Assembly: GCF_016862115.1 (NCBI RefSeq)
Contig: NZ_BOMI01000063.1
Coordinates: 1-64,000, forward strand
DNA: 64,000 nt
Reading direction: 5' to 3'
Source of the DNA: Paractinoplanes deccanensis
Lineage (GTDB): Bacteria > Actinomycetota > Actinomycetes > Mycobacteriales > Micromonosporaceae
Below are positions 1 through 64,000 of the stretch, one piece after another. Positions within the stretch are counted from its first letter, which is position 1. Each line of letters starts with the position of its first letter. Below the pieces are notes generated by a model. The model saw only the letters and a list, made by a program, of their open reading frames with translations. It had not been told where the DNA came from and searched no databases. A program made the position numbers and the translations under genes.

Positions 1-494
1 ACCACCGGCAGCCGCTGCCACCCCCGGCAATGCCGCCACCCCGGCAATGCCGCTGAATCGACGCCAGGACCGCTCTCCCACGGCGGCCAGCCAATGCGGT
101 CGGCTTCGCAACCGTTCCCCACACCGCGCCGGATTCCGCAACCGCCTTCCCGGCGCGGCAGCCCACCGATCCGCAACTCCGGGGGTGCCGCCACCCATCG
201 GAGCGGCCATTTCCTCTACGCCAGCCTCGCGGCCGCCCCCTACCCCGCGACGGCCGTCCCTTTACTCCGCGACCGTCGTGCCCACACAGCAGCCAGCCGA
301 TCCACGCCCACCCCGGCCGCCACTCGCCGGGCGACCATCCGCCTACGCCAGCGTTGCTGCTGCCGTCCGCCTTACGCCGCGCCAGTCACCACCACCATCG
401 CGACGCGGCTGCCAAGCCATCCCCGCTGCTGAGGCGCCACCACCGGGGCAGCCGTTCCACCCGCCCCAACCCATGGTCATCACTCACGGCCGAT
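1..494. other. Low-complexity, apparently non-coding left edge
   Basis: About 490 bases of C-rich sequence built from CCGCCACC-like words, with a short direct repeat (GGCAATGCCGC) near positions 27-53. Several open frames run through it, but they encode only Pro/Arg/Ala-rich peptides without recognisable domains or good ribosome sites. I see no gene, RNA or mobile element. The stretch leads straight into the tandem repeats that follow. Confidence 0.5.
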
Positions 495-770
495 AGACAG
501 AACGTTCGTTCTCCCCACCCCACGCCGGCACCTGACTGCGCCACCACCCCACCCAAGACAGAACGTTCTTTCTCCCACGCGGCGGCACCCCTGGCCGCCG
601 CACCGCCCCGCTACCCGAGACAGAACCTTCGTTCTCCCCACGCGGCGGCACCCGTGGCCGCCGCACCGCCCCGCCACCCGAGACAGAACGTTCTTTCTCC
701 CCACGCGGCGGCACCCCTGGCCGCCACGCCGCCCCGCCACCCGAGACAGAACGTTCGTTCTTCCTAGCGG
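495..770. repeat. Five tandem ~62-bp repeats, each with an AGAACGTTC core
   Basis: Units begin at 495, 556, 618, 681 and 744 (steps 61, 62, 63, 63). Each opens AGACAGAACSTTC, continues KTTCTCCC, and then has a C/G-rich filler. The first copy's filler diverges and the last unit is partial. Four copies contain the 8-bp palindrome GAACGTTC. Copies 1, 3 and 5 have the spacing GAAC-N4-GTTC. Because steps vary by one base, no reading frame is kept across copies, so the array is not a protein repeat. It lies just past the stop of the SDR gene; what lies to its left is outside the window. Confidence 0.85.
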
Positions 771-784
771 CCGATTTGGCGTTC

Positions 785-1582
785 CTAGATCGACAGGTTG
801 TGTTTGCGGTGGGTCAGGCGTTCCGCCAGGCCTACCGGTGCCACGCGGCGCAGGGCGAAGACCAGCGGGGCGTTGCTGCCGACGGCGTAGCGCTGGCGTG
901 GCCGGGTGGCGGCGATGGCCGTGAGGATGGTGCGGGCGACGCGTTCCGGGGGTGTGCCGGCGCGCTCGTTGCGGTCGAGGGCGGCCAGCATCGTCTCGAA
1001 GCGGCGGCGGTGCGGCGAGTCCGGGTTCGCGTAGACGGTTCGGCGTTCGCTGAGGCCGGTGGCGATCGAGCCGGGCTCCACGGTTGTCAGCCAGACCCCG
1101 TACGGCGACAGCTCATGCCTTGCCGCGTTGCTGAAGCCCTTGATCGCCGCCTTGGACGCCACGTAGGACGACCGGTAGGCGAGCGGGAACGACGCCAGCA
1201 TCGAGCCGACCATCACGACCCGGCCGTAGCCGCGCTCGCGCATGCCGGGCAACGCCAGCTGCGCCAGCCGTACCGGGCCGAAGACGTTGATCTGGAAGAG
1301 CCGCCGCAGCGCGTCGCCGGGCAGCTCCTCGAACGGGCCGGACTGGCTCTCCCCCGCGTTGTTGACCAGCACGTCCACCGACTCGAGCGTGCCCGCCAGC
1401 CCTTCGATCGACTCCTCCGACTCGAGCTCCAGCGGCAGATATTCCACTCCCGCGACCGGCGCCTGCACGGCCGCCGGCTTGCGCGACGTGCCGTACACCC
1501 GGTATCCCGCCGCGACCAGCGCCTCCGCGGTCGCCCGCCCGATGCCCGACGAGGCTCCCGTGACCAGAGCAGTGCGTTCCAT
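785..1582 (-). CDS. Short-chain dehydrogenase/reductase (classical SDR)
   Basis: A 265-residue cytosolic NAD(P)-dependent oxidoreductase. The Rossmann glycine motif TGASSGIG is at residues 8-15, NNAG at 74-77, and the catalytic Ser127, Tyr140 and Lys144 (YVASK) are all present. Length is normal for classical SDRs. The ATG at 1582 gives the full N-terminal beta strand (MERTALVTGAS). The substrate cannot be told; the best resemblance is to the many actinobacterial 'SDR family oxidoreductase' proteins acting on ketones or acyl groups. It is transcribed away from the peptidase gene, across a 423-bp gap carrying a 40-bp tandem repeat, and ends just before the 62-bp repeat array. Confidence 0.9.
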   Translation of the reverse strand: MERTALVTGASSGIGRATAEALVAAGYRVYGTSRKPAAVQAPVAGVEYLPLELESEESIEGLAGTLESVDVLVNNAGESQSGPFEELPGDALRRLFQINVFGPVRLAQLALPGMRERGYGRVVMVGSMLASFPLAYRSSYVASKAAIKGFSNAARHELSPYGVWLTTVEPGSIATGLSERRTVYANPDSPHRRRFETMLAALDRNERAGTPPERVARTILTAIAATRPRQRYAVGSNAPLVFALRRVAPVGLAERLTHRKHNLSI

Positions 1583-1660
1583 CCACGCACCCTATCGAGC
1601 GGTCCGGCGTCGCCTCGTCCCGAAACCCGAGCCCTTGTCGCCGCCCGGCCCGTTCCCCGC

Positions 1661-1840
1661 GCCACCCGGCCGTTGCTCCGCCGCGCTGCCCGTCCCCACC
1701 GCCACCCGGCCGTTGCTCGGCCGCGCTGCCCGTCGCCGCCGCCACCCAGCCGTTGCCCCGCCGCGCTGCCCGTCCCCACCGCCACCCAGCCGTTGCCCCG
1801 CCGCGCTGCCCATCGCCGCAGCCACCCGGCCCCTTCCAGC
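1661..1840. repeat. 40-bp tandem repeat, five copies in exact phase
   Basis: Units start at 1661, 1701, 1741, 1781 and 1821, exactly 40 bp apart; the last is truncated. Each begins GCCACCCRGCCGTTGC and contains CCGCCGCGCTGCCC. The array fills the gap between the divergent SDR and peptidase genes. The 40-bp period is not a multiple of three, and the ORFs crossing it encode only Gly/Arg- or Pro-rich repeats, so it is read as non-coding. Rest of the gap (1583-1660, 1841-2005): no gene seen. Confidence 0.85.
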
Positions 1841-2005
1841 CGCCTGACCCGTTCCGCCGAGCCGTCCCCCACCACCGCCGGGGCCTGTCCGACGCTGCTC
1901 GGCCGTTGCCCTGCCACGCGCCCCTCGCTCTCGCGGGGCCGCGCGGGTGTGACGTCATCGTCTACTGTTGCCGATCACATCGACGACAGTGCTCGGGGGA
2001 AGGAC

Positions 2006-2710
2006 ATGATGAAGCTTCTGCTCACCGACTCCGGCGTGCGGAACGCGAGCATCCACGCCGCGCTGGAGGACCTTCTGGGCAAGCCGATCGCCGACTCTCG
2101 CGCCCTCTGCATTCCGACCGCGGGCTACGGCGGCCCGTTCGCCGACCCGGTGCGGCCCTGGGAGTTCGTCAGCGGGCGCTCGCCCAACCCGATGACCGAG
2201 CTGGGCTGGAAGTCGGTGGGGATCCTGGAGCTCACCGCGCTGCCCAGCCTGGACAGGGGCCTCTGGGTCTCGTGGGTCCGGGAGGCCGACGTGCTGCTCG
2301 CCAACGGCGGCGACACGCTCTTCCTCCACCACTGGATGCGGGAGTCCGGGCTGGCCGGCCTTCTGCCGTCGCTGGACCACATGGTCTACGTTGGCCTCAG
2401 CGCCGGCAGCATGGTGATGACCCCGCGCGTCGGCGCCGAGTTCATGGGCTGGACGCCGCCCAGCGGTGACGATCGCGCGCTCGGCGTGGTCGACTTCTCG
2501 ATCTTCCCGCACCTCGATCATCCGGACTGCCCGGAGAACACCACGGCCGCGGCGGAGCTGTGGGCGGCCGGGATCGGCGGCCCGGCCTACGCGATCGACG
2601 AGCAGACCGCCATCAAGGTCGCGGACGGCGCCGTGGAGGTGATCTCCGAGGGCCGCTGGAAGTACTTCGGGCCGGCGGGCTCCGCTACGTCCGGGGCAGG
2701 TCGCGGGTGA
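2006..2710 (+). CDS. pepE: Peptidase E-like (family S51) aspartyl dipeptidase
   Basis: A 234-residue protein of the S51 family, cytosolic serine peptidases that cleave Asp-X dipeptides; length fits. The nucleophile elbow GLSAGS (residues 130-135, Ser132) replaces the cysteine of related class I amidotransferases. LLANGGDT (97-103) is a further family motif. Starts at 2006 and 2009 are in frame, and GGGGGAAGGA just upstream supports either. The frame is open back to 776, but the upstream part is repeat-derived and not convincing. The 3' end overlaps the convergent acyl-CoA ligase by 26 bp. Specificity for Asp is inferred from family membership only. Confidence 0.85.
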   Translation: MMKLLLTDSGVRNASIHAALEDLLGKPIADSRALCIPTAGYGGPFADPVRPWEFVSGRSPNPMTELGWKSVGILELTALPSLDRGLWVSWVREADVLLANGGDTLFLHHWMRESGLAGLLPSLDHMVYVGLSAGSMVMTPRVGAEFMGWTPPSGDDRALGVVDFSIFPHLDHPDCPENTTAAAELWAAGIGGPAYAIDEQTAIKVADGAVEVISEGRWKYFGPAGSATSGAGRG

Positions 2711-4217
2711 GGACCTTGCCGGTGGCGTTGCGGGGCAGGGCGTCGAGGAAGACCACGTCGCGCGGTACGCAGAAACGGGCGCGATGGTCGCGTACGTGCT
2801 CGCGAATCAGGTCCTCGTCGAGCGCGGCCCCCGGGTGCGCGACCACGTAGGCGGCGAGGCGCTGGCCGTACCGCTCGTCGGGAACGCCGATCACCGCGAC
2901 CTCGCGCACCTGCGGCAGGTCGGCCAGCAGGTTCTCCACCTCGGACGGGAAGACGTTCTCGCCCCCGGAGACGATCATGTCGTCGGCGCGGCCGTCCACG
3001 AAGACACGGCCGGCCTCGTCGACGTGCCCCACGTCCCCGATCGCCAGCAGCCCGTCGCGGGTGTCGCCGGCGCCGGCGTTCGTGTAGCCCTCGAAGAGCA
3101 TCTCGTTGCCGACGAAGAGCCGCCCCGGCGTACCGGCCGGCACCGGGTTGCCGCGCTCGTCGAGCACCCGGACCACGGTCCCGTGCGGTGGCCGCCCCGC
3201 CGTGGAGGGCGCGGCACGCAGGTCGGCCGGCGTCGCGATCGAGGCCCAGGACGCCTCCGTCGACCCGTAGAGGTTGTAGAGGATGTCGCCGTAGCGGTCC
3301 ATGAAACGCGTCGCGAGCCCTCCGGGCAGCGCCGACCCGCTGACGGCCGTCACGCTCAGGGGCACCTCTCGCGCGGGCTGCTCCATGATCTGCTGCACCA
3401 TCAGCGGTACGCCGATGAGCGCCGAACACCGCTCCCGCGCCACCGTGTCGAGCGCGTCCGCCGCGTCGAACCTGCGCCGCAGCACGATGGTTGCCCGCAG
3501 CGCCAGCGCGATCTGCAGCGCCGCATACCCCCACGTGTGAAACAGCGGCGCCGAGATCAGCACCCGGACCCCGGCCCGCAACGGAATCCGGTCGATGATC
3601 GAGCAGAGCGGCGAGAACCCGCCCGGAGTCGGCCGCCGCGCACCCTTCGGCGTCCCCGTGGTCCCCGACGTCAGCACGATCGTCCGGCCGGGCCTCTCCG
3701 GCGGCCGCAGCCTGGCGCCGGCGATTCCCGCCACGAGCTTCTCGATGTCTGTCTCGCCGAGAAGCACGCACTCGCCTTGCTCCGCAACGGCGGGCAGGGC
3801 CTCGGCGAACTCGTCGTCGTGGATCAGGGCTCGTAGACCCTGGTTCGCGATGACACCGGCCAGCTGGGGACCCGACAGGCCGGTGTTGATGAGGACCGGG
3901 TCGGCGCCCAGCTGGGTCACGGCGATCAGGGTTTCGATCATGGAGGCGGAGTTGCGGCGGAGCAGGCCGACGCGGTCGCCCGGCGAGAAGGGCAGCGCTG
4001 CGGTCAGGCGGGAGGCGCGGGCCAGCAGGTCCGCGTACGTCACCGTGCCTTTCTCGTCGACGACCGCGACCCTGTGGGGGCTGCGGGCGGCGGCCTGGCG
4101 CAGCTCGCCGGCGAGCCCGAAGCCCCAGCGGCCCAGGGCGGCGAACTGGCGGGTGATGCGCACCGGGTTGCCGGGGGTGAGCAGGCCACGGCGGGCCATC
4201 GTGGTGAGGACGAACAT
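2685..4217 (-). CDS. AMP-forming acyl-CoA synthetase (fatty-acid-CoA ligase)
   Basis: A 510-residue ANL-superfamily enzyme that activates a carboxylic acid with ATP and then loads CoA. The AMP-binding loop TSGTTGTPKG, the YGSTEAS motif, the hinge region GRADDMIVSGGENVFPSE and the C-terminal lysine in PRNATGKVLTRDL are all present, so it should be active. The ATG at 4217 overlaps the stop of the acyl-CoA dehydrogenase (TGATG), so the two are translationally coupled. Longer in-frame starts exist up to 4475 but lie inside the dehydrogenase and encode low-quality sequence. It likely feeds acyl-CoA to the neighbouring beta-oxidation-type genes; substrate chain unknown. Confidence 0.9.
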   Translation of the reverse strand: MFVLTTMARRGLLTPGNPVRITRQFAALGRWGFGLAGELRQAAARSPHRVAVVDEKGTVTYADLLARASRLTAALPFSPGDRVGLLRRNSASMIETLIAVTQLGADPVLINTGLSGPQLAGVIANQGLRALIHDDEFAEALPAVAEQGECVLLGETDIEKLVAGIAGARLRPPERPGRTIVLTSGTTGTPKGARRPTPGGFSPLCSIIDRIPLRAGVRVLISAPLFHTWGYAALQIALALRATIVLRRRFDAADALDTVARERCSALIGVPLMVQQIMEQPAREVPLSVTAVSGSALPGGLATRFMDRYGDILYNLYGSTEASWASIATPADLRAAPSTAGRPPHGTVVRVLDERGNPVPAGTPGRLFVGNEMLFEGYTNAGAGDTRDGLLAIGDVGHVDEAGRVFVDGRADDMIVSGGENVFPSEVENLLADLPQVREVAVIGVPDERYGQRLAAYVVAHPGAALDEDLIREHVRDHRARFCVPRDVVFLDALPRNATGKVLTRDLPRT

Positions 4218-5428
4218 CAGCGGATCTGCATGCCGGTGATGGCGCGCGAGATGACCAGGCGCTGGATCTCCGACGTGCCCTCGAAGATGGTGTAGATCTT
4301 GGCGTCCCGGTACATGCGCTCGACCGGGTGGTCGCGCAGGTAGCCCGCGCCGCCGAGGATCTGGACCGCCTTTTCCGTGACGGCCACCGCGACCTCGCCG
4401 GCCTTCAGCTTGGACATCGAGCCCTCGCCGGCGTCGAACGGCTTGTCGTTGCGGCCCATCCACGCCGCGCGCCACACCAGCAGGCGGGCCGCGTCGATCT
4501 CGGTCTTCATGTCGGCCAGGGCGAAGGCGATCGCCTGGTTCTCGACGATCGGACGGCCGAACTGGACCCGTTCACGAGCATAGGACAGGGCATATTCGTA
4601 CGCGGCCCGCGCGATGCCGATCGCCTGCGCGCCGACGGCGGGGCGGGACAGCTCGAACGTCCGCATCGCCGCCTGGCGCGACGCCTTCTGGCCCGAGCGT
4701 GCCCGGGCGAGCCGCTCGTCGAGGGCTTCCTTGCCGCCGAGCAGGCACGATCCGGGCACCCGGACGTCGTCGAGGAAGACGTCGGCGGTGTGCGAGGCGC
4801 GCAGGCCGAGCTTCTTGAGCTTGCGGGAGGCCGCCAGGCCGGGCGTGCCGGGCGGCACGACGAAGGCCGCCTGCCCGCGCGAGCCCAGCTCCGGGTCGAC
4901 CGACGCCGTGACCACGTGGACGTTCGCGATGCCACCGTTCGTGGCGTACGCCTTCTGTCCGGTGAGGACCCACTCGTCGGTGGCCTCGTGATAGACCGCC
5001 CGGGTGCGCATGGCCCCGACGTCCGAGCCGGCCTCGGGTTCCGTGGTGCAGAAGGAGCCCACCGCCGGGGCGGCCGCGTCGCCGAAGCACTGCGGCACCC
5101 ATTCGACCAGCTGCTCGGGCGTACCGGATCCGTAGATCGCCGCGACCGCGAGCGATGTGCCGGACAGCGCCATCCCGATGCCGCCGTCGCCCCAGAACAG
5201 CTCCTCGTTGACCAGCGGCAGCGACAGCCCGGCCATGTCGGACCAGGTGGTGACCAGGAACTCGAAGCCGTACAGCCCGATCTTCGCGGCCTCCTGGAGC
5301 ACGGGCCAGGGCATCTCCTCGCGCTCGTCCCATTCGGCGGCGGCGGGCCGGATGACGTTCTCGGCGAAGCCGTGCACCCACTCGCGCAGGTCGTTTTGCT
5401 CTTCGTTCAGATCGAGCCAGAACTCCAT
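4217..5428 (-). CDS. Acyl-CoA dehydrogenase (FadE type)
   Basis: A 403-residue flavoprotein for the first oxidation of beta-oxidation (acyl-CoA to trans-2-enoyl-CoA). It has the family signature regions SFCTTEPEAGSD near residue 130 and QILGGAGYLRDHPVERMYRD near 355. The C-terminal motif IFEGTSEIQR places the catalytic glutamate at 383. Length is typical. First gene of a two-gene unit with the ligase; its stop overlaps the ligase start. A 14-bp dyad lies 25 bp upstream of the ATG and is probably an operator. Mycobacterial fadE5 sits next to the homologous fabG4/fadA2 locus, so an equivalent role is plausible. Confidence 0.92.
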   Translation of the reverse strand: MEFWLDLNEEQNDLREWVHGFAENVIRPAAAEWDEREEMPWPVLQEAAKIGLYGFEFLVTTWSDMAGLSLPLVNEELFWGDGGIGMALSGTSLAVAAIYGSGTPEQLVEWVPQCFGDAAAPAVGSFCTTEPEAGSDVGAMRTRAVYHEATDEWVLTGQKAYATNGGIANVHVVTASVDPELGSRGQAAFVVPPGTPGLAASRKLKKLGLRASHTADVFLDDVRVPGSCLLGGKEALDERLARARSGQKASRQAAMRTFELSRPAVGAQAIGIARAAYEYALSYARERVQFGRPIVENQAIAFALADMKTEIDAARLLVWRAAWMGRNDKPFDAGEGSMSKLKAGEVAVAVTEKAVQILGGAGYLRDHPVERMYRDAKIYTIFEGTSEIQRLVISRAITGMQIR

Positions 5429-5452
5429 GCGAGACCTTCCCCAGCAGCGGGT

Positions 5453-5466
5453 TTACTCGCCGGTAA
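5453..5466. promoter_or_regulatory. Imperfect 14-bp dyad upstream of the acyl-CoA dehydrogenase
   Basis: TTACTCGCCGGTAA is a near-palindrome in the 40-bp gap between the hydratase stop and the dehydrogenase start. It shares TACTnnnCGGTA with the dyad at 7817-7830 in front of the thiolase. A shared site next to functionally linked genes suggests one regulator, probably of the TetR type; that is inference. Confidence 0.55.
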
Positions 5467-5468
5467 CC

Positions 5469-6455
5469 TTACGCAGGCGTAACTTGGCCCGCAAGATGGG
5501 GACGCGCGCTCTTAACGCCATAAAGGCTGAATTGCCCGGCGGCGTCGGCGGTCAGCGCCACCTCGGCGGGCAGCAGGATGGGCTGCTTGAAAGAGACGTC
5601 CACCGTGTACGAGGAAGGCAGCCGGCCCTCGAAGAAGGCGAGGCAGCGCGCCAGACTCCACATCCCGTGCGCGATGGGCCGCGGGAATACGAACAGGCGC
5701 GCCCCGATCCGCGACGTGTGGATGGGGTTGCGGTCGCCGCTCACGGCCGCGTAGTCGCCGCCGACGCGCGCCGGCACACGCCACACCGCCGAGGGGCCTG
5801 AGGATGAAGGGGTGGAAGGCGCGGAGGGGCTTGAGGATTGAGAGGTAGACGGCACCGAGGAGGAGGGCGAACGGGAAGGCGGGGTCGGGGAAGGCGGGGT
5901 CGGGGAAGGCGGGGTCGGGGAAGGCGGGGCCAAGGGGGCCGAAGCACTCGGAACGGGAGAGGAGTCCGAGGACCGAGAAGGGCGACCGGCCGGCTGTGTC
6001 TCCTTGGACAGATAGGTCGACGTGCTGGTCCATACCGGATCGCCGTCGACGGTGATCGAGGTCAGCAGGTCGACCTGGCGGCCCCGGGGGTGGGGCCGCA
6101 GGCCGGCGGCCTCGACCGCGATGTCCAGCACGTCGTCGGCGCGGAGCGGGCGCAGCACCGTGATGCGGTTGGCGATGTGGACCAGGCCGATGGCGGGGAA
6201 CGGGAAGTCCGGCGCCGTCAGCAGCCGCATCGCCAGCGGGAAGGCCAGCACGTGCGGATACGTGCCCGGCAGCACGTCGGCGAGCCGGAACCCGCAGACG
6301 TGGTCGTACCGCGCCAGGCGGTCGCGGTCCGGCACCACGCCGCGGCGGATCAGCGCGAGGTCGGGCAGCGTGTCCCGCCGCCCGCGCGGGATCAGCCCGA
6401 GGGCGGCACGCAGGGTGTTTCCGGCCGGGTCGGCGCGCAGTTCCTCGACGGCCAT
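5469..6455 (-). CDS. MaoC/HtdX-like enoyl-thioester hydratase with an expanded linker
   Basis: A 328-residue double-hot-dog dehydratase. The C-terminal half carries the hydratase motif GDRNPIH (residues 240-246, Asp241 and His246) followed by AHGMW. The N-terminal half is the non-catalytic hot-dog repeat. Residues about 152-223 form a Ser/Pro/Thr-rich stretch that includes PPSPT repeats and is much longer than a usual inter-domain linker. The gene follows the FabG4-type reductase after 4 bp, so they form an operon, as htdX and fabG4 do in mycobacteria. Expected reaction: reversible hydration of 2-enoyl-CoA or -ACP. Confidence 0.85.
   Translation of the reverse strand: MAVEELRADPAGNTLRAALGLIPRGRRDTLPDLALIRRGVVPDRDRLARYDHVCGFRLADVLPGTYPHVLAFPLAMRLLTAPDFPFPAIGLVHIANRITVLRPLRADDVLDIAVEAAGLRPHPRGRQVDLLTSITVDGDPVWTSTSTYLSKETQPAGRPSRSSDSSPVPSASAPLAPPSPTPPSPTPPSPTPPSRSPSSSVPSTSQSSSPSAPSTPSSSGPSAVWRVPARVGGDYAAVSGDRNPIHTSRIGARLFVFPRPIAHGMWSLARCLAFFEGRLPSSYTVDVSFKQPILLPAEVALTADAAGQFSLYGVKSARPHLAGQVTPA
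5873..5931. repeat. 15-bp in-frame tandem repeat inside the MaoC gene
   Basis: Four consecutive copies of GGGGAAGGCGGGGTC (the first lacks one base, the last ends GCC). Read on the minus strand they give the PPSPT pentapeptide units of the linker. The 15-bp step keeps frame, so slippage could lengthen the linker without breaking the enzyme. Confidence 0.9.
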
Positions 6456-6459
6456 CGGG

Positions 6460-7782
6460 TCACGCCCCCAGCAGGCTCTGCCCGCAGACGCGCACCACGT
6501 TGCCGGTGATCGTCCCCGAGCCGGGCGAGGCGAACCACGCGATCGTCTCGGCCACGTCGACCGGCAGGCCGCCCTGCGACATGCTGTTCATCCGGCGGCC
6601 CGCCTCGCGCAGCATCAGCGGCATCTTCGCCGTCATCGCCGTCTCGATGAAGCCGGGCGCCACCGCGTTGATCGTGATGCCCTTCTCGAGCAGCGCGGGC
6701 GCCGTCGACTGGACCAGGCCGATGACGCCGGCCTTGCTCGTCGCGTAGTTGGTCTGGCCGCGGTTGCCCGCGATGCCGGCGATCGACGACACACCGATGA
6801 CCCGGCCGCCGTCACGGATCAGGCCGCGCTCGACCAGGACCTCGTTGATGCGCTCCGGCGCGGCCAGGTTGACCGCGAGGACGCTCGCCCACCCGGCCTC
6901 GTCCATCTTGGCGATCGTGCGGTCGCGGGTGATCCCGGCGTTGTGGACGATGATGTCGAGCGGCCCGCTCAGGTAGGCCGCCAGCCGGTCGCCCGCCTCC
7001 GGCGTGGTCAGATCGAGCTGGAGCGCCCTGCCGCGCACGTCGTTGGCCACCCCGGCGAGGGCCTCCCCCGCCGCCGGCACGTCGAGCGCGATCACGTCGG
7101 CGCCGTCGCGGGCCAGCACCCGGGCGATCGCCGCGCCGATGCCACGCGCCGCGCCCGTGACCAGCGCCGTCCTGCCCGCCAGCGGCCGTTCCCAGTCGGC
7201 CGGCGCCGGTGGGGTGCCCGGGCCGATCCGGACGACCTGCCCCGAGACGTACGCGGACCGGCCGCTCAGCAGGAACCGCAGCGTCGACTCGAGCGCCGTC
7301 TCGCCGCCCGGCGACACGTACACCAGCTGGCTCGTGATGCCGCGGCCGAACTCCTTGCCGATGCTGCGCGTCAGCCCTTCGAGGGCACGCTGCGCGGTGG
7401 CCTCGCGGGGCGTCGCCGCCTCGGACGGCGGGGTGCCGAGCACCACGACCCGGCCGGAGCGGACCAGCGATCGCGCGTTCGGGTGGAAGAAGTCGTACAG
7501 CTCCCGCAGCGCGGACGTGCCGGTGATGCCGGTGGCGTCGAAGACGAGCGCGCCGTGCGACTCCCCCGGCGCGTCGAGCACCTCGGTGCCCGCACCGGAG
7601 AGGACCTTGCGAATCTCCTCGCCGAGGCGGCCGCCCTGCGAGACTCCCAGCAGCACCGGACCGGCCGCGATCGGATCGCCGGCGCGGTGTCGGCGCAGCC
7701 GCGGCGGATCGGGCAGGCCGAGGCGCTTGACGAGGTTGCGGCCCGGACCGGAGTTCGCGAAACTCGCGTACCTGTCACCCAT
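6460..7782 (-). CDS. fabG4: High-molecular-weight 3-oxoacyl-thioester reductase (FabG4 type)
   Basis: A 440-residue protein, almost twice the length of ordinary FabG. The first ~200 residues are a degenerate flavodoxin-like Rossmann domain, as in mycobacterial FabG4. The second half is a full SDR with TGAARGIG, HNAG, a catalytic Ser and YATSK. It should reduce 3-ketoacyl-CoA/ACP with NAD(P)H. It is divergent from the thiolase gene and 4 bp upstream of the hydratase gene. This order and orientation equals Rv0241c-Rv0242c-Rv0243 (htdX-fabG4-fadA2), which supports the symbol. The ATG at 7782 gives MGDRYASFANS, similar to family N-termini. Confidence 0.9.
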   Translation of the reverse strand: MGDRYASFANSGPGRNLVKRLGLPDPPRLRRHRAGDPIAAGPVLLGVSQGGRLGEEIRKVLSGAGTEVLDAPGESHGALVFDATGITGTSALRELYDFFHPNARSLVRSGRVVVLGTPPSEAATPREATAQRALEGLTRSIGKEFGRGITSQLVYVSPGGETALESTLRFLLSGRSAYVSGQVVRIGPGTPPAPADWERPLAGRTALVTGAARGIGAAIARVLARDGADVIALDVPAAGEALAGVANDVRGRALQLDLTTPEAGDRLAAYLSGPLDIIVHNAGITRDRTIAKMDEAGWASVLAVNLAAPERINEVLVERGLIRDGGRVIGVSSIAGIAGNRGQTNYATSKAGVIGLVQSTAPALLEKGITINAVAPGFIETAMTAKMPLMLREAGRRMNSMSQGGLPVDVAETIAWFASPGSGTITGNVVRVCGQSLLGA

Positions 7783-7816
7783 GGGCCGCAGCCTACTCGG
7801 CGCGAACGTTGGTAGC

Positions 7817-7830
7817 CTACTGATCGGTAG
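7817..7830. promoter_or_regulatory. Imperfect 14-bp dyad between fabG4 and fadA2
   Basis: CTACTGATCGGTAG lies in the 70-bp divergent gap, 22 bp before the thiolase start, and pairs with itself except at two positions. It matches the dyad at 5453-5466 at TACT and CGGTA. Its placement suits an operator for both transcripts. Confidence 0.6.
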
Positions 7831-7852
7831 CTATCTGCTCGAGGAGGCAGCC

Positions 7853-9124
7853 GTGCCACGCAAGGTCGCTGTGCTGGGAGGCAACCGCATCCCGTTCGCC
7901 CGCTCGAACGGCAAGTACGCCCGGGCGTCGAACCAGGACATGCTCACCGCCGCCCTCGACGGCCTGATCGCCCGGTACGGCCTGGCCGGCGAGCGGCTCG
8001 GCGAGGTCGTCGCCGGCGCGGTGCTCAAACACTCCCGCGACTTCAACCTGACCCGCGAGGTGGTCCTGGGCTCGCGCCTCGACCCCACGACTCCCGCGTA
8101 CGACGTGCAGCAGGCGTGTGGCACCGGCCTCGAGACGGCCATCCTCGTCGCCAACAAGATCGCGCTGGGCCAGATCGACGCGGGTGTCGCCGGCGGCGTG
8201 GACACCACGTCGGACGCCCCGCTGCAGCTCAACGACGACATGCGCCGCGCGCTGCTGGAGCTCAACCGGGCCCGCTCGCTCGGCGACCGGCTGCGCGCCG
8301 CGGCGAGGCTCAACCCGCTGCTCGCCTTCAAGCCCGACATCCCGCGCAACGCCGAGCCGCGCACCGGCCTGTCCATGGGCGACCACGCGGCGATCACGGC
8401 CGTACGCTGGCACGTCGACCGCCGGGCGCAGGACGAGCTGGCCCTCGCCTCCCACCAGCGGCTGGCCGCGGCGTACGACAGCGGCTTCTTCGACGACCTG
8501 ATCACGCCCTATCTCGGCCTGACCCGCGACCAGAACCTGCGCGCCGACACCAGCCTGGAGAAGCTGGCGAAGCTCAAGCCGGTCTTCGGCGGCGAGAACG
8601 GCACGATGACCGCGGGCAACTCGTCGCCGCTGACCGACGGCGCGTCGACCGTGCTGCTCGGCTCCGAGGAGTGGGCCGCCGAGCACCACCTGAGCGTCCA
8701 GGCCTACCTGGTGGACAGCGAGACGGCGGCCGTCGACTACGTGCACGGCGACGAGGGCCTGCTGATGGCGCCGGCCTACGCGGTGCCCCGCCTGCTGGCC
8801 CGCAACGGCCTGACCCTCCAGGACTTCGACTTCTACGAGATCCACGAGGCGTTCGCGTCGCAGGTGCTGGCCACCCTGGCGGCCTGGGAGTCACCGGAGT
8901 TCGCCAAACAGCGGCTCGGCCTCGACGCGCCGCTCGGCTCGATCGACCGGGCCAAGCTCAACGTCAACGGCTCGTCCCTGGCCGCCGGTCACCCCTTCGC
9001 GGCGACCGGCGGCCGGATCGTGGCCACCCTGGCCAAGCTGCTCGCCCAGAAGGGCTCGGGCCGTGGCCTGATCTCCATCTGCGCGGCCGGCGGCCAGGGC
9101 GTCGTGGCCATCCTGGAGCGCTAG
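7853..9124 (+). CDS. fadA2: Acetyl-CoA C-acyltransferase (thiolase, FadA2/FadI type)
   Basis: A 423-residue thiolase that splits or forms 3-ketoacyl-CoA. The nucleophile is Cys89 in QQACGTGLE. The C-terminal motifs GHPFAATG (His380) and CAAGGQG (Cys410) complete the active site. The GTG at 7853 follows GAGGAGG by 5 bp, an excellent ribosome site; longer frames upstream run through the divergent promoter. It completes a beta-oxidation-like set with the ligase, dehydrogenase, hydratase and reductase on the other strand. Its stop shares the CTAG with the stop of the convergent GGDEF-EAL gene. Confidence 0.93.
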   Translation: MPRKVAVLGGNRIPFARSNGKYARASNQDMLTAALDGLIARYGLAGERLGEVVAGAVLKHSRDFNLTREVVLGSRLDPTTPAYDVQQACGTGLETAILVANKIALGQIDAGVAGGVDTTSDAPLQLNDDMRRALLELNRARSLGDRLRAAARLNPLLAFKPDIPRNAEPRTGLSMGDHAAITAVRWHVDRRAQDELALASHQRLAAAYDSGFFDDLITPYLGLTRDQNLRADTSLEKLAKLKPVFGGENGTMTAGNSSPLTDGASTVLLGSEEWAAEHHLSVQAYLVDSETAAVDYVHGDEGLLMAPAYAVPRLLARNGLTLQDFDFYEIHEAFASQVLATLAAWESPEFAKQRLGLDAPLGSIDRAKLNVNGSSLAAGHPFAATGGRIVATLAKLLAQKGSGRGLISICAAGGQGVVAILER

Positions 9125-11370
9125 CCCGCCAGCTGGCGGGGCCGGGCCGCCTCGGGGAACGGGAGCATCAGCTCGAACTCCGAGGCGGGCAGCGGCCGGC
9201 CGAAGAGGTAGCCCTGGCAGGACGGGCACTCCGCGGCCTGCAGCGCCTTCCAGTCGTCGGGGTCCTCGACGCCCTCGGCCACCACGGTCATGTTCAGCGA
9301 CCGGGCCAGCCACAGGACGGCCGAGATGATCGACGACTTGCGCGGGTCGGCGGCCAGGCCGGCGACGAACGAGCGGTCGAGCTTGACCACGTCCGCCGGC
9401 ACCGACTGGAGCCACGTGAGCGAGCTGTAGCCGGTGCCGAAGTCGTCGAGCGCCACCCGTACCCCCAGGTCCTTGATGGCCTCGAGGCGGTCGCGGACGT
9501 CGACGGCCGAACCCAGCAGGGCCGTCTCGGTGATCTCCAGGACCACGCGGGACGGGTCGAGGCCGGGATGCTCGGCGAGCACCGAGGCGACCATCGGCAC
9601 GAAGTCCGGCTCGGCGAGCTGGCGCGGGCTGACGTTCACCGAGATGTACGGCAGCTGGTTCGTCCAGGCCACCAGGTGCCGCACCGCCAGGCGCAGCACG
9701 TGCTCGCCGAGCGGCACGACGAGGCCGGTCTCCTCGGCGGCCGGGATGAAGTGACCCGGGCCGAGCAGGGTGCCCTCGGGCGTGAACATGCGCACCAGCG
9801 CCTCCGCGCCGACGATGCGGCCGGTGGCCGTCGAGACGATCGGCTGGAACCAGACCGGCAGCGCGGCCTCGCGGTCGCCGGCGAGCGCCGCCCGGAGCCG
9901 GGCCTCGGCCGCGATCCGCTCCTTGACGGCCACGCGCATCTCGTCGCTGAAGACCTGGAGGCGATTGCCGCCCGCGCGCTTCGCGGCGTACATGGCGGTG
10001 TCCGCGGCGAGCACCGCGTCCTCGGCCTGCTCGGCCGCGCGCCCGGCGGCCAGGCCGATGCTCACCGAGATCTGCAGGTGCCCGCCGTTGAGCGGCAGCG
10101 GCTCGGTGAGGGCGGCGAGGATGTCCCGGCCGGTCTGGCAGCCGGCCTCCAGCGGACCGGGCAGCGCCACCACGAACTCGTCGCCGCCGAGGCGGGCCAC
10201 CAGGGAGCCGGCGGGCACGGTGGCCGCCAGGCGGGCGGCGAGGGCGCGCAGCAGCTCGTCGCCGGCCGCGTGGCCGAGGCCGTCGTTGATCGACTTGAAG
10301 CGGTCGACGTCGAGGTAGAGCACGCAGGCGGGCGCGCTCTGCTCGGCGAGCAGCTCGGCCAGGTCGCCCTCGAAGCCGGGGCGGGAGAGCAGGCCGGTGA
10401 GCGCGTCGTGGCGCACCTGGTGGCGCAGCTCCTCCTCGTGCAGGCGGCTGCCGGTGACGTCCAGGCAGTGCACGAAGATCATTTCGAGGTTGCCGTCGGC
10501 GTCGCGCAGGTCGGTGCCGTGCACCTCGACCCAGAGGATCGAGCCGTCGTCGTGCCGCCGGTACTGCCGGGTCAGCACGGTGGCGTGCGGCGCGTCGACC
10601 AGCTCGGCGAGCACGCCGCGGGGGTGGGTGCCGACCGGCGAGATCGGCAGGTCCTTCACCCGGAAGCCGGCGGGCAGCTCGTCCGGCAGGCGCAGCCAGG
10701 ACCGGTACGCGGAGTTCGTGCGCAGCAGCAGGCCGTCCGGCGAGATCATCGCCATCGGGACCGGCGTCTCGTCGAAGGCGATGCCGAGCTGGGCCTGGCT
10801 CTTGTCCAGACTGGCCTGGGCGCGGGCCTCCTCGGTCTCGGTGAGACGCCAGGCCACCACCTGGAACAGCGCGGCGAACAGCACCGCGACGCCGTGCAGC
10901 AGGGCCCAGTAGAGCGGGTGCTGCTGGGCGGAGTGGTGCCCGTAGGTGTCGGTCGCGTCGAAGAGGCCGAAGAGCGCGTGGTGGACGACGGTGGCCAGCA
11001 GGACCATGCCGAACGGCGCCCAGTCGCGGTAGAGGGCCAGCGCCGCGACGGCGATGAAGAAGGTGAAGTGCGCCTCGGTCTGCCCGTGGCACATCATCAC
11101 GAAGTCCGCGCTCGCGGCGGTGAAGCCCAGCGACACGAATGACGACGGCAGCCGCCGCCCGCTCAGGAGACGCCCGGCGACCACGCACGCCAGGGTGACC
11201 ATCAGCAGGACGAGGATGAGCGGGTCGCCCACCTCGTCGCGCCACGCGCCGAAGACGGTCAGGCCGCCGGCGCAGACGGCGAGGATCACCGTCAGCAGCC
11301 GGTGCCGGCGGGTCCAGTCCTCGTCACGCAGGCCACCGCCCGTGGGCAGCACTCTCCTGAGGTTGAGCAT
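9121..11370 (-). CDS. Membrane-bound PAS-GGDEF-EAL cyclic-di-GMP protein
   Basis: A 749-residue sensor. An N-terminal block of about six hydrophobic segments (roughly residues 25-190) anchors it. A PAS domain (about 205-310) follows, then GGDEF with intact RLGGDEFVVAL, then EAL with GAEALVR and DDFGTGYSS. Both catalytic signatures look complete, so it could make and/or break c-di-GMP; which activity dominates cannot be read. Such proteins link membrane signals to development in actinomycetes. Start: ATG 11370 (MLNLRRVLP). It stands alone, convergent with the thiolase (shared CTAG stop) and divergent from the MFS gene. Confidence 0.92.
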   Translation of the reverse strand: MLNLRRVLPTGGGLRDEDWTRRHRLLTVILAVCAGGLTVFGAWRDEVGDPLILVLLMVTLACVVAGRLLSGRRLPSSFVSLGFTAASADFVMMCHGQTEAHFTFFIAVAALALYRDWAPFGMVLLATVVHHALFGLFDATDTYGHHSAQQHPLYWALLHGVAVLFAALFQVVAWRLTETEEARAQASLDKSQAQLGIAFDETPVPMAMISPDGLLLRTNSAYRSWLRLPDELPAGFRVKDLPISPVGTHPRGVLAELVDAPHATVLTRQYRRHDDGSILWVEVHGTDLRDADGNLEMIFVHCLDVTGSRLHEEELRHQVRHDALTGLLSRPGFEGDLAELLAEQSAPACVLYLDVDRFKSINDGLGHAAGDELLRALAARLAATVPAGSLVARLGGDEFVVALPGPLEAGCQTGRDILAALTEPLPLNGGHLQISVSIGLAAGRAAEQAEDAVLAADTAMYAAKRAGGNRLQVFSDEMRVAVKERIAAEARLRAALAGDREAALPVWFQPIVSTATGRIVGAEALVRMFTPEGTLLGPGHFIPAAEETGLVVPLGEHVLRLAVRHLVAWTNQLPYISVNVSPRQLAEPDFVPMVASVLAEHPGLDPSRVVLEITETALLGSAVDVRDRLEAIKDLGVRVALDDFGTGYSSLTWLQSVPADVVKLDRSFVAGLAADPRKSSIISAVLWLARSLNMTVVAEGVEDPDDWKALQAAECPSCQGYLFGRPLPASEFELMLPFPEAARPRQLAG

Positions 11371-11454
11371 GCCTCGACGATCGGGCCCGCGCGGTGCGAC
11401 CGGCGGGCCGGGCCGGGTGCGTCATGGTTGCTTGCGTGACCACGCCCACATTCC

Positions 11455-11519
11455 GATACGGATACGTCTCGTTTCACTTAGGCTGAGCGACGAATACGGA
11501 ACAGTCTCGTATCGAAACG
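11455..11519. promoter_or_regulatory. Cluster of GAWACG half-sites before the MFS/TetR operon
   Basis: Five copies of a 6-bp half-site lie within 65 bp: GATACG at 11455 and 11461, CGTTTC at 11470 (dyad GATACG-TCT-CGTTTC), and CGTATC/GAAACG abutting at 11508-11519. They end 14 bp before the MFS start, with GGGGGAA as ribosome site in between. This is a likely operator for the TetR protein encoded second in the operon. Confidence 0.6.
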
Positions 11520-11532
11520 TGGGGGAATCCCG

Positions 11533-13113
11533 ATGGACACAACCGCGCAGGCCCCCGCCGGGCACCCCCGGCGCTGGGTCATCCTCGGTGTCCTCGTCAT
11601 CAGCCTGCTGGTGGTGGTGCTGGACAACACCGTTCTCAACGTCGCCCTGCGCACGATCGCCGACCCGGTGCACGGTCTCGGCGCCACGCAGAGCGAGCTG
11701 GAATGGTCGATCAACTCGTACACGCTGGTCTTCGCCGGCCTGCTGTTCACCGCCGGCATCCTCGCCGACCGCCTGGGCCGCCGGATCACGCTGGTCACCG
11801 GCCTCGCGCTGTTCGCGATCGCCTCGCTGGTCTCCAGCTACGCCGACTCGGCCAACCAGCTCATCGCCGCCCGCGCCCTGATGGGCCTCGGCGCCGCGGC
11901 CGTCATGCCGGCCACCCTGTCGATCATCGCGAACGTCTTCGAGCCCCGCGAGCGCGGCCGGGCCATCGGCGTCTGGGCCGGCGCCGTCGGCCTGGGCGTG
12001 GCGATCGGCCCGATCGTCGGCGGCCTGCTGCTCGAGCACTTCTGGTGGGGCTCGGTCTTCCTGATCAACGTGCCGATCGCGGCGGCCGGCGCGATCCTCG
12101 TGCTGGTGCTCGTGCCCGAGTCGCGCGACCCCCGGCCCGGCCGCATCGACATCGCCGGCGTCATCCTCTCGATCATCGGCCTCACCCTGCTGACGTACGG
12201 CGTCATCGAGGGCGGCGACGCGGGCTTCGGCGACCCGAAGTCGTGGGGCAGCCTGATCGCCGCGGCCGTCGTGCTGACCGGCTTCATCCTGTGGGAGCTG
12301 CGCGTCGAGTTCCCGTCGCTGGACGTCCGGCTCTTCGCCAACCGGCAGTTCTCCGCGTCGACCGGCGTGATCGGCCTGATCTTCTTCGCCGCGATGGGCT
12401 CGATGTTCTTCGGGGCGTTCTACCTCCAGCTGGTACGGGGTTACGGCCCGCTCGCCTCCGGTGCGCTCTTCGTCCCGTTCGCCGTGGCCCAGATGGTCTT
12501 CGCCCCGCGCAGCGCCGCGATGGTCAAGCGGTTCGGCCCCAAGGCGGTCAGCACGGTCGGCCTGCTGCTCGTCGCGGCGGGCCTGGCGGCCTGGCTCTTC
12601 GTCGGCGAGACCACGCCGATCTGGATCGTCGGCGCGGCGTTCTTCGTGATGGGCGTCGGCATGGCGAACGTGATGCCGCCGGCCACGGAGTCGATCATGG
12701 CGACGCTGCCCCGGGAGAAGGCCGGCGTCGGCTCGGCGGTCAGCAACACGATCCGCCAGCTCGGCGGCGCCCTCGGCGTCGCGGCGCTCGGCGCCGTGCT
12801 CTCCTCGGTCTACCGCGACCAGCTCGGCTCGGCCACCGACGGCCTGCCCGCCCCGGTCGCCGAGGCGGCCCGCGAGTCGATCTCCGGCGCGTACGGCGTC
12901 GCGGCTCAGGCGGGACCGGCGCTGCTGACCCACGCGAACGAGGCGTTCGTCACGGCGATGCACTGGGCCTCGGCGGGCTCGATGGTGTTCGCCCTGCTCG
13001 GCGCCCTGGTGGCGCTGATCTGGATCCCCGGCAAGCGCCCGGCGGACGCGCCCGCCCCGACCGGCTCCGAGGGGCTGGCCGAGGAGCAGGGCGTCGAACT
13101 GGTCGAAGCGTGA
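11533..13113 (+). CDS. MFS multidrug exporter, DHA2 (14-TM, EmrB/QacA-like)
   Basis: A 526-residue integral membrane protein with about 14 hydrophobic helices. Motif A is present as LADRLGRRITL and motif C as VGLGVAIGPIVGG, the antiporter signature of drug exporters. DHA2 proteins use the proton gradient to expel toxic compounds. It is followed after 13 bp by a TetR gene, the usual repressor arrangement. The start at 11533 has GGGGGAA 6 bp upstream. Repeated half-sites in the promoter point to induction when the repressor binds a ligand. The substrate is unknown. Confidence 0.92.
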   Translation: MDTTAQAPAGHPRRWVILGVLVISLLVVVLDNTVLNVALRTIADPVHGLGATQSELEWSINSYTLVFAGLLFTAGILADRLGRRITLVTGLALFAIASLVSSYADSANQLIAARALMGLGAAAVMPATLSIIANVFEPRERGRAIGVWAGAVGLGVAIGPIVGGLLLEHFWWGSVFLINVPIAAAGAILVLVLVPESRDPRPGRIDIAGVILSIIGLTLLTYGVIEGGDAGFGDPKSWGSLIAAAVVLTGFILWELRVEFPSLDVRLFANRQFSASTGVIGLIFFAAMGSMFFGAFYLQLVRGYGPLASGALFVPFAVAQMVFAPRSAAMVKRFGPKAVSTVGLLLVAAGLAAWLFVGETTPIWIVGAAFFVMGVGMANVMPPATESIMATLPREKAGVGSAVSNTIRQLGGALGVAALGAVLSSVYRDQLGSATDGLPAPVAEAARESISGAYGVAAQAGPALLTHANEAFVTAMHWASAGSMVFALLGALVALIWIPGKRPADAPAPTGSEGLAEEQGVELVEA

Positions 13114-13126
13114 CACGTCGGCAACA

Positions 13127-13780
13127 ATGAACGCCATGACCACGGCCAGCGCCGCCTCGGCCAGTTACCCGGCGGCCAGTGAGACCATCGATGCCGCCCA
13201 GGAGCGCAAGGCTCCTGGGCGGCCCCGCAACGCCCAGGCGGACGAGGCGATCCTCGACGCCGTGCTCGGCCTGCTGAGCGAGGGCCTGAGCGCCGCCGCC
13301 GTCTCGATCGAGGCGGTCGCCGCCCGGGCCGGCGTGGGCAAGGCGACGATCTACCGTCGCTGGCCCAACAAGGACGCGCTGCTCATGGACGCGATCCGCG
13401 GCATGAAGGGCCCGCTGCCCGAGCCGGTCGGCGAGTCGGTGCGCGACGACCTGATCGCGCTGGTCAAGGCCAACCGCAGCGGCCGCGCCAAGCGGTACAG
13501 CCAGGTGACGGCCTGCCTGATCCCCGAGCTCTTGCGCGACGACAACCTGTTCGAGATGTGGCAGACGGTCATGGAGCCACGGCGCGACGTGACCCGCGGG
13601 GTGCTGCGCCGCGGCGTCGAGAACGGCGAGCTGCGCGCCGACCTCGACATCGAGATGGCCGTGCTGATGATGACGGCCCCGTCGATGGTGCACGGCATGC
13701 TCCGCTGGGCACCCAAGGTGCCCGAGGAGGGCTTCGCCGAGTCCCTGGTCGACGCTTTCCTCCGCGGAGCAGCCGCGTGA
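13127..13780 (+). CDS. TetR/AcrR-family regulator of the MFS exporter
   Basis: A 217-residue one-component repressor. The helix-turn-helix lies around residues 62-84 (VAARAGVGKATIYRRWPNKDA), preceded by a ~45-residue flexible N-terminal tail that is longer than normal; a second in-frame ATG at 13136 would shorten it slightly. The C-terminal two thirds form the helical ligand/dimer domain and do not identify a ligand. No strong ribosome site is visible, so it may rely on coupling to the MFS gene 13 bp upstream. Autoregulation through the half-sites at 11455-11519 is inferred. Confidence 0.88.
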   Translation: MNAMTTASAASASYPAASETIDAAQERKAPGRPRNAQADEAILDAVLGLLSEGLSAAAVSIEAVAARAGVGKATIYRRWPNKDALLMDAIRGMKGPLPEPVGESVRDDLIALVKANRSGRAKRYSQVTACLIPELLRDDNLFEMWQTVMEPRRDVTRGVLRRGVENGELRADLDIEMAVLMMTAPSMVHGMLRWAPKVPEEGFAESLVDAFLRGAAA

Positions 13781-13808
13781 TCCCACCTGCGAGTTGCTGT
13801 CCTGCCGA

Positions 13809-13842
13809 CCTCCCGGCTCGGGCGGCGCCCCGGACCGGGAGG
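13809..13842 (+). terminator. GC-rich stem-loop after the MFS/TetR operon
   Basis: CCTCCCGG (13809-13816) pairs with CCGGGAGG (13835-13842) across an 18-base loop, 29 bp after the TetR stop. No T-run follows, as is common in high-GC actinomycetes. The rest of 13781-14051 is GC-rich with no gene seen. Confidence 0.5.
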
Positions 13843-14051
13843 GGCGCGGCCGGTCCGCGCCGCTCCCGTTATGGCGCGGGAACGACCCCCCGTTAACGAT
13901 CCGGCCGCGCCCCATCACTCTGCGGCACGATTCGCCCGCCCGGGCGGAATCCGAACGAATCCGAATGTCCGCCGCGCGACAACCGGGGCGGCGTCAAGCG
14001 ACTACCGTCGATGGTCCGGCTACTCTCCGCCCCCACCCCCGGAGTCGCGCC

Positions 14052-16586
14052 TTGCCCGCTGCCGACCGGTTCGCCTCGTTGCCCGACCCTGGGCAGGCCA
14101 CGACGCTCGACGAGCTGGCGGCGTGCCTGCGGCTGCTGAAGGCCTGGGCCGGCAACCCGTCGTACGAGACGATCACCGGGCGGGTCAACGCGGCCCGGCC
14201 GGCCACCCACGCGGTCGGCAAGACGACGGTGGTCGACTGTTTCCGGTCCGGGCGGCGCCGGCTCGACGGTGACCTCGTGGTCGCGGTGGTCGAGGCGCTG
14301 CACACCGATCTCGGCTACGTGACCCAGTGGCGCCAGGCGCTCCGGGTGGTCAGCGGCGAGTCCCGGGCGGCCGCCCAGGTCCGCGTGCAGGACACCCTCC
14401 CCGACGACCTGTCCAGCTTCACGGGACGCGAGGCCGAGGCCGGCCGCCTCGTCGCGGCGATGCGGGACGGGTCGGCGGTCGTGCTCTCCGGCATGGCCGG
14501 TGTCGGCAAGACGCGCCTCGCCGTGCACGTCGCGCACCGGCTGGGCGCCTTCGACCGGGTGCTCTTCGTCAACCTGCGCGGGTTCCACCCCGACGAGACC
14601 CAGCCGCCCGCCGATCCCTCGGCGGTGCTCGACGGGTTCCTGCGCCTGCTCGGGGTGCCCGGCCAGCAGCTGCCGCACGACCTCGGGGCGCGCTGCGCCG
14701 CGTACCGCAAGAGGCTTGCCGGGTCTCGCACCCTGGTGGTGCTGGACGACGCGGTCTCCGAGGAGCAGGTGCGGCCGTTGCTGCCCGCGACCGCCGGCTC
14801 GGTCGCGCTGATCACGAGCCGGCGGCGCCTCGCGGGACTGACGACGGTCGACGTGGACGTGTTCACCGCGGAAGAGGCGCTGACCTTTCTGGGCCGCACG
14901 GTGCCCGGCGTGCCGGCCGGCACCGACCCGCGCGCGGCGGAACGCATCGCGGCGCGCTGCGGTCACCTGCCGCTCGCGCTGGCGCTGGTCGCCGGGCACA
15001 TGCGCGCCAAGCCCGGCTGGACGCTGACCGACCACGCCGACTGGCTCGACGAGCGACACCGGGCCGGCCGGCTCGACTCCGGGGTGCAGTTCGCGCTCGA
15101 CGTCTCGTACCGCAACCTGCCACCCGCCGGGCGCGACCTGCTGCGCCTGGTCGCACAACATCCGGGTCCGGACTTCGACGTGTACGCGGCGGCGGCCCTC
15201 GCCGGCTGCCCCCTGCCGGAGGCGGCGGTGCGCCTCGACGAGCTCACCCGGCACCACCTGGTCCAGCCGTCCGGCGAGGGCCGCCACACCCTGCACGACC
15301 TGGTCCGGGCGTACGCGTCGGGCCGCGCCGCCGACGAGGACCGCCGAGCCGACCGGCGTGCCGCGCTGACCCGCCTGTTCGACCTCTACCTGGCGGCGGC
15401 CGCCGCCGCGATGAACCGCCTCGACCCGGCCGAGGCCCACCGCCGCCCCGCCGTGGACCCGCCCGCCACTCCCCTGCCCGACGTCACCGACCCGCTCCGC
15501 TGGCTCACCGCCGAGCGCGCCAACCTGCTCGCCGTCGTCGCGCACACCGCCACCGAAGGCTGGCCGTCCCACACGACCCGGCTCGCCGCGGTGCTCTTCC
15601 GCCATCTCATGGGCGGCTTCCACACCGAGGCGCTCGTCGTGCACGGCCACGCCCGCGACGCCGCCCGCGCCGCCGGCGACGCCCACGCCCATGCCCGGGC
15701 GCTGGCCCACCTGGCCGTCGCCGAGGTGCAGCTGGGCCGCCACGAGGACGCCGCCGCCCACCTCGAACAGTCGCTCCAGCTGTTCCGCCACGCGGGCGAC
15801 GGCGTCGACCAGGCACGCACCCTCAACAACCTGGGCGTCGCCGAGACCCGCCTGGGCCGCTACGAGCGGGCCGCCGGCCGCCATCGCGAGGCCCTGTCCC
15901 TCTACGAGCAGGCCGGCGACCGCACCGGCCAGGCCCGCGCCCTCGTCAACCTCGCCAACCTGGAGTCGCGCACCGGCGACGACGCCGGCGCGGCCCGGCG
16001 ATACTCGGCGGCGCTGGCCCTCTACCGGGCCACCGGCGACGAGCTCGGCGCCTGCGGCGCACTGTCCAACCTGGGCGAGGTGGAGACCCGCCTGGGCCGG
16101 CACGCCGAGGCCGTCGCCCACTGCACCGAGGCCCTGACCACCGCCCGCCGCCTCGGCAACCGCACCGCCGCCGCCTGGGCCCTCGACAGCCTCGGCACCG
16201 CCCACCGCGACGGCGGCAACCTCGCCGAGGCCGCCGGCTGCCACCGCGCCGCGCTGGACATCTTCGAGGCCACCGCCGACGTCGACGGCCAGGCCTGGGC
16301 CCGTAACGGCCTGGGCGAGGCCGCCCAGCTGGCCGGCGACCCGTCGGGAGCCATCGGTCACCACACGGCCGCCCACGCCGCCGCCGTCGAGGCGGCCGAC
16401 CGCCAGCAGCAGGCGCGGGCCCTCACCGGCCTCGGCGACTGCCATTGGGCGCTCGGCGACCGGGACACCGCCCGCCGCCACTTCTACGAGGCCCGCGCCC
16501 TCTGGATCGTGCTGCGCTCCCCCGAGGCCGACCGCATCACCGAGCTGCTCGGCGCCGCGGCCAACCTCTCGGCCGGGCACGGCTGA
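14052..16586 (+). CDS. NB-ARC / tetratricopeptide STAND regulator
   Basis: About 844 residues. An N-terminal helical domain (LDELAACLRLLKAWAG...) resembles the XRE-like DNA-binding unit of actinobacterial NB-ARC proteins. Then comes an NB-ARC ATPase with Walker A SGMAGVGKTRLA, Walker B TLVVLDDA, and a P-L-A-L motif (LPLALALVAGHM). Finally there are at least seven TPR-like repeats of about 40 residues, each with an LG.AE..LGR core. These proteins act as signal-dependent regulators, often of secondary metabolism or development. I chose TTG at 14052 because GGAG sits 7 bp upstream and the protein begins right at the conserved domain; in-frame ATG at 13965 is an alternative. Confidence 0.8.
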   Translation: MPAADRFASLPDPGQATTLDELAACLRLLKAWAGNPSYETITGRVNAARPATHAVGKTTVVDCFRSGRRRLDGDLVVAVVEALHTDLGYVTQWRQALRVVSGESRAAAQVRVQDTLPDDLSSFTGREAEAGRLVAAMRDGSAVVLSGMAGVGKTRLAVHVAHRLGAFDRVLFVNLRGFHPDETQPPADPSAVLDGFLRLLGVPGQQLPHDLGARCAAYRKRLAGSRTLVVLDDAVSEEQVRPLLPATAGSVALITSRRRLAGLTTVDVDVFTAEEALTFLGRTVPGVPAGTDPRAAERIAARCGHLPLALALVAGHMRAKPGWTLTDHADWLDERHRAGRLDSGVQFALDVSYRNLPPAGRDLLRLVAQHPGPDFDVYAAAALAGCPLPEAAVRLDELTRHHLVQPSGEGRHTLHDLVRAYASGRAADEDRRADRRAALTRLFDLYLAAAAAAMNRLDPAEAHRRPAVDPPATPLPDVTDPLRWLTAERANLLAVVAHTATEGWPSHTTRLAAVLFRHLMGGFHTEALVVHGHARDAARAAGDAHAHARALAHLAVAEVQLGRHEDAAAHLEQSLQLFRHAGDGVDQARTLNNLGVAETRLGRYERAAGRHREALSLYEQAGDRTGQARALVNLANLESRTGDDAGAARRYSAALALYRATGDELGACGALSNLGEVETRLGRHAEAVAHCTEALTTARRLGNRTAAAWALDSLGTAHRDGGNLAEAAGCHRAALDIFEATADVDGQAWARNGLGEAAQLAGDPSGAIGHHTAAHAAAVEAADRQQQARALTGLGDCHWALGDRDTARRHFYEARALWIVLRSPEADRITELLGAAANLSAGHG

Positions 16587-16617
16587 GTCCCTTGTGGCCG
16601 GTCACTAAGGTGTCGGC

Positions 16618-18036
16618 GTGGATCGACACTGGCCCGGTCTCGGCATCTGGATGGTCACTCCCACGTCGGCCGAGGTCGACTGGCGCACCGCGGTGGCGGC
16701 GCTCGCCGCGGCGGCCGAGGTGCCGGTGGCGCTGGTCAGCGTCGGATCCCCGGTCGGCGCCGACGACCCGGTGCGCGGCCGGGTGGCCGGCCTGCTCGAC
16801 CTGCCGGGCGCCGAGCGGCTGAGCCTCGACCGGGCGCGCGACCTCGTCACCGCCGTGCGCCAGGCGCACGGGCTCGTGCTGGTGGTCGCGCCGGCGGGCC
16901 TGCTCGTCCCGCTCGGCGCGGACGGCTGGACCCTCGCCGACCTGGCCGAGGCGCTGCGGGCGCCGGCGGTCGTGGTGACCGGCGCGGGCACGGACGCGGT
17001 CAACCACACCACGCTCATGCTCGGCGCGCTGGCCGGCCACGGCATCGCCGCCGCCGTCGTGACCATCGGCGAGGTCGACGAGTCGGCGCTGCCCGTCACC
17101 CCGGCGGGCCGCATCCCGGCCGACCGCCCGCCCGCCGAGCACGAGACACCCGCGGACGCCCTCGCCGGCGCGGCCGGGTGGTTCGACCCGATTCTGCTGG
17201 CGTCCCCGCCGCCCGCGCCGGCCGTGCTGGACAAGCGCCCGGCGGTCAGCGGCAAGCGGATCGTGCTCGCCCTGGTGGCCGTCTTCGCCGTGATGGTCCT
17301 GCTGGTCTGCGCCGTCGCCTGGACCGGCCGCACCGAGGCGTCGCTGGAGCCCACATCGCGGGCCGCCGTCTCCGTCGCGCCGCCGGCGACCACGCCACCC
17401 GTGCCGAGGCCGCCCGTCGGCATGGTCTGTCCCGAATACGCGGGCCCGGTCGACGTGGGACGCCCCGACGCGGCCACCACCGCCCGCGTCACCAAGGCGT
17501 GGCAGCGCATCGAGAAATGGCTCGCCGCCCACGCCCCCGCCGGCGCCCGCGTGCTCGGGCGCCCCGCGCCCGCGTCCCGCATCGACGACGTCCAGCGCCG
17601 GATGTCGGTGCCCTTCCCGCCCGACCTGGTCGCCTCGCTCCGCCGCCACGACGGCCTGTCCGCCGGCCGCGGCTTCGACCTGCCACCCTTCTTCGCGCCC
17701 TCGGCGCTGGACGGCATCCTGGCGGACTGGCGGCTGAAGTGCGAGATCCTGGCCCGCACCGGCGACGCGTGGGACGAGCCGTGGTGGGACCGCGACTTCG
17801 TCCCGTTCGCCGAGGCCGGCGACGGCGGCAGCCTCCTGGTCGACCAGCGCCCCGGCGGCCACGGCCGGGTCGGCGAGACCTTTCCGGAGGACGGCACCAG
17901 CTTCGAACGCTGGCCCGCCTCCGTCGCCGAGCTCCTGGAGAAGACCGCCACGTCGCTCGAGACCGGCCGCCCCTACGAGGGCCGCTACCGCCCCCGCGTC
18001 GACCAGGACGGCATGCTCGTCTGGGAAATCGTTTAA
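16618..18036 (+). CDS. BioD-like / transmembrane / SMI1-KNR4 fusion protein
   Basis: A 472-residue protein with three parts. Residues 8-190 read like dethiobiotin synthetase (VVVTGAGTDAVNHTTLMLGAL is the BioD NTPase core), but the P-loop position is degenerate (WMVTPTSAEVDW, no GxxxxGK), so catalysis is unlikely. Residues about 215-235 form one membrane helix, followed by a Pro/Thr-rich spacer. Residues about 275-460 are an SMI1/KNR4 domain (WQRIEKWL..., DDVQRRM..PFPPDLVASLRRHDG). SMI1/KNR4 domains are common as immunity proteins against contact-dependent toxins. GTG 16618 is preceded by AAGG 7 bp away. No toxin gene is adjacent, so the role is open. Confidence 0.75.
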   Translation: MDRHWPGLGIWMVTPTSAEVDWRTAVAALAAAAEVPVALVSVGSPVGADDPVRGRVAGLLDLPGAERLSLDRARDLVTAVRQAHGLVLVVAPAGLLVPLGADGWTLADLAEALRAPAVVVTGAGTDAVNHTTLMLGALAGHGIAAAVVTIGEVDESALPVTPAGRIPADRPPAEHETPADALAGAAGWFDPILLASPPPAPAVLDKRPAVSGKRIVLALVAVFAVMVLLVCAVAWTGRTEASLEPTSRAAVSVAPPATTPPVPRPPVGMVCPEYAGPVDVGRPDAATTARVTKAWQRIEKWLAAHAPAGARVLGRPAPASRIDDVQRRMSVPFPPDLVASLRRHDGLSAGRGFDLPPFFAPSALDGILADWRLKCEILARTGDAWDEPWWDRDFVPFAEAGDGGSLLVDQRPGGHGRVGETFPEDGTSFERWPASVAELLEKTATSLETGRPYEGRYRPRVDQDGMLVWEIV

Positions 18037-18068
18037 CACCGCACCCGGCCGGCGGCACAGTCTCCGCC

Positions 18069-18310
18069 GTGAGCAGCCGGCTGCGCGGGATGGCCCGCGA
18101 GACAGTGACCATCGTCGAGCGCGGTTCCTACGACGGTGTCGACCTCGCGGCCCGATCGAGCGCGCACGCTCGGGCACGCGCCCGCACCTGCCCGGCGAAC
18201 CGCTTCCCCCTCCCGGCGCGGCGGGGACCGCCAACCACGTCGAGGTCACCGGCGAGTCGGCCCTCGAGGCCACACACCGCCTCGGCAGAGCCGGCGGCGA
18301 CGTCGCCTGC
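18069..18310 (+). pseudogene. Remnant of a TIGR02452-type poly(ADP-ribose) glycohydrolase
   Basis: The first frame from GTG 18069 reads SSRLRGMARETVTIVERGSY, the N-terminus of microbial-type PARG proteins. Around 18150-18165 the homology jumps one frame and continues HLPGEPLPPPGAAGT, then VEVTGESALEATHRLG and GGDVAC, again in family order. It then stops at a TAG and the macrodomain core (NPGGGF...) is absent. So at least one frameshift plus loss of the catalytic part is visible. Sequence from 18310 to 18582 shows no further gene. Confidence 0.75.
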
Positions 18311-18582
18311 ACGGCATCTCGTTAGGCGTGCTGGTGCGCGGTCCGCGGGCTGCTGCGCTTCGACATCCGCGATTGGCGCGGCGAGTTCGCGGCCGAGCCG
18401 GCTCAGGTACACGCCCCAGTGAAACCAGGGTGTCGGCCACGAACCTCGAAAATACCGGCCAGGGTTCTTCCCGGGCGCGAGCCACCCCGGCTCCTTGCCA
18501 GGCTTGGGAGCGTCCGACGACGTCGGAATCAGCCTGATCCCGGCTTCTTCGCGTCGGCTTCCTCGGAAAGGCAGTACATGAC

Positions 18583-19785
18583 ATGACTGTGCCCGAGCAA
18601 GGAACAAACCCGGCAATCCGCCCGTTCACCGTTCGCTTCCGCGAGGAGGTGATCGACGACCTGCGGCACCGGCTGGCGGCGACGCGCTGGCCGAGCCCGG
18701 AGCTGGTCGGCGACCGCTCGCAGGGCGTCCAGCTGGCAACCATGCGCGCGCTGGGCAGGTACTGGCAGAAGGAGTACGACCTGCGGCGCGTGCAGTCGCG
18801 GCTGAACGCCCTGCCGCAGTTCACCACCGAGATCGACGGCGTCGGCATCCACTTCGTCCACGTGCGGTCCCGGCACCCGGGCGCGCTGCCGCTGATCATG
18901 ACGCACGGGTGGCCGGGGTCGATCATCGAGATGCTCGACTCCGTCGGCCCGCTCACCGACCCGACCCGGCACGGCGGGACCGCCGCCGACGCGTTCCATC
19001 TGGTGCTGCCGTCCCTTCCCGGGTACGGGTTCTCGGGGCAGCCGGCCGAGATCGGCTGGGATCTCGTGCGCACCGCGAACGCGTGGGCCGAGCTGATGCG
19101 CCGGATCGGCTACGACCGCTACGTGGCCCAGGGCGGTGACGTCGGCGCCGGCGTCACCGACGCGATGGGAAGGCTGGGCCCGGACGGGCTGATCGGCATC
19201 CACACCAACCTGCTGGTGCCGGCCCTCAACGACCCCACAGCGCTGCCGAACAACACTGCCGAGGAGAAGGCCGCGCTCGCCGCGATCCAGGTCTTCCAGA
19301 CCACCGGCAACGGCTACTTCGTGGAGATGGCCACCCGCCCCGAGACCATCGGCTACGCGCTGGTGGACTCGCCGGCCGCGCTGGCCGCGTGGATGATCGA
19401 CCATGACACCGACGCGTACTACAAGATCGCCAGCGCGTTCGTCGACGGCCGGCCGTACGGCGGCCTCACCCGCGACCACATCCTCGACGACATCACCACC
19501 TACTGGCTGACCGGGACCGGGGCGTCGACGGCCCGCTCCTATTGGGAGGCATACGGGCCGGACGCGCCCGCGGCGGACCGGCCACCGCTGCCCGATCCCC
19601 GGGTTCCGGTGGGCTTCAGCACCTTTCCGGGCGAGATCTGGCGCACGCCGCGCAGCTGGGCCGAGGCGGCCTACCCGACGCTGAACTACTACGGGGTCGC
19701 GGAACGGGGCGGTCACTTCGCCGCCTGGGAGGAGCCGGAGCTCTTCGCGCAACAACTGCGGGCCGCGTTCCGGCCGCTGCGATGA
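18583..19785 (+). CDS. Epoxide hydrolase (EHN-domain alpha/beta hydrolase), cytosolic
   Basis: A 400-residue enzyme of the microsomal-type epoxide hydrolase family. The N-terminal EHN domain (IRPFTVRFREEVIDDLRHRL..TRWP) is followed by the hydrolase fold with oxyanion-hole motif HGWPG (108-112), nucleophile Asp186 in QGGDVGAG, and C-terminal His378 in RGGHFAAWEEP. It should open an epoxide to a diol. No signal peptide. It is followed after 43 bp by a paralogue of ~60% apparent identity, so the pair arose by tandem duplication. The substrate is unknown. Confidence 0.92.
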   Translation: MTVPEQGTNPAIRPFTVRFREEVIDDLRHRLAATRWPSPELVGDRSQGVQLATMRALGRYWQKEYDLRRVQSRLNALPQFTTEIDGVGIHFVHVRSRHPGALPLIMTHGWPGSIIEMLDSVGPLTDPTRHGGTAADAFHLVLPSLPGYGFSGQPAEIGWDLVRTANAWAELMRRIGYDRYVAQGGDVGAGVTDAMGRLGPDGLIGIHTNLLVPALNDPTALPNNTAEEKAALAAIQVFQTTGNGYFVEMATRPETIGYALVDSPAALAAWMIDHDTDAYYKIASAFVDGRPYGGLTRDHILDDITTYWLTGTGASTARSYWEAYGPDAPAADRPPLPDPRVPVGFSTFPGEIWRTPRSWAEAAYPTLNYYGVAERGGHFAAWEEPELFAQQLRAAFRPLR

Positions 19786-19828
19786 CCGCCGGCGCCGACA
19801 TCCAGATCGACGAACCGAAGGTGGAGAG

Positions 19829-21127
19829 ATGATGACTTCGTCGGGATTCCAACCCACTCGACGGCAAGTACTGCGGGGCGGATTCGCCGCCGGCCTCGCG
19901 GTCGCCGCGTCCGCCGCACTCGGCCGGGCGCCGGCCAACGCGGTGCCGGCCGGCGGTCCGGCCGGGATCCGCCCGTTCCGGGCCGCGATTCCGCCCGCCC
20001 GGATCGCCGAGATGCGCCGCCGCGTCGCCGCCACCCGCTGGCCGACCCGCGAGCTCGTCGCCGGCCGATCGCAGGGCGTGCAACTGGCGACCGCTCAGGC
20101 CCTCGCCCGCTTCTGGGCGACCACCTACGACTGGCGCCGGTTCGAGGCCAGACTCAACGCGCTGCCGCAGTTCGTGACCGACATCGACGGCGCCGACATC
20201 CACTTCGTGCACGTACGCTCGCCGCACCGCAACGCGTTGCCGCTCATCATGACCCACGGCTGGCCCGGATCGATCGTCGAACTGCTCGAGACCGTCGGCC
20301 CGCTCACCAACCCGACCGCCCACGGCGGCACTGCGGCGGACGCCTTCCACCTTGTCCTGCCGTCGCTACCCGGCTACGGCTTCTCCGGCAAACCGCGCGA
20401 GCTCGGCTGGGACGCCAACCGCGTGGCGCGGGCCTGGGCGGAGCTCATGCGCCGCCTCGGCTACACCCGGTACGTCGCCCAGGGTGGCGACGTCGGCGCC
20501 GCCGTCACCGACGGCATGGGCCGGCTGGCGCCGGCCGGACTGCTGGGCATCCACCTGAACCTGCTCGTGCCGGCCCTGAGCAGCACCGCCGACCTGCCCA
20601 AGAACACCGCCGAGGAGAAGGCCGCGGCGGCCGCCCTGCAGGTCTTCGCCGCGAGCGGCCGGGGCTACATCGTCGAGCAGTCGACGCGGCCGCAGACCAT
20701 CGGCTACGCGCTGCTGGACTCGCCCGTCGCGCTGGCGTCCTGGATGCTCGACCACGACACCGACAGCTACCTCAAGATCTCCCGCGCCTTCCGCGGCGGC
20801 CCGGCGTCGGGCAACCTGACTCGCGAGCACATCCTCGACAACATCTCGCTCTACTGGCTGACCGGGACCGGCGAGTCCGCCGCCCGCATGTACTGGGAGC
20901 GAGCGCAGACCGCCACCACCGGCTCGACCCCGCCGCCGGTCGGCGTCCCGGTCGCCTTCAGCGCGTTCCCGGACGAGATCTTCCAGGCCCCGCGCAGCTG
21001 GGCCGGGATCGACTACCCGACCCTCAGCTACTACAACCAGCCCGCGCGGGGCGGGCACTTCGCCGCCTGGGAGCAACCCGCGCTGTTCACGCGGGAGGTC
21101 CGCGCGGCCTTCCAGGAGCTCCGTTGA
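19829..21127 (+). CDS. Epoxide hydrolase paralogue with a Tat signal peptide
   Basis: A 432-residue paralogue of the preceding gene with an extra N-terminus holding a twin-arginine signal: TRRQVLRGG (residues 10-18), a hydrophobic stretch, and an ANAVP cleavage region. The EHN domain, HGWPG, QGGDVGAA nucleophile region and RGGHFAAWEQP histidine are conserved, so it should be active outside the membrane after folding inside. Export by Tat is inferred from the motif. The mRNA is probably shared with the first hydrolase. The gene converges on the LAL regulator 79 bp beyond its stop. Confidence 0.9.
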   Translation: MMTSSGFQPTRRQVLRGGFAAGLAVAASAALGRAPANAVPAGGPAGIRPFRAAIPPARIAEMRRRVAATRWPTRELVAGRSQGVQLATAQALARFWATTYDWRRFEARLNALPQFVTDIDGADIHFVHVRSPHRNALPLIMTHGWPGSIVELLETVGPLTNPTAHGGTAADAFHLVLPSLPGYGFSGKPRELGWDANRVARAWAELMRRLGYTRYVAQGGDVGAAVTDGMGRLAPAGLLGIHLNLLVPALSSTADLPKNTAEEKAAAAALQVFAASGRGYIVEQSTRPQTIGYALLDSPVALASWMLDHDTDSYLKISRAFRGGPASGNLTREHILDNISLYWLTGTGESAARMYWERAQTATTGSTPPPVGVPVAFSAFPDEIFQAPRSWAGIDYPTLSYYNQPARGGHFAAWEQPALFTREVRAAFQELR

Positions 21128-21205
21128 GGCCGGGGCCGCCCGGTCATCGCCGCCATGAGATGAACCGAGCGCGGCGGGCCCACGACATCGACGGCGGCCC
21201 GAAGC

Positions 21206-23935
21206 TCACCCGCTGAGTTTCACGTCGCGCAGTTCGCGCCGGGACGAGATGGAGAGCTTGTCGAAGATCTTGCGCAGATGCCACTCCACGGTCCGCGGGC
21301 TGAGAAACAGTCGTGCCCCGACCTCCGGGTTGGACAGGCCGGCGCCGACCAGCCGCGCGATCTGCAACTCCTGGGCCGTGAGCTCGCCGCTGTTGGCGGC
21401 TTCGGTCGTACGTTTGCGGACGGTCTCGCCGGTGGCCATCAGCTCCCGGCGAGTCCGCGCCGCGAACGCCTCCATGCCGATCGACACGAACATGTCGTAG
21501 GCGATGCGCAACTGACCCCGGGCATCCAGCCGACGCTGATGCCGGCGCAGCCACTCCCCGTAGAGCAGATGCGCGCGGGCCAGGTCGGGCCGCATCCGGG
21601 TACGGCCAAGCCGCTCGATCGCCTCCCGGTAGAGGGCATCGGCGTCCGCGTCGTCGGCGAGCAGGGCACGGGCCCGCGCCTGCAGCCCGGCCGGGAAGTC
21701 GGAGTCGAACGGCGCTGTCGCCTCGAGCAGCTGGTCCAGGGCGTCGTGGGCGGCGGCGGCGTCGCCGGCGCGGCTGGCTGCCTCGATCGTCTCCGGCAGA
21801 ACCCAGGCCGAGAGCCACGGGTTCCAGTTCTCCTCGGCCTCCCGCGCGTAGCGCAGCGCCTCAGCATGCCGGGCCAAGCCGTTGTAGAGGATCGCGGCGG
21901 CCAGGCGGGCGCCGACCAGCGCGGTGCCGAACTCGGTCGCGGTGGCCTGCTGGAGAGTGTCGGTGACCAGTTCGACGGTTTGCGGCTCCTGGCCACGCAG
22001 CGCGTACAGCTGCAGAGCGACGTAGGGCGGGAGAGGCCGGCTTCCGATCACCGTGGTGATCAGATCGCCCTCCTCGACGGCGGCCGCCGCCTCGGCGAAG
22101 TCGCCGAAGCGGAGCAGGGCAACGCCCAGGTTGATCAGGTTCTCCGGGATGTGGTGCAGGGCGCCCGCCTCCCGCAGCAGCTCGACCTGCCGGTTGGCCA
22201 GCGCGCGCAGCGCCTCGAAGTTCCAGCTGCAGTAGGGGCCGATCGGCGCCAGCCGGCCCCACCGCAGCAGCTCGGTGTCCGGCATCGCCAGCATGGTCTC
22301 GGTCACCTTCGTGAGGATCGGGGCGGCTGCGGCGCGCCCCTCGGTCACCACCAGGGCCGAGCCGTCGAGGATCAGGTCGACCAACCCGTCACCGCCGGGC
22401 GGCAGAATGTCGAGGATCGAACGGGACAGCGCCACCAACTCGTCGCGGTTGACGACCCCGCCGGCCAGAAGCCATGCGTGCACCGCGGTCTCCCGGGCGC
22501 CCTGCGGGTCGAGGGCCGCGAACTGCTCGGCGGCCCTGAGCAGGATTGCGCTCGCGGTGCGGGACCCGTGCCCGAGCGCGTAGGCGAGATGCCCCTCCAC
22601 CAGGGTGGCGCGGCCGCGCTGGAGGCCGGCGAGCTGCCGGGAGTCCAGCGAGCGCAGCAGCCGGGAGACGGCTTCGAAGTCGCCGGCGTGCAGGGTGGTC
22701 TCGGCGGCGGCGATGACCCGTTCGGCCCGGCGCGCCGGGTCGGCGCTCAGCGCGACGGCGCGCTGCAGGAACGCGGCCGCGGCGGCGACACCGCCGCGCG
22801 ACTGCGCGTGCTCGGCGGAGCGTTCGAGCTCGCCGGCGACATCCTCGTCGGGGCCGGCCGCGGCCGCCGCGCGATGCCAGGCCCGCCGTTCCGGCGCGGT
22901 GTGCGAGTCGGTGACCTCGGCAAGGGCCCGATGCGCCGCACGGCGTTCGTCGGACGAGGCGGCCCGGTACACGGCCGAGCGCACCAGCGGATGCCGGAAC
23001 CTCACCTCCGCGCCGATGCTCAGCAGGTCCTCGGTGCCGGGCTGGCCGAGCGTGAGCCCGAGCAGCCCGGCGGCGCGCCGGACCAGATCGGGGTCGCCGG
23101 TCGGCTCGGCGGCGGCGACGAGCAGCAGACGCCGGGCCGGTGCGGGCAGCTCCCGGACGCGGCTGAGGAAGCTGTCCTCGATCCGGCCGGACAATGGCCC
23201 GGTGCTCAGCAGCCCGAGCCCACCGGCCATCCGGGTGCTGCTCAGCCCGCGGGTCAGCTCGATGAGCGCCAGCGGGTTGCCGCGTGTCTCGGCCACGATC
23301 CGGTCGCTGATGTGCCGGTCGAGGCGGGCGTGGGTGACCGCGGCGAGCAGGGTGCGCGCGTCGTCGGACCCCAGCCCGCCGATCTCGAGTTCCGGCAGGC
23401 CGCGCAGGTGCGGCCCACCCGGCGGCCGGGTGCCCAAGATCAGGCCGGTCGACTCGGCGAGCAGCCGTCGCGCGACGAAACCCAGCACTTGCGCGGACCC
23501 CTGATCCAGCCACTGGCTGTCGTCGACCACGCACAGCAGCGGGGTGCGCTCGGAGGCGCCGGAGAACAGGTCGAGCACGGCGAGGCCGATGAGGAACGGG
23601 TCCGGCGGGGCGCCGGCCCGCATCCGGAAGGCCGTCTCGAGGGCGTGCCGACGCGGTTCGGCCAGTCCGCCGAGCCGGTCCAGCAACGGCAGGCACAGTT
23701 GGTGCAGCGCGGCGAACGTGAGCTCCATCTCGGACTCCACGCCGACCGCGCGCAGCACGCGGAACCCGGTCGCCGACGTTGCGGCTTGCTCGAGCAACGC
23801 GGACTTCCCGATCCCGGCCTCGCCCTGGAGCACGAGCACCCGGCTCTCGCCGGATCGGACCGCATCGATCAGCTCGCCGAGGCGGCCCGCCTCCACCTGC
23901 CGGCCGATGAGTGCCTGATCACGCCATGGATTCAC
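21206..23935 (-). CDS. LAL-type LuxR regulator (large ATP-binding activator)
   Basis: A 909-residue activator. The N-terminal AAA/NTPase has Walker A LQGEAGIGKSALLE and Walker B LLCVVDDSQWLD. The middle is a long helical TPR-like region. The C-terminus has a LuxR-type helix-turn-helix (LTAQELQIARLVGAGLSN, then VEWHLRKIFDKL). LAL proteins such as MalT respond to ligands and ATP and switch on adjacent metabolic genes. It converges with the epoxide hydrolase pair, which is the obvious candidate target. The start is GTG 23935 with GGGGA about 8 bp upstream; the following 190 bp (to 24124) show no gene. Confidence 0.92.
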   Translation of the reverse strand: MNPWRDQALIGRQVEAGRLGELIDAVRSGESRVLVLQGEAGIGKSALLEQAATSATGFRVLRAVGVESEMELTFAALHQLCLPLLDRLGGLAEPRRHALETAFRMRAGAPPDPFLIGLAVLDLFSGASERTPLLCVVDDSQWLDQGSAQVLGFVARRLLAESTGLILGTRPPGGPHLRGLPELEIGGLGSDDARTLLAAVTHARLDRHISDRIVAETRGNPLALIELTRGLSSTRMAGGLGLLSTGPLSGRIEDSFLSRVRELPAPARRLLLVAAAEPTGDPDLVRRAAGLLGLTLGQPGTEDLLSIGAEVRFRHPLVRSAVYRAASSDERRAAHRALAEVTDSHTAPERRAWHRAAAAAGPDEDVAGELERSAEHAQSRGGVAAAAAFLQRAVALSADPARRAERVIAAAETTLHAGDFEAVSRLLRSLDSRQLAGLQRGRATLVEGHLAYALGHGSRTASAILLRAAEQFAALDPQGARETAVHAWLLAGGVVNRDELVALSRSILDILPPGGDGLVDLILDGSALVVTEGRAAAAPILTKVTETMLAMPDTELLRWGRLAPIGPYCSWNFEALRALANRQVELLREAGALHHIPENLINLGVALLRFGDFAEAAAAVEEGDLITTVIGSRPLPPYVALQLYALRGQEPQTVELVTDTLQQATATEFGTALVGARLAAAILYNGLARHAEALRYAREAEENWNPWLSAWVLPETIEAASRAGDAAAAHDALDQLLEATAPFDSDFPAGLQARARALLADDADADALYREAIERLGRTRMRPDLARAHLLYGEWLRRHQRRLDARGQLRIAYDMFVSIGMEAFAARTRRELMATGETVRKRTTEAANSGELTAQELQIARLVGAGLSNPEVGARLFLSPRTVEWHLRKIFDKLSISSRRELRDVKLSG

Positions 23936-24124
23936 GCCTCGTCCCCGATCCCTGTGGTGCGGTGGACAGCGCCGCGGCGCTCCCTCCGTGAGGGCACCCC
24001 CCTTGCCGCGACCGCGATGCCGATCAAGTCTCGATCGCAGGTGAGGGCGCCACCTATGATCACCGTCACATCACGGTCTCCTGCCGGGACAGCGACGAGG
24101 CCGTCCGGGTGCCGCCCGGTGCGA

Positions 24125-24560
24125 CTACCCGAGCACCAGCTGTCCGAGTTCTTGGGTGCAGCGGGTGAGTGCGACGTCGAGGCCGTCCGCCGGAGGCGCG
24201 CACGGCTCGTGGCGGTGCGTTGTGGCTGCCGGCTTGCCGGAGGACCGGTGCGGTGAGCGCCATGACCTCGCGCGGCGTCCGATAGCAGATGGTGAGTTCG
24301 GGCGCGTCCCTTGATCTCGGCGAGCGTTCGGCTCTCGTCGCGGCCTACGCTGACGCCGGGCAGCAGCGTGTCGCAGGTCGCCGCGACGACCGCGGTCTCG
24401 CCGAGCGCGGGCAGCACCTGCCCGATGTAGTCGAGGAAGCGCGGAGACGGGCCGAGGACCAGGACCGCCTGGTCGCCTCGGCGCGGATGATGTCGTCCTG
24501 TTCGCGTTGCAGTGTGGAGATGGCCGTGGCTTCGTTACGGAAAGGTGTAGCCAGGCGCGC
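24125..24560 (-). pseudogene. Decayed HelD-type helicase (RNA-polymerase-recycling factor)
   Basis: Fragments in HelD order are spread over different frames of the minus strand: STLQREQDDIIRAE (near 24490-24530), then GPSPRFLDYIGQVLPALGET and VSVGRDESRTLAEIKG (to about 24305), then ELTICYRTPREVMALTAPVL (about 24240-24300), and finally DVALTRCTQELGQLVLG before a stop at 24125. The Walker A region, most of the insert and helicase domain 2 are missing, and at least two frameshifts are needed. Intact HelD is about 700 residues. HelD removes stalled RNA polymerase and can protect against rifamycins; this copy cannot. Confidence 0.8.
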
Positions 24561-24753
24561 GAAGGGTGCAGACAGCACCGGGGGCCTCGGGCTCGCCGTG
24601 CTCGATCTCGTAGACGCACTCACCGCAGCCCCGATCGGCATGATGTTCCCGCCAATCGTGCCGGCAGTGGCCGCAGACCCCGTAGAAGGCAGTAGCCGCG
24701 CGCCGCCGCCCGGCCTCACGGCACCGTTGCGTCAACCAGGTTGGCCACCTCAC
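24535..24753 (-). CDS. Small Cys/His-rich (zinc-ribbon-like) protein
   Basis: A 72-codon frame ending just before the HelD relic. Its centre reads VCGHCRHDWREHHADRGCGE and then CVYEIEHGEPEAPG, with paired cysteines and histidines suited to zinc binding; similar short stretches occur in actinobacterial hypothetical proteins. The first ~25 residues look less natural (Arg/Ala-rich), so the true start may be later or the gene may be partly decayed. No clear ribosome site. Function unknown. Confidence 0.45.
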   Translation of the reverse strand: MRWPTWLTQRCREAGRRRAATAFYGVCGHCRHDWREHHADRGCGECVYEIEHGEPEAPGAVCTLRAPGYTFP

Positions 24754-24814
24754 CCGGACAAGGTAACGTGGCGCCCCACCGCCGAGTGGTGCGGATCTGC
24801 CGGACTTTGCCGCG

Positions 24815-25597
24815 TTACTGCAGGCGGCGGGCCAGGCAGACGTCGGTGATGCGGGTCAGGCGCAGGCCGTCGCTGCCGAGGAGGTGCGCCACGTCGGCGA
24901 GGGCGGCCTCGCGGGAGACGAGCAGGCGGTACGCCGAGGTCGAGTCGAGCAGCGCGAGGTAGCCGGCCGTGCTGTAGGTGATCTCGTCGCGGAAGCGGAC
25001 CTGCCGGACGTCGCCGAAGCGCCCGGAGGCCTCCAGCGCGGCCGCCGGCCACATGCCCGAGATGTCCCAGTCCCCGGGCTCGGTGCCGTACGACGACGCC
25101 GGCGGGGTGATCACCGACTCGTCGATGCCGTGCGCCAGCTCGATCTCCGCGAGGGCCGCCTGGAGGCGTGGCGAGACGATGCCGAGCGGGTTCCAGAACA
25201 GCGCCACCGTGCCGCCGGGTGCGACCACATTCGCAGCCAAGTCCCAGCAACGCCGCGGGTCGACCCAGTGCCACGACGTGCCGGCGAGCAGCAGATCGGC
25301 CCGCCGCGCCGGCCAGCTCTCGAAGTCGGAGACCACGACCGACACCGACGGGTACGCGGCGACGGTGTGCCGCAGCACCTCGGCCATCCGCGCGTCCGGC
25401 TCCAGGCACACCATCGACAGCCCCGCCGCCGCGAACTGCACGGTCGCCTTGCCGGTGCCCGCGCCCACCTCGACGGCCGTGCGTGTGGCCGGGCCGGCGT
25501 ACCGCAGCACCTCGGCCGCCAGCCCCTCGTGATAGCCGGGCCGCCCGGCCTCGTACTGCTCCGCCGCCGACCCGAAGACGCGCGCTGCCTCGTTCAC
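24815..25597 (-). CDS. Class I SAM-dependent methyltransferase
   Basis: A 260-residue methyltransferase. The SAM-binding motif I is VEVGAGTGKATVQFA; CLEPDARM (acidic loop), an LLLAGTSWHWVDP motif and a late VAPGGTVALFWNP follow. This pattern is that of the common Methyltransf_11-type enzymes; the methyl acceptor is not apparent. I use GTG 25597 because the protein then starts at conserved VNEAARVFGSAAEQYEAGRP; an ATG 12 codons upstream adds only charged filler. It lies on the same strand as the stress membrane protein 41 bp upstream. Confidence 0.85.
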   Translation of the reverse strand: MNEAARVFGSAAEQYEAGRPGYHEGLAAEVLRYAGPATRTAVEVGAGTGKATVQFAAAGLSMVCLEPDARMAEVLRHTVAAYPSVSVVVSDFESWPARRADLLLAGTSWHWVDPRRCWDLAANVVAPGGTVALFWNPLGIVSPRLQAALAEIELAHGIDESVITPPASSYGTEPGDWDISGMWPAAALEASGRFGDVRQVRFRDEITYSTAGYLALLDSTSAYRLLVSREAALADVAHLLGSDGLRLTRITDVCLARRLQ

Positions 25598-25638
25598 GGG
25601 CCCGACCCTGCCATCTCGAAGATCGCCTGGCATCCGAA

Positions 25639-25902
25639 TTAGCGGTAGCTGCGGGAGCCCGAGACGAGGCTGACCCCGGCGGCCGCCAGGATCACCTGGA
25701 TGGCCAGCTCGATCCAGTCGATGCCGGCGGTGTTCGCGACACCGAGCGCGGCGGCGATGAAGGTGCCCAGGATCGCGGCGACGACGCCGATCAGGATGGT
25801 GAGCCAGATCGGGATGCTCTGGCGGCCGGGCACGACCAGGCGTCCCAGGGCGCCGATGATCAGGCCGACGACGATCGCGGTGATGATGCCGGTGATGTGC
25901 AC
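25639..25902 (-). CDS. GlsB/YeaQ/YmgE-family small membrane stress protein
   Basis: An 87-residue protein with three hydrophobic segments. GIITAIVVGLIIGALGRLVVPG and the glycine-rich GVVAAILGTFIAAALG are typical of the transglycosylase-associated (GlsB/YeaQ) family found in general-stress regulons. GTG 25902 has GGAGGA 6 bp upstream, a strong ribosome site, which decides the start. The molecular role is unknown in the family. The frame continues open upstream but without family similarity. Confidence 0.88.
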   Translation of the reverse strand: MHITGIITAIVVGLIIGALGRLVVPGRQSIPIWLTILIGVVAAILGTFIAAALGVANTAGIDWIELAIQVILAAAGVSLVSGSRSYR

Positions 25903-25976
25903 GGCGGTTCCTCCAGCTGGCTGCTCTGTTACGCCCCCAATGTGCCGCGCCGGGCTGTGAGAAAGTTGTGCGGCCG

Positions 25977-26735
25977 CTACGGGAAGAGGTCCATCTCGGG
26001 CGCCGCGGCCACCGCGATGAGCTGGTCGACGGTGATCGGCAGGTCGTCGCGGGTGCGGCGATAGTCCGAGTCCGAGTACGCGCGGCCCGGGTCGGCCGGT
26101 GTCGCGGCGAGGACGCCGTTCATCGCGCTCGCCGTGGTGATCGTGTCCTTCTTGTAGACCGACACGTTCACGAGCCGGACGCCGGACGCCATCGTCGAGT
26201 CGAGGACCGTCACGAGCTCGCCGTGCGGACCGGTGCGGACCGTGCACGGCGGCCCGGAGCAGCCGGCGCGCGCGGAGTCGTCGTCCTCGTAACGCGGCGA
26301 CATGCCGAAGCTCACCTCGCCCGTGCCGCGCTCGTCGCGCACCAGCGCCTCGGCGGTGAAGAAGGGCGGGGCGGTCTCCTCCGGCCGGTTCGGATCGAAG
26401 GACCTGCCCACGTACGCCTCGAACGGCTCGGCGTCGTTGAGGCGGTGACAGGTCACCGACGGGAGGAGGCGCGGCACCGCCTCGGCGAGATAGCAGCTCA
26501 TGCGGGCCGCCGCATGCAGCGAGGGCTCCGTGGGGATCGGGATGAGGTAGCCGTTCTTCTGGTTCACCACGCTCGTCGGGGTGATCGTGGGCACCGGCGA
26601 GGCGGACGCCGCGGCGCAGAAGCGCGACGTCTCCAGCAGCTCCCACGACGGCCCCGCCGGCACGAAAGGATCAGCCGTATCGGGCCGAACAAGAGCGACA
26701 AGCCCGATGAGCGCCAGCCCCGCCAGCGCGACCAC
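25977..26735 (-). CDS. Membrane-anchored protein of unknown function
   Basis: A 252-residue frame that begins with a hydrophobic helix (MVALAGLALIGLVALVRP) and continues as a soluble extracytoplasmic domain with cysteines and no family I recognise. In the same frame, codons upstream of GTG 26735 still read naturally (PPPGFTLADVVAGGRRARRR), which looks like the cytosolic N-terminus of a protein encoded beside a SigE-type sigma factor. No start codon is found there before a TGA, so the present gene is probably N-terminally truncated, or expressed from 26735 with only the helix and domain. Confidence 0.6.
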   Translation of the reverse strand: MVALAGLALIGLVALVRPDTADPFVPAGPSWELLETSRFCAAASASPVPTITPTSVVNQKNGYLIPIPTEPSLHAAARMSCYLAEAVPRLLPSVTCHRLNDAEPFEAYVGRSFDPNRPEETAPPFFTAEALVRDERGTGEVSFGMSPRYEDDDSARAGCSGPPCTVRTGPHGELVTVLDSTMASGVRLVNVSVYKKDTITTASAMNGVLAATPADPGRAYSDSDYRRTRDDLPITVDQLIAVAAAPEMDLFP

Positions 26736-26889
26736 GACCCGGCGACGGCGACGCGCCCGGCGCCCACCGGCGACAACGTCCGCGAGGGTGAACCCGGGCG
26801 GCGGCGCGTCCCGCGGCGAACGCGAGCCGGCGCACCGAGCTCATACGCCCGGCGAAGTACGCCGCGAACTCGCTGTCCGGCTCGGCCAC
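26736..26889 (-). pseudogene. N-terminal stub of a SigE-family ECF sigma factor
   Basis: From ATG 26889 the frame reads MAEPDSEFAAYFAGRMSSVRRLAFA, the typical first 25 residues of actinobacterial SigE-family sigma factors, with GAGAGGGGA as ribosome site. Homology then ends abruptly and the next good coding stretch, in another frame, is the PPPGFTLADVV segment of the membrane protein. The simplest reading is a deletion that removed nearly all of the sigma gene and the start of its partner. This is pattern recognition, not alignment. Confidence 0.55.
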
Positions 26890-26970
26890 GGTGGATCCCC
26901 TCTCGACGGTCGGCGCAGTGTTAACCCACCGCGCCCGTCGAAAGGTTCAACTCGCCCGGGAACTTTCCTC

Positions 26971-28344
26971 TCAGCCGACGAGCAGGCCCAGCGGCGTGCC
27001 CACCCGGTGCAGCTGCGCCAGGGCGTACGGCAGGGAGATCGGCGGTGGCGCGGAGCCCGCGCCGCCGGCCGAGGCCAGCATCCGGCTCGCGTGCCCGGTG
27101 CCCAGCGGGAGCATCGGGTAGCGGCTGGCGGTGAGCCGGTCGAGGCGCCCCCGCTGCCTGCCGAACGCCGTCAGCGACCGCCACAACGCCAGCGTGGCCA
27201 CCTGGTCGCTGTCGTGGCCGGGCGCCTCCGGCAGGGCCGTGACCTCCTCGAAGGGCTTGCTGCCGGCGAGCCACCACTCGGCCGCCTCGACCGCCGCGCG
27301 CGACGCCGACTCGCACCAGTAGGGCACGAGGCCGCTCGCCCGCGCCTGCCAGGGGTCGAGCAGCCGGCCGCAGGCGACCGCGCACCGGGCCTTGTCACCG
27401 CCGGTGGCGTGCCGGATCAGATCGGCCACGCACGCGCTCAGCGCCTCGGGCTGCGAGTAGAGCACCCGGTGCGAGGTGCGGCCGGTCTCCACCGCGAGCC
27501 GGTTGAGGTCCATGCCGAAGGCCGGCTCGCCGGAACGCTCGGCGTAGCGGGGCGGCATCTCGGGCGGCGCCGGCCAGTCGTCGACGCCGAGGTCGTCGAG
27601 GAGCACGCGGAACGCCGGGTTGCCGATCGTGTAGTCGTCCGGGTCCCAGCCGCCGACGGGGCTGCCGAGCTGGAAGCTGTGCCGGCTCGACAGCGTGTGC
27701 ACGGGCCAGGTGCGCAGGTCGCGCAGGAGCAGGGTGGCGCCGTCCTCGGCGAGCCGGTCACGCAGGAAGGTCTCGTACGCCTTCGGCATGCTGTGCCAGC
27801 GCAGGTGCAGCCGCACCGTCGAGCCGCACGGGGGCCCGCCGCGCAGCGGGTCGTGCACCTGCCGCACGCTGACCTCGGGGTTGCGCCCGATGACCCGCTC
27901 GGCCAGGCCGGCGCCCCACTCGAGGGCCGCCGGCCAGTCGCCCGCGTCGCCACCCGGCCAGGTCAGGGTCGTGGTGAAGCTGGTGGGCAGCCAGGCGGCG
28001 CCGAGCGCGGCGGCGAGATGGGCCGCGGCCCCGTGCGGCGAGCCGAGCAGCACCGCGGGATAGCTCTCGGCCCGGTAGTGCGCGGTGATCCATCGGGCGA
28101 CGGCCTCGGCGTCGATCGCGGCGGCCAGGTGATGCGGTACGGCCTCCGCCTGCGCCTGGCGGGCCAGCTCCGCGCGGCGCCGCTCCGGTGGGAGCTGTCC
28201 GCGCCGCCCGAGCAGCGGGACGCGCCCCGCCACCGTGCCGGGTTCCCGTGCGACCGTCGCCAGCAGCGACCGGCCCAGGCTGTCCCCGCACACCACCCGG
28301 TCGATCGACGGCCCGGACAGCGCCCCAATAGGGATCACCAGCAT
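26971..28344 (-). CDS. Unrecognised 457-residue protein next to the CDGSH gene
   Basis: I do not recognise this family. It is soluble, with no signal peptide or membrane helix, and begins MLVIPIGALSGPSIDRVVCG. Noticeable segments are VLLGSPHGAAAHLAAALG near residue 95, a Trp-rich middle (TTLTWPGGDAGDWPAALEWG), HSFQLGSPVGGWDPDDY and a late AEWWLAGSKPFEEV. The ATG at 28344 follows GAGGGAG, a good ribosome site. It is downstream of the CDGSH gene on the same strand (56-bp gap), so probably co-transcribed, and divergent from a haem-oxygenase-fold redox enzyme. A role in an iron-dependent pathway is guessed from context only. Confidence 0.75.
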   Translation of the reverse strand: MLVIPIGALSGPSIDRVVCGDSLGRSLLATVAREPGTVAGRVPLLGRRGQLPPERRRAELARQAQAEAVPHHLAAAIDAEAVARWITAHYRAESYPAVLLGSPHGAAAHLAAALGAAWLPTSFTTTLTWPGGDAGDWPAALEWGAGLAERVIGRNPEVSVRQVHDPLRGGPPCGSTVRLHLRWHSMPKAYETFLRDRLAEDGATLLLRDLRTWPVHTLSSRHSFQLGSPVGGWDPDDYTIGNPAFRVLLDDLGVDDWPAPPEMPPRYAERSGEPAFGMDLNRLAVETGRTSHRVLYSQPEALSACVADLIRHATGGDKARCAVACGRLLDPWQARASGLVPYWCESASRAAVEAAEWWLAGSKPFEEVTALPEAPGHDSDQVATLALWRSLTAFGRQRGRLDRLTASRYPMLPLGTGHASRMLASAGGAGSAPPPISLPYALAQLHRVGTPLGLLVG

Positions 28345-28400
28345 CAACTCCCTCGTTCGCCGCAGCGGCCTACCCCTTCTCACCGCGGCGAAACTCGGGA

Positions 28401-28619
28401 TCACGTACGGGGTGCCGGCGTTTCGCGGTCGGTGCCGGCGCGGAATCGGACGGCCTTGTGCGTACCGTCGCAGAACGGCTTGACCGCCGAGCGGCCGCAG
28501 CGGCACAGCGCGACGGTGGCACGGCCCGGGTCGATGGTCTCGCCGTCCGGAGTGACCAGCTCGAAGTCGCCGCGGACGATCAGCGGCCCGTCCTGGTACG
28601 GCACGATCTTTGTCGACAT
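28401..28619 (-). CDS. CDGSH iron-sulfur domain protein
   Basis: A 72-residue protein with one complete CDGSH motif: CRCGRSAVKPFCDGTHK, i.e. three cysteines and one histidine for a redox-active, pH-labile 2Fe-2S cluster. The single-motif size is usual for bacterial members. ATG 28619 gives MSTKIVPYQDGPLIV, matching family starts; a TTG 11 codons earlier is less likely. It is divergent from the haem-oxygenase-like gene across 74 bp and likely leads the operon containing the unrecognised 457-residue gene. Confidence 0.9.
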   Translation of the reverse strand: MSTKIVPYQDGPLIVRGDFELVTPDGETIDPGRATVALCRCGRSAVKPFCDGTHKAVRFRAGTDRETPAPRT

Positions 28620-28693
28620 GGCCCGGCAGATGCCCGCTGAGCTGGGTGTCAAACAGATCGTTTAGGCCACCTGTGCCGGGGAAGCCTTGCGGC

Positions 28694-29668
28694 ATGAAGC
28701 TCCCCACGGCGCGCGGCTCCGTCTCGGCCGCAGTCATCGATCTGCTGGGCGGGCGCGGTGGCACCCTGCCCGCCGACCCGGTCTTCGACAACGACGACGA
28801 CCTGCACCTGACCCTCTTCGTCTGCTACGAGCTCGCCTACCGCGGCTGGGACGGCGTCGACGACCTGTGGGAGTGGGACCCGGAGCTGCTGCGGGTGCGG
28901 GCGGCCGCCGAGCGGCGGTTCGAGGCGACCGTGACCGAGCTGGTCGGGCCGCCGGAGCCCGTGGACCCCGACACGGTGCCCGAGCGGCTGGCGAAGATCG
29001 TCGAGGAGGACGACGGGCCGTCGCTCTCCGGCTATCTGCGCGGCCGTGCCACGCACGAGCAGTTCCGCGAGTTCGTCACGCACCGCTCGATCTATCAGCT
29101 CCGCGAGGCCGACCCGCACACGTTCGCGATCCCCCGGCTGGGCGGCAAGGCCAAGGCGGCGCTGGTGGAGATCCAGGCGGACGAGTACGGCGGGGGCGAG
29201 CTGCCCCGGATGCACCAGGAGCTGTTCAAGCAGACGATGCGCTGGTTCGGCCTCGACACGACGTACGGGGCGTATGTCGACGCGGCCGGCGCGCCGACGC
29301 TCGCGGTGAACAACGTGATGTCGCTGTTCGCGCTGCGCCGGCGGTGGCGGGGCGCCATGGTCGGCCATCTGGCGGCGTACGAGATGACCTCGACGCTGCC
29401 GAATCGCGCGTACGGCAACGGATTGCGCCGGCTCGGCGGGGACGACACCGCGACCGCGTATTACGACGAGCACGTGGAGGCGGACGCGGTGCACGAGCAG
29501 ATCGCCGCGTACGACCTGTGCGGCTCGTTCGCCGCGGCGGAGCCGGAGCTGGCGGGCGACGTCCTCTTCGGCGCCCGGGCCGCCCTCAAGATCGACGAAC
29601 TGTGGGCGCGGTCGGTGCTCGAAGCCTGGGACGCCGGTGAGTCATCACTGCTTCACTCAGTGGTGTAA
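28694..29668 (+). CDS. Iron-containing redox enzyme (haem-oxygenase-like fold)
   Basis: A 324-residue all-helical protein of the haem-oxygenase-like diiron (HDO) group. Likely metal-ligand regions are EIQADEYGGG...RMHQELF (about residues 157-177), GHLAAYEMTSTLPNR and YYDEHVEADAVHEQ, with Glu/His spaced as in that superfamily. Such enzymes oxidise small substrates with O2; this one's reaction is unknown. The ATG at 28694 is favoured because the frame upstream lies in the divergent promoter. Pairing with a CDGSH gene suggests the iron-sulfur protein could supply electrons; that is inference. Confidence 0.82.
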   Translation: MKLPTARGSVSAAVIDLLGGRGGTLPADPVFDNDDDLHLTLFVCYELAYRGWDGVDDLWEWDPELLRVRAAAERRFEATVTELVGPPEPVDPDTVPERLAKIVEEDDGPSLSGYLRGRATHEQFREFVTHRSIYQLREADPHTFAIPRLGGKAKAALVEIQADEYGGGELPRMHQELFKQTMRWFGLDTTYGAYVDAAGAPTLAVNNVMSLFALRRRWRGAMVGHLAAYEMTSTLPNRAYGNGLRRLGGDDTATAYYDEHVEADAVHEQIAAYDLCGSFAAAEPELAGDVLFGARAALKIDELWARSVLEAWDAGESSLLHSVV

Positions 29669-29696
29669 ACGGGCGACTTCTGGGAAGGCCCCTCGC

Positions 29697-30509
29697 ATGC
29701 AAGCCAGCGTCACCTTTGTCGGCAATGCCACCACCATCCTGCGGCTGGGCAGTTTCACCCTGCTCACCGACCCGGCCTTCGGCGGCGCCGGAAGCCGCGT
29801 CTACCTCGGCTACGGCGCCTGGTCCAAACGCCTGCGCGACCCGGCCATGGACGTCGTCGACCTGCGCCAGGTCGACGCGATGCTGCTGTCGCACCTGCAC
29901 GGCGACCACTTCGACCGGGAGGCGCGCCGGCGCATCGAGCCGACACTGCCGATCCTGACCACCCCGCAGGCCGAGCGCCGCCTGCGCCGCCGCCGCTACC
30001 TCGCCGTCCACGGGCTGCCCACCTGGGACTGCCACGAGTGGACCCGGGACAGGCAGCGGCTGCGGGTGACCGCCGTGCCCGGCCGGCACGGCCCCGGCCT
30101 CGCGGACAAGCTGCTGCCCGACGTGATGGGCTCGGTCGTCGAGCTGGAGGTCGACGGCCGGTGCGCGCTGCGGCTCTACATCACCGGCGACACCCTCTAC
30201 GACGCGGCCCTCGAACAGGTGCCCCGCCGGATGGGCGAGATCGACGCGATGCTGATCCACCTGGGCGGCACCAGGATGCTCGGCATGCTGCTCACCATGG
30301 ACGACCGCCAGGGCGTGGAGCTCGCCCACCTGATCCGGCCGGGCCTGACCCTGCCGATCCACTACGACGACTACAAGGTCATGAAGTCGCCCCTGCGGGA
30401 CTTCCTCACCCGCGCCGCGGACCAGAGCCTGACCGGCGTACGCCCGATCGAGCGCGGCGACACCGTCGACCTCCCCCTGCGCCGCGAGGTGATCGGCAAG
30501 GTCGCGTAG
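29697..30509 (+). CDS. MBL-fold metallo-hydrolase
   Basis: A 270-residue enzyme of the UlaG/N-acyl-PE-PLD-like metallo-beta-lactamase group. The metal-binding motif LSHLHGDHFD places His66, His68, Asp70 and His71. A later GRHG, TGDTLYD and PIHYDDY supply the remaining ligands. The ATG at 29697 follows GGGAAGG. It starts 28 bp after the redox enzyme on the same strand and could be co-transcribed. Substrate unknown; related proteins cleave phosphodiesters or lactones. Confidence 0.88.
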   Translation: MQASVTFVGNATTILRLGSFTLLTDPAFGGAGSRVYLGYGAWSKRLRDPAMDVVDLRQVDAMLLSHLHGDHFDREARRRIEPTLPILTTPQAERRLRRRRYLAVHGLPTWDCHEWTRDRQRLRVTAVPGRHGPGLADKLLPDVMGSVVELEVDGRCALRLYITGDTLYDAALEQVPRRMGEIDAMLIHLGGTRMLGMLLTMDDRQGVELAHLIRPGLTLPIHYDDYKVMKSPLRDFLTRAADQSLTGVRPIERGDTVDLPLRREVIGKVA

Positions 30510-30524
30510 AGCCGGTCTGCGATC

Positions 30525-31475
30525 ATGCGGCCTATGACGGCTGCCGATTGGTACGACGACTTCGCCACCCGCCAGGCGCACGGCGTCTCCCCCGCGTACG
30601 AGCGCCTGGCCCGCGCCGTGGCCCGCGACGAGACCCTGCTGGCCCTGCTCGGCACGGTGCCCCCGCCGAAGCGCCAGCCCAACCTGCTCTTCGCCGTCGT
30701 CCGCCTGCTCGGTGGCCCCGTCCACTCCCCCAGCGACTTCGCCGCCTTCGTCCACGCGAACTGGCCCGCCGTCGCGGCGCACCTCACCACCCGCGCCACC
30801 CAGACCAACGAGGCGAACCGCTGCGCCCTGCTGCTGCCGGTCCTCGCCTCGCTGCCGCAGCCGCTGGCCCTGCTGGAGGTCGGCTGCTCCGCCGGCCTGA
30901 ACCTCTACCCCGACCGCTACTCGTACGCCTACGGCACCCACCGCGTCGGCTCGACCGGCCCCCTGCTCACCTGCACGGCCACCGGCGCCCCACTCCCCAC
31001 GGCACTGCCCACCGTGGCCTGGCGCGCCGGCATCGACCTGAACCCCCTGGACATCACCGCCCCCGCCGACCTGGCCTGGCTCGACGCCCTGATCTGGCCC
31101 GAGCACGCCCACCGCCGCACGCGCCTGCGCGAGGCCGCCGCCATCGCCGCCGCGGACCCTCCCCACCTGGTACGGGGAGACCTGGTCGACGCCCTCCCCG
31201 CCCTCGCCGCATCAGCCCCGCGCGACGCCACCCTGGTGGTCTTTCACACCTCGGTCCTCTACCAGGTCCCCGACGAGCACCGCCGCCGCTTCACCGCCCA
31301 GGTGGGCGTCCTGCCCGGCCATTGGATCGCCGTGGAGGACCCGGAGGTGCTGACCTATCCGGACCTGCCCCCGCCCCCGGCCGACGTCATGCACAAGAAC
31401 GTCCTGGCCCTCGACGGCAAGCCGCTGGCCTGGACCCGGGGCCACGGCGAGGGCCTGTCCTGGTTCGCCTCGTGA
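30525..31475 (+). CDS. DUF2332-family protein
   Basis: A 316-residue protein matching the DUF2332 family in layout. The N-terminus is helical (ATRQAHGVSPAYERLARAVARD), a central nucleotide-fold-like motif LLEVGCSAGLNLYPDRY resembles a SAM-binding loop, and RAGIDLNPLDIT and VVFHTSVLYQVP follow. The family is common in actinobacteria and uncharacterised; the GCSAGLN motif suggests a methyltransferase-like fold. ATG 30534 (MTAADWYDDFA) is as likely a start as 30525. It lies 15 bp after the MBL gene. Confidence 0.85.
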   Translation: MRPMTAADWYDDFATRQAHGVSPAYERLARAVARDETLLALLGTVPPPKRQPNLLFAVVRLLGGPVHSPSDFAAFVHANWPAVAAHLTTRATQTNEANRCALLLPVLASLPQPLALLEVGCSAGLNLYPDRYSYAYGTHRVGSTGPLLTCTATGAPLPTALPTVAWRAGIDLNPLDITAPADLAWLDALIWPEHAHRRTRLREAAAIAAADPPHLVRGDLVDALPALAASAPRDATLVVFHTSVLYQVPDEHRRRFTAQVGVLPGHWIAVEDPEVLTYPDLPPPPADVMHKNVLALDGKPLAWTRGHGEGLSWFAS

Positions 31476-31556
31476 CCCCGAGCCGGCTCCGCCGCGAGCG
31501 CCCCGAGGCGACGTCGTCCGGGCCCCGCGCGCTGCCCGCGCCTGCGATCACCACGA

Positions 31557-31619
31557 GCCCCGTGCCCGGCCTGCGGGCACGGGGCCACGCTGCCAACGAC
31601 GGCCGCGGGTCGTCGTTGG
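31557..31619 (+). terminator. Two strong stem-loops after the DUF2332 gene
   Basis: A perfect 12-bp stem (GCCCCGTGCCCG 31557-31568 with 31574-31585) encloses a 5-base loop. A second perfect 9-bp stem (CCAACGACG 31593-31601 with 31611-31619) follows. Their position 80 bp after the stop and before the GntR promoter fits tandem terminators. The remainder of 31476-31700 holds no gene. Confidence 0.7.
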
Positions 31620-31700
31620 GACCTTCGCCGCTTCACCGGCGAGGTGTCGCAGCAGCAAGGCTAGCCATCTTGTCTTCTCTTGTCTACCTATGTATCGACT

Positions 31701-31722
31701 CGTATCCGCCGATAGGGATACG
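31701..31722. promoter_or_regulatory. Inverted repeat upstream of the GntR gene
   Basis: CGTATCC (31701-31707) and GGATACG (31716-31722) form a perfect 7-bp inverted repeat with an 8-base gap, 25 bp before the GTG start. The surrounding 31660-31735 is clearly AT-richer than its neighbours and contains TTGTCT words. It is a good candidate autoregulatory operator. Confidence 0.5.
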
Positions 31723-31747
31723 TGACCCACTTCGTAGGTTGGCGATC

Positions 31748-31990
31748 GTGAGCCAGCGACCGGTACGCCCCGACGGGCCCGTGCCCGTCTACGTCCAGAT
31801 CGCCGACTACATCGAGGACGACATCCGGGCCGGACGGCTCCGCGCACACGACCGCATCCCCACCGAGAACGACATGCACGCCGAGTGGGGCGTCGCCAGG
31901 ACGACGGCACGCCGCGCCGTCCATCTGCTCCGGGAACGAGGGCTGGTCTACACCGTCGCGCAGCGCGGCACCTTCGTGAACGCGCATTGA
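31748..31990 (+). CDS. Minimal GntR-type winged-helix regulator
   Basis: An 80-residue protein that is just the GntR DNA-binding domain: VPVYVQIADYIEDDIRAGRL, then DRIPTENDMHAEWGVARTTA and RAVHLLRERGLVYTVAQRGT. The usual C-terminal effector domain (UTRA/FCD) is absent, as in many short actinobacterial GntR proteins. GTG 31748 puts the domain at the N-terminus; the frame upstream overlaps the terminator region. Probably binds the inverted repeat at its own promoter. Targets unknown. Confidence 0.85.
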   Translation: MSQRPVRPDGPVPVYVQIADYIEDDIRAGRLRAHDRIPTENDMHAEWGVARTTARRAVHLLRERGLVYTVAQRGTFVNAH

Positions 31991-32049
31991 CCTCCCGCGA
32001 CCCCGGCCTGCTGACGTCCGGGGGTGCCCGCCTTTGAGACCCCCCGCCC

Positions 32050-32230
32050 CTACCCTTTGGTGGCTTTGATGACGTAGTAGGCGGGAAGGTCGCCCGCCGC
32101 GTCGCCGAGGCCGTCGTAGAGGGCGGCCACCGGCGCCTCGACGAACTCGTCGAGCCTGAGGCCGGCCCGCACCAGGGCCATGACGACGTCGCTCACCGGC
32201 CAGACGTACGGGAACAGGTCCCGGGCACCC
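32050..32230 (-). pseudogene. C-terminal fragment of a class I methyltransferase
   Basis: The last ~57 codons before TAG 32050 read RDLFPYVWPVSDVV, then ALVRAGLRLDEFVE, then LPAYYVIKATKG, the usual tail of a SAM methyltransferase. Nothing of the SAM-binding domain is present upstream in any frame, since the arylamine N-acetyltransferase gene begins there. So this is a truncated relic. Confidence 0.6.
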
Positions 32231-32399
32231 GGTTCGCCGCGGGCGCCGACGGGTCGTTTGGCGTCGTCCTGGGCGGCCTTGGGGGTGCCACGGCCGAAGT
32301 AGTCGCCAGGTCCTCCAGGGTCACCTCGCCGCGCCGCAGGCGGTCGACGGCGATGCCGGTGCGCTTGCCAGCGATGAGGTTCCACCCTTCGCGGATCAT
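32193..32399 (-). CDS. 68-residue ORF coupled to the N-acetyltransferase gene
   Basis: It starts at an ATG overlapping the acetyltransferase stop (ATGA) and reads MIREGWNLIAGKRTGIAVDR, then RRGEVTLEDLA, after which the sequence becomes Pro/Thr-rich. The overlap suggests it was once a real downstream gene. The good part (about 35 residues) ends where the frame of the methyltransferase relic takes over, so it may be a broken fusion point. Not recognised. Confidence 0.4.
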   Translation of the reverse strand: MIREGWNLIAGKRTGIAVDRLRRGEVTLEDLATTSAVAPPRPPRTTPNDPSAPAANRVPGTCSRTSGR

Positions 32400-33265
32400 C
32401 GTGGTACGGACTCCAGCCAGCGCTCGTGGGCCTCGACCAGGCGCGCCCACAGGTTGTCGCGTTCGGCGGCCGTGACGTCGGCGAGGGGCATGCCGAACAG
32501 GTCCGCGAGCACGCCGAAGTAGTCGCCGCGGTCGTCGAGGACCGTGCGGGTGCTGGTCGCGCCGACCCGGTTCAGGGTGAGGCCGCGCAGCACGTCCGCG
32601 CCGCCGGCGTCCCGGCGCGCCACCGCCGCGGTGCGTACGAAGCCGGAGTCGGGCGAGGTGGACAGGTATTCGTGCTTCTCGGCGAACGCGGGCATGTCCG
32701 CGGCCTCGGGACGGAAGTCCATGCCGAGGAACGAGCCGCGCGGGTCGTGGTCGAACCGCCAGCCGCCCGGCTCCGCCTCGGACGGGCGCAGGCCGTACAC
32801 GAAAGGCCCCTGGTGATAGGTGCCCGCCACCAGCGGCAGCGGCTCGTGCAGCCCGTCGCCCATGCCCAGGTCGACCAGCCACCGCCCGTCCGGCGCCTCC
32901 GCCGACGGCAGCCCCGACACGGTGAGCACCAGATGGTTGGCCGACGCCTCGGCGGGCTTGTCCGCAGTGGACTGCACCCCGCCGACGTGCCGGGTCACCT
33001 GATAGCCGAGCGCGCGCAGCAGCTCGGAGAACGCGCCGTTCAGGTGGTAGCAGTACCCGCCGCGCCCGCGCAGGATCCGCCCGACCGACTCCGCCGGCTC
33101 GACAGTGGTCGGCCTGCCGAGCCAGATCTCCAGGCATTCGTACGGGACGCGCTCCGCGTGCGCCCGGTGCAGCAGGCGCAGCTCCTCGACGCTCGGCGCC
33201 CGCCGAGGGCGCCCGTCCACGCCGAGCCGTCGCAGGTACCCGTTCACGTCGATCGAGGTGGCCAC
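32396..33265 (-). CDS. nat: Arylamine N-acetyltransferase
   Basis: A 289-residue cytosolic enzyme that transfers acetyl from acetyl-CoA to arylamines, hydrazines or amino-aryl precursors. The Cys-His-Asp triad is visible: Cys72 in RGRGGYCYHLN, His111 in NHLVLTV and Asp132 in VDLGMGD. Length and motifs match bacterial NATs. Some actinobacterial NAT homologues close ansamycin amide rings, but no PKS is present here, so ordinary NAT is the safe call. Start GTG 33265. The stop overlaps the start of a small ORF. Confidence 0.93.
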   Translation of the reverse strand: MATSIDVNGYLRRLGVDGRPRRAPSVEELRLLHRAHAERVPYECLEIWLGRPTTVEPAESVGRILRGRGGYCYHLNGAFSELLRALGYQVTRHVGGVQSTADKPAEASANHLVLTVSGLPSAEAPDGRWLVDLGMGDGLHEPLPLVAGTYHQGPFVYGLRPSEAEPGGWRFDHDPRGSFLGMDFRPEAADMPAFAEKHEYLSTSPDSGFVRTAAVARRDAGGADVLRGLTLNRVGATSTRTVLDDRGDYFGVLADLFGMPLADVTAAERDNLWARLVEAHERWLESVPR

Positions 33266-33371
33266 CGGCCCAGGCTAGTCAACCGGATCCACCGCTGCGA
33301 AAGGCGGCGGTCACGAGACGCTCCCGGCTCGCATCGTTCGCGGCTTGGAGGAGGACTGCGATGATGACGCC

Positions 33372-35972
33372 ATGAAAAGCGAGCGCCGTGGCTCGGTGGG
33401 CCAGTGGCTGGCGGCGTCCGGCGCGCTGGTCACGGTGGCGCTCGGTGTGGTCACGAACCTGGTCACGGAGGCGCTGCCGACGACCTGGCGGTGGGCCCAG
33501 GACTGGCGGGTGACGGGCCTCCTCTTCCTGATCTTCACCGTGCTGATCGTGGGGCTCGCGGTCCCTCGTCGATGGTTCACGATCGGGTGGAGACGCGCGT
33601 CGCGGTACGCACGCGCGTACCGCGACTGGGTCGCCCGGATGGGGAATCGCCTCGACGCGGTCGGGCTCGCCACTGTCGGCCCGTCCACGCCGCCGCTCGA
33701 GGACGTCTTCGTGGACGTCACGCTCACGTCGAGGGCGCCCGGGCACGTGTGGCCGGGGGTGGTCGGCGCCGACGTGACCGGCGGGCGTCACCAAGCGTCC
33801 GACTTTCTCGATCAGCCCGATCGTGTGGTGCTCGTCGTTCTTGGTGCTCCCGGCAGCGGGAAGACGACTTTGCTGCGGCATATCGCACGGCAAACGGCTC
33901 TCACGCACGGCGAGAAGAGGCGGCCGGTCCCGGTGCTTCTGCAGCTGCGGGAGAGCGCGCCGGTCATCGCGGCGGCCGCGCCGGTGAGCCTGGCCGCGTT
34001 GATCCGGCGGAGCATCCCCGAGCTTCCCGAGATGGAGCCGTCCGGCTGGTGGGAGGCGCAACTACAGGCGGGACGGTGCCTGGTGCTGCTGGACGGTCTC
34101 GACGAGGTGGCCGACCGGGGGCAGCGGCGGGCGGTGGTGCGCTGGATCAACGAGCAGCTCACCGTTCATCCGGGCAACGATTTCGTCGTGACGTCCCGCC
34201 CGCACGGCTATCGCGAGTCGTTCGTGGACGCCACCGCCACGGTTCAGGTGCTGCCTTTCACCCGTGTGCAGGTGGAAACGTTCCTCCGCGGCTGGTACCG
34301 CACCGCCGAGCGCCAGGCGAACGGCAGCCCGGAGCGGGGAGACGAAGCGGCGCTGCACCTGATCGGCCAGTTGCGCGGGATGCCCGGACTTGCCGACCTC
34401 ACCGTGAATCCGCTGCTGCTCACGCTGATCGCCGAGGTGCACCGGTACGGGCGCCGCCGCGGCGAGAACAGGGGCCTCCCGGACAACAGAGCCGCCCTGT
34501 ACGCCGAGATGTGCGACGTCATGGTGCACCGGCGCGACGAGGAGCGCGAGCTCCCCGTCGACCTGCCACGGCAGCGTCGCGAGATCCTCGGCCGGCTCGC
34601 CTTCCTGTGGATGGGGCGCGGCGTTCGGAGCATGGGCCCGCCGGAGCTTTACCCCGTCCTGCGGCCCTGGCTGAGCGGCACGGACCCCGAGGGGTTCATC
34701 GTCGAGATGGAGCGCACCGGTCTTCTCGTGGCCCGGGAAGGCCAGGAGGTCGCCTTCGCACACCAGACCTTCCAGGAGTACCTCGCCGCTCGGCACCTCG
34801 CCGAGGACGAGCAACGGCAGAGCGTTCTGGTCGCGGCCGTCGACGACGTGTGGTGGCGCGAGACCACGCTCCTGTATGTCGATCTCTCGGACGCGTCCGA
34901 CGCGGTCGTGACCGGGTGCCTCGAGTCGGGCTCACCCAACGCCATGTCGCTGGCGTTCGCCATCGCCGAGTCGAGCGAGAAGCTGGCTGGGCATCTCCGT
35001 CGCCGGCTTGACAAGGTCTTGGAGGGCGCCAGACGGCCGGGTGCCGACTCGTTTCGCCGCGCCATCGCGGCCGATGTGCTCGTCGGCCGCTATCTGCGGG
35101 AGTGCGAGACGACGCTGCGGGGAAGCCGCATCGGGCGCCGGCCTGTCGGTGCAGACCTTTACGATCTCTTCGTCATGGACACCGGCACGCCGGCGCCGGA
35201 CGGGCCGCGAGGGGCCGGCGCGGCGCGGGGCATGTGGCGGCGTGACGCCGAGCAGTTCGTCGCCTGGCTGAACGGCGTCCTCGGCGAGGGATCTCGCGGA
35301 GTGACAGTCCGTCTGCCTTTCCAGGACGAGATCCAACCGAAGTCCGCGGTCGGGCCCGTCTGGACCAGCAACGGCCGCCGGACCCTGCTCACCTCGGCAA
35401 TCGGCGGGGTGCTGACCGTGAACGCCCGTCGCCTGATCGACGACGCCGCGAGGGATCTGCGCGGGTCGCGTCTGGCCGCGCCGGCGCTCGACGAGGACGA
35501 CTCCAGTGAGCATCCGGTCGATCGCGTGTTGAGCGCGGCGTCCGCACCGCTGTGGCTCCCGCCGCGCCGTTCCGAGGCGGACGATCCGGTGGCGGCCCTC
35601 GCCGCGGGGCTCCTGCCGGCTCACTACCCGATGTTCGACCAGATCCCGGTGGATCTGGACGACCTCGGCGAACTACTGGAGGTCTTGGCGAGTTCCTACA
35701 TCCGCCGGCTCCTGTCCGGAGGCGGCCTGGACAAGGTGCTGGATCTTGTCTTGCGGGCGGCGGAGCCTGCCATACGGCGGACCGGGCCGATCTCCGAGCG
35801 AGATGCGGCAGCCGTACGCGTCCCGGCGCTCGTCCTCGCCGGCGAGGCGCGACAAACCGGCAACCGGAAGCTCGCCAGCGCGCTCGTCTGGCTGGCGGCT
35901 GCGGTGTCCCTGCTGCAGGAACGAGCGCGGAACACGGCCCTGCTCGAAGTCGTGTACCTGGCGCACGACTGA
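33372..35972 (+). CDS. Membrane-anchored NACHT NTPase (STAND), candidate defence protein
   Basis: An 866-residue protein. Two membrane helices occur near residues 12-32 and 48-65. The NACHT ATPase has Walker A LGAPGSGKTTLLRH (158-170) and the NACHT-type Walker B LVLLDGLDEVAD (237-248), then the helical NACHT tail with HQTFQEYLAARHLAED. The C-terminal third lacks LRR/WD repeats; a patch FVAWLNGVLGEGSRG followed by VRLPFQDEI faintly recalls an FGE-sulfatase domain. NACHT proteins are known in bacteria as anti-phage (bNACHT) effectors. GC drops slightly and codon use is less biased than neighbours. The ATG at 33372 is 18 bp after GGAGGAGG; TTG 33345 is an alternative start. Confidence 0.85.
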   Translation: MKSERRGSVGQWLAASGALVTVALGVVTNLVTEALPTTWRWAQDWRVTGLLFLIFTVLIVGLAVPRRWFTIGWRRASRYARAYRDWVARMGNRLDAVGLATVGPSTPPLEDVFVDVTLTSRAPGHVWPGVVGADVTGGRHQASDFLDQPDRVVLVVLGAPGSGKTTLLRHIARQTALTHGEKRRPVPVLLQLRESAPVIAAAAPVSLAALIRRSIPELPEMEPSGWWEAQLQAGRCLVLLDGLDEVADRGQRRAVVRWINEQLTVHPGNDFVVTSRPHGYRESFVDATATVQVLPFTRVQVETFLRGWYRTAERQANGSPERGDEAALHLIGQLRGMPGLADLTVNPLLLTLIAEVHRYGRRRGENRGLPDNRAALYAEMCDVMVHRRDEERELPVDLPRQRREILGRLAFLWMGRGVRSMGPPELYPVLRPWLSGTDPEGFIVEMERTGLLVAREGQEVAFAHQTFQEYLAARHLAEDEQRQSVLVAAVDDVWWRETTLLYVDLSDASDAVVTGCLESGSPNAMSLAFAIAESSEKLAGHLRRRLDKVLEGARRPGADSFRRAIAADVLVGRYLRECETTLRGSRIGRRPVGADLYDLFVMDTGTPAPDGPRGAGAARGMWRRDAEQFVAWLNGVLGEGSRGVTVRLPFQDEIQPKSAVGPVWTSNGRRTLLTSAIGGVLTVNARRLIDDAARDLRGSRLAAPALDEDDSSEHPVDRVLSAASAPLWLPPRRSEADDPVAALAAGLLPAHYPMFDQIPVDLDDLGELLEVLASSYIRRLLSGGGLDKVLDLVLRAAEPAIRRTGPISERDAAAVRVPALVLAGEARQTGNRKLASALVWLAAAVSLLQERARNTALLEVVYLAHD

Positions 35973-35998
35973 GGCTTCGCGGCAGTAGCGTCCACGGC

Positions 35999-36763
35999 AT
36001 GGCCGATCATGAGCTGCTTCAGGACAAGCCGCATCGGCAGGTGGTGCGGGTGGGTGACACCGTGCGGCGGCCCCTGCAACCCTGGTCGGCCAGTGTGCAC
36101 GCGCTGCTGCGGCATCTCGAGGGCGCCGGTTTCCCGTACGCGCCGCGGGTTCTCGGGGTGGACGACGCGGGGCGCGAGGTGCTCACGTACGTCGAGGGCG
36201 AGTCCGGGCCGCACGGGTGGGCGAGGGTCGTCGACGAGGGCGGGCTGCGGGCGATGGCGCGGCTGCTGCGCGACTATCACCAGGCCGTGCGGGACTTCCG
36301 GCCGCACGTGGCCTGGGCGGGGCGCGACGAGCCGATGGCGGCGGACGAGCTGGTGTGCCACGGCGACTTCGGGCCGTGGAACCTGGTGTGGCGCGGGTCC
36401 GAGCCGGTCGGGGTGATCGACTGGGATTACGCGTGGCCCGCTCGGCCCGTCCACGATGTGGCCTACGCGCTGGAGTATGTGGCGCCGTTCCGGGACGACG
36501 AGACGTGCCTGCGGTGGCTCGCCTATCCGGCGCCTCCGGACCGGCGCCGGCGGATGGAGATCTTCGCGGAGGCGTACGGCCTCGGCAGTCTGGACGGGCT
36601 GGTCGACGAGGTGATCGGGCAGCAGGAGATGGTATGGGACCGTGCCCGCCGCCTCGCCGCGCAGGGGCGCCAGCCGCAGGCCGAGTGGCAGGCGACCGGG
36701 TTCCTCGACGAGACGGCGGGCCGGGTGCGGTGGAGCCGCGACAACCGGCGGCTATTCGAGTGA
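35999..36763 (+). CDS. Aminoglycoside-phosphotransferase-family kinase
   Basis: A 254-residue kinase of the APH/ChoK fold. The catalytic loop CHGDFGPWNLVW gives His121, Asp123 and Asn128, and the metal-binding motif VIDWDYA gives Asp141. The N-lobe is short (RQVVRVGDTVRRP), so the nucleotide-binding lysine is not obvious. Many such genes phosphorylate small alcohols rather than drugs, so resistance is unproven, though it adjoins an Erm methylase. It begins 27 bp after the NACHT stop, and its 3' end overlaps the convergent erm gene by 12 bp. Confidence 0.85.
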   Translation: MADHELLQDKPHRQVVRVGDTVRRPLQPWSASVHALLRHLEGAGFPYAPRVLGVDDAGREVLTYVEGESGPHGWARVVDEGGLRAMARLLRDYHQAVRDFRPHVAWAGRDEPMAADELVCHGDFGPWNLVWRGSEPVGVIDWDYAWPARPVHDVAYALEYVAPFRDDETCLRWLAYPAPPDRRRRMEIFAEAYGLGSLDGLVDEVIGQQEMVWDRARRLAAQGRQPQAEWQATGFLDETAGRVRWSRDNRRLFE

Positions 36764-37522
36764 CAGCAGCCGGAAGAGGGTGAGCCACTGCTCCGGCCAC
36801 ACCTCGCCGGCCGGGGTGTCGTGCAGGCGCACCGCGCGGCAGGCGGCGTCGGCCCGGCGTGTGCCGTACCGGCGCCCCAGCGAGGCGCGCACCGAGCCGC
36901 CCACCCCGGAGAAGCCGCACTCCACCATCGACTCGTACCGGGCGAGGCGTGCCGGAGGCACCAGTGGCACCGGACGGCGGGTCAGGCGCAGGATGCCCGC
37001 GTCGACCCGGGGCACCGGCCGGAACGCCGTCCGCGGCAGGTGGCCCGCCAGCTCCCACACGACCGACGGCCAGGTGCGCACGGTCAGTTTGGACCAGCGG
37101 CCGTAGTCGCCGGTGCGCTTGCGCGCGTACTCCCACTGGGTGATCAGGGTGGCCCGCCGCAGCGAGGGCGCGCGCAGGCACCACGTCACGAGGGCGGAGG
37201 TCAGCACGTACGGGATGTTGCTCACCACCTGGAACGGTCCGTCGGGCGGCGCCGCCGCCAGGAAATCGCCGGTGCGCACGCTCAGGCGGTCATGGCGCGG
37301 CAGGTCGCGGGCCATGCCGGGGTCGATCTCGTACGCGACGACGCGCGCGGCGCGGCGCACCAGCTCGGCGGTGAGCCGGCCCCGGCCCGCGCCCGCCTCG
37401 TAGACGAGGTCGCCGGCGGACAGCTCGGCGGCGTCGACCACGCGCCGGACGGCCCTGGGGTCGGTGAGGAAGTTCTGCCCGAGCACACGCCGGTTGCGTA
37501 CATGTTCAGCTTTGAAAGCCAC
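36752..37522 (-). CDS. erm: Erm-type 23S rRNA adenine N6-methyltransferase (MLS resistance)
   Basis: A 256-residue enzyme of the KsgA/Erm family. RVLGQNFLTD (residues 12-21), motif I VYEAGAGRGRLT (40-51), YEIDP and the catalytic NIPY (102-105) are all intact. The short length and the RNRRVLGQNF start favour Erm over KsgA. It would dimethylate or monomethylate A2058 and protect ribosomes from macrolides, lincosamides and streptogramin B. GTG 37522 lies inside the palindrome CACGGCCGTG. The 5' region has alternative hairpins, a short leader ORF and a WhiB7-like promoter, so it is probably drug-inducible. Confidence 0.92.
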   Translation of the reverse strand: MAFKAEHVRNRRVLGQNFLTDPRAVRRVVDAAELSAGDLVYEAGAGRGRLTAELVRRAARVVAYEIDPGMARDLPRHDRLSVRTGDFLAAAPPDGPFQVVSNIPYVLTSALVTWCLRAPSLRRATLITQWEYARKRTGDYGRWSKLTVRTWPSVVWELAGHLPRTAFRPVPRVDAGILRLTRRPVPLVPPARLARYESMVECGFSGVGGSVRASLGRRYGTRRADAACRAVRLHDTPAGEVWPEQWLTLFRLLSLE

Positions 37523-37544
37523 GGCCGTGAATCCGTTCGGAAAC

Positions 37545-37594
37545 GCGGACAGGCGGAATCGGGGGCCCGTCCGCTGAGGAAGATGGACTCAGCG
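37545..37594 (-). promoter_or_regulatory. Mutually exclusive hairpins in the erm leader (attenuator)
   Basis: Stem A pairs 37588-37594 with 37572-37578 (CGCTGAG/CTCAGCG, perfect 7 bp, 9-base loop). Stem B pairs 37565-37574 with 37545-37554 (10 bp with one G-U, 10-base loop). The two share bases 37572-37574 and cannot fully form together. They lie between the leader ORF stop and the erm start, as expected for attenuation by ribosome stalling. Confidence 0.6.
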
Positions 37595-37626
37595 AAGGCC
37601 CTGGCGGCGCAAAAGCGTCGTAAAGG

Positions 37627-37722
37627 TCAGAGGTCAGACGGCGCGACCAGGGCGGGACGCGCGGCGCGGAGACGAGCGGCCGGCGTCCAGGCCCCGAGGA
37701 TCAGAGCGTGCGTCGTAGGCAT
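37627..37722 (-). CDS. Putative 31-residue erm leader peptide
   Basis: An ATG at 37722 opens a 31-codon frame (MPTTHALILGAWTPAARLR...) ending at TGA 37627, 104 bp before erm. The start falls about 6-7 bases after the -10 hexamer, so the mRNA would be leaderless and translation would start at its first bases. Short leader ORFs whose translation stalls on macrolide-bound ribosomes control many erm genes. Too short for composition tests, so support is positional. Confidence 0.55.
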   Translation of the reverse strand: MPTTHALILGAWTPAARLRAARPALVAPSDL

Positions 37723-37728
37723 CCGCCG

Positions 37729-37765
37729 ACCATAGGAGACCCCGGTCCCCCGGTCGACCGATTTT
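37729..37765 (-). promoter_or_regulatory. WhiB7-like promoter of the erm transcript
   Basis: Read on the minus strand: AAAAT (37761-37765), then CGG, a -35 of TCGACC (37752-37757), a 17-bp spacer and a -10 of TATGGT (37729-37734). An A-rich patch directly upstream of a -35 is the known signature of WhiB7-SigA promoters in mycobacteria and streptomycetes, where they drive ribosome-antibiotic resistance genes including erm. Confidence 0.6.
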
Positions 37766-37843
37766 CCGGCTGTGACCGGCCTCGCGCGACAGGTTACTGA
37801 CAAGTTGGTGGCGGAACGGCGCCACGATCAGGAGGCTGTCGCC

Positions 37844-38761
37844 ATGACTACGACGTTCGATCGGGCCGCCGCACGGGGCAGCGCGGAGTTTCTGCGCGAC
37901 AAGCGGCTCGAGCTGTCCGCCCTCACGATCCCGACCGGCCGGGGCTGGGCGCCGCTCGGCGCGGAGGTCGCCGACTGCCTGGTCAAGCGGCCCGCCACCA
38001 TCGGCGACGTGATCGCGATGCTGGTCACAATGCAGGAGATCCTCGACGAGCTGCCGCCGAGCCGGGCCAACAACCGGGTCTCGGCCTTCAACGAGCTCTA
38101 CCTCAAGATCACTCGCCGGGTGGACCAGGCGCTGGTGGACGGGGTCAACTCGCCGGAGTTCCTCGAGCGGCTCGACGTCGAGTTCGCCAAGCGCTACTTC
38201 GACGCGATCGGCCTGTGGAACGACGACGACGAGGACACCCCCGACGTGTGGGAGGTGCTCTTCAAGCGGGCCGGCGACGTGGAGATGACCCGCCTGACCG
38301 CCGCCATGCTCGGCGTGAACGCGCACATCAACCACGACCTCGCGCTCGCCCTGATCGCCACGTGGGTCGACGTGGGCGCGCCCGAGGACGACATCATCCA
38401 CCCCGACTACCTGCTGGTGAACCAGATCTTCTACGAGGAGATCCCGCCGCTGCGCCGGGGCTTCTCCGACCGCTGGCAGATGAAGCTCGACAAGTGGGTC
38501 GGCCCGCTCGACGACTGGAGCCAGCGCATGCTGGTCACCGTGACCCGGGCGCGCGCGTGGGACCAGGCCCGCCGCCTGTGGCTGCTGCGCAACGACCAGG
38601 ACGACTTCGAGCAGGCCCGCCGCACCATGGACCGCGCCGCCTCGTTGCTCGCCGAGTGGGCGATCATCGGTGACCGCGTGGTCTCCGAGACCGGTGAGGT
38701 GGCCGAGGACTGGCGCGACCTGCTGCGCAGGATTCTCGGCCGGGACGGCAAGGCCGCCTGA
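37844..38761 (+). CDS. DUF5995-family protein
   Basis: A 305-residue soluble helical protein like the DUF5995 family: GDVIAMLVTMQEILDELPP, FNELYLKITRRVDQAL and, near the middle, GVNAHINHDLALALIATW with conserved histidines, then WDQARRLWLLRND. The function is unknown; the HINHDL motif could bind metal. The ATG at 37844 has AGGAGG 8 bp upstream, so the longer frame from 37772 is not used. It is divergent from the erm leader. Confidence 0.85.
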   Translation: MTTTFDRAAARGSAEFLRDKRLELSALTIPTGRGWAPLGAEVADCLVKRPATIGDVIAMLVTMQEILDELPPSRANNRVSAFNELYLKITRRVDQALVDGVNSPEFLERLDVEFAKRYFDAIGLWNDDDEDTPDVWEVLFKRAGDVEMTRLTAAMLGVNAHINHDLALALIATWVDVGAPEDDIIHPDYLLVNQIFYEEIPPLRRGFSDRWQMKLDKWVGPLDDWSQRMLVTVTRARAWDQARRLWLLRNDQDDFEQARRTMDRAASLLAEWAIIGDRVVSETGEVAEDWRDLLRRILGRDGKAA

Positions 38762-38802
38762 CACATCCTCACATCGGCCCCGCCGCGGCCGATGTATAAG
38801 AC

Positions 38803-41800
38803 ATGCTTCGTACGGCGGCTCCGCCCTCCTTCGGCGCGCTGTTCGAATCGTCGCCGATCGGCATGGCCGTGGTGGACCTCGACGGCGAGTGGGTGCGTGT
38901 CAACCCCGCGATCGCCGCCATGCTCGGCTACGCCCCCGAGGAGCTGCTCGCGCGTCCCCGCAAGTCGATCATCCACCCGGAGGACTTCGACAACGACGCG
39001 GCGCAGGCGGCCGACCTGCTGGCCGGGCGCGTCGAGAGCTACCGCGTGCACAAGCGGTATCGGCGCCGCGACGGCGGGCTCACCCACGGACTGCTCACCG
39101 TCACGCTGCTGCGCGACGACGACGGCGAGCCCGTGCACCTGCTCGGCCAGCTCGTCGACGTCACCGCCACCCTCGCGGCGCAGAAGGCACACGAGCGCAG
39201 CGAGGAGCAGTTCCGCACCGCGTTCGACGGCAGCCCGATCGGCCTGCTCATCGCCGACGAGCACGGCCGGTTCCGGCGGGCCAACGCGGCCGCCGCCGAG
39301 CTCACCGGCCGCCCGATCGAGGAGCTGATCGGGCTCACCCACCGGGAGATCACCGACCCGGCCGACATCGAGGCGAGCGCCCGCGCCCGCCTCGAACTGC
39401 TACGCGGCGCCGCCGACGTGCAGTACGACAACCGGCTGCGGCACGCCGACGGGCGGATCAGCTGGACCCGGGTCAGCCTGTCGCTGATCCCCGGCCCGGA
39501 CGGGCGCCGCTGGCGGCTCGTGCAACTCCAGGACATCACCGCCGAACGGGCCGCCGCGCTCGCCGCCGAGCGCGAGGTGCAGCGCCTGCGCGCCACGCTC
39601 GCCGTGCAGCGCGACGTCACCGCGGCCGCCGCCGACCGCGACGCCGCCCTGCGGGTGGTCGCGGCCCGCGCGGTCGAGCTCTTCGAGGACGCCGACGGCG
39701 CGGCGGCCGAGCTGGCCGAGGGCGGCGAGCTGGTCTTCGCCGCCACGGCGGGCACGCTGGCGGTGGCGGAGGGCGCCCGGGTGCCGGTCGCCGGGTCGCT
39801 CAGCGGCCAGGTGCTGACCACCGGCGCGCCCGCGCACTGCGCCGACACGTCCACCGACCCGCGCGTCGACCGGGCCGCGTGCCGGCGCCACGGCATCGGC
39901 TCGATGATGATCGCCCCGCTGTACGCGGAGAACCGGGTCATCGGCTGCCTGAAGGTGTCGTCGGCCCGCACCGGCGCGTTCGACGCACCCGAGGTGCAGC
40001 AGCTCGCCCTGCTCGCCGACAGCCTCAGCTCGGCGCTCCAGCACGCCGACGACGCCGCGCGCAACGCCGCCCTGCTGGTCGAGCGCACCCACGCGCTGGC
40101 CCTGCTGGAGGCGAGCGAGACCCGCTTCCGGATGACCTTCGACAACTCGCCGCTCGGCGTCGGCCTGATCAGCCTCGCCGAGGACGACGCCGGCCGCTAC
40201 CTGCAGGCCAACCCGGCCATGTCGGCGATCACCGGCTACCGCGCCGACGAGCTGCTGCGCATGCGGTATGCCGACCTGCTCGTCCCCGGGGACCGGCGGC
40301 CGTCGCCGTCGGCCCGGGAGGTGGTGCGCTACCGGCACAAGGACGGCCACGAGGTGTGGGTGTCCTCCCGTACGGCCGAGGTCCGCGACGAAGCCGGACG
40401 CCCCCTCTATCTCGTCAGCCAGGTCGAGGACGTGACCGCCCAGCGGGCCGCCGAGGCCGAGCTGCGCCGCCAGGCGCGCCTGCTCGAGCTGATCCCGGCC
40501 GCGGTGATCGTGCGCGACCGCGACGGCACCATCCGCTGGTGGAACGCGGGCGCCGAGCAGCTGTACGGGTGGCCGCTGCCCGCGGTCGCCGGCAAGAACA
40601 TCAACCGGCTGCTCTCCACGGTCTTCCCGGACGAGACGACCGAGCAGGACGCGCTCGACGGGCTGGTGCGCGACGGGCACTGGGACGGCCAGCTCGAGCA
40701 CCTCACCGCGGCCGGCCGGGTCGTCACCGTGCTCAGCCGGCAGGTGCTGCACCTGCCCGCCGACCAGGTCCTCGAGATCAACACGGATGTGACCGCGGCC
40801 CGCGCCGCGGAGCAGGCCCTCGCCGAGAGCGAGCAACGGTTCCGCGCCCAGTTCACCCACTCCGCGGCCGGGCAGGCGATCTACGGGCTGGACGGCTCGC
40901 TCGTGTCGGTCAACCCGGCGTACGCGGCGATGCTCGGCCACACCGTGGACGAGCTCGTGGGCCGCCTCGACCGGGAGCTGGTGCACCCCGACGACCTGAC
41001 GGAGAGCCGCCGGCACCGGGCCGACCTGTTCACCGGCGAGCGCGACGCGTACACCCAGGAAGGGCGCCTGCGCCACGCCGACGGCCACTGGGTCGACGTG
41101 GCGGCGACGTTCTCGGTGGTCCGCGAGGCCGGCGGCCGGCCGAAGCACCTCATCGGCGTGTTCACGGACGTGTCCGCGCGCCGGGCCGCCGAGGCGGACC
41201 GGGACCGGGCGGCCGCCGCGCTGGCCGAGCGCAACACCGAGCTGGAGGCGGCGAACCAGCTGAAGCTCGACATCATCGGCATGCTCGGCCACGAGATCGG
41301 CAACCCGCTCTCGTCGATCCGCGGCTACGCCGAGGTGCTCGCCGACGACGACCACCCGCCGGCGCTGCGCGAGAGGGCGGTCGAGGCGATCACCCGGCAG
41401 GCCGGGCGGCTCGACGACATCGTGCGCGAGGTGCTGGCGATGGTCTCCATCGACGCGGGCTCGATCACGGCCGTACGGCAGAAGGTCGCGCTCCGCGAGC
41501 AGATCGCCCAGGCCCTGGTGGCGATGGACATGGAGAGCCTGCCGGTGCTGGGCGACGACTGCCAGGCGCTGTGCAACCCGGGGCATCTTCAGCAGATCCT
41601 GGCGAACCTGCTCTCCAACGCGGCGAAGTACGGCGGCGGCGCCACCTCGATCACCCTGGACCACAGCGGCACGCGGGTGACGATCAGCGTGGCCGACAAC
41701 GGCCCCGGCGTGCCGGCGGAGTTCCGGCCGCGCCTCTTCCAGCGTCTGGCCCGCGCCGAACGCGACGCCACCAGTGTGCGGGGCACAGGGCTGGGCCTCT

Positions 41801-41904
41801 ACATCGTGCGAGGGCTGGCCCAGGCGAACGAGGGCGACATCACCTACACCCCCGACCCGTCAGGCGGGTCGATCTTCGCACTCACCCTTGAGCCGGCACC
41901 CTGA
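38803..41904 (+). CDS. Soluble multi-PAS/GAF sensor histidine kinase
   Basis: A 1033-residue hybrid sensor with no membrane helix. Order: PAS (about 8-125), PAS (135-250), GAF (270-420), PAS (435-545), PAS (550-670), PAS (675-790), coiled coil, HisKA with IIGMLGHEIGNPLSSIRGY (phosphorylated His), and HATPase with N-box ILANLLSNAAKYG, G1 DNGPGVP and G2 GTGLGLYIV. It should autophosphorylate in response to cytosolic cues. No response regulator is adjacent, so it is an orphan kinase. Its stop lies only 5 bp from the stop of the convergent STAND gene. Confidence 0.92.
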   Translation: MLRTAAPPSFGALFESSPIGMAVVDLDGEWVRVNPAIAAMLGYAPEELLARPRKSIIHPEDFDNDAAQAADLLAGRVESYRVHKRYRRRDGGLTHGLLTVTLLRDDDGEPVHLLGQLVDVTATLAAQKAHERSEEQFRTAFDGSPIGLLIADEHGRFRRANAAAAELTGRPIEELIGLTHREITDPADIEASARARLELLRGAADVQYDNRLRHADGRISWTRVSLSLIPGPDGRRWRLVQLQDITAERAAALAAEREVQRLRATLAVQRDVTAAAADRDAALRVVAARAVELFEDADGAAAELAEGGELVFAATAGTLAVAEGARVPVAGSLSGQVLTTGAPAHCADTSTDPRVDRAACRRHGIGSMMIAPLYAENRVIGCLKVSSARTGAFDAPEVQQLALLADSLSSALQHADDAARNAALLVERTHALALLEASETRFRMTFDNSPLGVGLISLAEDDAGRYLQANPAMSAITGYRADELLRMRYADLLVPGDRRPSPSAREVVRYRHKDGHEVWVSSRTAEVRDEAGRPLYLVSQVEDVTAQRAAEAELRRQARLLELIPAAVIVRDRDGTIRWWNAGAEQLYGWPLPAVAGKNINRLLSTVFPDETTEQDALDGLVRDGHWDGQLEHLTAAGRVVTVLSRQVLHLPADQVLEINTDVTAARAAEQALAESEQRFRAQFTHSAAGQAIYGLDGSLVSVNPAYAAMLGHTVDELVGRLDRELVHPDDLTESRRHRADLFTGERDAYTQEGRLRHADGHWVDVAATFSVVREAGGRPKHLIGVFTDVSARRAAEADRDRAAAALAERNTELEAANQLKLDIIGMLGHEIGNPLSSIRGYAEVLADDDHPPALRERAVEAITRQAGRLDDIVREVLAMVSIDAGSITAVRQKVALREQIAQALVAMDMESLPVLGDDCQALCNPGHLQQILANLLSNAAKYGGGATSITLDHSGTRVTISVADNGPGVPAEFRPRLFQRLARAERDATSVRGTGLGLYIVRGLAQANEGDITYTPDPSGGSIFALTLEPAP

Positions 41905-41909
41905 CCACA

Positions 41910-43982
41910 TCACGCTTCATACGCCCAGACGCTCAGGAGGGCCATTCCGAACAGCCCCGGCAAGGCGGCCAGATTGAACCCTGCGGTCGGCGCCCACCCC
42001 GCGAGGCCGAACAGCCAGGCGCCGAGCAGACAGAAGAGCGTGAGATACAGAGCCGGTAACGGCCAGGTCATGAGCCCCCGTCGTAGCCGCGCGAGCCCCC
42101 GCCCGGGGCGCAAGAAAGGCGCAAATACCGCGATAGCACCATTTCGCGCCGAGGCCTCATCGGTGGCAGTACCGGCGTAAACCGCGGTGTAGAGCAAGGC
42201 GAGGATGCTGATCGTCAGGAACGGGTATTGAATCTCCAGAACGGAGAAGATGCCTTCGCTGATCGCATAAGCGGCGGCGAAAGAGGCCACCGCGGCAAAC
42301 GCCCCGACGAGCACGCCGAAGGCGACGCGCAACGGGCTGCTTTTCTTGCGCGGCGTATATTCCGTCGGGGTCTCGACCAAATACGGCGCGGTGCTCTGCA
42401 ACTTCCGGCGAACGTCGTCCCGAGGGTGCTCCAGGGCCACCCTGATGAAGTCGAGCGTGTTGAGGCCGTACGAGGCACCATGTTCGGACAGCCGTCGGCG
42501 CATCTCGTATCGGAGGCTCATATTGCCGGACATGACCGTGTCGCCGACAATCTTGAACATGACGGCCCGATCCACAGCGGCGTCGATCTCCCGGGTCGTG
42601 GACCCTCTGAAGCCGTCACGCAGCTCTCGGCCGAAATGCGTAATGTAGTCGGCGGACGACCCCATGAACTCCTCGAGCGCCTCATCGCTCGGTTCCGTGG
42701 TGCCTGAGAGAAATTCCCCGGGCGTCAATCCGTGCAGCATCCGATCCAGCGATTCTTGCAGGTCCGTTGCCACCCGGCTGGTTTGCTGGACGATCACTTC
42801 TTCGTATTCTCGGCGCCACTCCAAGAGGATTTTTCCGAGCAGATCGTGCAGGAGCTCGTACTCTTCCCGGTCCGAGCGGATCACCCGCTGGAAGAGCGGT
42901 GCCTGACTCGAGGTGAGCCGCTGCAGTACCTGGCGGACGAGCCGGGTGGTCTGGTGCGGCGAAAGATGGGTGAGCCAGGAGCGGGCTCGGCCACCGCCCG
43001 ATTGAGTGAACGACTTGACGTAGTCGGAGGGCTGGAGGAGCTGGGTGAGGTCGTCGACCGTGAGCGATGTCTTCGCCCCCGTCGGCAGCACCAGATAGCG
43101 TGAGATCGCCCAGAACATCTGCGCCTGGGCCGGCTCCAGCCCATTGAGGATGCCCGACGTGAAGTCCTTCAGGATCCGCGTGGCCCCGCCCAGCTTCCGG
43201 TAGCGTTCCAAGGTCAGCTCGTGGCCACCGCGCTGGGCGTTGTCGTCCCACAGGCGCTGCCAGACGATCTGGAAGTAGCCGGGCTCGAACCTCTGCTCGC
43301 CCGGCTCCTGGGACAGGTTGGAGCGCTGGAAGAGGTCGTCCAGCGACTGCCGCACCAGGTTCTCGCTCACCGAGACGGTGGACTCGATCGTGCGCAGCGG
43401 GCCGTAGATCGCCGATTCGAGCGCCACCCTCGACAGCGGCGGCACCCGATAGCTGCCGTCCATGAGTCCAGGGATCCGCCGCATCAGGGGTTCGAGCGCC
43501 CCGATGTAGTCCTCGCGGATGCTCAGCAGCACACAGCCGGCGTCGGAGCGGCTGTGCGACAGCTTGGTCATCGCCGCGTAGAGGTCCTCCAGCTGGTGCC
43601 CGGCGTTGATCCGTTCCTCGAACTGGTCGATGATCACGATGGTCCGGCGGTCCTGGTCGAGCCAGAACTCGTTCATCAGCTCGGCCAGGCCCAGCTCGGG
43701 CGGCACCCGCCAGCCGGTCTGCGCGAGGGCCGACCGGAGGGCCTCCATCGGGTCCTGATCGTTGCCGACGACCACCGCCACCTGGCTCTCGTCGTGCCGG
43801 ATGGCCGGCACGAGACCGGCGTTGAGCAGCGACGACTTGCCGGTGCCGCTGGGCGCGTAGAGGACCAGGACGGCCTGGGTCGCGACCAGGTTGCCCAGGA
43901 TCTGCGCCTCGCGGCGCCGGCCGAAGAAGAGGTCGCTCTCCGACGACGTGAACGGCCGCAGGCCCACCCACGGGTTTCTCAT
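41910..43982 (-). CDS. nSTAND-type NTPase with a C-terminal membrane domain
   Basis: A 690-residue protein. It opens with the nSTAND1 hallmark NPWVGLRPFTSSESDLFFGR, Walker A YAPSGTGKSSLLNAGL and Walker B TIVIIDQFEE. The helical middle (about 200-560) lacks the WD40 or TPR repeats usual after such NTPases. The C-terminus carries about four hydrophobic helices (ALYLTLFCLLGAWLFGLAGW is one). The ATG at 43982 overlaps the SIR2 stop (ATGA), giving tight coupling; the frame runs open to 44429 but that part is a shadow of the SIR2 gene. Likely the sensor/switch of a SIR2 effector pair, sited at the membrane; that role is inferred. Confidence 0.88.
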   Translation of the reverse strand: MRNPWVGLRPFTSSESDLFFGRRREAQILGNLVATQAVLVLYAPSGTGKSSLLNAGLVPAIRHDESQVAVVVGNDQDPMEALRSALAQTGWRVPPELGLAELMNEFWLDQDRRTIVIIDQFEERINAGHQLEDLYAAMTKLSHSRSDAGCVLLSIREDYIGALEPLMRRIPGLMDGSYRVPPLSRVALESAIYGPLRTIESTVSVSENLVRQSLDDLFQRSNLSQEPGEQRFEPGYFQIVWQRLWDDNAQRGGHELTLERYRKLGGATRILKDFTSGILNGLEPAQAQMFWAISRYLVLPTGAKTSLTVDDLTQLLQPSDYVKSFTQSGGGRARSWLTHLSPHQTTRLVRQVLQRLTSSQAPLFQRVIRSDREEYELLHDLLGKILLEWRREYEEVIVQQTSRVATDLQESLDRMLHGLTPGEFLSGTTEPSDEALEEFMGSSADYITHFGRELRDGFRGSTTREIDAAVDRAVMFKIVGDTVMSGNMSLRYEMRRRLSEHGASYGLNTLDFIRVALEHPRDDVRRKLQSTAPYLVETPTEYTPRKKSSPLRVAFGVLVGAFAAVASFAAAYAISEGIFSVLEIQYPFLTISILALLYTAVYAGTATDEASARNGAIAVFAPFLRPGRGLARLRRGLMTWPLPALYLTLFCLLGAWLFGLAGWAPTAGFNLAALPGLFGMALLSVWAYEA

Positions 43983-44986
43983 CGCGTCCCTCCGAGCGGC
44001 GTGGCCGGTCCGCCGGGCCAGCACGACTGGATCTTCGCGCAGAAGTCGGCGAGGTCGCCGTCGTAGACCGAGACGTTGCGCTGCTGCCAGAGGTCGACCT
44101 CGATGGACGGCGGGCGCAGCTGGATGGCCCAGTGCCGGCGCGCCTGGCGCCCGGACAGCGCGTTGCGCAGCGCGAGCATGCGCAGGAAAGCGCGGAAGTT
44201 CCAGTCGTACAGCGAAAAGCCCAGGAAAAGGAAGCGCCGTTGCTTGTAGGCGGCGGTCAGCGAGGCCGGTGGGAAGTACGGTGAGCTGCTGCCCCCGGTG
44301 TTGACCATGAAGTCGATGTAGTCGTCCTCGGTGACGATGAGATCGTCCGGGCCGCGGCGGCGATGGGCCGAGCCGTGCATCTTGAACAGGAACGTGCAAT
44401 CGCTGGGGAAGCGACTGGCGTCGTACCACTGGAACTCGCTGCTCGCCTCGGTCTCGGTCGTGCCGTCGGGCAGCGTCAACCGCACCTTGGTGGACCCGCC
44501 GTCGGGATCGCGCATGTTCTGCGTGATCACACAGACCGGTTTGCCCGCCGCGCGGAACGCCCGTTCGAGGAAGGAGTCGTAATTGGTGGTGACGACGAAC
44601 AACGGCGCGTTGTCGCGGGGCATCTCGGCCAGCATCCGGGCGACGGTGCCCGGCTCGTTGTCCTTCTGGCCGTGCTCGAAAAGATCGTGCAGGTAGTCGT
44701 ACAGGGCGTCCCGGTCGAAGACCGTGTGCTCGAAGAACTGCGACACCTTGGCCAGATCGGCCGGCTCGCCCCGGGGAAAGGCCTCACCCATCTTCCTGGT
44801 CAGCTGTTCGGCCAGGCCCCGCCCGTCCGGCAGCACGGGCTCCGCGGCGCCCACCCGGGAGGCGCCAGCGCCGATGAAAGGAATGATGCTGCCCTCACGA
44901 AGCCAGGTGGCGACCTGCTCGTAGGGAAACTGATCGAGTGTGTTGGGCTCTGCGATGGCCGCCACCTCCCCGCGGTAGGCACCCAT
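43979..44986 (-). CDS. SIR2-domain (NADase-type) effector
   Basis: A 335-residue SIR2_2-type protein. NAD-binding motifs are IIPFIGAGAS (34-43) and VVTTNYDSFL (131-140). The catalytic-type histidine is His204 in FKMHGS, and DDYIDF and LFLGFSLYDWNFR complete the family pattern. No zinc-binding cysteine cluster is seen, so it is not a protein deacetylase. SIR2 domains of this class deplete NAD in Thoeris, DSR and Avs-type immunity. It is coupled to a membrane STAND NTPase by a 4-bp overlap, the classic effector-switch arrangement. Base use is less GC-biased than neighbours, which hints at transfer. Confidence 0.88.
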   Translation of the reverse strand: MGAYRGEVAAIAEPNTLDQFPYEQVATWLREGSIIPFIGAGASRVGAAEPVLPDGRGLAEQLTRKMGEAFPRGEPADLAKVSQFFEHTVFDRDALYDYLHDLFEHGQKDNEPGTVARMLAEMPRDNAPLFVVTTNYDSFLERAFRAAGKPVCVITQNMRDPDGGSTKVRLTLPDGTTETEASSEFQWYDASRFPSDCTFLFKMHGSAHRRRGPDDLIVTEDDYIDFMVNTGGSSSPYFPPASLTAAYKQRRFLFLGFSLYDWNFRAFLRMLALRNALSGRQARRHWAIQLRPPSIEVDLWQQRNVSVYDGDLADFCAKIQSCWPGGPATPLGGTR

Positions 44987-45063
44987 CGTTGCCTAAAGGA
45001 GGTGACGGAGAAACACCCGTACGGCCGAAAACGCGTCGACCGCGATGGATCTTCAAACGCGAG

Positions 45064-45531
45064 TCAGATGCTGGCGCCCGGCGTCCAGCCGGAGATCTCG
45101 GAAAGGCGCCCCCGCCACAGCCGTCCCTTGCTGGGCTGCGTCCCGGGGTAATGGATGCGCGCGTTGCGCAGGTGGATGTAGCGCGTCGGTGCCATCAACG
45201 CCGCGTACTGGCGCTGGGTGACCTCGTCGCCGATGTCGCGGGAGCGGATGGCGGCGTGCGCCAGGTCGGACTGCTCCTTCACGTGCTCGGCGGTGCCGAC
45301 GTAGAAGGCGTCCTCGTGGTCGTTGAGCTCGCTGACCTCGGCGAACCACTGCCACTGCGGGATCAGCTCGCCGCTGACGAGCAGGCCGCCCACGCTGAGC
45401 CCGAGCGGCACGCCCGGGTCGACGGCCTCGCTGAGGCGGTCCATCTGCGAGACGTAGGTGGCCAGCACCCCGTCCGGCTCCGCCCAGTCGAAATGGGCCG
45501 CGCCTCCGATGAGCATCGGCTCGAACACCAC
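45064..45531 (-). CDS. Unrecognised 155-residue protein upstream of SIR2-STAND
   Basis: A soluble protein I cannot place. It begins MVFEPMLIGGAAHFDWAEPD and contains GLSVGGLLVSGELIPQWQWF (beta-rich), DAFYVGTAEHVKEQ and a Tyr/His-rich end (YIHLRNARIHYPG). It lies on the same strand, 77 bp upstream of the SIR2 start, so it could be a third component of that operon or an independent gene. No membrane helices or cysteines. Confidence 0.65.
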   Translation of the reverse strand: MVFEPMLIGGAAHFDWAEPDGVLATYVSQMDRLSEAVDPGVPLGLSVGGLLVSGELIPQWQWFAEVSELNDHEDAFYVGTAEHVKEQSDLAHAAIRSRDIGDEVTQRQYAALMAPTRYIHLRNARIHYPGTQPSKGRLWRGRLSEISGWTPGASI

Positions 45532-45589
45532 GCACCCCTTCGGTCCGGCTTTCTCCCCAAATGCCGACTCTAGGGCAGGGGTGGGCCGG

Positions 45590-46300
45590 TCAGAGGCGGT
45601 TCAGCCGATTGAGCTCCGCCTCGGTGCCGATCGCCGCGCGCGAGCCGGGCTCCGTCACGTACTCGGTGATCACCCGGCAGAGGAAGGCGGGATCGGTCCC
45701 GCTCTCCAGGCTGTACGCCCGCCCGGGAAGGCCACGCGCCGCGACCAGGTCGCCGCGCTCGACGTTCAGCACGACGCGGGCGCGGTCCTCGGCGAACAGC
45801 GGCGCGACGGGGTCGAGGGCCTCCCACGGCACCACGCGCGACCCGAGCGGGCGGCGCTGCACGATCCCGTCCGGCGTGAGGCGCAGCCGCGGCGGCGTCC
45901 AGACGACGAACCACAGCATCGCCAGCACCGCGATGTAGAGCACGGCGAGGGTGACGTCGAGGCCGTCCAGGTCCCCGTCGATCGCGGCGGCGAGGTAGTT
46001 GTAGACGCTGTTGCCGCCCAGCACGGTGAGGGCCACCGCCAGGGCCACCGGTTGCGGCCACACCAGCGTCGCGAACGCCCGGTCCTCGACCTCGAGCCGC
46101 GTGGGCCGCCGATACTTCAGCGCGAGGACACTGAACACGATCAGGCAGGCGACGAGCGCGAACGCCACCGCGTGGGCGTCCCCGAGCGCGAGCCCGAGCC
46201 CGGCGAGCAGGGCGGCGACGAGCGCCACCCGGCGATGGCGCACCATCGCCGTCAGAACATGATCGATCACCGCGCGGGCCGCACCTGGAGCATGGCGCAC
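45590..46300 (-). CDS. Membrane protein with a PH-like domain
   Basis: A 236-residue protein with four hydrophobic helices in two pairs (about residues 22-62 and 85-130), followed by a soluble part LRLTPDGIVQRRPLGSRVVPWEAL typical of bacterial PH-domain (bPH2/DUF3093-like) proteins. The function is unknown. GTG 46300 is the first start of the frame; a later GTG is possible. It is divergent from another small membrane protein across 51 bp. Confidence 0.7.
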   Translation of the reverse strand: MRHAPGAARAVIDHVLTAMVRHRRVALVAALLAGLGLALGDAHAVAFALVACLIVFSVLALKYRRPTRLEVEDRAFATLVWPQPVALAVALTVLGGNSVYNYLAAAIDGDLDGLDVTLAVLYIAVLAMLWFVVWTPPRLRLTPDGIVQRRPLGSRVVPWEALDPVAPLFAEDRARVVLNVERGDLVAARGLPGRAYSLESGTDPAFLCRVITEYVTEPGSRAAIGTEAELNRLNRL

Positions 46301-46351
46301 AGGCTAGACGGATTCCCGGGCGTGCGCCGCCCCGCTACCATTCGGCACATC

Positions 46352-46990
46352 ATGGATATCGTCGTTCCCGCAGCTCAGGTCGCGTCCCTCCGGATGCCCG
46401 CCCGGGCCGTGACCGACGGCACACCCGACCCCGTCTGGGCCGACGTGCCGACGAGCATGTGGCGTTTCCGGCGCAAGCCCGCGCAGCGGCTGCCCCTCGA
46501 CGCGCACACCGCCCACGCGGTACGCCGCACCGCCCGCCTCGCGCCCTGGTCGCTGACGGTGAGCCTCGCCGCGCCAGCGCTGTTCGCCGCCGGCTTCTTC
46601 ACCCGCCCCGAGCTCAGCTTCGCGGGCGCGCTCCTCACCCTGCTGTGGACCCTCGTCGAGAGCAGGACCACCGCACCCGACCAGCTGGTGTCGCACAACC
46701 GCGCCGGCGACCTGCGCATCACCGGCGTGCCCCCGGAGGTCGCCGAGGAGTGGGCCACCCTCAACCCCGGCGTGACGGCGACGAACGAGCCACCCGCACG
46801 CCCCCACTCGAAACGCTTCTACGCGACCTGGTCGATCGGCCTCCTGGCAGCATCGTTCATGCTGGCCCTGATCCTCGCCAACGACGGCCGCGAAGACTTC
46901 CTCGTGCTTTGGATGGCCGCCCCGGCCCTGTTCATCGCCGCCATCGTCATGGCCTACAAGATCGAGCCCCCGGCCCCGGCCGAGCCCTGA
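46352..46990 (+). CDS. Small membrane protein of unknown function
   Basis: A 212-residue protein with two helix pairs (LTVSLAAPALFAAGFF..., then IGLLAASFMLALILA and LFIAAIVMAYKI). The soluble N-terminus has WADVPTSMWRFRRKPAQRLP. It resembles no family I know. The ATG at 46352 fits the divergent gap, which has TACCAT as a possible -10 about 10 bp upstream. Possibly functionally linked with the divergent PH-like membrane protein. Confidence 0.65.
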   Translation: MDIVVPAAQVASLRMPARAVTDGTPDPVWADVPTSMWRFRRKPAQRLPLDAHTAHAVRRTARLAPWSLTVSLAAPALFAAGFFTRPELSFAGALLTLLWTLVESRTTAPDQLVSHNRAGDLRITGVPPEVAEEWATLNPGVTATNEPPARPHSKRFYATWSIGLLAASFMLALILANDGREDFLVLWMAAPALFIAAIVMAYKIEPPAPAEP

Positions 46991-47051
46991 GAGCGGCCCT
47001 CCCCGGCCCGCCGCCGCGGGTCGTGGCGAGGACTCCGAGGGCGGCGGCAGC

Positions 47052-47200
47052 ATGCGTGATGTGGGCACTTCAGCGACCGGGCGCATGCCTGTCACGAGTG
47101 CCGCTTTGGTTTTGTCGCGCCGGTTCTTCCGCGTGAACACCGCCTGCGGGATGCGGACGTTCGCCGAACAGGTCGCCGGATCGACACGCCGCGACGACGG
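47052..47200 (+). pseudogene. Fragment of an ISL3-family transposase
   Basis: One frame reads LSRRFFRVNTACGMRTFAEQ, then VAGSTRR, close to the zinc-ribbon segment of ISL3 transposases (RRFxCxxxxCxRRTFAEQV). One of the expected cysteines is replaced and homology ends soon after in Arg-rich sequence. No terminal inverted repeats were found. The rest of the 463-bp gap 46991-47453 contains no gene I can support. Confidence 0.6.
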
Positions 47201-47453
47201 CCGCCCACTTCGACAAGCTCGCCGGCAACGGTCGCGCAAGGCGCGGCAAGCGAGGCTTCGGCGTGTGCCTCGATGACCGCCTCGCCGGCTTGGAGGCGCG
47301 CATGACCGGCGACGATCTGGCGCGGGAGAGCACGCGGGCCGAGGTGTGGGCCGAGCGGCCGGGCGGCGCCGTGCCGGCCGCTCATATCACCGACGGCGGC
47401 CACGGGTCCGGCATGGCGGGCGGTGGCCGCTCTGCCATGCCGGGTGCCCGCTG

Positions 47454-47942
47454 TCAGAGGAGGGCTGCCGCCCGGTCCAGATCCTTCTGCTGCACGGCGC
47501 TGAGCGAGCCGAAGAGCCGCACCGCCTGGTAGTAGGTCCAGGCGAGGCTGGTGCAGGCGGGGCGAACGGCGGAGCTGTACGTGGCGCACACGCGCTGGAG
47601 GTCGGCGTAGAAGGTGTCGTCGATGCGGGACTTGTTGGCCGAGAAGGTGCCGATGGCCTTGTAGTTGCGGTAGCCGAAGTCGTGGTGCCAGCACGGGATG
47701 TCGAAGGCGAAGCCGAGCGGGTTGTCGGGGCTGGACGAGCAGTAGTCGGTGGACCAGTCGAAGCCGTACGAGGCCCACGGGTCGCGGTTGGTGCGGGCGG
47801 CGTTCCAGGCGTTGAAGCTGGTGGCGGTGGGCTGGGTCCAGGTGGACAGGACGGTGGCCTTGCTGTCGGCCGCCTGGGCCACGCCGGCGGGGATGAGGGC
47901 GGCGAGGGTGAGCAGCAGGACGACGAGGGTTCGACGGATCAT
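47454..47942 (-). CDS. Secreted prokaryotic phospholipase A2
   Basis: A 162-residue exported enzyme. Residues 1-25 are a Sec signal peptide ending AQAA. The mature part has the family core GFAFDIPCWHHDFGYRNY, with the catalytic His-Asp pair (His87, Asp88) and cysteines that form the two disulfides of Streptomyces violaceoruber-type PLA2; IDDTFYADL provides the other conserved Asp. It should release the sn-2 fatty acid from phospholipids in a calcium-dependent way. AAGGAGG precedes the ATG. Confidence 0.92.
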   Translation of the reverse strand: MIRRTLVVLLLTLAALIPAGVAQAADSKATVLSTWTQPTATSFNAWNAARTNRDPWASYGFDWSTDYCSSSPDNPLGFAFDIPCWHHDFGYRNYKAIGTFSANKSRIDDTFYADLQRVCATYSSAVRPACTSLAWTYYQAVRLFGSLSAVQQKDLDRAAALL

Positions 47943-48008
47943 CGGAGCCTCCTTGGTGGGGGTGCTCAGAGACTCCGATGCCGACGTTAACGAATCAATA
48001 GGTGTCGA

Positions 48009-49124
48009 TTAACTTCGCCGGAGTTCGAGGAAATCGTTGGTGCGCGCGGCGATGAACTCCCGGTCGGGCTCGTAGCCGAGGCCGGCAGTCGTGGGCACGC
48101 CGACGAGGCCGGCGGTGCTGACGATCGGGCGGGTGGTGATGTCGCGGGCGTAGTACTTGTCGGAGCCGGAGACGTCGGACGGCAGGGTGAAGCCGGGCAG
48201 TGCGCTCAGGGCCACGTTCGCGGCGCGGCCGATGCCGAACTCGTGCATGCCCCCGCACCAGACGGGGACGCCGTGGTCGCGGGCGAGGTCGTGTGCCCGT
48301 ACGGCGGCGGTCAGACCACCCATCCGGGAGACCTTGATGTTGAGGATGCGCCCGGATCCGAGGCGCAGCGCGGTCCGCAGGTCGTCCAGCTCCTCGATCG
48401 ACTCGTCCAGGCAGACGGGGGTGGACAGCCGCTCCTGGAGCTCCGCCGTCGCGACGAGCGCGCGGGGAGCGTACGGCTGCTCGATCATCAGAAGGCCGAA
48501 GCCGTCGAGCTCCTTCATGACGTCGAGGTCGGCGGGGGTGTAGACGCCGTTCGCGTCGACGTGCAGCGGGACCGACGGGAACGCGGACCGCACGGCCCGG
48601 ACCGGCTCGACGTCCCACCCTGGGGCGATCTTCAGCTTGACGCGCCGGTAGCCCTCGGCCACGCGCTTGTCCACCTGTGCCAGCAGGTCGTCGATGGTGG
48701 CTTCGATGCCCAGCGAGACACCCGCTTCGACCTGGGTACGCGTGCCGCCCAGCGCCTCGGCCAGCGGCGTGCCGGACACCGCCGTCGCCAGGGACCAGGC
48801 GGCCATGTCGAAGCCGGCCCGGGCGAACTGGTTGCCGCGCACCTTGGCGAGCGTGGCGAACAGCCCGGACGGCTGGTCGAAGCCGGCCTTGAGCGCGAGC
48901 GGCGCCAGGTGGTCGCGAGCCACGGACCAGCACGTGTCGACCGTCTCGGCGGAGTAGAACGGGCCGCTGGGCGAGGCGATCTCGCCCCAGCCCTCGGCGC
49001 CGTCCGCGTCGACGAGGGTGACGAGGATGTGCTCGAGCTCCCGCTTGGCGTGGGAGCTGGTCTGGAACTCGTGCACCAGCGGCAGGCGCACGCGGCGCAG
49101 CTGAACGGTTGCGATCCGGGTCAT
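48009..49124 (-). CDS. N-succinylamino-acid racemase / o-succinylbenzoate synthase family
   Basis: A 371-residue enolase-superfamily enzyme of the MenC2/NSAR branch. Catalytic KxK is RVKLKIAPG (Lys163/Lys165), metal ligands are Asp190 (VDANG), Glu215 (IEQPY) and Asp240 (LDES), and the second base is Lys264 (NIKVSR). The family either makes o-succinylbenzoate for menaquinone or racemises N-succinyl amino acids. The neighbours, a GNAT and an M20 deacylase and no men genes, point strongly to the racemase role. It is the third gene of an operon, its ATG overlapping the SIS stop (ATGA). Confidence 0.88.
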   Translation of the reverse strand: MTRIATVQLRRVRLPLVHEFQTSSHAKRELEHILVTLVDADGAEGWGEIASPSGPFYSAETVDTCWSVARDHLAPLALKAGFDQPSGLFATLAKVRGNQFARAGFDMAAWSLATAVSGTPLAEALGGTRTQVEAGVSLGIEATIDDLLAQVDKRVAEGYRRVKLKIAPGWDVEPVRAVRSAFPSVPLHVDANGVYTPADLDVMKELDGFGLLMIEQPYAPRALVATAELQERLSTPVCLDESIEELDDLRTALRLGSGRILNIKVSRMGGLTAAVRAHDLARDHGVPVWCGGMHEFGIGRAANVALSALPGFTLPSDVSGSDKYYARDITTRPIVSTAGLVGVPTTAGLGYEPDREFIAARTNDFLELRRS

Positions 49125-49744
49125 GATTCGTCCACGTAGAGATGGAGCTCGCGGGCGAGGGCGTCGCGCTCGTGGAGCCGACGGCCCGCGCCCTTGGAGC
49201 TGGCGATGGTCAGGGTGGCCAACAGGTGCAGGGCGAGCACGATCGAGGTCGGCGAGTTCGCGTACGAGGCGCTGTCCCGCTCGACGACGATGCTGATGCC
49301 GGCGGCGTCGGCGAGCGGCGCGTCCGGGGCGTCGGTCACGAGGATGAGGTCGCCACCGTGCCGGGCGTACGCGTCGGCGACGTCCACGGTGTCCCGTCGG
49401 TAGCGCTCCATCGACACCGCCACGAGCAGGTCGCCCTGGCGGATGTCGCTGAGCATGTCGAGCGGGCGCACGGTGGCGCCGTCGACGAGGTGGACCCCGG
49501 ACAGGCCGGCGCTGAGGTCGGCGGCGAGCAGCGCCGCGTACGCATGCGACTTGCCGTTGCCGAGCAGGAACCGGCGCCGCGCGGAGACGATGCGCGCGGC
49601 GGCCGCCTCGATCGCGTCGTGCTCGGCGGCCCAGGCGAGCGCCTTGCCGAACTCGGTGCGCTGCTGGTCGAGCACGCGCTGCTTGAGGACCTGGGCGGAG
49701 CGGCGCTGGACGTTGCGGTCGAAGCGCTCGGCGGGCGTGGTCAC
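49121..49744 (-). CDS. SIS-domain protein (RpiR-like, without the DNA-binding domain)
   Basis: A 207-residue sugar-isomerase fold protein: RRFLLGNGKSHAYAALLAAD near residue 57, then LVAVSMERYRRDTVDVADAY and GGDLILVTDAPDAPLADAA. Full RpiR/MurR regulators have an extra N-terminal helix-turn-helix of ~80 residues; here only ~45 helical residues precede the SIS fold, so DNA binding is doubtful. GTG 49744 overlaps the GNAT stop and its own stop overlaps the racemase start. It may sense or modify a pathway metabolite; no clear function. Confidence 0.8.
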   Translation of the reverse strand: MTTPAERFDRNVQRRSAQVLKQRVLDQQRTEFGKALAWAAEHDAIEAAAARIVSARRRFLLGNGKSHAYAALLAADLSAGLSGVHLVDGATVRPLDMLSDIRQGDLLVAVSMERYRRDTVDVADAYARHGGDLILVTDAPDAPLADAAGISIVVERDSASYANSPTSIVLALHLLATLTIASSKGAGRRLHERDALARELHLYVDES

Positions 49745-50424
49745 CGGGCGGCCCGGGTGAACGTGTAGCCGACCTCGCCGGGCGCGTCGTGCCGGCGCTC
49801 GACGCCGACGAGCCTGCCGCCGGCGCGGAACGCGTCCATCAGCTCCTGGCGCAGCTTGTCGCGGTCCTCGGGTTGTGGCGCCGCGTACCGATCGGTGGCC
49901 GGAGCCGTCACGGTGGTCAGCTCGGACGTCTGCGGCGGCGCCTGGTAGAGATCCCAGGAGACGAGGAGCCGGTCGGAGTCGCCGTCGTCGTAGTAGTCGG
50001 GCAGGAACCGGATCGCGGTGGCGCCGAGCACCGCGAAGTTGAAGTGGGCGTTGCGCAGCGCGTACGCGTCGAAGGTCCACCGCATCGTGCGCGCGCCGGT
50101 GCCCCGCGCCGCCTCGGCCTGGGCCTGTTTGAGCTTGCGGCCGACACCCGCGCCCTGCAGGCCCGCCTTGACCACCGCGGCCTGCGAGTAATGGTAGATC
50201 TCGCCCTCCTCGACGGCGCAGAAGCCGTAGCAGAACCCGACGAGCTCCCCCGCGCCGTCGAACGCGCCGAGCACCGTGCCCGCGTTCTCGCGCAGCGCGG
50301 CGAGCAGCCGCGGGCTGATCCCGAACTCGGGCTGCCGATAACCGAAAACGGACCGGTACAGCGCCGAGGCCGCCGTCCACTCCCCGAGCCCGATCAGCTC
50401 GCGCACCACCATCCGGTCGGTCAC
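49741..50424 (-). CDS. GNAT acyltransferase, candidate D-amino-acid N-succinyltransferase
   Basis: A 227-residue GNAT. The acyl-CoA-binding motif is GLQGAGVGRKLKQAQAEAAR, preceded by VGFCYGFCAVEEGEIYHYSQ. Similar proteins beside N-succinylamino-acid racemase genes in Geobacillus succinylate D-amino acids in the published D-to-L conversion pathway. GTG 50424 is chosen because AGGGGG lies 7 bp upstream; ATG 50412 is an alternative. First gene of the GNAT-SIS-racemase operon, divergent from the M20 gene over a 99-bp regulatory gap. Confidence 0.82.
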   Translation of the reverse strand: MTDRMVVRELIGLGEWTAASALYRSVFGYRQPEFGISPRLLAALRENAGTVLGAFDGAGELVGFCYGFCAVEEGEIYHYSQAAVVKAGLQGAGVGRKLKQAQAEAARGTGARTMRWTFDAYALRNAHFNFAVLGATAIRFLPDYYDDGDSDRLLVSWDLYQAPPQTSELTTVTAPATDRYAAPQPEDRDKLRQELMDAFRAGGRLVGVERRHDAPGEVGYTFTRAAR

Positions 50425-50446
50425 CCGCCCACCCCCTGGAGCAAAG

Positions 50447-50459
50447 ATACGAAACGTAT
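50447..50459. promoter_or_regulatory. Perfect 13-bp dyad in the GNAT/M20 divergent promoter
   Basis: ATACGAAACGTAT is a perfect inverted repeat (ATACG-AAA-CGTAT) 23 bp before the GNAT start. On the minus strand it overlaps AT-rich -10-like words, so a protein bound here would block the GNAT operon. Confidence 0.55.
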
Positions 50460-50488
50460 AACGGGCATGATGCGCTTGATCATCGCTG

Positions 50489-50517
50489 TTGACAACGCCC
50501 CTGTCCGAATTTAGCGT
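50489..50517 (+). promoter_or_regulatory. SigA-like promoter of the M20 gene
   Basis: TTGACA (50489-50494), a 17-bp spacer and TAGCGT (50512-50517). Transcription would begin at about 50524, which is the ATG itself, so the M20 mRNA is probably leaderless. Confidence 0.65.
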
Positions 50518-50523
50518 TCGTAT

Positions 50524-51780
50524 ATGTCCCCGATCGAGGCGCTGCACCGCTACACGCTGCTGGAGTCCCCCACCGGCGACCGCAAGGCTCTGGACGCGCT
50601 CGCCGAGGTGCTGATCGCCGACGCCGCCCGAGCCGGCTTCCACACCGACCGCGAGGACGGCCACCTGCTCTGGTCCCTGCCGGGCGACCCGCGGAGCCCG
50701 CTGCTCTTCCTGAGCCACTACGACACCGTTTGGCCGCTCGGCACCCTCCGGGACATGCCGTGGTCGATCGACGGCGACACCATCAAAGGCCCCGGCGTGT
50801 ACGACACGAAGGCCGGCCTCGCAGCCCTCCTGGCCGCCGCCACAGCGATCGGGGCCGCCCCCTCCCCGAGCACGCCTTCCTCGCCGGGCGCGCCGCCCTC
50901 CCCCGGCACGCCCCCCTCCGCCGGCACGCCTTCCTCGCCGGGCACGCCCCCCTCCCCCGATGCGGCCATCTCCCCGTCCGTTCCCCCTTTGCCTCGCGGA
51001 CAAATCGGAGATGTCCGGCCTGAGATTCGCGTGCTGGTCGTGGCCGACGAGGAGATCGGCTCGCCCAGCGCGACCGGCCTCGTGCGCGCCGAGGCGGCGA
51101 AGGCCGCGGCCGTCTTCGGCCTGGAGCCGCCGCACCCGAACGGCGACCTCAAGACCGGCCGCCGCGGCAGCACCCGCGCCCGCATCGAGGTGACCGGCAT
51201 CGAGGCACACGCCGCCCTCGACCCCGACGCCGGCGTCAACGCCATCGACGAGCTGATCGACCAGCTCATCGCCTTCCGCGCCCTGGTGGCCGGCCGCCCC
51301 GTCCTGCTCAACACCGGCACCGTCGAGGGCGGCGGCCGCACCAACGTCGTCGCCGGCCACGCCCGCGCCGACCTGGGCCTGCGCTTCCTCGATCCCGCCG
51401 ACGAAAAGGCCGTCCTGGCCGGCCTCGACAATCTGACTCCGGTGCGCGACCGCGCCCGCATCGCCACCAGCCTCCTCGCTCACCGCCCGACGTGGCGCCC
51501 CTCCGAGCCCGGCAGCGCCCTGCTGGCCCGCGTCATCGAGGTAGCCGCGTCGATCGGCCAGCCCCTGAACGGCAGCCCCGCCGACGGCGCCGCCGACACC
51601 AACACCACCGGCGCCCTCGGCGTCCCCACAGTCGACGGCCTGGCCCCCCGAGGCGGCGGCGCCCACGCCCGCCACGAATGGGTCTCGGCATCCGGCATCA
51701 CCGAGCGGATCGCCCTGCTGACCGCCCTGATGACCGCGACGAACCTCGGGCGAGCCCCCGGCCTCAGGCGGGAGCCTTGA
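50524..51780 (+). CDS. M20 metallopeptidase, candidate N-succinyl-L-amino-acid desuccinylase
   Basis: A 418-residue M20 enzyme. Metal ligands and catalytic residues are in SHYDTVW (His65, Asp67), GPGVYDTKAG (Asp94) and ADEEIGS (Glu176 catalytic, Glu177). The dimerisation domain and late ARHEWVS follow. Residues about 112-162 are a Ser/Pro/Gly/Thr-rich insertion (PPSPGTPPSAGTPSSPG) right between two core strands, absent from normal M20 proteins. Opposite a GNAT and an amino-acid racemase, it fits the last step of D-to-L amino-acid conversion. The 3' end overlaps the convergent imine reductase by 17 bp. Confidence 0.88.
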   Translation: MSPIEALHRYTLLESPTGDRKALDALAEVLIADAARAGFHTDREDGHLLWSLPGDPRSPLLFLSHYDTVWPLGTLRDMPWSIDGDTIKGPGVYDTKAGLAALLAAATAIGAAPSPSTPSSPGAPPSPGTPPSAGTPSSPGTPPSPDAAISPSVPPLPRGQIGDVRPEIRVLVVADEEIGSPSATGLVRAEAAKAAAVFGLEPPHPNGDLKTGRRGSTRARIEVTGIEAHAALDPDAGVNAIDELIDQLIAFRALVAGRPVLLNTGTVEGGGRTNVVAGHARADLGLRFLDPADEKAVLAGLDNLTPVRDRARIATSLLAHRPTWRPSEPGSALLARVIEVAASIGQPLNGSPADGAADTNTTGALGVPTVDGLAPRGGGAHARHEWVSASGITERIALLTALMTATNLGRAPGLRREP

Positions 51781-52639
51781 TGCTCTCGATGATCCGGGCG
51801 AAGCCGTCGCTGCCGTGTCCCAGGTCGATCTGACGCCGGACGAGGCGCTGGACCATATCGATCACCTCGGTGCTGATGCCCTGCTCGGCGCTGGCGGACA
51901 CGATGTGGCTCAGGTCCGAGAACTCCAGGCTCTGCTGCCCCGCGACGGTGTAGTCCTTGCCGTCGATCACCGCCGCGAAGCCGTCGAAGCCGCCGGTCAT
52001 GGCGGTCAGCCACGGTGCTGCCATCCCGGCGAACTCGCGGGCGCTCACGCCGGCCGGCGCGACCATCGCGGCGCCGTGAAGGAAGCCCGCGAACATGACG
52101 TACATGCTCGCGAGCAGCGCCAGATCGTACAGCGACGCGAGCCCCGCATCCTCGCCGAAGTAGGTGCTCTTGCCCCACCGGTCCAGGAGCGGTGCGCACC
52201 GGCCGAAGGCGGCCGCCGAGCCACTGCAGAGAATCGTTGAACCGGGCTGCCCGATCATCGCCGGCACCGCGAGGATGCCGCCGTCCAGATATTCCACGCC
52301 GGACGCGGCGGCCCAGGCCGCCAGCTCACGCGCCTCCGCCGGCGACGTGGTGGTCACGTTGAGGAGCGTCCGGCCGGCCAGGTCACCGACCAGCGGATCA
52401 AGGACCTCATGGACCGAGGCGTGGTCCAGCAGGCAGACGACGACGATCTGGCTGCCCCGGATCGCCTCCCCCGCCGTCGGGGCCGCCACGGCACCCTCGG
52501 CGACGAGGGCCTGCGCCCGTCCCGCCGAGCGGTTCCACACGGTCGTCTCGTATCCGTCGCGCACCGCGGCCGCGGCGAGGACGCCGCCCATCGCGCCGAG
52601 GCCGAGAACGCTCACCTGAGTACGTTCATTCGTCGTCAT
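51764..52639 (-). CDS. Imine-reductase-like NAD(P)-dependent oxidoreductase
   Basis: A 291-residue protein of the beta-hydroxyacid dehydrogenase / imine reductase superfamily. Rossmann motif VLGLGAMG (residues 11-18) and TTVWNRSAGR (NADPH-type Arg) are clear. At the position of the usual catalytic Lys the sequence is GLASLYDLALLA (Tyr171, Asp172), the pattern of imine reductases rather than hydroxyacid dehydrogenases. It should therefore reduce cyclic imines or related C=N bonds. ATG 52639 follows GGAAGGTG. It is divergent from an HxlR regulator that probably controls it. Confidence 0.85.
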   Translation of the reverse strand: MTTNERTQVSVLGLGAMGGVLAAAAVRDGYETTVWNRSAGRAQALVAEGAVAAPTAGEAIRGSQIVVVCLLDHASVHEVLDPLVGDLAGRTLLNVTTTSPAEARELAAWAAASGVEYLDGGILAVPAMIGQPGSTILCSGSAAAFGRCAPLLDRWGKSTYFGEDAGLASLYDLALLASMYVMFAGFLHGAAMVAPAGVSAREFAGMAAPWLTAMTGGFDGFAAVIDGKDYTVAGQQSLEFSDLSHIVSASAEQGISTEVIDMVQRLVRRQIDLGHGSDGFARIIESIKAPA

Positions 52640-52706
52640 CGTTGCTGGTCACACCTTCCGTGATCGGGTCGCCTCTCGATCCTCACGGCCGCCGGTAGAG
52701 TTCGCC

Positions 52707-52746
52707 AGTACCGACTATTTCGTCAGGTACTCACCTTTCGGTAAGT
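52707..52746. promoter_or_regulatory. Nested inverted repeats before the HxlR gene
   Basis: AGTACC (52707-52712) pairs with GGTACT (52726-52731), and ACTCACC-TTTC-GGTAAGT (52729-52746) is a second near-perfect dyad ending 10 bp before the HxlR start. They share the GTACT/ACTCA part. Probable autoregulatory operator that could also control the divergent reductase. Confidence 0.55.
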
Positions 52747-52756
52747 GGGGGGCCGG

Positions 52757-53137
52757 ATGGCAACGACGCGGCAAGGCCCGTACTTCTGTGGCATCGACGC
52801 GGCCATGGACGTCGTCTCGGGCAAATGGAAAGTGCTGATCCTGTGGGAGCTCCACCATCACGGAACCCGCCGATTCGCCGAGCTTCGGCGTGGCCTGCCG
52901 GGCGTCAGCGAGAAGATGCTGGTCCAGCATCTGCGGGAACTGGAGGAGGACGGCCTGGTGCACCGCAAGGTCTATGCGGAGGTGCCGCCGAAGGTCGAGT
53001 ACCGGCTGACCGAGCACGGCGTAGCGCTGAACACCGCCCTGGAACCGCTCGGCACCTGGGGAACCGAGCGCATGCGGCGGATCGGCGCCACGAAGGTCCC
53101 CGTCGCGCCCGCACCGGTCAGCCGGCAGCCGTCGTGA
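52757..53137 (+). CDS. HxlR-family transcriptional regulator
   Basis: A 126-residue winged-helix protein. It carries the HxlR signature CGIDAAMDVVSGKWKVLILW with a conserved Cys at residue 11, then GTRRFAELRRGLPGVSEKML, HLRELEEDGLVHRK and VEYRLTEHG. HxlR/YodB-type proteins often sense electrophiles or oxidants through the N-terminal cysteine. The ATG at 52757 follows a G-run ribosome site. It is divergent from the imine-reductase-like gene (117-bp gap), its most likely target. Confidence 0.9.
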   Translation: MATTRQGPYFCGIDAAMDVVSGKWKVLILWELHHHGTRRFAELRRGLPGVSEKMLVQHLRELEEDGLVHRKVYAEVPPKVEYRLTEHGVALNTALEPLGTWGTERMRRIGATKVPVAPAPVSRQPS

Positions 53138-53547
53138 ACAACCCCGAGGGGTCGTACGTCTCGCGGATCCGCCGCAGGCGGGCGGTGTTGCCGAGGTAGT
53201 ACGCCTCGTCGGGCAGGCCGGGCTCGGGGAAGTTCGGGTAGGCGCCGCCGGTGCCGTACGGGTGGGTGAGCGCGTGGGACTCGTCCAGCCAGGGGCCCGG
53301 CCGCGCGCCGGGTGCCACCGTGGCCGTCTGCTTGAGCAGGAACCGGGCGTCGCGGTGCGGGAACGCCGTCGCGTCCGGCGGCACCCGGTTGTAGGCGCCG
53401 CCCCACGGGGTGAAGTCCAGGAGGCTGCCCGCGTGCCGCTCGTCGGACACCGTCGCGAGCCTTGCCGAGAGCGGCCACGACCTCACCCGCCGTGGCACAG
53501 GACACGACGGCAAGGGCCCGAATGCCGGCGAAGCGCGGAAGAACCAT
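53118..53547 (-). pseudogene. FAD-linked (BBE-type) oxidase remnant
   Basis: The last ~100 codons are a good BBE C-terminus: LDFTPWGGAYNRVPPDATAF, then HPYGTGGAYPNFPEPGLPDE and a terminal YYLGNTARLRRIRETYDPSG. About 110 codons upstream in another frame the FAD-domain start is visible (MVLPRFAGIRALAVVSC, ATAGEVVAALGKARD). Everything between (about 300 residues, including the flavin-binding core) is lost and a frameshift joins the ends. The 3' end overlaps the HxlR stop by 20 bp. Confidence 0.75.
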
Positions 53548-53616
53548 AGATCCACCATGGCCGATGAGGACCAGACGCGCCAGGTGGCGGCGTCGTGAGG
53601 TCCTAGACTCCGCCTG

Positions 53617-54042
53617 GTGATCGTGCGTAGAGGGGGCGAGGCCGACGTGGCGGCGCTCGCGGAGTTGCGGGACATCGCGGCGGAGCGGGTCGGGGCGTTC
53701 GGTGACTGGATGATTGCCCACGCCGGGACGCATCTTCCGTTCGTTGCCGAGGTGGCTGGGCGGGTGGTGGGCGCGGCCTGGCTGCATGTCGCGTCGCGGG
53801 TGCCGGGCGGTGCGGCGTTCGAGCGGGGGTACGGGGACGTGCAGTCGGTCATGGTTCGGCAGGAGTGGCGCAACCGGGGTGTGGGGGCCGCGCTGATGGC
53901 GGCGATCCTGGACGAGGCGCGGGAACGGGGTCTTCAGCACGTCACCGTCCACTCCGGACGGCGTGCGGTGGATTTCTATGCGCGCAACGGTTTCGCGCAT
54001 CACCGGCAGCTCCTGCTCTGGGAGCCGGGCGTCACGCCTTGA
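53617..54042 (+). CDS. GNAT-family N-acetyltransferase
   Basis: A 141-residue single-domain GNAT. The acetyl-CoA loop is VRQEWRNRGVGAALMAAIL, preceded by VQSVMV and followed by VDFYARNGFAHHRQLLLW. The acceptor is unknown. The start may be GTG 53617 or GTG 53623; no good ribosome site is visible. Its stop region overlaps the convergent SARP-hydrolase gene by 11 bp. Confidence 0.85.
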   Translation: MIVRRGGEADVAALAELRDIAAERVGAFGDWMIAHAGTHLPFVAEVAGRVVGAAWLHVASRVPGGAAFERGYGDVQSVMVRQEWRNRGVGAALMAAILDEARERGLQHVTVHSGRRAVDFYARNGFAHHRQLLLWEPGVTP

Positions 54043-55591
54043 GGAAACCCGCTATCTCGTCGACGATGCGGTCGAGGTCGGCGGCGTCGGGCAGGTGGAA
54101 GCGGCCGTCCAGGGCGACCAGCCGGGCGCCGGGCAGGCCCGCGGCGAGGTGGCGGCCGCCGTCGAAGGGGACCACGCGGTCGCCCTTGTAGTGCAGGATC
54201 AGGGCGGGCGCGGTGACGCGCGGGAGCAGCGGGCCGGCGTCCGCCTCGTAGGCGGCTTCCAGGTAGGCGGCGGCGGTCTCGCGGTCGGCGGAGTCGCGCA
54301 GGACCTCGGCCAGGTGGCGGGCGGCGTGGTCGGTCGCGCCGGGGCGGTAGAGGTCGGCGAACAGCTTCGAGCCGAGGCCCCAGTGGGTGCGCACCATGGC
54401 GACCAGGGCGGCGTTCAGCTCGGGCCTGCGGAACGTGGCCGGGCCGGTCGCGTACGTGCCGAACAGGACGAGCCGGTCGACGAGCTCGGGGTGGGTGGCG
54501 GCGAGGGCCACTGCCACCGGTCCGGCTTCGGACATGGCCAGGAGACTCACCGGTACGCCGTGACGGCCGGCCACCGCACGAAGCTCGGCCACGGCGGCGC
54601 CCAGACCGTGGTCGCTCACCGGGCCGCGGGACAGGCCGGTGCCCTGGCGGTCGTAGAGGGTGAGCGCGCACCGGCCGGCGAGGCGCTGGAGGAGGCTGGA
54701 ACGGGGGTCCCGGCCGGACGCGATGACGTCGATCGCCGACACCCAGCCGGGCAGGGCGATCAGCGGCGGCCCCTCGCCCAGGGTCGCCGTGGCGATGCTG
54801 TGGCCGCCGGGCACCGCGAGGTAGACGGCGCTCATGCGGGACAGCGGCGGGGCGGCGGCCACCTCGCGCGGCAGGTCGTGCCGGAGCACGCGCAGGTGGG
54901 TGTCGCGGATCGCGGCGGCCGGTTCGAGGCCCAGCTCGTCGGCGAGCCGGTCGGCGTAGTCGCGGTAGCTCGCCAGCGCCTCGGCGTGCCGGCCGAGCGC
55001 GTACAGGGTGCGCAGCAGCAGATCGCGGGCCTGTTCGCGCAGCGGATGCCCGGCCACGAACGCCTCCAGGCCGGGCAGCGACTCCGCGGCCCGGCCGTCC
55101 TCCAGCAGGGCGCGGTGCCACTGTTCGGTCGCGTGCAGGCGCGCCTCTTCGAGGCGGATGGCCTCCAGCCGGGCGATCTCGTCACCCGCCAGTTCGGCGT
55201 ACGCGTCACCGCGCCACAAACGCAGGGCCTCCGCCAGCGACGTCGCCGCGCCGGCGGGCGGTTGCCGGGCGGCCGCCGCGACCAGTGCGTCGAAGCGGGC
55301 CGAGTCGAGGTCGTCCCGGTCCACCCGCAGCGCGTAGCCGGGCGGCTCGGTGACGAGCTCGGTGTCAGCCGGCAGCGCCCGCCGCAGCCGTGAGATCTGG
55401 CTGTGCAGCGCCGCCGCGGGGTCGGCCGGCTGCCTGGCGCCCCACACCAGGTCGGCGAGCCGGTCGGCGGGCACCGCGCGGCCGTTGCGGGCGAGCAGCG
55501 CGGCCAGCACGGCGCGCTGCCGGTCGCCGAGCGGGATCGGGGTGCCGTCCGCCGCGTACGCGCGCACGGCGCCGAGCACCCCGAACCGCAT
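54032..55591 (-). CDS. SARP/BTAD regulator fused to an alpha/beta hydrolase
   Basis: A 519-residue fusion. Residues 1-95 are an OmpR-type DNA-binding domain of SARP type (PLGDRQRAVLAALLARNGRA, QISRLRRALP). Residues 100-245 are a bacterial transcriptional-activator (BTAD) domain. Residues about 260-519 are an alpha/beta hydrolase with nucleophile region LLAMSEAGPVA and late ILHYKGDRVVPFDGG, GRFHLPD. The hydrolase half resembles the sensor-type hydrolases fused to adenylate cyclases, so it may bind a small ester or hormone-like signal and gate DNA binding; that is inference. The ATG overlaps the methyltransferase stop (TGATG); last gene of a three-gene operon. Confidence 0.85.
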   Translation of the reverse strand: MRFGVLGAVRAYAADGTPIPLGDRQRAVLAALLARNGRAVPADRLADLVWGARQPADPAAALHSQISRLRRALPADTELVTEPPGYALRVDRDDLDSARFDALVAAAARQPPAGAATSLAEALRLWRGDAYAELAGDEIARLEAIRLEEARLHATEQWHRALLEDGRAAESLPGLEAFVAGHPLREQARDLLLRTLYALGRHAEALASYRDYADRLADELGLEPAAAIRDTHLRVLRHDLPREVAAAPPLSRMSAVYLAVPGGHSIATATLGEGPPLIALPGWVSAIDVIASGRDPRSSLLQRLAGRCALTLYDRQGTGLSRGPVSDHGLGAAVAELRAVAGRHGVPVSLLAMSEAGPVAVALAATHPELVDRLVLFGTYATGPATFRRPELNAALVAMVRTHWGLGSKLFADLYRPGATDHAARHLAEVLRDSADRETAAAYLEAAYEADAGPLLPRVTAPALILHYKGDRVVPFDGGRHLAAGLPGARLVALDGRFHLPDAADLDRIVDEIAGFLKA

Positions 55592-56226
55592 CAGCGCACC
55601 GCCACGCCGGCGATCTGCGTGTTGATCGGCAGGAACACCGAGCGCAGGTGGTAGCGGGACACGGACAGGCCGGCGAAACCGGCTGCCCGCAGCTGGCCCT
55701 CGGTGTCGCGGCGCACGTCGCAGCCCTCGAAGAGCCAGCGCCACGGCCGCGCGACCAGACGCTGCAAGCGGCCGTAGCCGGTGCCGGGGCCGGCGCCCAC
55801 GTGCTCGACGAAGAGCAGCCGGCCGCCGGGGCGCAGGATGCGGGCGATCTCGCGGACGGCCGCGCCGGGATCGGGCACCGTGCACAGGACGAGCGTGCTG
55901 ACGACCGCCTCGGCCTCGCCGTCGGCCAGCCCGGTGCTGTCCGCGCTCGCGCCGCGCAGGTCGACGGTGATGTCGCGGCGCCGGGCCTCCGCCAGCAAGG
56001 GCCCGTGCATGTACGGGTTGGGCTCGATCGCGACGAGCCGGGTGCCGGGCCGGTAGTGGCGCAGGTTGGCCCCGGTGCCCGGCCCGATCTCGACGACGGT
56101 GTCCGGAAGGGCGGCGAACAGCTCACGCTTGCGGTCGCCGAAGAGCCGCTCGCCGTAGCGGTCGGCGCCGCGCAGGACGGCGGCGTTCAGCCTGCCGCGC
56201 ACGGGGTGAGCGGTGAAGGCGGTCAT
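55591..56226 (-). CDS. Class I SAM methyltransferase
   Basis: A 211-residue methyltransferase. Motif I VVEIGPGTGANLRHY, acidic loop AIEPNPYMHG, motif III RILRPGGRLLFVEHVG and the following Trp-rich WRWLFEGCDVRRDT are like phospholipid- or ubiquinone-type methyltransferases (PmtA/UbiE group). The acceptor is not known. ATG 56226 overlaps the upstream hydrolase stop (ATGA) and its stop overlaps the SARP start, so the three are translated together. Confidence 0.88.
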   Translation of the reverse strand: MTAFTAHPVRGRLNAAVLRGADRYGERLFGDRKRELFAALPDTVVEIGPGTGANLRHYRPGTRLVAIEPNPYMHGPLLAEARRRDITVDLRGASADSTGLADGEAEAVVSTLVLCTVPDPGAAVREIARILRPGGRLLFVEHVGAGPGTGYGRLQRLVARPWRWLFEGCDVRRDTEGQLRAAGFAGLSVSRYHLRSVFLPINTQIAGVAVR

Positions 56227-57074
56227 CGCAGCGCCTCCCCGAGCTCGCGCACCAGCGCGGCGACCTCGGCCGGGCGGGTCACGTGCGGGCAGTGGCCCGC
56301 ACCGGGCAGCTCGGCGTGCCGGGCGCCGAGCACCGCGGCGAGCTCGCGCCCCCAGGCGGGCGGGACGATCTCGTCGTGGTCGCCGTGGATGACCAGTGCC
56401 GGCGCGGTGATGCGGGTGGCCAGGGCGCGCAGGCGCGCGGAGTCGCCGCTCGCGCGGCCGCGCAGGGTGGCTGCCAGCAGCTCGGGCGTGTTGTCGAGGC
56501 CCGCGGCACGGCCCTCGGCGAGAGTCTCCGGGGTGGCCTCGCAGCCCAGGGCGGTCGCCACGAACCAGTCCACGAAGCCAGGGTAGTCGCGGCGCCACGC
56601 GTGCCGGTTGTAGTGACGCCAGCCGGACTCCGCCGCGCCGTCCTCGTCGTCGAAGGTGGCCATCGCCCGCTGGAGGGCGCTCGGCTCGGCGCCGCGCAGG
56701 TCGACGCTCGCGCCGATCAGGACCAGCCCGGCGACCCGGTCGGGGCGCAGCGCGGCCGCCAGGAACGCGACCAGGCCGCCGAGCGAGTTGCCGACCAGCA
56801 CGGCCCGCCGCACGCCGGCGTCGTCCAGCACGGCGATCAGGTCGGCGATCAGCTCGGCGGGGTCGTAGGCGGCCGGGTCCAGCGGGCGGCTCGATCCGCC
56901 GGTGCCGCGCCCGTCGTACGAGATGGTCGTGAACTGCCCGGCGAGCGCGGCGACCTGCGCGCTCCACATCCGGCGGTTGGTGATCATCCAGGCCGGCAGG
57001 AACACGACGGTGGGCTCGGCCGCGGTCGTCACCTCGTACTCGATCGTGATCGTGGGGGTTGTCAGGGCGTGCAT
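56223..57074 (-). CDS. Alpha/beta hydrolase
   Basis: A 283-residue hydrolase with a complete triad: nucleophile Ser97 in VGNSLGG, Asp in VIHGDHDEIVPP, and His in PGAGHCPH. The oxyanion region is FLPAWMITNRRMW and SYDGRGTGGS follows. Its N-terminal half is of the same type as the hydrolase domain of the SARP fusion in this operon, which suggests both recognise a related ligand. Probably an esterase; substrate unknown. First gene of the operon; ATG 57074 with GGAGCTT upstream. Confidence 0.9.
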   Translation of the reverse strand: MHALTTPTITIEYEVTTAAEPTVVFLPAWMITNRRMWSAQVAALAGQFTTISYDGRGTGGSSRPLDPAAYDPAELIADLIAVLDDAGVRRAVLVGNSLGGLVAFLAAALRPDRVAGLVLIGASVDLRGAEPSALQRAMATFDDEDGAAESGWRHYNRHAWRRDYPGFVDWFVATALGCEATPETLAEGRAAGLDNTPELLAATLRGRASGDSARLRALATRITAPALVIHGDHDEIVPPAWGRELAAVLGARHAELPGAGHCPHVTRPAEVAALVRELGEALR

Positions 57075-57170
57075 GGAAGCTCCTCTCGTCGGCTGCCACG
57101 CTGCCCGCGCCGCCTGTCATGGCGCCGTCATCTCGCTGCCGTGCTGCTGGCGTACGACGCGGATCCGGTC

Positions 57171-57201
57171 TTGACCTAGAGTGCGCTCGAAGACCTAGCG
57201 T
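57171..57201 (+). promoter_or_regulatory. MerR-type long-spacer promoter of the aldo-keto reductase
   Basis: TTGACC (57171-57176) and TAGCGT (57196-57201) are separated by 19 bp, the spacing typical of MerR/SoxR-activated promoters. The spacer holds the small dyad GAGTGCGCTC. GACCTAG also recurs 19 bp apart. Transcription would start at the ATG (57209), so the mRNA is leaderless. Confidence 0.55.
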
Positions 57202-57208
57202 GCGGGGC

Positions 57209-58219
57209 ATGCAGACGATCGAATTGGGCCACACCGGGCAGCACGTCAGCCGGCTGGCGCTCGGGGCCATGCAGATGGGCAACGCGACCGACGAGAAGGA
57301 CTCGTTCCGCATCCTCGACCGCTACTTCGAGGTGGGCGGCTCGTTCGTGGACACGGCGAACTGCTACGAGTGGTGGGCCCGGCGCGACAGCCGCGGCGGC
57401 GAGAGCGAGGAGCTGCTGGGCCGCTGGATGCGCCAGGGCAACCGCCGCGACGAGGTCTTCCTGGCGACCAAGGCCACCGCGCTGCCGCACTACTCGCCGG
57501 ACCTGTGGGACGCCGACGGCACGGCGAACTGGGACCTGGCGCGCCGCACCTTCGAGGGCGCCGGCGCCGAGACGCTGCGCACCGCCCTCGACGGCAGCCT
57601 GCGCCGGCTCGGCACCGACCACGTCGACCTGTTCTACGTGCACGTGGACGACCGCAGGACGCCGCTGGAGGAGACGCTGGAGGCCCTGGCGGGCCTGGTG
57701 CGGTCGGGCAAGGTGCGCCATCTCGGCTGGTCGAATGTCCGCACCTGGCGGCTCGAACGGATCCGCGGCCTCTGCCGGGCGAACGGCTGGCCGCTGCCGG
57801 TGGCGGTCCAGCAGCAGCACTCGTACCTGCGGCCCAACCCGGGCGCGGACAGCGAGTCCATCGTGGACGGTGAGCAGCTCGACTACCTGCGCGAGCACGA
57901 CGACCAGACGCTGGTCGCCTACTCGCCGATCCTCAAGGGCATCTACGACTCCGAGGCGAAGCGCAACGAGCACTGGGTGTTCAGCTCCTACGGCGGCCCC
58001 GACACCGAGGCCCGCCTGGCGGCGCTGCTCGACGTGGCCGGCGAGCTGGCGGTGACGCCGAACCAGCTGGTGCTGGCGTGGCTGATGCACCAGACGTCGC
58101 CGCGGGTACTGCCGCTGATCGGGCCGCGCACGCCGGAGCAGTTCGAGGACATGCTGCCCGCGCTGGACATCAAGCTCTCGGACGAGCAGCTGACCCGCCT
58201 CGACACCGCGGGCGCCTGA
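57209..58219 (+). CDS. Aldo-keto reductase
   Basis: A 336-residue NADPH-dependent AKR. The catalytic tetrad is visible: Asp and Tyr in FVDTANCYEW, Lys in FLATKATALP, and His in LFYVHVDD. The cofactor region VLPLIGPRTPEQFEDML is near the C-terminus. It should reduce aldehydes or ketones. Length is typical of AKR12/13-like bacterial members. The promoter has a 19-bp spacer, so a MerR-family activator (not encoded nearby) may switch it on. A very strong terminator follows directly. Confidence 0.92.
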   Translation: MQTIELGHTGQHVSRLALGAMQMGNATDEKDSFRILDRYFEVGGSFVDTANCYEWWARRDSRGGESEELLGRWMRQGNRRDEVFLATKATALPHYSPDLWDADGTANWDLARRTFEGAGAETLRTALDGSLRRLGTDHVDLFYVHVDDRRTPLEETLEALAGLVRSGKVRHLGWSNVRTWRLERIRGLCRANGWPLPVAVQQQHSYLRPNPGADSESIVDGEQLDYLREHDDQTLVAYSPILKGIYDSEAKRNEHWVFSSYGGPDTEARLAALLDVAGELAVTPNQLVLAWLMHQTSPRVLPLIGPRTPEQFEDMLPALDIKLSDEQLTRLDTAGA

Positions 58220-58275
58220 CCGTGCGCCCAGGCCGCCGGTGTCCACGGGGGAACGCCGGCGGCCCGGGCGCACGG
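58220..58275. terminator. Bidirectional 19-bp hairpin between convergent genes
   Basis: CCGTGCGCCC-A-GGCCGCCGG (58220-58239) pairs with CCGGCGGCC-C-GGGCGCACGG (58256-58275), 19 bp with one mismatch and a 16-base loop. It starts at the base after the AKR stop and ends 6 bp before the lipase stop, so it can end both transcripts. Confidence 0.85.
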
Positions 58276-58281
58276 ACGCTG

Positions 58282-59466
58282 TCATGAGAAGCGGGCGGCG
58301 ATCCAGTCGGCGACGGTCTCGGCCGAGGCGAAGACGGCGCCGTCGTGCGTCTGGCCGGGGAGCTTGTCGTAGCGGACGGGACGGTAGTCGTCGAGCTGGT
58401 CGACCAGGATGTCGGTGATGGGCGCGGGAACGGCCTCGTCGGCGGTGCCCTGCACGATCAGGACGGGTGCGCTGGGCGCGGACTGGCCCGGGTTGTCGTA
58501 GTGGGCCAGCTTGGCGATCCACGAGTCGGGCAGCTGCCCGCCGTCGAGCAGCTGGGTGGCGGTCAGCGGCGCGTAGGCGGCCAGGATCTCGTTGAGGCAG
58601 CCGGTCTCGAGCACGCCGGCGCGCTGACGGGCCGGCGCGGCGAGAACGTCGGCGGGCCGGAACGAGGGCTCCACGGCGTTCAGCCCGGAGAGGCCCATCA
58701 CCAGATAGCCCTGACCGGCGGTGCCGGGAATCTGCGGCGCGAGCAGGTCGACGTTCGAGACCGGCGCGATGCCGGCGGTGCCACGCAGGACCAGATCGCC
58801 GTCGTACGAGGGCGCGAGCTGACTGGCGAACAAGGCACCCTGGCCGCCCTGCGAGTGCCCGGCGACCGCGTACCGCAGACCCAGACCGGAATCGAGCCGC
58901 CGGGCGGCCCGGACGCTGTCGATGATGGAGCGGCCCTCGCTCTCACCGATCAGGTACGGGTGCTCCTGCGCGGTGCCGAGCCCCGGATAGTCGGGCGCGG
59001 CCACGGTCCAGCCCCGGCTGAGCAACTCGGCGACGGCGGCCCGCGCCTCGGGCCAGAAGACATCCGGGTGCGTCGAGGGCGCGCAGCGGTCGGCGAGCCC
59101 GGTGGTGCCGTGCGCCCACACCACGACCCGCTTCACCCGGCCGACACGGGGCGTGAGCACGAGACCGGTCGCGGGCACCCGCTCACCGCGCACGTCGGTC
59201 GTCACGTAGGTGACGAGCCGAGCGGTGGCGGCCTTGTTGAGCGGCTCGGGCAGGGTCGCGGCCTCGCTGCTGATGACGCTGCCGGGCGGGGCGCTGCTCT
59301 TCGCCCGCGAGCCGCCGGGGGCAGGCTTGACCGACGGCGCGGCGGCCCGCACGGGCGCGTGCGCCGGCTCCGCCTCCGCCGGCGTCCCGCCCGCCTCCGT
59401 TGCGGTCACGATGGCGCCGCTGCCGATCAGCAGCGAGGCCGCCAGCAGCCGATGGACTCTCCTCAT
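58282..59466 (-). CDS. Secreted LIP-type lipase / esterase
   Basis: A 394-residue exported serine hydrolase. The N-terminus MRRVHRLLAASLLIGSGAIV is a Sec signal, followed by an Ala/Pro-rich spacer. The catalytic motif AGHSQGGQGAL (Ser), QGTADEAVP (Asp) and GQTHDGAVF (His) form the triad of the fungal-type secretory lipase (LIP) family common in actinomycetes. ATG 59466 has GGGAG 5 bp upstream, better than the upstream GTG/TTG codons. It faces a LysR gene across a 211-bp gap that is AT-richer and holds both promoters. Confidence 0.92.
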   Translation of the reverse strand: MRRVHRLLAASLLIGSGAIVTATEAGGTPAEAEPAHAPVRAAAPSVKPAPGGSRAKSSAPPGSVISSEAATLPEPLNKAATARLVTYVTTDVRGERVPATGLVLTPRVGRVKRVVVWAHGTTGLADRCAPSTHPDVFWPEARAAVAELLSRGWTVAAPDYPGLGTAQEHPYLIGESEGRSIIDSVRAARRLDSGLGLRYAVAGHSQGGQGALFASQLAPSYDGDLVLRGTAGIAPVSNVDLLAPQIPGTAGQGYLVMGLSGLNAVEPSFRPADVLAAPARQRAGVLETGCLNEILAAYAPLTATQLLDGGQLPDSWIAKLAHYDNPGQSAPSAPVLIVQGTADEAVPAPITDILVDQLDDYRPVRYDKLPGQTHDGAVFASAETVADWIAARFS

Positions 59467-59677
59467 GCGCACTCCCAAGCGTCCGACGTCAACGCCGGAG
59501 ACCTTAAGGGCGGCATATCAGAAATGTCGGCAATGTAACTCGCTCGTCGCGCGCCCGCGCCCGATCGGGTGACGGCGCGTCCCCGCCGGTTGGTGCCGGC
59601 CGCACCGGCGCCCCCCGCCAAGCCGCGCGTAACACTTCACGCCACTCTTGTGACATTGATGAACTACTCTCGTCTCG

Positions 59678-60634
59678 GTGGAGCTGGAACTGCGCCACCT
59701 GCGCCTGGTCTGCGCGATCGCCGACGCGGGCAGTGTCACCAAGGCCGCGGCCGTGCTGGGGATCGCTCAGCCCGCGCTCGCCACGCAGCTTCGGCGGGTG
59801 GAGCGGATGCTGGGCGGCCCGCTCTTCGTGCGCGGCCGGCGGGGCGTGCTGCCCACCGAGCTCGGCGATCTCGTGCTCGCCCGCGCGCGGGTGCTGATCC
59901 CGGCCGTCAGCGGCCTGCACGACGAGGTGAGCGTGCTGGCCACCGCCGGCGACGATGTGCGGTTCCGTATCGGAGCCACGAACGGGCCGATCGTCGCGGG
60001 TCTCGTTCAGCGGCTCGCCGACGCGTACCCGGGCCGGCCCGTCTCGGTCCACTCGACCTGGTCGGAGAACGAGATCGTGCGCATGGTGCAGGACGGCCGG
60101 CTCGACTATGCGCTGGTCGGTGCCTGCGCCACCGGCCGGCCCGGCAGCGACGACGCGACCGGGCTGTCCTGGCGGGTGATCTGCGTGGACCCGGTCTGGG
60201 TGCTGCTCGACGAGCACCATCCGCTCGCCGCCCGCGACGAGGTGGGCCTGGGCGAGCTCGCGGGCGAGCAGTGGGTCAGCGCCCCGGGTGACGGCTGCTT
60301 CAACGAGTGCTTCGCCGCCGCCTGCGCCCGGGCCGGGTTCGCCCCGCGCTTCCCGTACGAGATGGACGCCGGCGCCGTCTTCGATCTGGTCACCTCCGGC
60401 CGCGCCGTGGCCCTGTGCCAGGCCACCGTCCGCGACGTCCCGGGCGCCGTCGCCGTGCCGCTGGCCGGCTCACCGCTGAGCTGGCGCCACCTGCTCGGCT
60501 GGGACTCGCACGCGTCCGCCGCCGACGTGGCCGCCCTCGCCACCGCCTCCTACCTCGAGATCGTCGCCCGCCGGCCCCGCTACGCCGCCTGGCTCGCCGG
60601 CCACCCCGGTTTCGGAGCCGTCCGGGCGCCGTGA
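59678..60634 (+). CDS. LysR-family transcriptional regulator
   Basis: A 318-residue regulator. The N-terminal winged helix reads LRHLRLVCAIADAGSVTKAA, GIAQPALATQLRRVE and LGGPLFVRGRRG. The C-terminal two-lobe ligand domain follows (DGRLDYALVG, FDLVTSGRAVALCQA). Start GTG 59678. The GTGA overlap with the downstream MFS gene shows co-transcription; the divergent lipase is another possible target. Effector unknown. Confidence 0.92.
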   Translation: MELELRHLRLVCAIADAGSVTKAAAVLGIAQPALATQLRRVERMLGGPLFVRGRRGVLPTELGDLVLARARVLIPAVSGLHDEVSVLATAGDDVRFRIGATNGPIVAGLVQRLADAYPGRPVSVHSTWSENEIVRMVQDGRLDYALVGACATGRPGSDDATGLSWRVICVDPVWVLLDEHHPLAARDEVGLGELAGEQWVSAPGDGCFNECFAAACARAGFAPRFPYEMDAGAVFDLVTSGRAVALCQATVRDVPGAVAVPLAGSPLSWRHLLGWDSHASAADVAALATASYLEIVARRPRYAAWLAGHPGFGAVRAP

Positions 60635-61809
60635 GCTCGCGCCTCGCCGCGGTGTTCGTGAGGTGGACGTGGTGCCGCGCCGCCCTGCACCGGGGGTGGT
60701 GGTCGGTGACCAGCGTCTACCTGGTGGTGGACGCCGGCCTGGCGGCGTCCGAGCTGGTGCTGATCGGCGTCGCCCAGTCGCTTGCCGCGCTGGTGTTCGA
60801 GCTGCCGGCCGGCCTGGTCGCCGACACGGTGAGCCGCAAGTGGTCGCTGGTGGTCTCGCACCTGCTGATGGGTGCCGCCATGCTGGCCACGGGGCTGGTC
60901 GGCGGTTTCGTGCCGCTGCTGGTGACGCAGATGGTGTGGGGCCTGTCCTGGAACCTCGCGAGCGGCGCGGACGTGGCGTGGGTCAGCGACGAGCTGGACG
61001 ATCCGGCGGCCGTCGCGGTGGTGCTGGTCCGCGCCGAGCAGGCCCAGCTCACCGGGACGGTCGCGGGGCTGGTGGGCGTCGGCGCGCTGGCCTGGCTGAT
61101 CGAGCCCGGCCCGGCCATGGTGCTGGCGGGCGCGGCCATGGTCCTGCTCGGCCTGTACGTCGTGACCCGTTTCCCGGAGCGCCGGTTCCGCCCCGTGCGG
61201 GGCCGCTTCTGGCACACCTCGTGGTCGGTCCTGGCGCGCGCGTCGGCCCTGGTGCGCCGTAGCCGCCTCGTCCTCGCCCTCGTCGCGGCGACGTTTCTGG
61301 CGCAGGGGGTCGCGGGCGCGTTCGGCCGCCTCTATCCGCTGAGGCTGGTCGACATCGGCCTCGCCGTCGACCCGGTGCTGTGGATGGCGGCCCTGGGCGT
61401 GTTGATGAGTGTCGCCGGCGCGGCCGCGCTGCGCCTGGTGCGCGCGCACATCGACGGCGAGGGGACGTTGCGCCGGGGATGCGTCGTCACCTGCGTGGCC
61501 GCCTCCGCCGGCGTCATCGGCCTGGCCTTCGCCCCGGAGTACGGCAGCGGCAGCCTGGCGGTGCTGCTGGCCGCCGGCGCGTTGCCGCTGAACCGGGCGT
61601 TCGGCACGATCTGGATCAACCAGCAGACCGCCGCCGTCACCCGGGCCACGGTCCACTCGCTGCTGGCTCAGGCCAAGTATCTGGGCGAGATCGCCTGCGG
61701 AGCCGCCATCGCCGCGGTGGCCCACCTGGCCACGGCGTCCGCGGCGCTGCTGGCTTCGGGCGCGTTGCTGATGGCCGCCGCGCTGCTTCTGCCCCGCAGG
61801 CAAGGCTAG
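60631..61809 (+). CDS. MFS transporter (12-TM type)
   Basis: A 392-residue membrane protein with about 12 hydrophobic helices. Motif A is degenerate: LVADTVSRKWSLVVSHLLMG. Related proteins are annotated only as 'MFS transporter'. It begins at GTG 60631, overlapping the LysR stop by 4 bp (GTGA), and so is likely regulated with it. Its stop shares a CTAG with the stop of the convergent membrane protein. Substrate unknown. Confidence 0.85.
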   Translation: MSSRLAAVFVRWTWCRAALHRGWWSVTSVYLVVDAGLAASELVLIGVAQSLAALVFELPAGLVADTVSRKWSLVVSHLLMGAAMLATGLVGGFVPLLVTQMVWGLSWNLASGADVAWVSDELDDPAAVAVVLVRAEQAQLTGTVAGLVGVGALAWLIEPGPAMVLAGAAMVLLGLYVVTRFPERRFRPVRGRFWHTSWSVLARASALVRRSRLVLALVAATFLAQGVAGAFGRLYPLRLVDIGLAVDPVLWMAALGVLMSVAGAAALRLVRAHIDGEGTLRRGCVVTCVAASAGVIGLAFAPEYGSGSLAVLLAAGALPLNRAFGTIWINQQTAAVTRATVHSLLAQAKYLGEIACGAAIAAVAHLATASAALLASGALLMAAALLLPRRQG

Positions 61810-62810
61810 AGCGGCTCCACCTCCAGCGTGCCCACGCCGCCCACCGCGTCGATCTCGAGGCCGCCGCCGTCGTCGCCGGAGGCCTTGCGGGTGTCGCCGG
61901 GCTCGAGGTTCTCGTCGCGGTCGCCGTTGAGGGTGGCCTCGCCGATGCCCTCCCGGACGTGCAGCTTGACCGGGAATGATCCCTCGGTGCGGATGCGCCA
62001 GGTGTGCACGCCGCCCGACATGCGCAGCGGGATGGTGGCGTCCTGGCGGGGCAGTGTCATGTCGAAATTGTTCGCGCCGCCCTGGAGGTCGAACGCGGTG
62101 ACCTTGCCGTCGGCCATCGCGAAGCCGGCACGGCGTACCCCGTGGGTGGTCCTGATGGTCCAGGCGATGCGCTCGTCGAGGACGACGTCGACGCGTGCCT
62201 CGCCGTCGTTGTCGTTGCCCCTGGTGGTCAGGGTGAGCGTGGTGTCCTTCAGCGTCGCGTCGGGGGTGACGCTGCTGTCGTCGGGGGTGGTGACGCGGGC
62301 GATGCCGTTGTTGGGCGGGCGGCCGACCGACACGTTGAGCTCGCGCATGCCGCCGGCCACCACGAACGTGGCGGCGGGGAAGGCCGGGCCGGCGGGCGCC
62401 TTGGCCGGCGGCGGTGCCGAGGAGGGCGGGGACGACGGTGCCGCCGGGGACGCGGAGGCCGAGGCCGAGGGCGAGGCCGGCGCGGGTTCGATGGAGACCG
62501 GCGGGCTCGGCGACGGCACGACGATCTCGGGACCGGCCGCGGCGGTGGGCGGGGTGGCGGGCGCGGGGCGTTCGGAGGTGGTCACCATGCGCAGCAGCAC
62601 GACGCCGCTGACCGCCACCACGACGACCGAGCCGATCACGCCGGCCATCAGGCCCAGGCGGTGCCGCTTGCGCCCGGGTGCGGGGTCGCTCTCCTCCTGG
62701 GGGTACGCCGTGGCGCCGCCCCCGCCGTTCCTGTCGGGCCAGTAGTCCGAGATCCTCGGCCAGCCAGCGGTTTCGTCCAGCGTGGGCTGCTGCGGGCCAG
62801 AGCCGTCCAT
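61806..62810 (-). CDS. Single-pass membrane protein with an extracytoplasmic beta domain
   Basis: A 334-residue protein. A ~50-residue cytosolic tail is followed by one helix (LMAGVIGSVVVVAVSGVVLL), a long Ala/Ser/Pro linker and a C-terminal beta-rich domain (NVSVGRPPNNGIARVTTPDD and AWTIRTTHGVRRAGFAMADG) that resembles no named family I know. ATG 62810 has GAGGAG upstream. It is divergent from another single-pass surface protein with a similar tail-helix-linker-domain plan, so the two may act together at the envelope. Confidence 0.7.
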   Translation of the reverse strand: MDGSGPQQPTLDETAGWPRISDYWPDRNGGGGATAYPQEESDPAPGRKRHRLGLMAGVIGSVVVVAVSGVVLLRMVTTSERPAPATPPTAAAGPEIVVPSPSPPVSIEPAPASPSASASASPAAPSSPPSSAPPPAKAPAGPAFPAATFVVAGGMRELNVSVGRPPNNGIARVTTPDDSSVTPDATLKDTTLTLTTRGNDNDGEARVDVVLDERIAWTIRTTHGVRRAGFAMADGKVTAFDLQGGANNFDMTLPRQDATIPLRMSGGVHTWRIRTEGSFPVKLHVREGIGEATLNGDRDENLEPGDTRKASGDDGGGLEIDAVGGVGTLEVEPL

Positions 62811-62920
62811 GGCGTCGTCTCCTCGTGCGGGCGCCGTCATCGGGGAGTACGGGCCGCGGGCGCGGAAAGTTCGATCACGATCGGTCGCGTGAGAAATCTT
62901 GCCATTGGCGACCTTCGCCG

Positions 62921-62954
62921 TAAGAATGCCTTTTCGACGGCTTAAGAATGCCTT
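62921..62954. promoter_or_regulatory. 12-bp direct repeat, 22 bp apart, in the divergent promoter
   Basis: TAAGAATGCCTT occurs at 62921-62932 and 62943-62954, the same face of the helix two turns apart. It ends 21 bp before the start of the AbfB-domain gene. Good candidate for a regulator (for example a response regulator) that binds direct repeats. Confidence 0.6.
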
Positions 62955-62975
62955 AGCGAGCGCCCGCGGAGCGGA

Positions 62976-63878
62976 ATGCAGATGACCGATGATGATAGGG
63001 ACGAGGGTCTGCGCATCGGTGGTTGGGTGCCCTATCGCGAGCCCGGCGCGCGCCCGGCCGCTTCGCCCCGGCGCGTTCCTCCGCTGATTCCGCCGCCCGA
63101 CGGCGCCGCGCCGATCCGGGGCCGCCTCGCGGCGCTCGCCGGGGTGCGGCGGACGTCGCCGTTGCGGGGCCGCCGGGCGGTTGTCGCCGCGACCACCGGG
63201 GCGGTCATCGCCGTCATCGGCGTCACCGTGCTGGCCCTGCGCGACGACCGGCCGGCGCCCCCGCCGCTCGGGCAGCGCGAGCAGCTCGCGGTGCCTCCGT
63301 TCAGCCCGGCCGCGCCCGTGTCGATCCTGCCGTCTCCCACGAGGTCCACGCCTTCGGCCGCGACCCCGCCGGCGCCGCGGAGGCCGCCGGTCGTGACCAC
63401 GACGACGACCAGGCCGCCGCGGACGACGGCGCCGACGACGAAACCGCCCGCGCCGGCCCTGCTGCCCGGCGCCACGGTCGGTCTCGCGGCGGCGGAGCGG
63501 CCCGGGAGCCGGTTGCGGCACCGCGACTTCCTGGCCCGCGTCGAGGAGATCCGCTCCGAGGACGACCGCGCCGACGCGCGTTTCACCGTGCGCGGCGGAT
63601 TGGCCGGCCGCGACTGTGTCTCGTTCGAATCAGTGAACTTTCCTGGCCATTTCTTGCGGCATCGCGACTTCGTGCTCCGGCTGGACCGCCATGACCGTTC
63701 GCCATTGTTCGCCGAAGACGCAACATTTTGCCCCCGGTCCGCCGGTGACGGCGGCGCGCTGGTGCTGGAGTCCGTGAATTATCCGGGCCACTTCCTCGTC
63801 GCCCACTTCCGCGGCGTCCGCCTCGAGCGGGTGGCGCCCGGCCGGGCCACCGCCTTCGTCGTAAAGACGCCACTTTGA
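62976..63878 (+). CDS. Membrane-anchored protein with an AbfB (CBM42-like) domain
   Basis: A 300-residue protein: ~65-residue cytosolic tail, one helix (AATTGAVIAVIGVTVLAL), a Pro/Thr-rich spacer with TTTTTRPPRTTAPTTK, and a C-terminal beta-trefoil AbfB domain with repeated motifs RLRHRDFLARV, FPGHFLRHRDFVLRL and YPGHFLVAHF. AbfB/CBM42 domains bind arabinofuranose side chains. No catalytic domain is present, so it probably binds sugar at the cell surface. Starts 62976 and 62982 are both possible. Confidence 0.85.
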   Translation: MQMTDDDRDEGLRIGGWVPYREPGARPAASPRRVPPLIPPPDGAAPIRGRLAALAGVRRTSPLRGRRAVVAATTGAVIAVIGVTVLALRDDRPAPPPLGQREQLAVPPFSPAAPVSILPSPTRSTPSAATPPAPRRPPVVTTTTTRPPRTTAPTTKPPAPALLPGATVGLAAAERPGSRLRHRDFLARVEEIRSEDDRADARFTVRGGLAGRDCVSFESVNFPGHFLRHRDFVLRLDRHDRSPLFAEDATFCPRSAGDGGALVLESVNYPGHFLVAHFRGVRLERVAPGRATAFVVKTPL

Positions 63879-63957
63879 CGACCGTTCGTCCTCTTGCGAT
63901 CACTCCGTGCACTGTGGTCGCCTGTCCTCCTCCCCCTTGTCGGTTGAGAGGTCGCCG

Positions 63958-64000
63958 TTGTTCGATGCCGCCCGCTACGACCGTGAGGTCCTGCGGCCGC
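63958..64000 (+). CDS. Start of a gene cut by the window edge
   Basis: TTG 63958 follows GAGAGG by 6 bp and opens LFDAARYDREVLRP, which looks like a real N-terminus; 14 codons are visible. Function cannot be judged. The gap 63879-63957 shows no other feature. Confidence 0.45.
   Translation, partial: MFDAARYDREVLRP

What the first reader, a model, noticed from the sequence alone, without database searches (positions are those of the whole stretch)
36752..37765. Drug-inducible erm with WhiB7-like promoter, leaderless leader ORF and alternative hairpins
An A-rich box plus TCGACC-17-TATGGT matches WhiB7 promoters; the predicted first transcribed base falls on or next to the ATG of a 31-codon ORF; two hairpins that share three bases lie before erm, whose GTG sits in a palindrome. 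Double control by WhiB7 and ribosome stalling is predicted.
Basis: partly seen in the sequence, partly recalled or inferred. Interest (0 to 1): 0.75.

Follow-up and report, generated by a model that had tools for sequence, protein, structure and literature searches.

The report
Leaderless arrest-peptide switch before erm
Upstream of a macrolide-resistance gene in an Actinoplanes-like soil bacterium lies a stress-type promoter whose transcript appears to begin at the start codon of a small, probably drug-sensing peptide, and the same layout recurs before this gene in many other actinobacteria.

Summary
On the minus strand an erm gene (36752-37522) is preceded by a WhiB7/WblC-type promoter (GAAAAT-3-TCGACC-17-TATGGT). 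Its predicted +1 is the A of the ATG of a 31-codon ORF. One promoter-plus-ORF rule finds this layout in 80 of 93 distinct erm upstream regions; shuffles gave 9 of 1860, none at the high score. Outside the family: 20 of 26 further loci.

Leader codons just after it pair with a downstream segment (P0); P0 and a second helix, P2, covary. Both Arg vary only synonymously in 25 aligned leaders.

Best reading: WhiB7 switches transcription on; a drug-stalled ribosome on the leaderless leader ORF then sets the RNA fold that controls erm. Which fold is ON is not settled: equilibrium folding gave no direction, and no intrinsic terminator was found. Each ingredient is known; I found no description of the combination in the papers I could search. 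New variant of a known kind.

The parts
36752..37522 (-). erm gene, 256 codons, GTG start; 23S rRNA adenine-N6 methyltransferase
   Evidence: NCBIfam Erm23S_rRNA_broad 237.9 bits against cut-off 212; Pfam PF00398; best match among solved structures 6nvm, E 1.1e-74
37761..37766 (-). WhiB7/WblC box GAAAAT (fits GAAAWY)
   Evidence: consensus from PMC7157823
37752..37757 (-). -35 element TCGACC, 3 nt after the box
37729..37734 (-). -10 element TATGGT, spacer 17
37627..37722 (-). leader ORF, 31 codons, ATG at the predicted +1; Arg17-Leu18-Arg19 arrest motif
   Evidence: synonymous-only variation at both Arg in 25 aligned leaders
37666..37674 (-). codons CGT CTC CGC for Arg-Leu-Arg
37646..37653 (-). 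P0 5' strand GCCCTGGT inside the leader ORF, 18 nt after the first nt of the presumed P-site codon
   Evidence: covariation
37598..37605 (-). P0 3' strand GCCAGGGC (segment A1)
37563..37601 (-). hairpin P1 (A:B), -22.2 kcal/mol
   Evidence: this piece folds better than its shuffles in 20 of 20 aligned sequences (z below -1 in each; window z -4.2)
37545..37574 (-). hairpin P2 (B:C) GCGGACGGGC/GCCTGTCCGC, -19.9 kcal/mol, mutually exclusive with P1
   Evidence: two-sided changes at 3 of 9 pairs in the MAFFT alignment
37531..37550 (-). weak C:D hairpin (P3; GTCCG/CGGAT) over the presumed SD region; reduced in the window compared with relatives
   Evidence: no covariation above shuffles
37528..37591 (-). 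possible long pairing TGAGTCC/GGATTCA (P4) between the P1 loop side and the presumed SD region
   Evidence: 4 nearly invariant bp in the 53-row alignment, so untested by covariation

Best explanation
This is a two-input, drug-inducible control device for erm. Step 1: WhiB7, made when ribosomes are inhibited, activates a SigA-type promoter through the GAAAAT box. Step 2: the transcript starts at or within a base of the leader ATG, so ribosomes load without a Shine-Dalgarno site. Step 3: a macrolide- or ketolide-bound ribosome arrests at Arg17-Leu18-Arg19, with Leu18 in the P site as in ErmDL. Step 4: the arrested ribosome's front edge lies just before the leader codons that form one strand of helix P0. 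Ribosomes that pass the motif would melt P0; an arrested one would leave it free to pair with A1. That weakens hairpin P1 and favours hairpin P2, changing access to the erm start. Shown here from sequence: the promoter match, the ORF and its residue-level conservation, the motif, P0 and P2 covariation, and the geometry. Inferred: the TSS, WhiB7 dependence, arrest, the fold that is ON, and translational rather than transcriptional control.
For: Promoter-plus-leaderless-ORF rule: 80 of 93 distinct erm upstreams, against 9 of 1860 shuffles and 0 of 93 reverse strands. 20 of 27 upstreams outside the family, 20 of 26 after removing one repeat. [RK]x[RK] in 78 of 80, shuffled mean 41.4, maximum 53, and in 20 of 20 of the leaders found outside the family. 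Both Arg columns: 176 and 24 synonymous codon pairs, 0 nonsynonymous; His, Ala and Leu of the N-terminal block 144, 164 and 138, also 0, in 25 leaders chosen for having that block. P0 and P2: 97.2% of 320 cells paired, 11 two-sided cells against 2.2 in shuffles, 0 of 500 as high. P0 of 7 bp or more in 51 of 80 leaders, starting 13-18 nt after the P-site nt in 49 of these 51; 50 codon-order shuffles gave a mean of 19, maximum 27. P1: mean z -2.05 over 20 sequences. A covariance model built from the genus and its neighbours hits 65 of 250 family genomes, once each: 64 lie just upstream of erm matches and the 65th before an erm with a broken frame. WhiB7-like protein L006. Outside support: SCO6089, an Erm(O)-type gene, is WblC-induced (PMC7157823 passages). 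ErmDL arrests with Leu in the P site at Arg-Leu-Arg (PMC8298421 passages).
Against: Equilibrium folding of 38 of 80 leaders shows no difference in SD or start-codon access between an arrested and a terminating ribosome (p 0.86 and 0.50). Blocking A1 raises P2 in the window (0.33 to 0.98), but over 51 of 80 leaders 15 rise and 12 fall (p 0.13). P3, the helix that would hide the SD, shows no covariation and is reduced in the window. In one search the number of two-sided pairs (4, against 1.6) was reached by 4 of 500 shuffles and the number of pair types was not above shuffles; four of the five P0 double changes (L008-L011) may be one inherited event. P0 of 7 bp or more was not found in 29 of 80 leaders, two of which had no Arg-x-Arg to search from. 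The covariance model matched only 53 of the 93 held loci. The erm SD region of the window is weak. ERY arrest on ErmDL does not strictly need Arg-Leu-Arg (PMC8298421 passages). No WhiB7-type promoter was found in the 1.4 kb held upstream of the whiB7-like gene with a stricter rule. A generic sigma-70 scan finds no promoter here. No TSS, binding or induction data.
Confidence: 0.77

Rival explanations
1. Same promoter and same arrest peptide, but the RNA switch works on transcription: one of P1/P2 makes RNA polymerase stop early (perhaps with Rho or without a U-tract) unless a ribosome is arrested on the leader.
For: whiB7/wblC itself and Streptomyces ABCF genes use uORF-coupled transcription attenuation (PMC10727445 and PMC12421871 passages). 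P2 outweighs P1 at equilibrium in 44 of 51 leaders when A1 is free, though not in the window, and P1 and P2 are exclusive.
Against: No terminator-like site in 37300-37900 on either strand. An SD-like AGAC[AG]GGA stands next to the erm start in many relatives.
Confidence: 0.25
2. WhiB7 control only: the leader ORF and hairpins are remnants without a regulatory role.
For: Mycobacterial erm(37)/erm(41) belong to the WhiB7 regulon, and erm(37) is described as an exception to uORF control (PMC4128351 passages; PMC10727445 passages).
Against: Synonymous-only change at both Arg, Arg-x-Arg in 78 of 80, covarying P0 and P2.
Confidence: 0.06
3. Leader-peptide control only: the A-rich box is a chance feature of an ordinary promoter and WhiB7 plays no part.
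For: WhiB7 binding cannot be tested here; -35 elements are weak and vary.
Against: The box with correct spacing is present in 80 of 93 upstreams and in 20 of 26 further ones outside the family, and hardly ever in shuffles. A WhiB7-like protein is encoded. The S. coelicolor Erm(O)-type gene is WblC-induced.
Confidence: 0.08
4. Chance or annotation artefact in a GC-rich genome.
For: GC-rich sequence folds readily and Arg codons are common (frames +1 and +2 also show [RK]x[RK] in 50 and 45 of 80).
Against: The controls.
Confidence: 0.02

Closest known systems
ErmDL-type (+X+) macrolide/ketolide-inducible erm leader
   Same: Arg-x-Arg arrest motif in a short leader ORF upstream of erm; ErmDL arrest at Arg6-Leu7-Arg8
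   Different: Here the leader ORF is predicted leaderless, its promoter is WhiB7-type, and the first motif begins at residue 8-29 rather than residue 6
WhiB7/WblC regulon erm genes: erm(37), erm(41), SCO6089
   Same: WhiB7/WblC control of erm; M. abscessus WhiB7 binds upstream of erm(41)
   Different: An arrest-peptide leader was not mentioned for these in the passages I read; erm(37) is described there as an exception to uORF control
whiB7/wblC uORF attenuator
   Same: uORF plus alternative RNA hairpins, responding to ribosome inhibitors
   Different: In mycobacteria that uORF follows an SD motif and a terminator-like stem with a T-rich tail (PMC4128351 passages); no such terminator here
Leaderless amino-acid attenuator peptides of Streptomyces (leuL, trpL, ilvL)
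   Same: leaderless leader peptide before hairpins (PMC8079986 passages)
   Different: They respond to amino-acid supply; here the motif is one known to sense macrolide-bound ribosomes
uORFC-6-1 motif before hflX in Bacillales
   Same: conserved Arg-Leu-Arg uORF inside a covarying RNA structure (PMC8632094 passages)
   Different: different phylum and different gene; no WhiB7 promoter mentioned in the passages seen

Membership tests
Erm 23S rRNA methyltransferase | Erm family model over its cut-off | tested here: met
   NF000499.2 at 237.9 bits, cut-off 212; the ErmE/H/O/R exception model scored 314.6, below its cut-off of 320
Erm 23S rRNA methyltransferase | dimethylates A2058 and gives MLS resistance | not testable with these tools
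   needs assay
WhiB7/WblC regulon promoter | GAAAWY 3 nt before TKGMNN, 16-19 nt, TANNNT | tested here: met
   GAAAAT-CGG-TCGACC-17-TATGGT; the second base of the -35 is C, not G or T
WhiB7/WblC regulon promoter | WhiB7 ortholog in the genome | tested here: met
   L006, GVWGG and RGRP AT-hook, one of 6 Wbl matches; called WhiB7 by these marks, no tree made
WhiB7/WblC regulon promoter | WhiB7 binding and WhiB7-dependent induction | not testable with these tools
   needs ChIP or deletion
Leaderless mRNA | TSS at the start codon | not testable with these tools
   predicted only: -10 to ATG 6 nt here, 6-8 nt in 80 of 80 hits (allowed range 5-8); TSS 7-8 bp after -10 in most S. coelicolor WblC promoters
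Leaderless mRNA | no Shine-Dalgarno before the start codon | tested here: met
   SD-like 4-mer in 1 of 80
+X+ macrolide-arrest leader peptide | [RK]x[RK] in a short ORF that looks translated | tested here: met
   RLR at 17-19; 78 of 80 leaders, window included; synonymous-only change at both Arg
+X+ macrolide-arrest leader peptide | drug-dependent arrest with the middle residue in the P site | not testable with these tools
   needs toeprinting
ErmC-type translational attenuator | alternative helices supported by comparison | tested here: met
   P0 and P2 covary; P1 folds better than shuffles, mean z -2.05
ErmC-type translational attenuator | ground-state helix hiding the erm SD, released on arrest | tested here: inconclusive
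   P3 without covariation; no change of SD access in folding
uORF-coupled intrinsic-terminator attenuator (whiB7 type) | GC hairpin followed by a T-run | tested here: not met
   no site in 37300-37900

The most novel reading that the evidence does not exclude
An ancestral, actinobacteria-wide AND gate: the WhiB7 promoter's first transcribed base is the start codon of an arrest peptide, so the general stress input and the drug-specific input are fused. The stall logic is inverted relative to ErmC: the arrested ribosome stops just short of one strand of a helix (P0) and thereby preserves it, whereas ribosomes that pass destroy it. The separately conserved N-terminal His-Ala-Leu block may be a second, early arrest site for other drugs.
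Probability: 0.28. Interest if true: 0.75.

Novelty: new variant of a known kind. Interest (0 to 1): 0.6.

Why it matters
In the passages I read, inducible erm in mycobacteria and Streptomyces is described through WhiB7/WblC, and a 2024 survey of erm upstream regions found no universal uORF pattern (PMC11264731, section 15 read). A conserved promoter-to-codon fusion with an arrest peptide would give actinobacterial erm genes a second, drug-specific sensor and predict which drugs induce them. It would make a testable case of arrest-peptide sensing on a leaderless mRNA, and the covariance model made here can be used to look for more such leaders.

Tried and rejected
Rejected: the GTG palindrome as a conserved element (absent in L046, L009). 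Intrinsic termination at P1 or P2. Chance. Rfam membership: no match in 37300-38000 at E up to 5.

Led nowhere: partition-function folding to find the ON fold, 38 of 80 leaders (no effect). Blocking A1, 51 of 80 leaders (effect in the window, not significant overall). A WhiB7-type promoter before the whiB7-like gene in L006 (none, with a rule stricter than that). In the 53-row model-fitted alignment A3, the P0 column pairs of long-spacer Micromonospora rows are probably misplaced outside the ORF, so I did not use A3 for P0.

Rows dropped: 10 duplicates of 103 upstreams. L062-L068 (weak hits that I take to be KsgA/RsmA, not tested) and L039 (the window itself) were not used. In one search, L150 and L159 were left out as the same family; the other 27 are the best-scoring loci returned from 44 matches in 43 of 394 genomes, and one of them (L152 = L021) repeats a named locus. 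The rule's range of 5-8 nt was narrowed from 4-9; four Nocardiopsis loci with 9 nt were thereby lost. The 25 leaders were chosen for the His-Ala-Leu block: five genus-level leaders without it (L013, L014, L057, L058, L061) were left out, so the constancy of those three residues is partly by choice; the synonymous changes and the two Arg are not. Alignment A2 has 20 sequences of the clade; L007, L014, L050, L070, L071, L072 and L075 were left out for insertions, degeneracy or close similarity.
Full report
What is there. The gene at 36752-37522 on the minus strand is an erm methyltransferase. Its best relatives are in Paractinoplanes and Actinoplanes, so the window probably comes from that group; the genome has 10.6 Mb. 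Of 67 genomes of the genus searched, 23 have a match above 200 bits; 35 more have only matches of about 75-94 bits, which I take to be KsgA/RsmA without having tested it (the first look scores a limited number of candidates, so 23 may be an undercount). Upstream, on the same strand, are the box GAAAAT (37766-37761), TCGACC (37757-37752), TATGGT (37734-37729) and, 6 nt later, the ATG of a 31-codon ORF ending at 37627.

Promoter. The WblC consensus of S. coelicolor is GAAAWY, 3 bp, TKGMNN, 16-19 bp, TANNNT, with most starts 7 or 8 bp after the -10 (PMC7157823, section 10 read). The window fits, with its predicted +1 on the A of the ATG; the second base of its -35 is C, not G or T. I turned the consensus into a rule that allows some mismatches in the box and the -35 and also demands an ATG or GTG 5-8 nt after the -10 and an ORF of 12-60 codons. 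It hits 80 of 93 distinct erm upstreams (10 duplicates of 103 removed), 72 of them at score 11 or more. Shuffled upstreams give 9 of 1860 and 0 of 1860 at that score; reverse strands give 0 of 93; in the whole window the only hit of 11 or more is this one. The range 5-8 was set. Distances to the start are 6 (34), 7 (45) and 8 (1). An SD-like 4-mer stands before the leader start in 1 of 80. A generic sigma-70 scan lists nothing in 37300-37900. Among the 27 best loci returned from outside the family, 20 have the layout, and one of the seven misses repeats a locus already counted. The named hits among the 80 include Streptomyces, Actinomadura, Microtetraspora, Nocardiopsis, Rhodococcus, Goodfellowiella and Stackebrandtia. 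The genome has six Wbl matches, and L006 alone has both GVWGG and an RGRP AT-hook (the AT-hook as the mark of WhiB7 is recalled).

Leader peptide. [RK]x[RK] occurs in 78 of 80 leaders; residue shuffles give a mean of 41.4 and a maximum of 53, and the other two frames give 50 and 45. The 20 leaders found outside the family have it too. The two without it (L077, L103) read Arg-Pro-Trp-Ile-Arg-Arg. For ErmDL the arrest at Arg6-Leu7-Arg8 has Leu7 in the P site and Arg8 in the A site; with erythromycin the motif is less strictly needed than with telithromycin (PMC8298421, passages). In 25 aligned leaders, window included, both Arg of the motif differ only synonymously (176 and 24 codon pairs, none nonsynonymous); so do His, Ala and Leu of the N-terminal block (144, 164, 138), but these 25 were chosen for having that block, which 18 of 23 genus-level leaders and 53 of all 80 have. 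The ORF as a whole shows little third-position excess (2427, 2425, 2549 differences at positions 1, 2, 3). So the ORF looks translated and selected at those residues, while elsewhere the peptide drifts.

RNA. P0 joins leader codons just after the motif (GCCCTGGT, 37653-37646) to a downstream segment (GCCAGGGC, 37605-37598). P1 is the hairpin 37601-37563 and P2 the hairpin 37574-37545; they exclude each other. On the MAFFT alignment A2 (20 sequences, not fitted to a structure) P0 plus P2 have 97.2% of 320 cells paired, four pairs with two-sided change (one in P0, three in P2; 4 of 500 shuffles reach four), 11 such cells against 2.2 in shuffles with 0 of 500 as high, and a covariation score that 0 of 500 reach; the number of pair types is not above shuffles; sliding the partners lowers pairing to below 50%. 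In P0 five relatives (L008-L011, L013) change both the codon base and its partner (T-A to C-G), which puts Pro for Leu in the leader while keeping the pair. L008-L011 may be a single inherited event; in L014, close to L013, the pair is T-G, a possible intermediate. P3, which would hide the SD, is mostly paired in relatives but without covariation above shuffles, and the window has only 5 bp of it. P1 pieces fold better than their shuffles in 20 of 20 sequences, window included (z from -1.1 to -4.2, mean -2.05). P0 with 7 or more contiguous pairs is found in 51 of 80 leaders (50 codon-order shuffles: mean 19.2, maximum 27); in 49 of the 51 it starts 13-18 nt after the first nt of the presumed P-site codon, about where the front of an arrested ribosome should end (the footprint of about 15 nt is recalled).

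Specificity of the element. A covariance model of P0, P2 and the tip of P3 finds one site in the window's genome at E 1.6e-9, this one; the next is at E 3. It matches 53 of the 93 held loci at E up to 0.01. In 250 family genomes, with stricter filters, it finds 65 sites, one per genome. I compared the coordinates with the erm matches: 64 lie upstream of one on the same strand, within about 260 nt; the remaining one (G247) I fetched, and it lies before an erm-like sequence whose frame is broken. The element was thus found only with erm, though the model misses many erm upstreams that have the promoter and leader. The window region has no Rfam match at E up to 5, and in 14 related loci the only gathering-level match was a ZTP riboswitch in L044.

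Mechanism. Firm from sequence: a WhiB7-type promoter, predicted leaderless initiation, a leader with an arrest motif, and an RNA with at least two covarying helices, one of which is made of leader codons. Inferred: WhiB7 activates, the drug-bound ribosome arrests, and arrest decides the fold. The position of P0 suggests that an arrested ribosome leaves P0 intact while passing ribosomes melt it; P0 takes part of P1's base and so favours P2. In the window, blocking A1 moves P2 from 0.33 to 0.98. But over 51 of 80 leaders the shift is not significant (15 up, 12 down, p 0.13), and over 38 of 80 folding shows no change of SD access. The direction is therefore open, and so is the choice between translational and transcriptional control, although no intrinsic terminator was found.

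Known against new. erm under WhiB7/WblC is known (PMC10727445, PMC7157823, PMC4128351, PMC4974804, passages). The Arg-Leu-Arg leader ErmDL is known, as are an Arg-Leu-Arg uORF before hflX in Bacillales (PMC8632094, passages) and leaderless attenuator peptides in Streptomyces (PMC8079986, passages). ABCF genes in S. coelicolor use uORF attenuation (PMC12421871, passages). A 2024 survey of erm upstreams reports no universal uORF pattern (PMC11264731, section 15). In ten library searches I saw in the listings no paper on this combination; several listings were capped. Subscription papers are mostly missing: work on ermSF (recalled), ermSV (seen only in the reference list of PMC13410324) and pikR1/pikR2 (named in PMC6685928 passages), and the wblC uORF paper (not held), may cover parts of it.

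Noticed in passing
window 37722-37699 (-) and leaders of relatives: The leader's N-terminal Thr-His-Ala-Leu block: where it is present (His-Ala-Leu in 53 of 80 leaders), codons vary synonymously, and the block lies about 10-18 residues before Arg-x-Arg at no fixed distance (the window lacks 6-7 middle residues). Perhaps a second, early arrest site; unexplained.
   Followed up: partly
L148 (G247): A Micromonosporaceae genome keeps the RNA leader element before an erm-like sequence whose reading frame is broken.
   Followed up: no
L072: A relative keeps promoter and leader ORF, but the downstream RNA element looks degenerate.
   Followed up: no
L044:1008-1110 (-): ZMP/ZTP riboswitch match near the erm leader of a relative, on the opposite strand (44 bits, gathering 39).
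   Followed up: no
window 36752-36763: The erm end overlaps by 12 bp the end of a convergent APH-family (PF01636) ORF (35552-36763).
   Followed up: no
window 33345-35972: An 875-aa NACHT-domain protein lies upstream of the APH-family ORF.
   Followed up: no
window 38803-41904: A 1033-aa sensor kinase with several PAS domains and a GAF domain, preceded by a DUF5995 gene (37844-38761) that is divergent from the leader.
   Followed up: no
L077, L103: Two leaders lack Arg-x-Arg (RPWIRR where close relatives have RPRVRR) while keeping the rest; a natural test of the motif's need.
   Followed up: no
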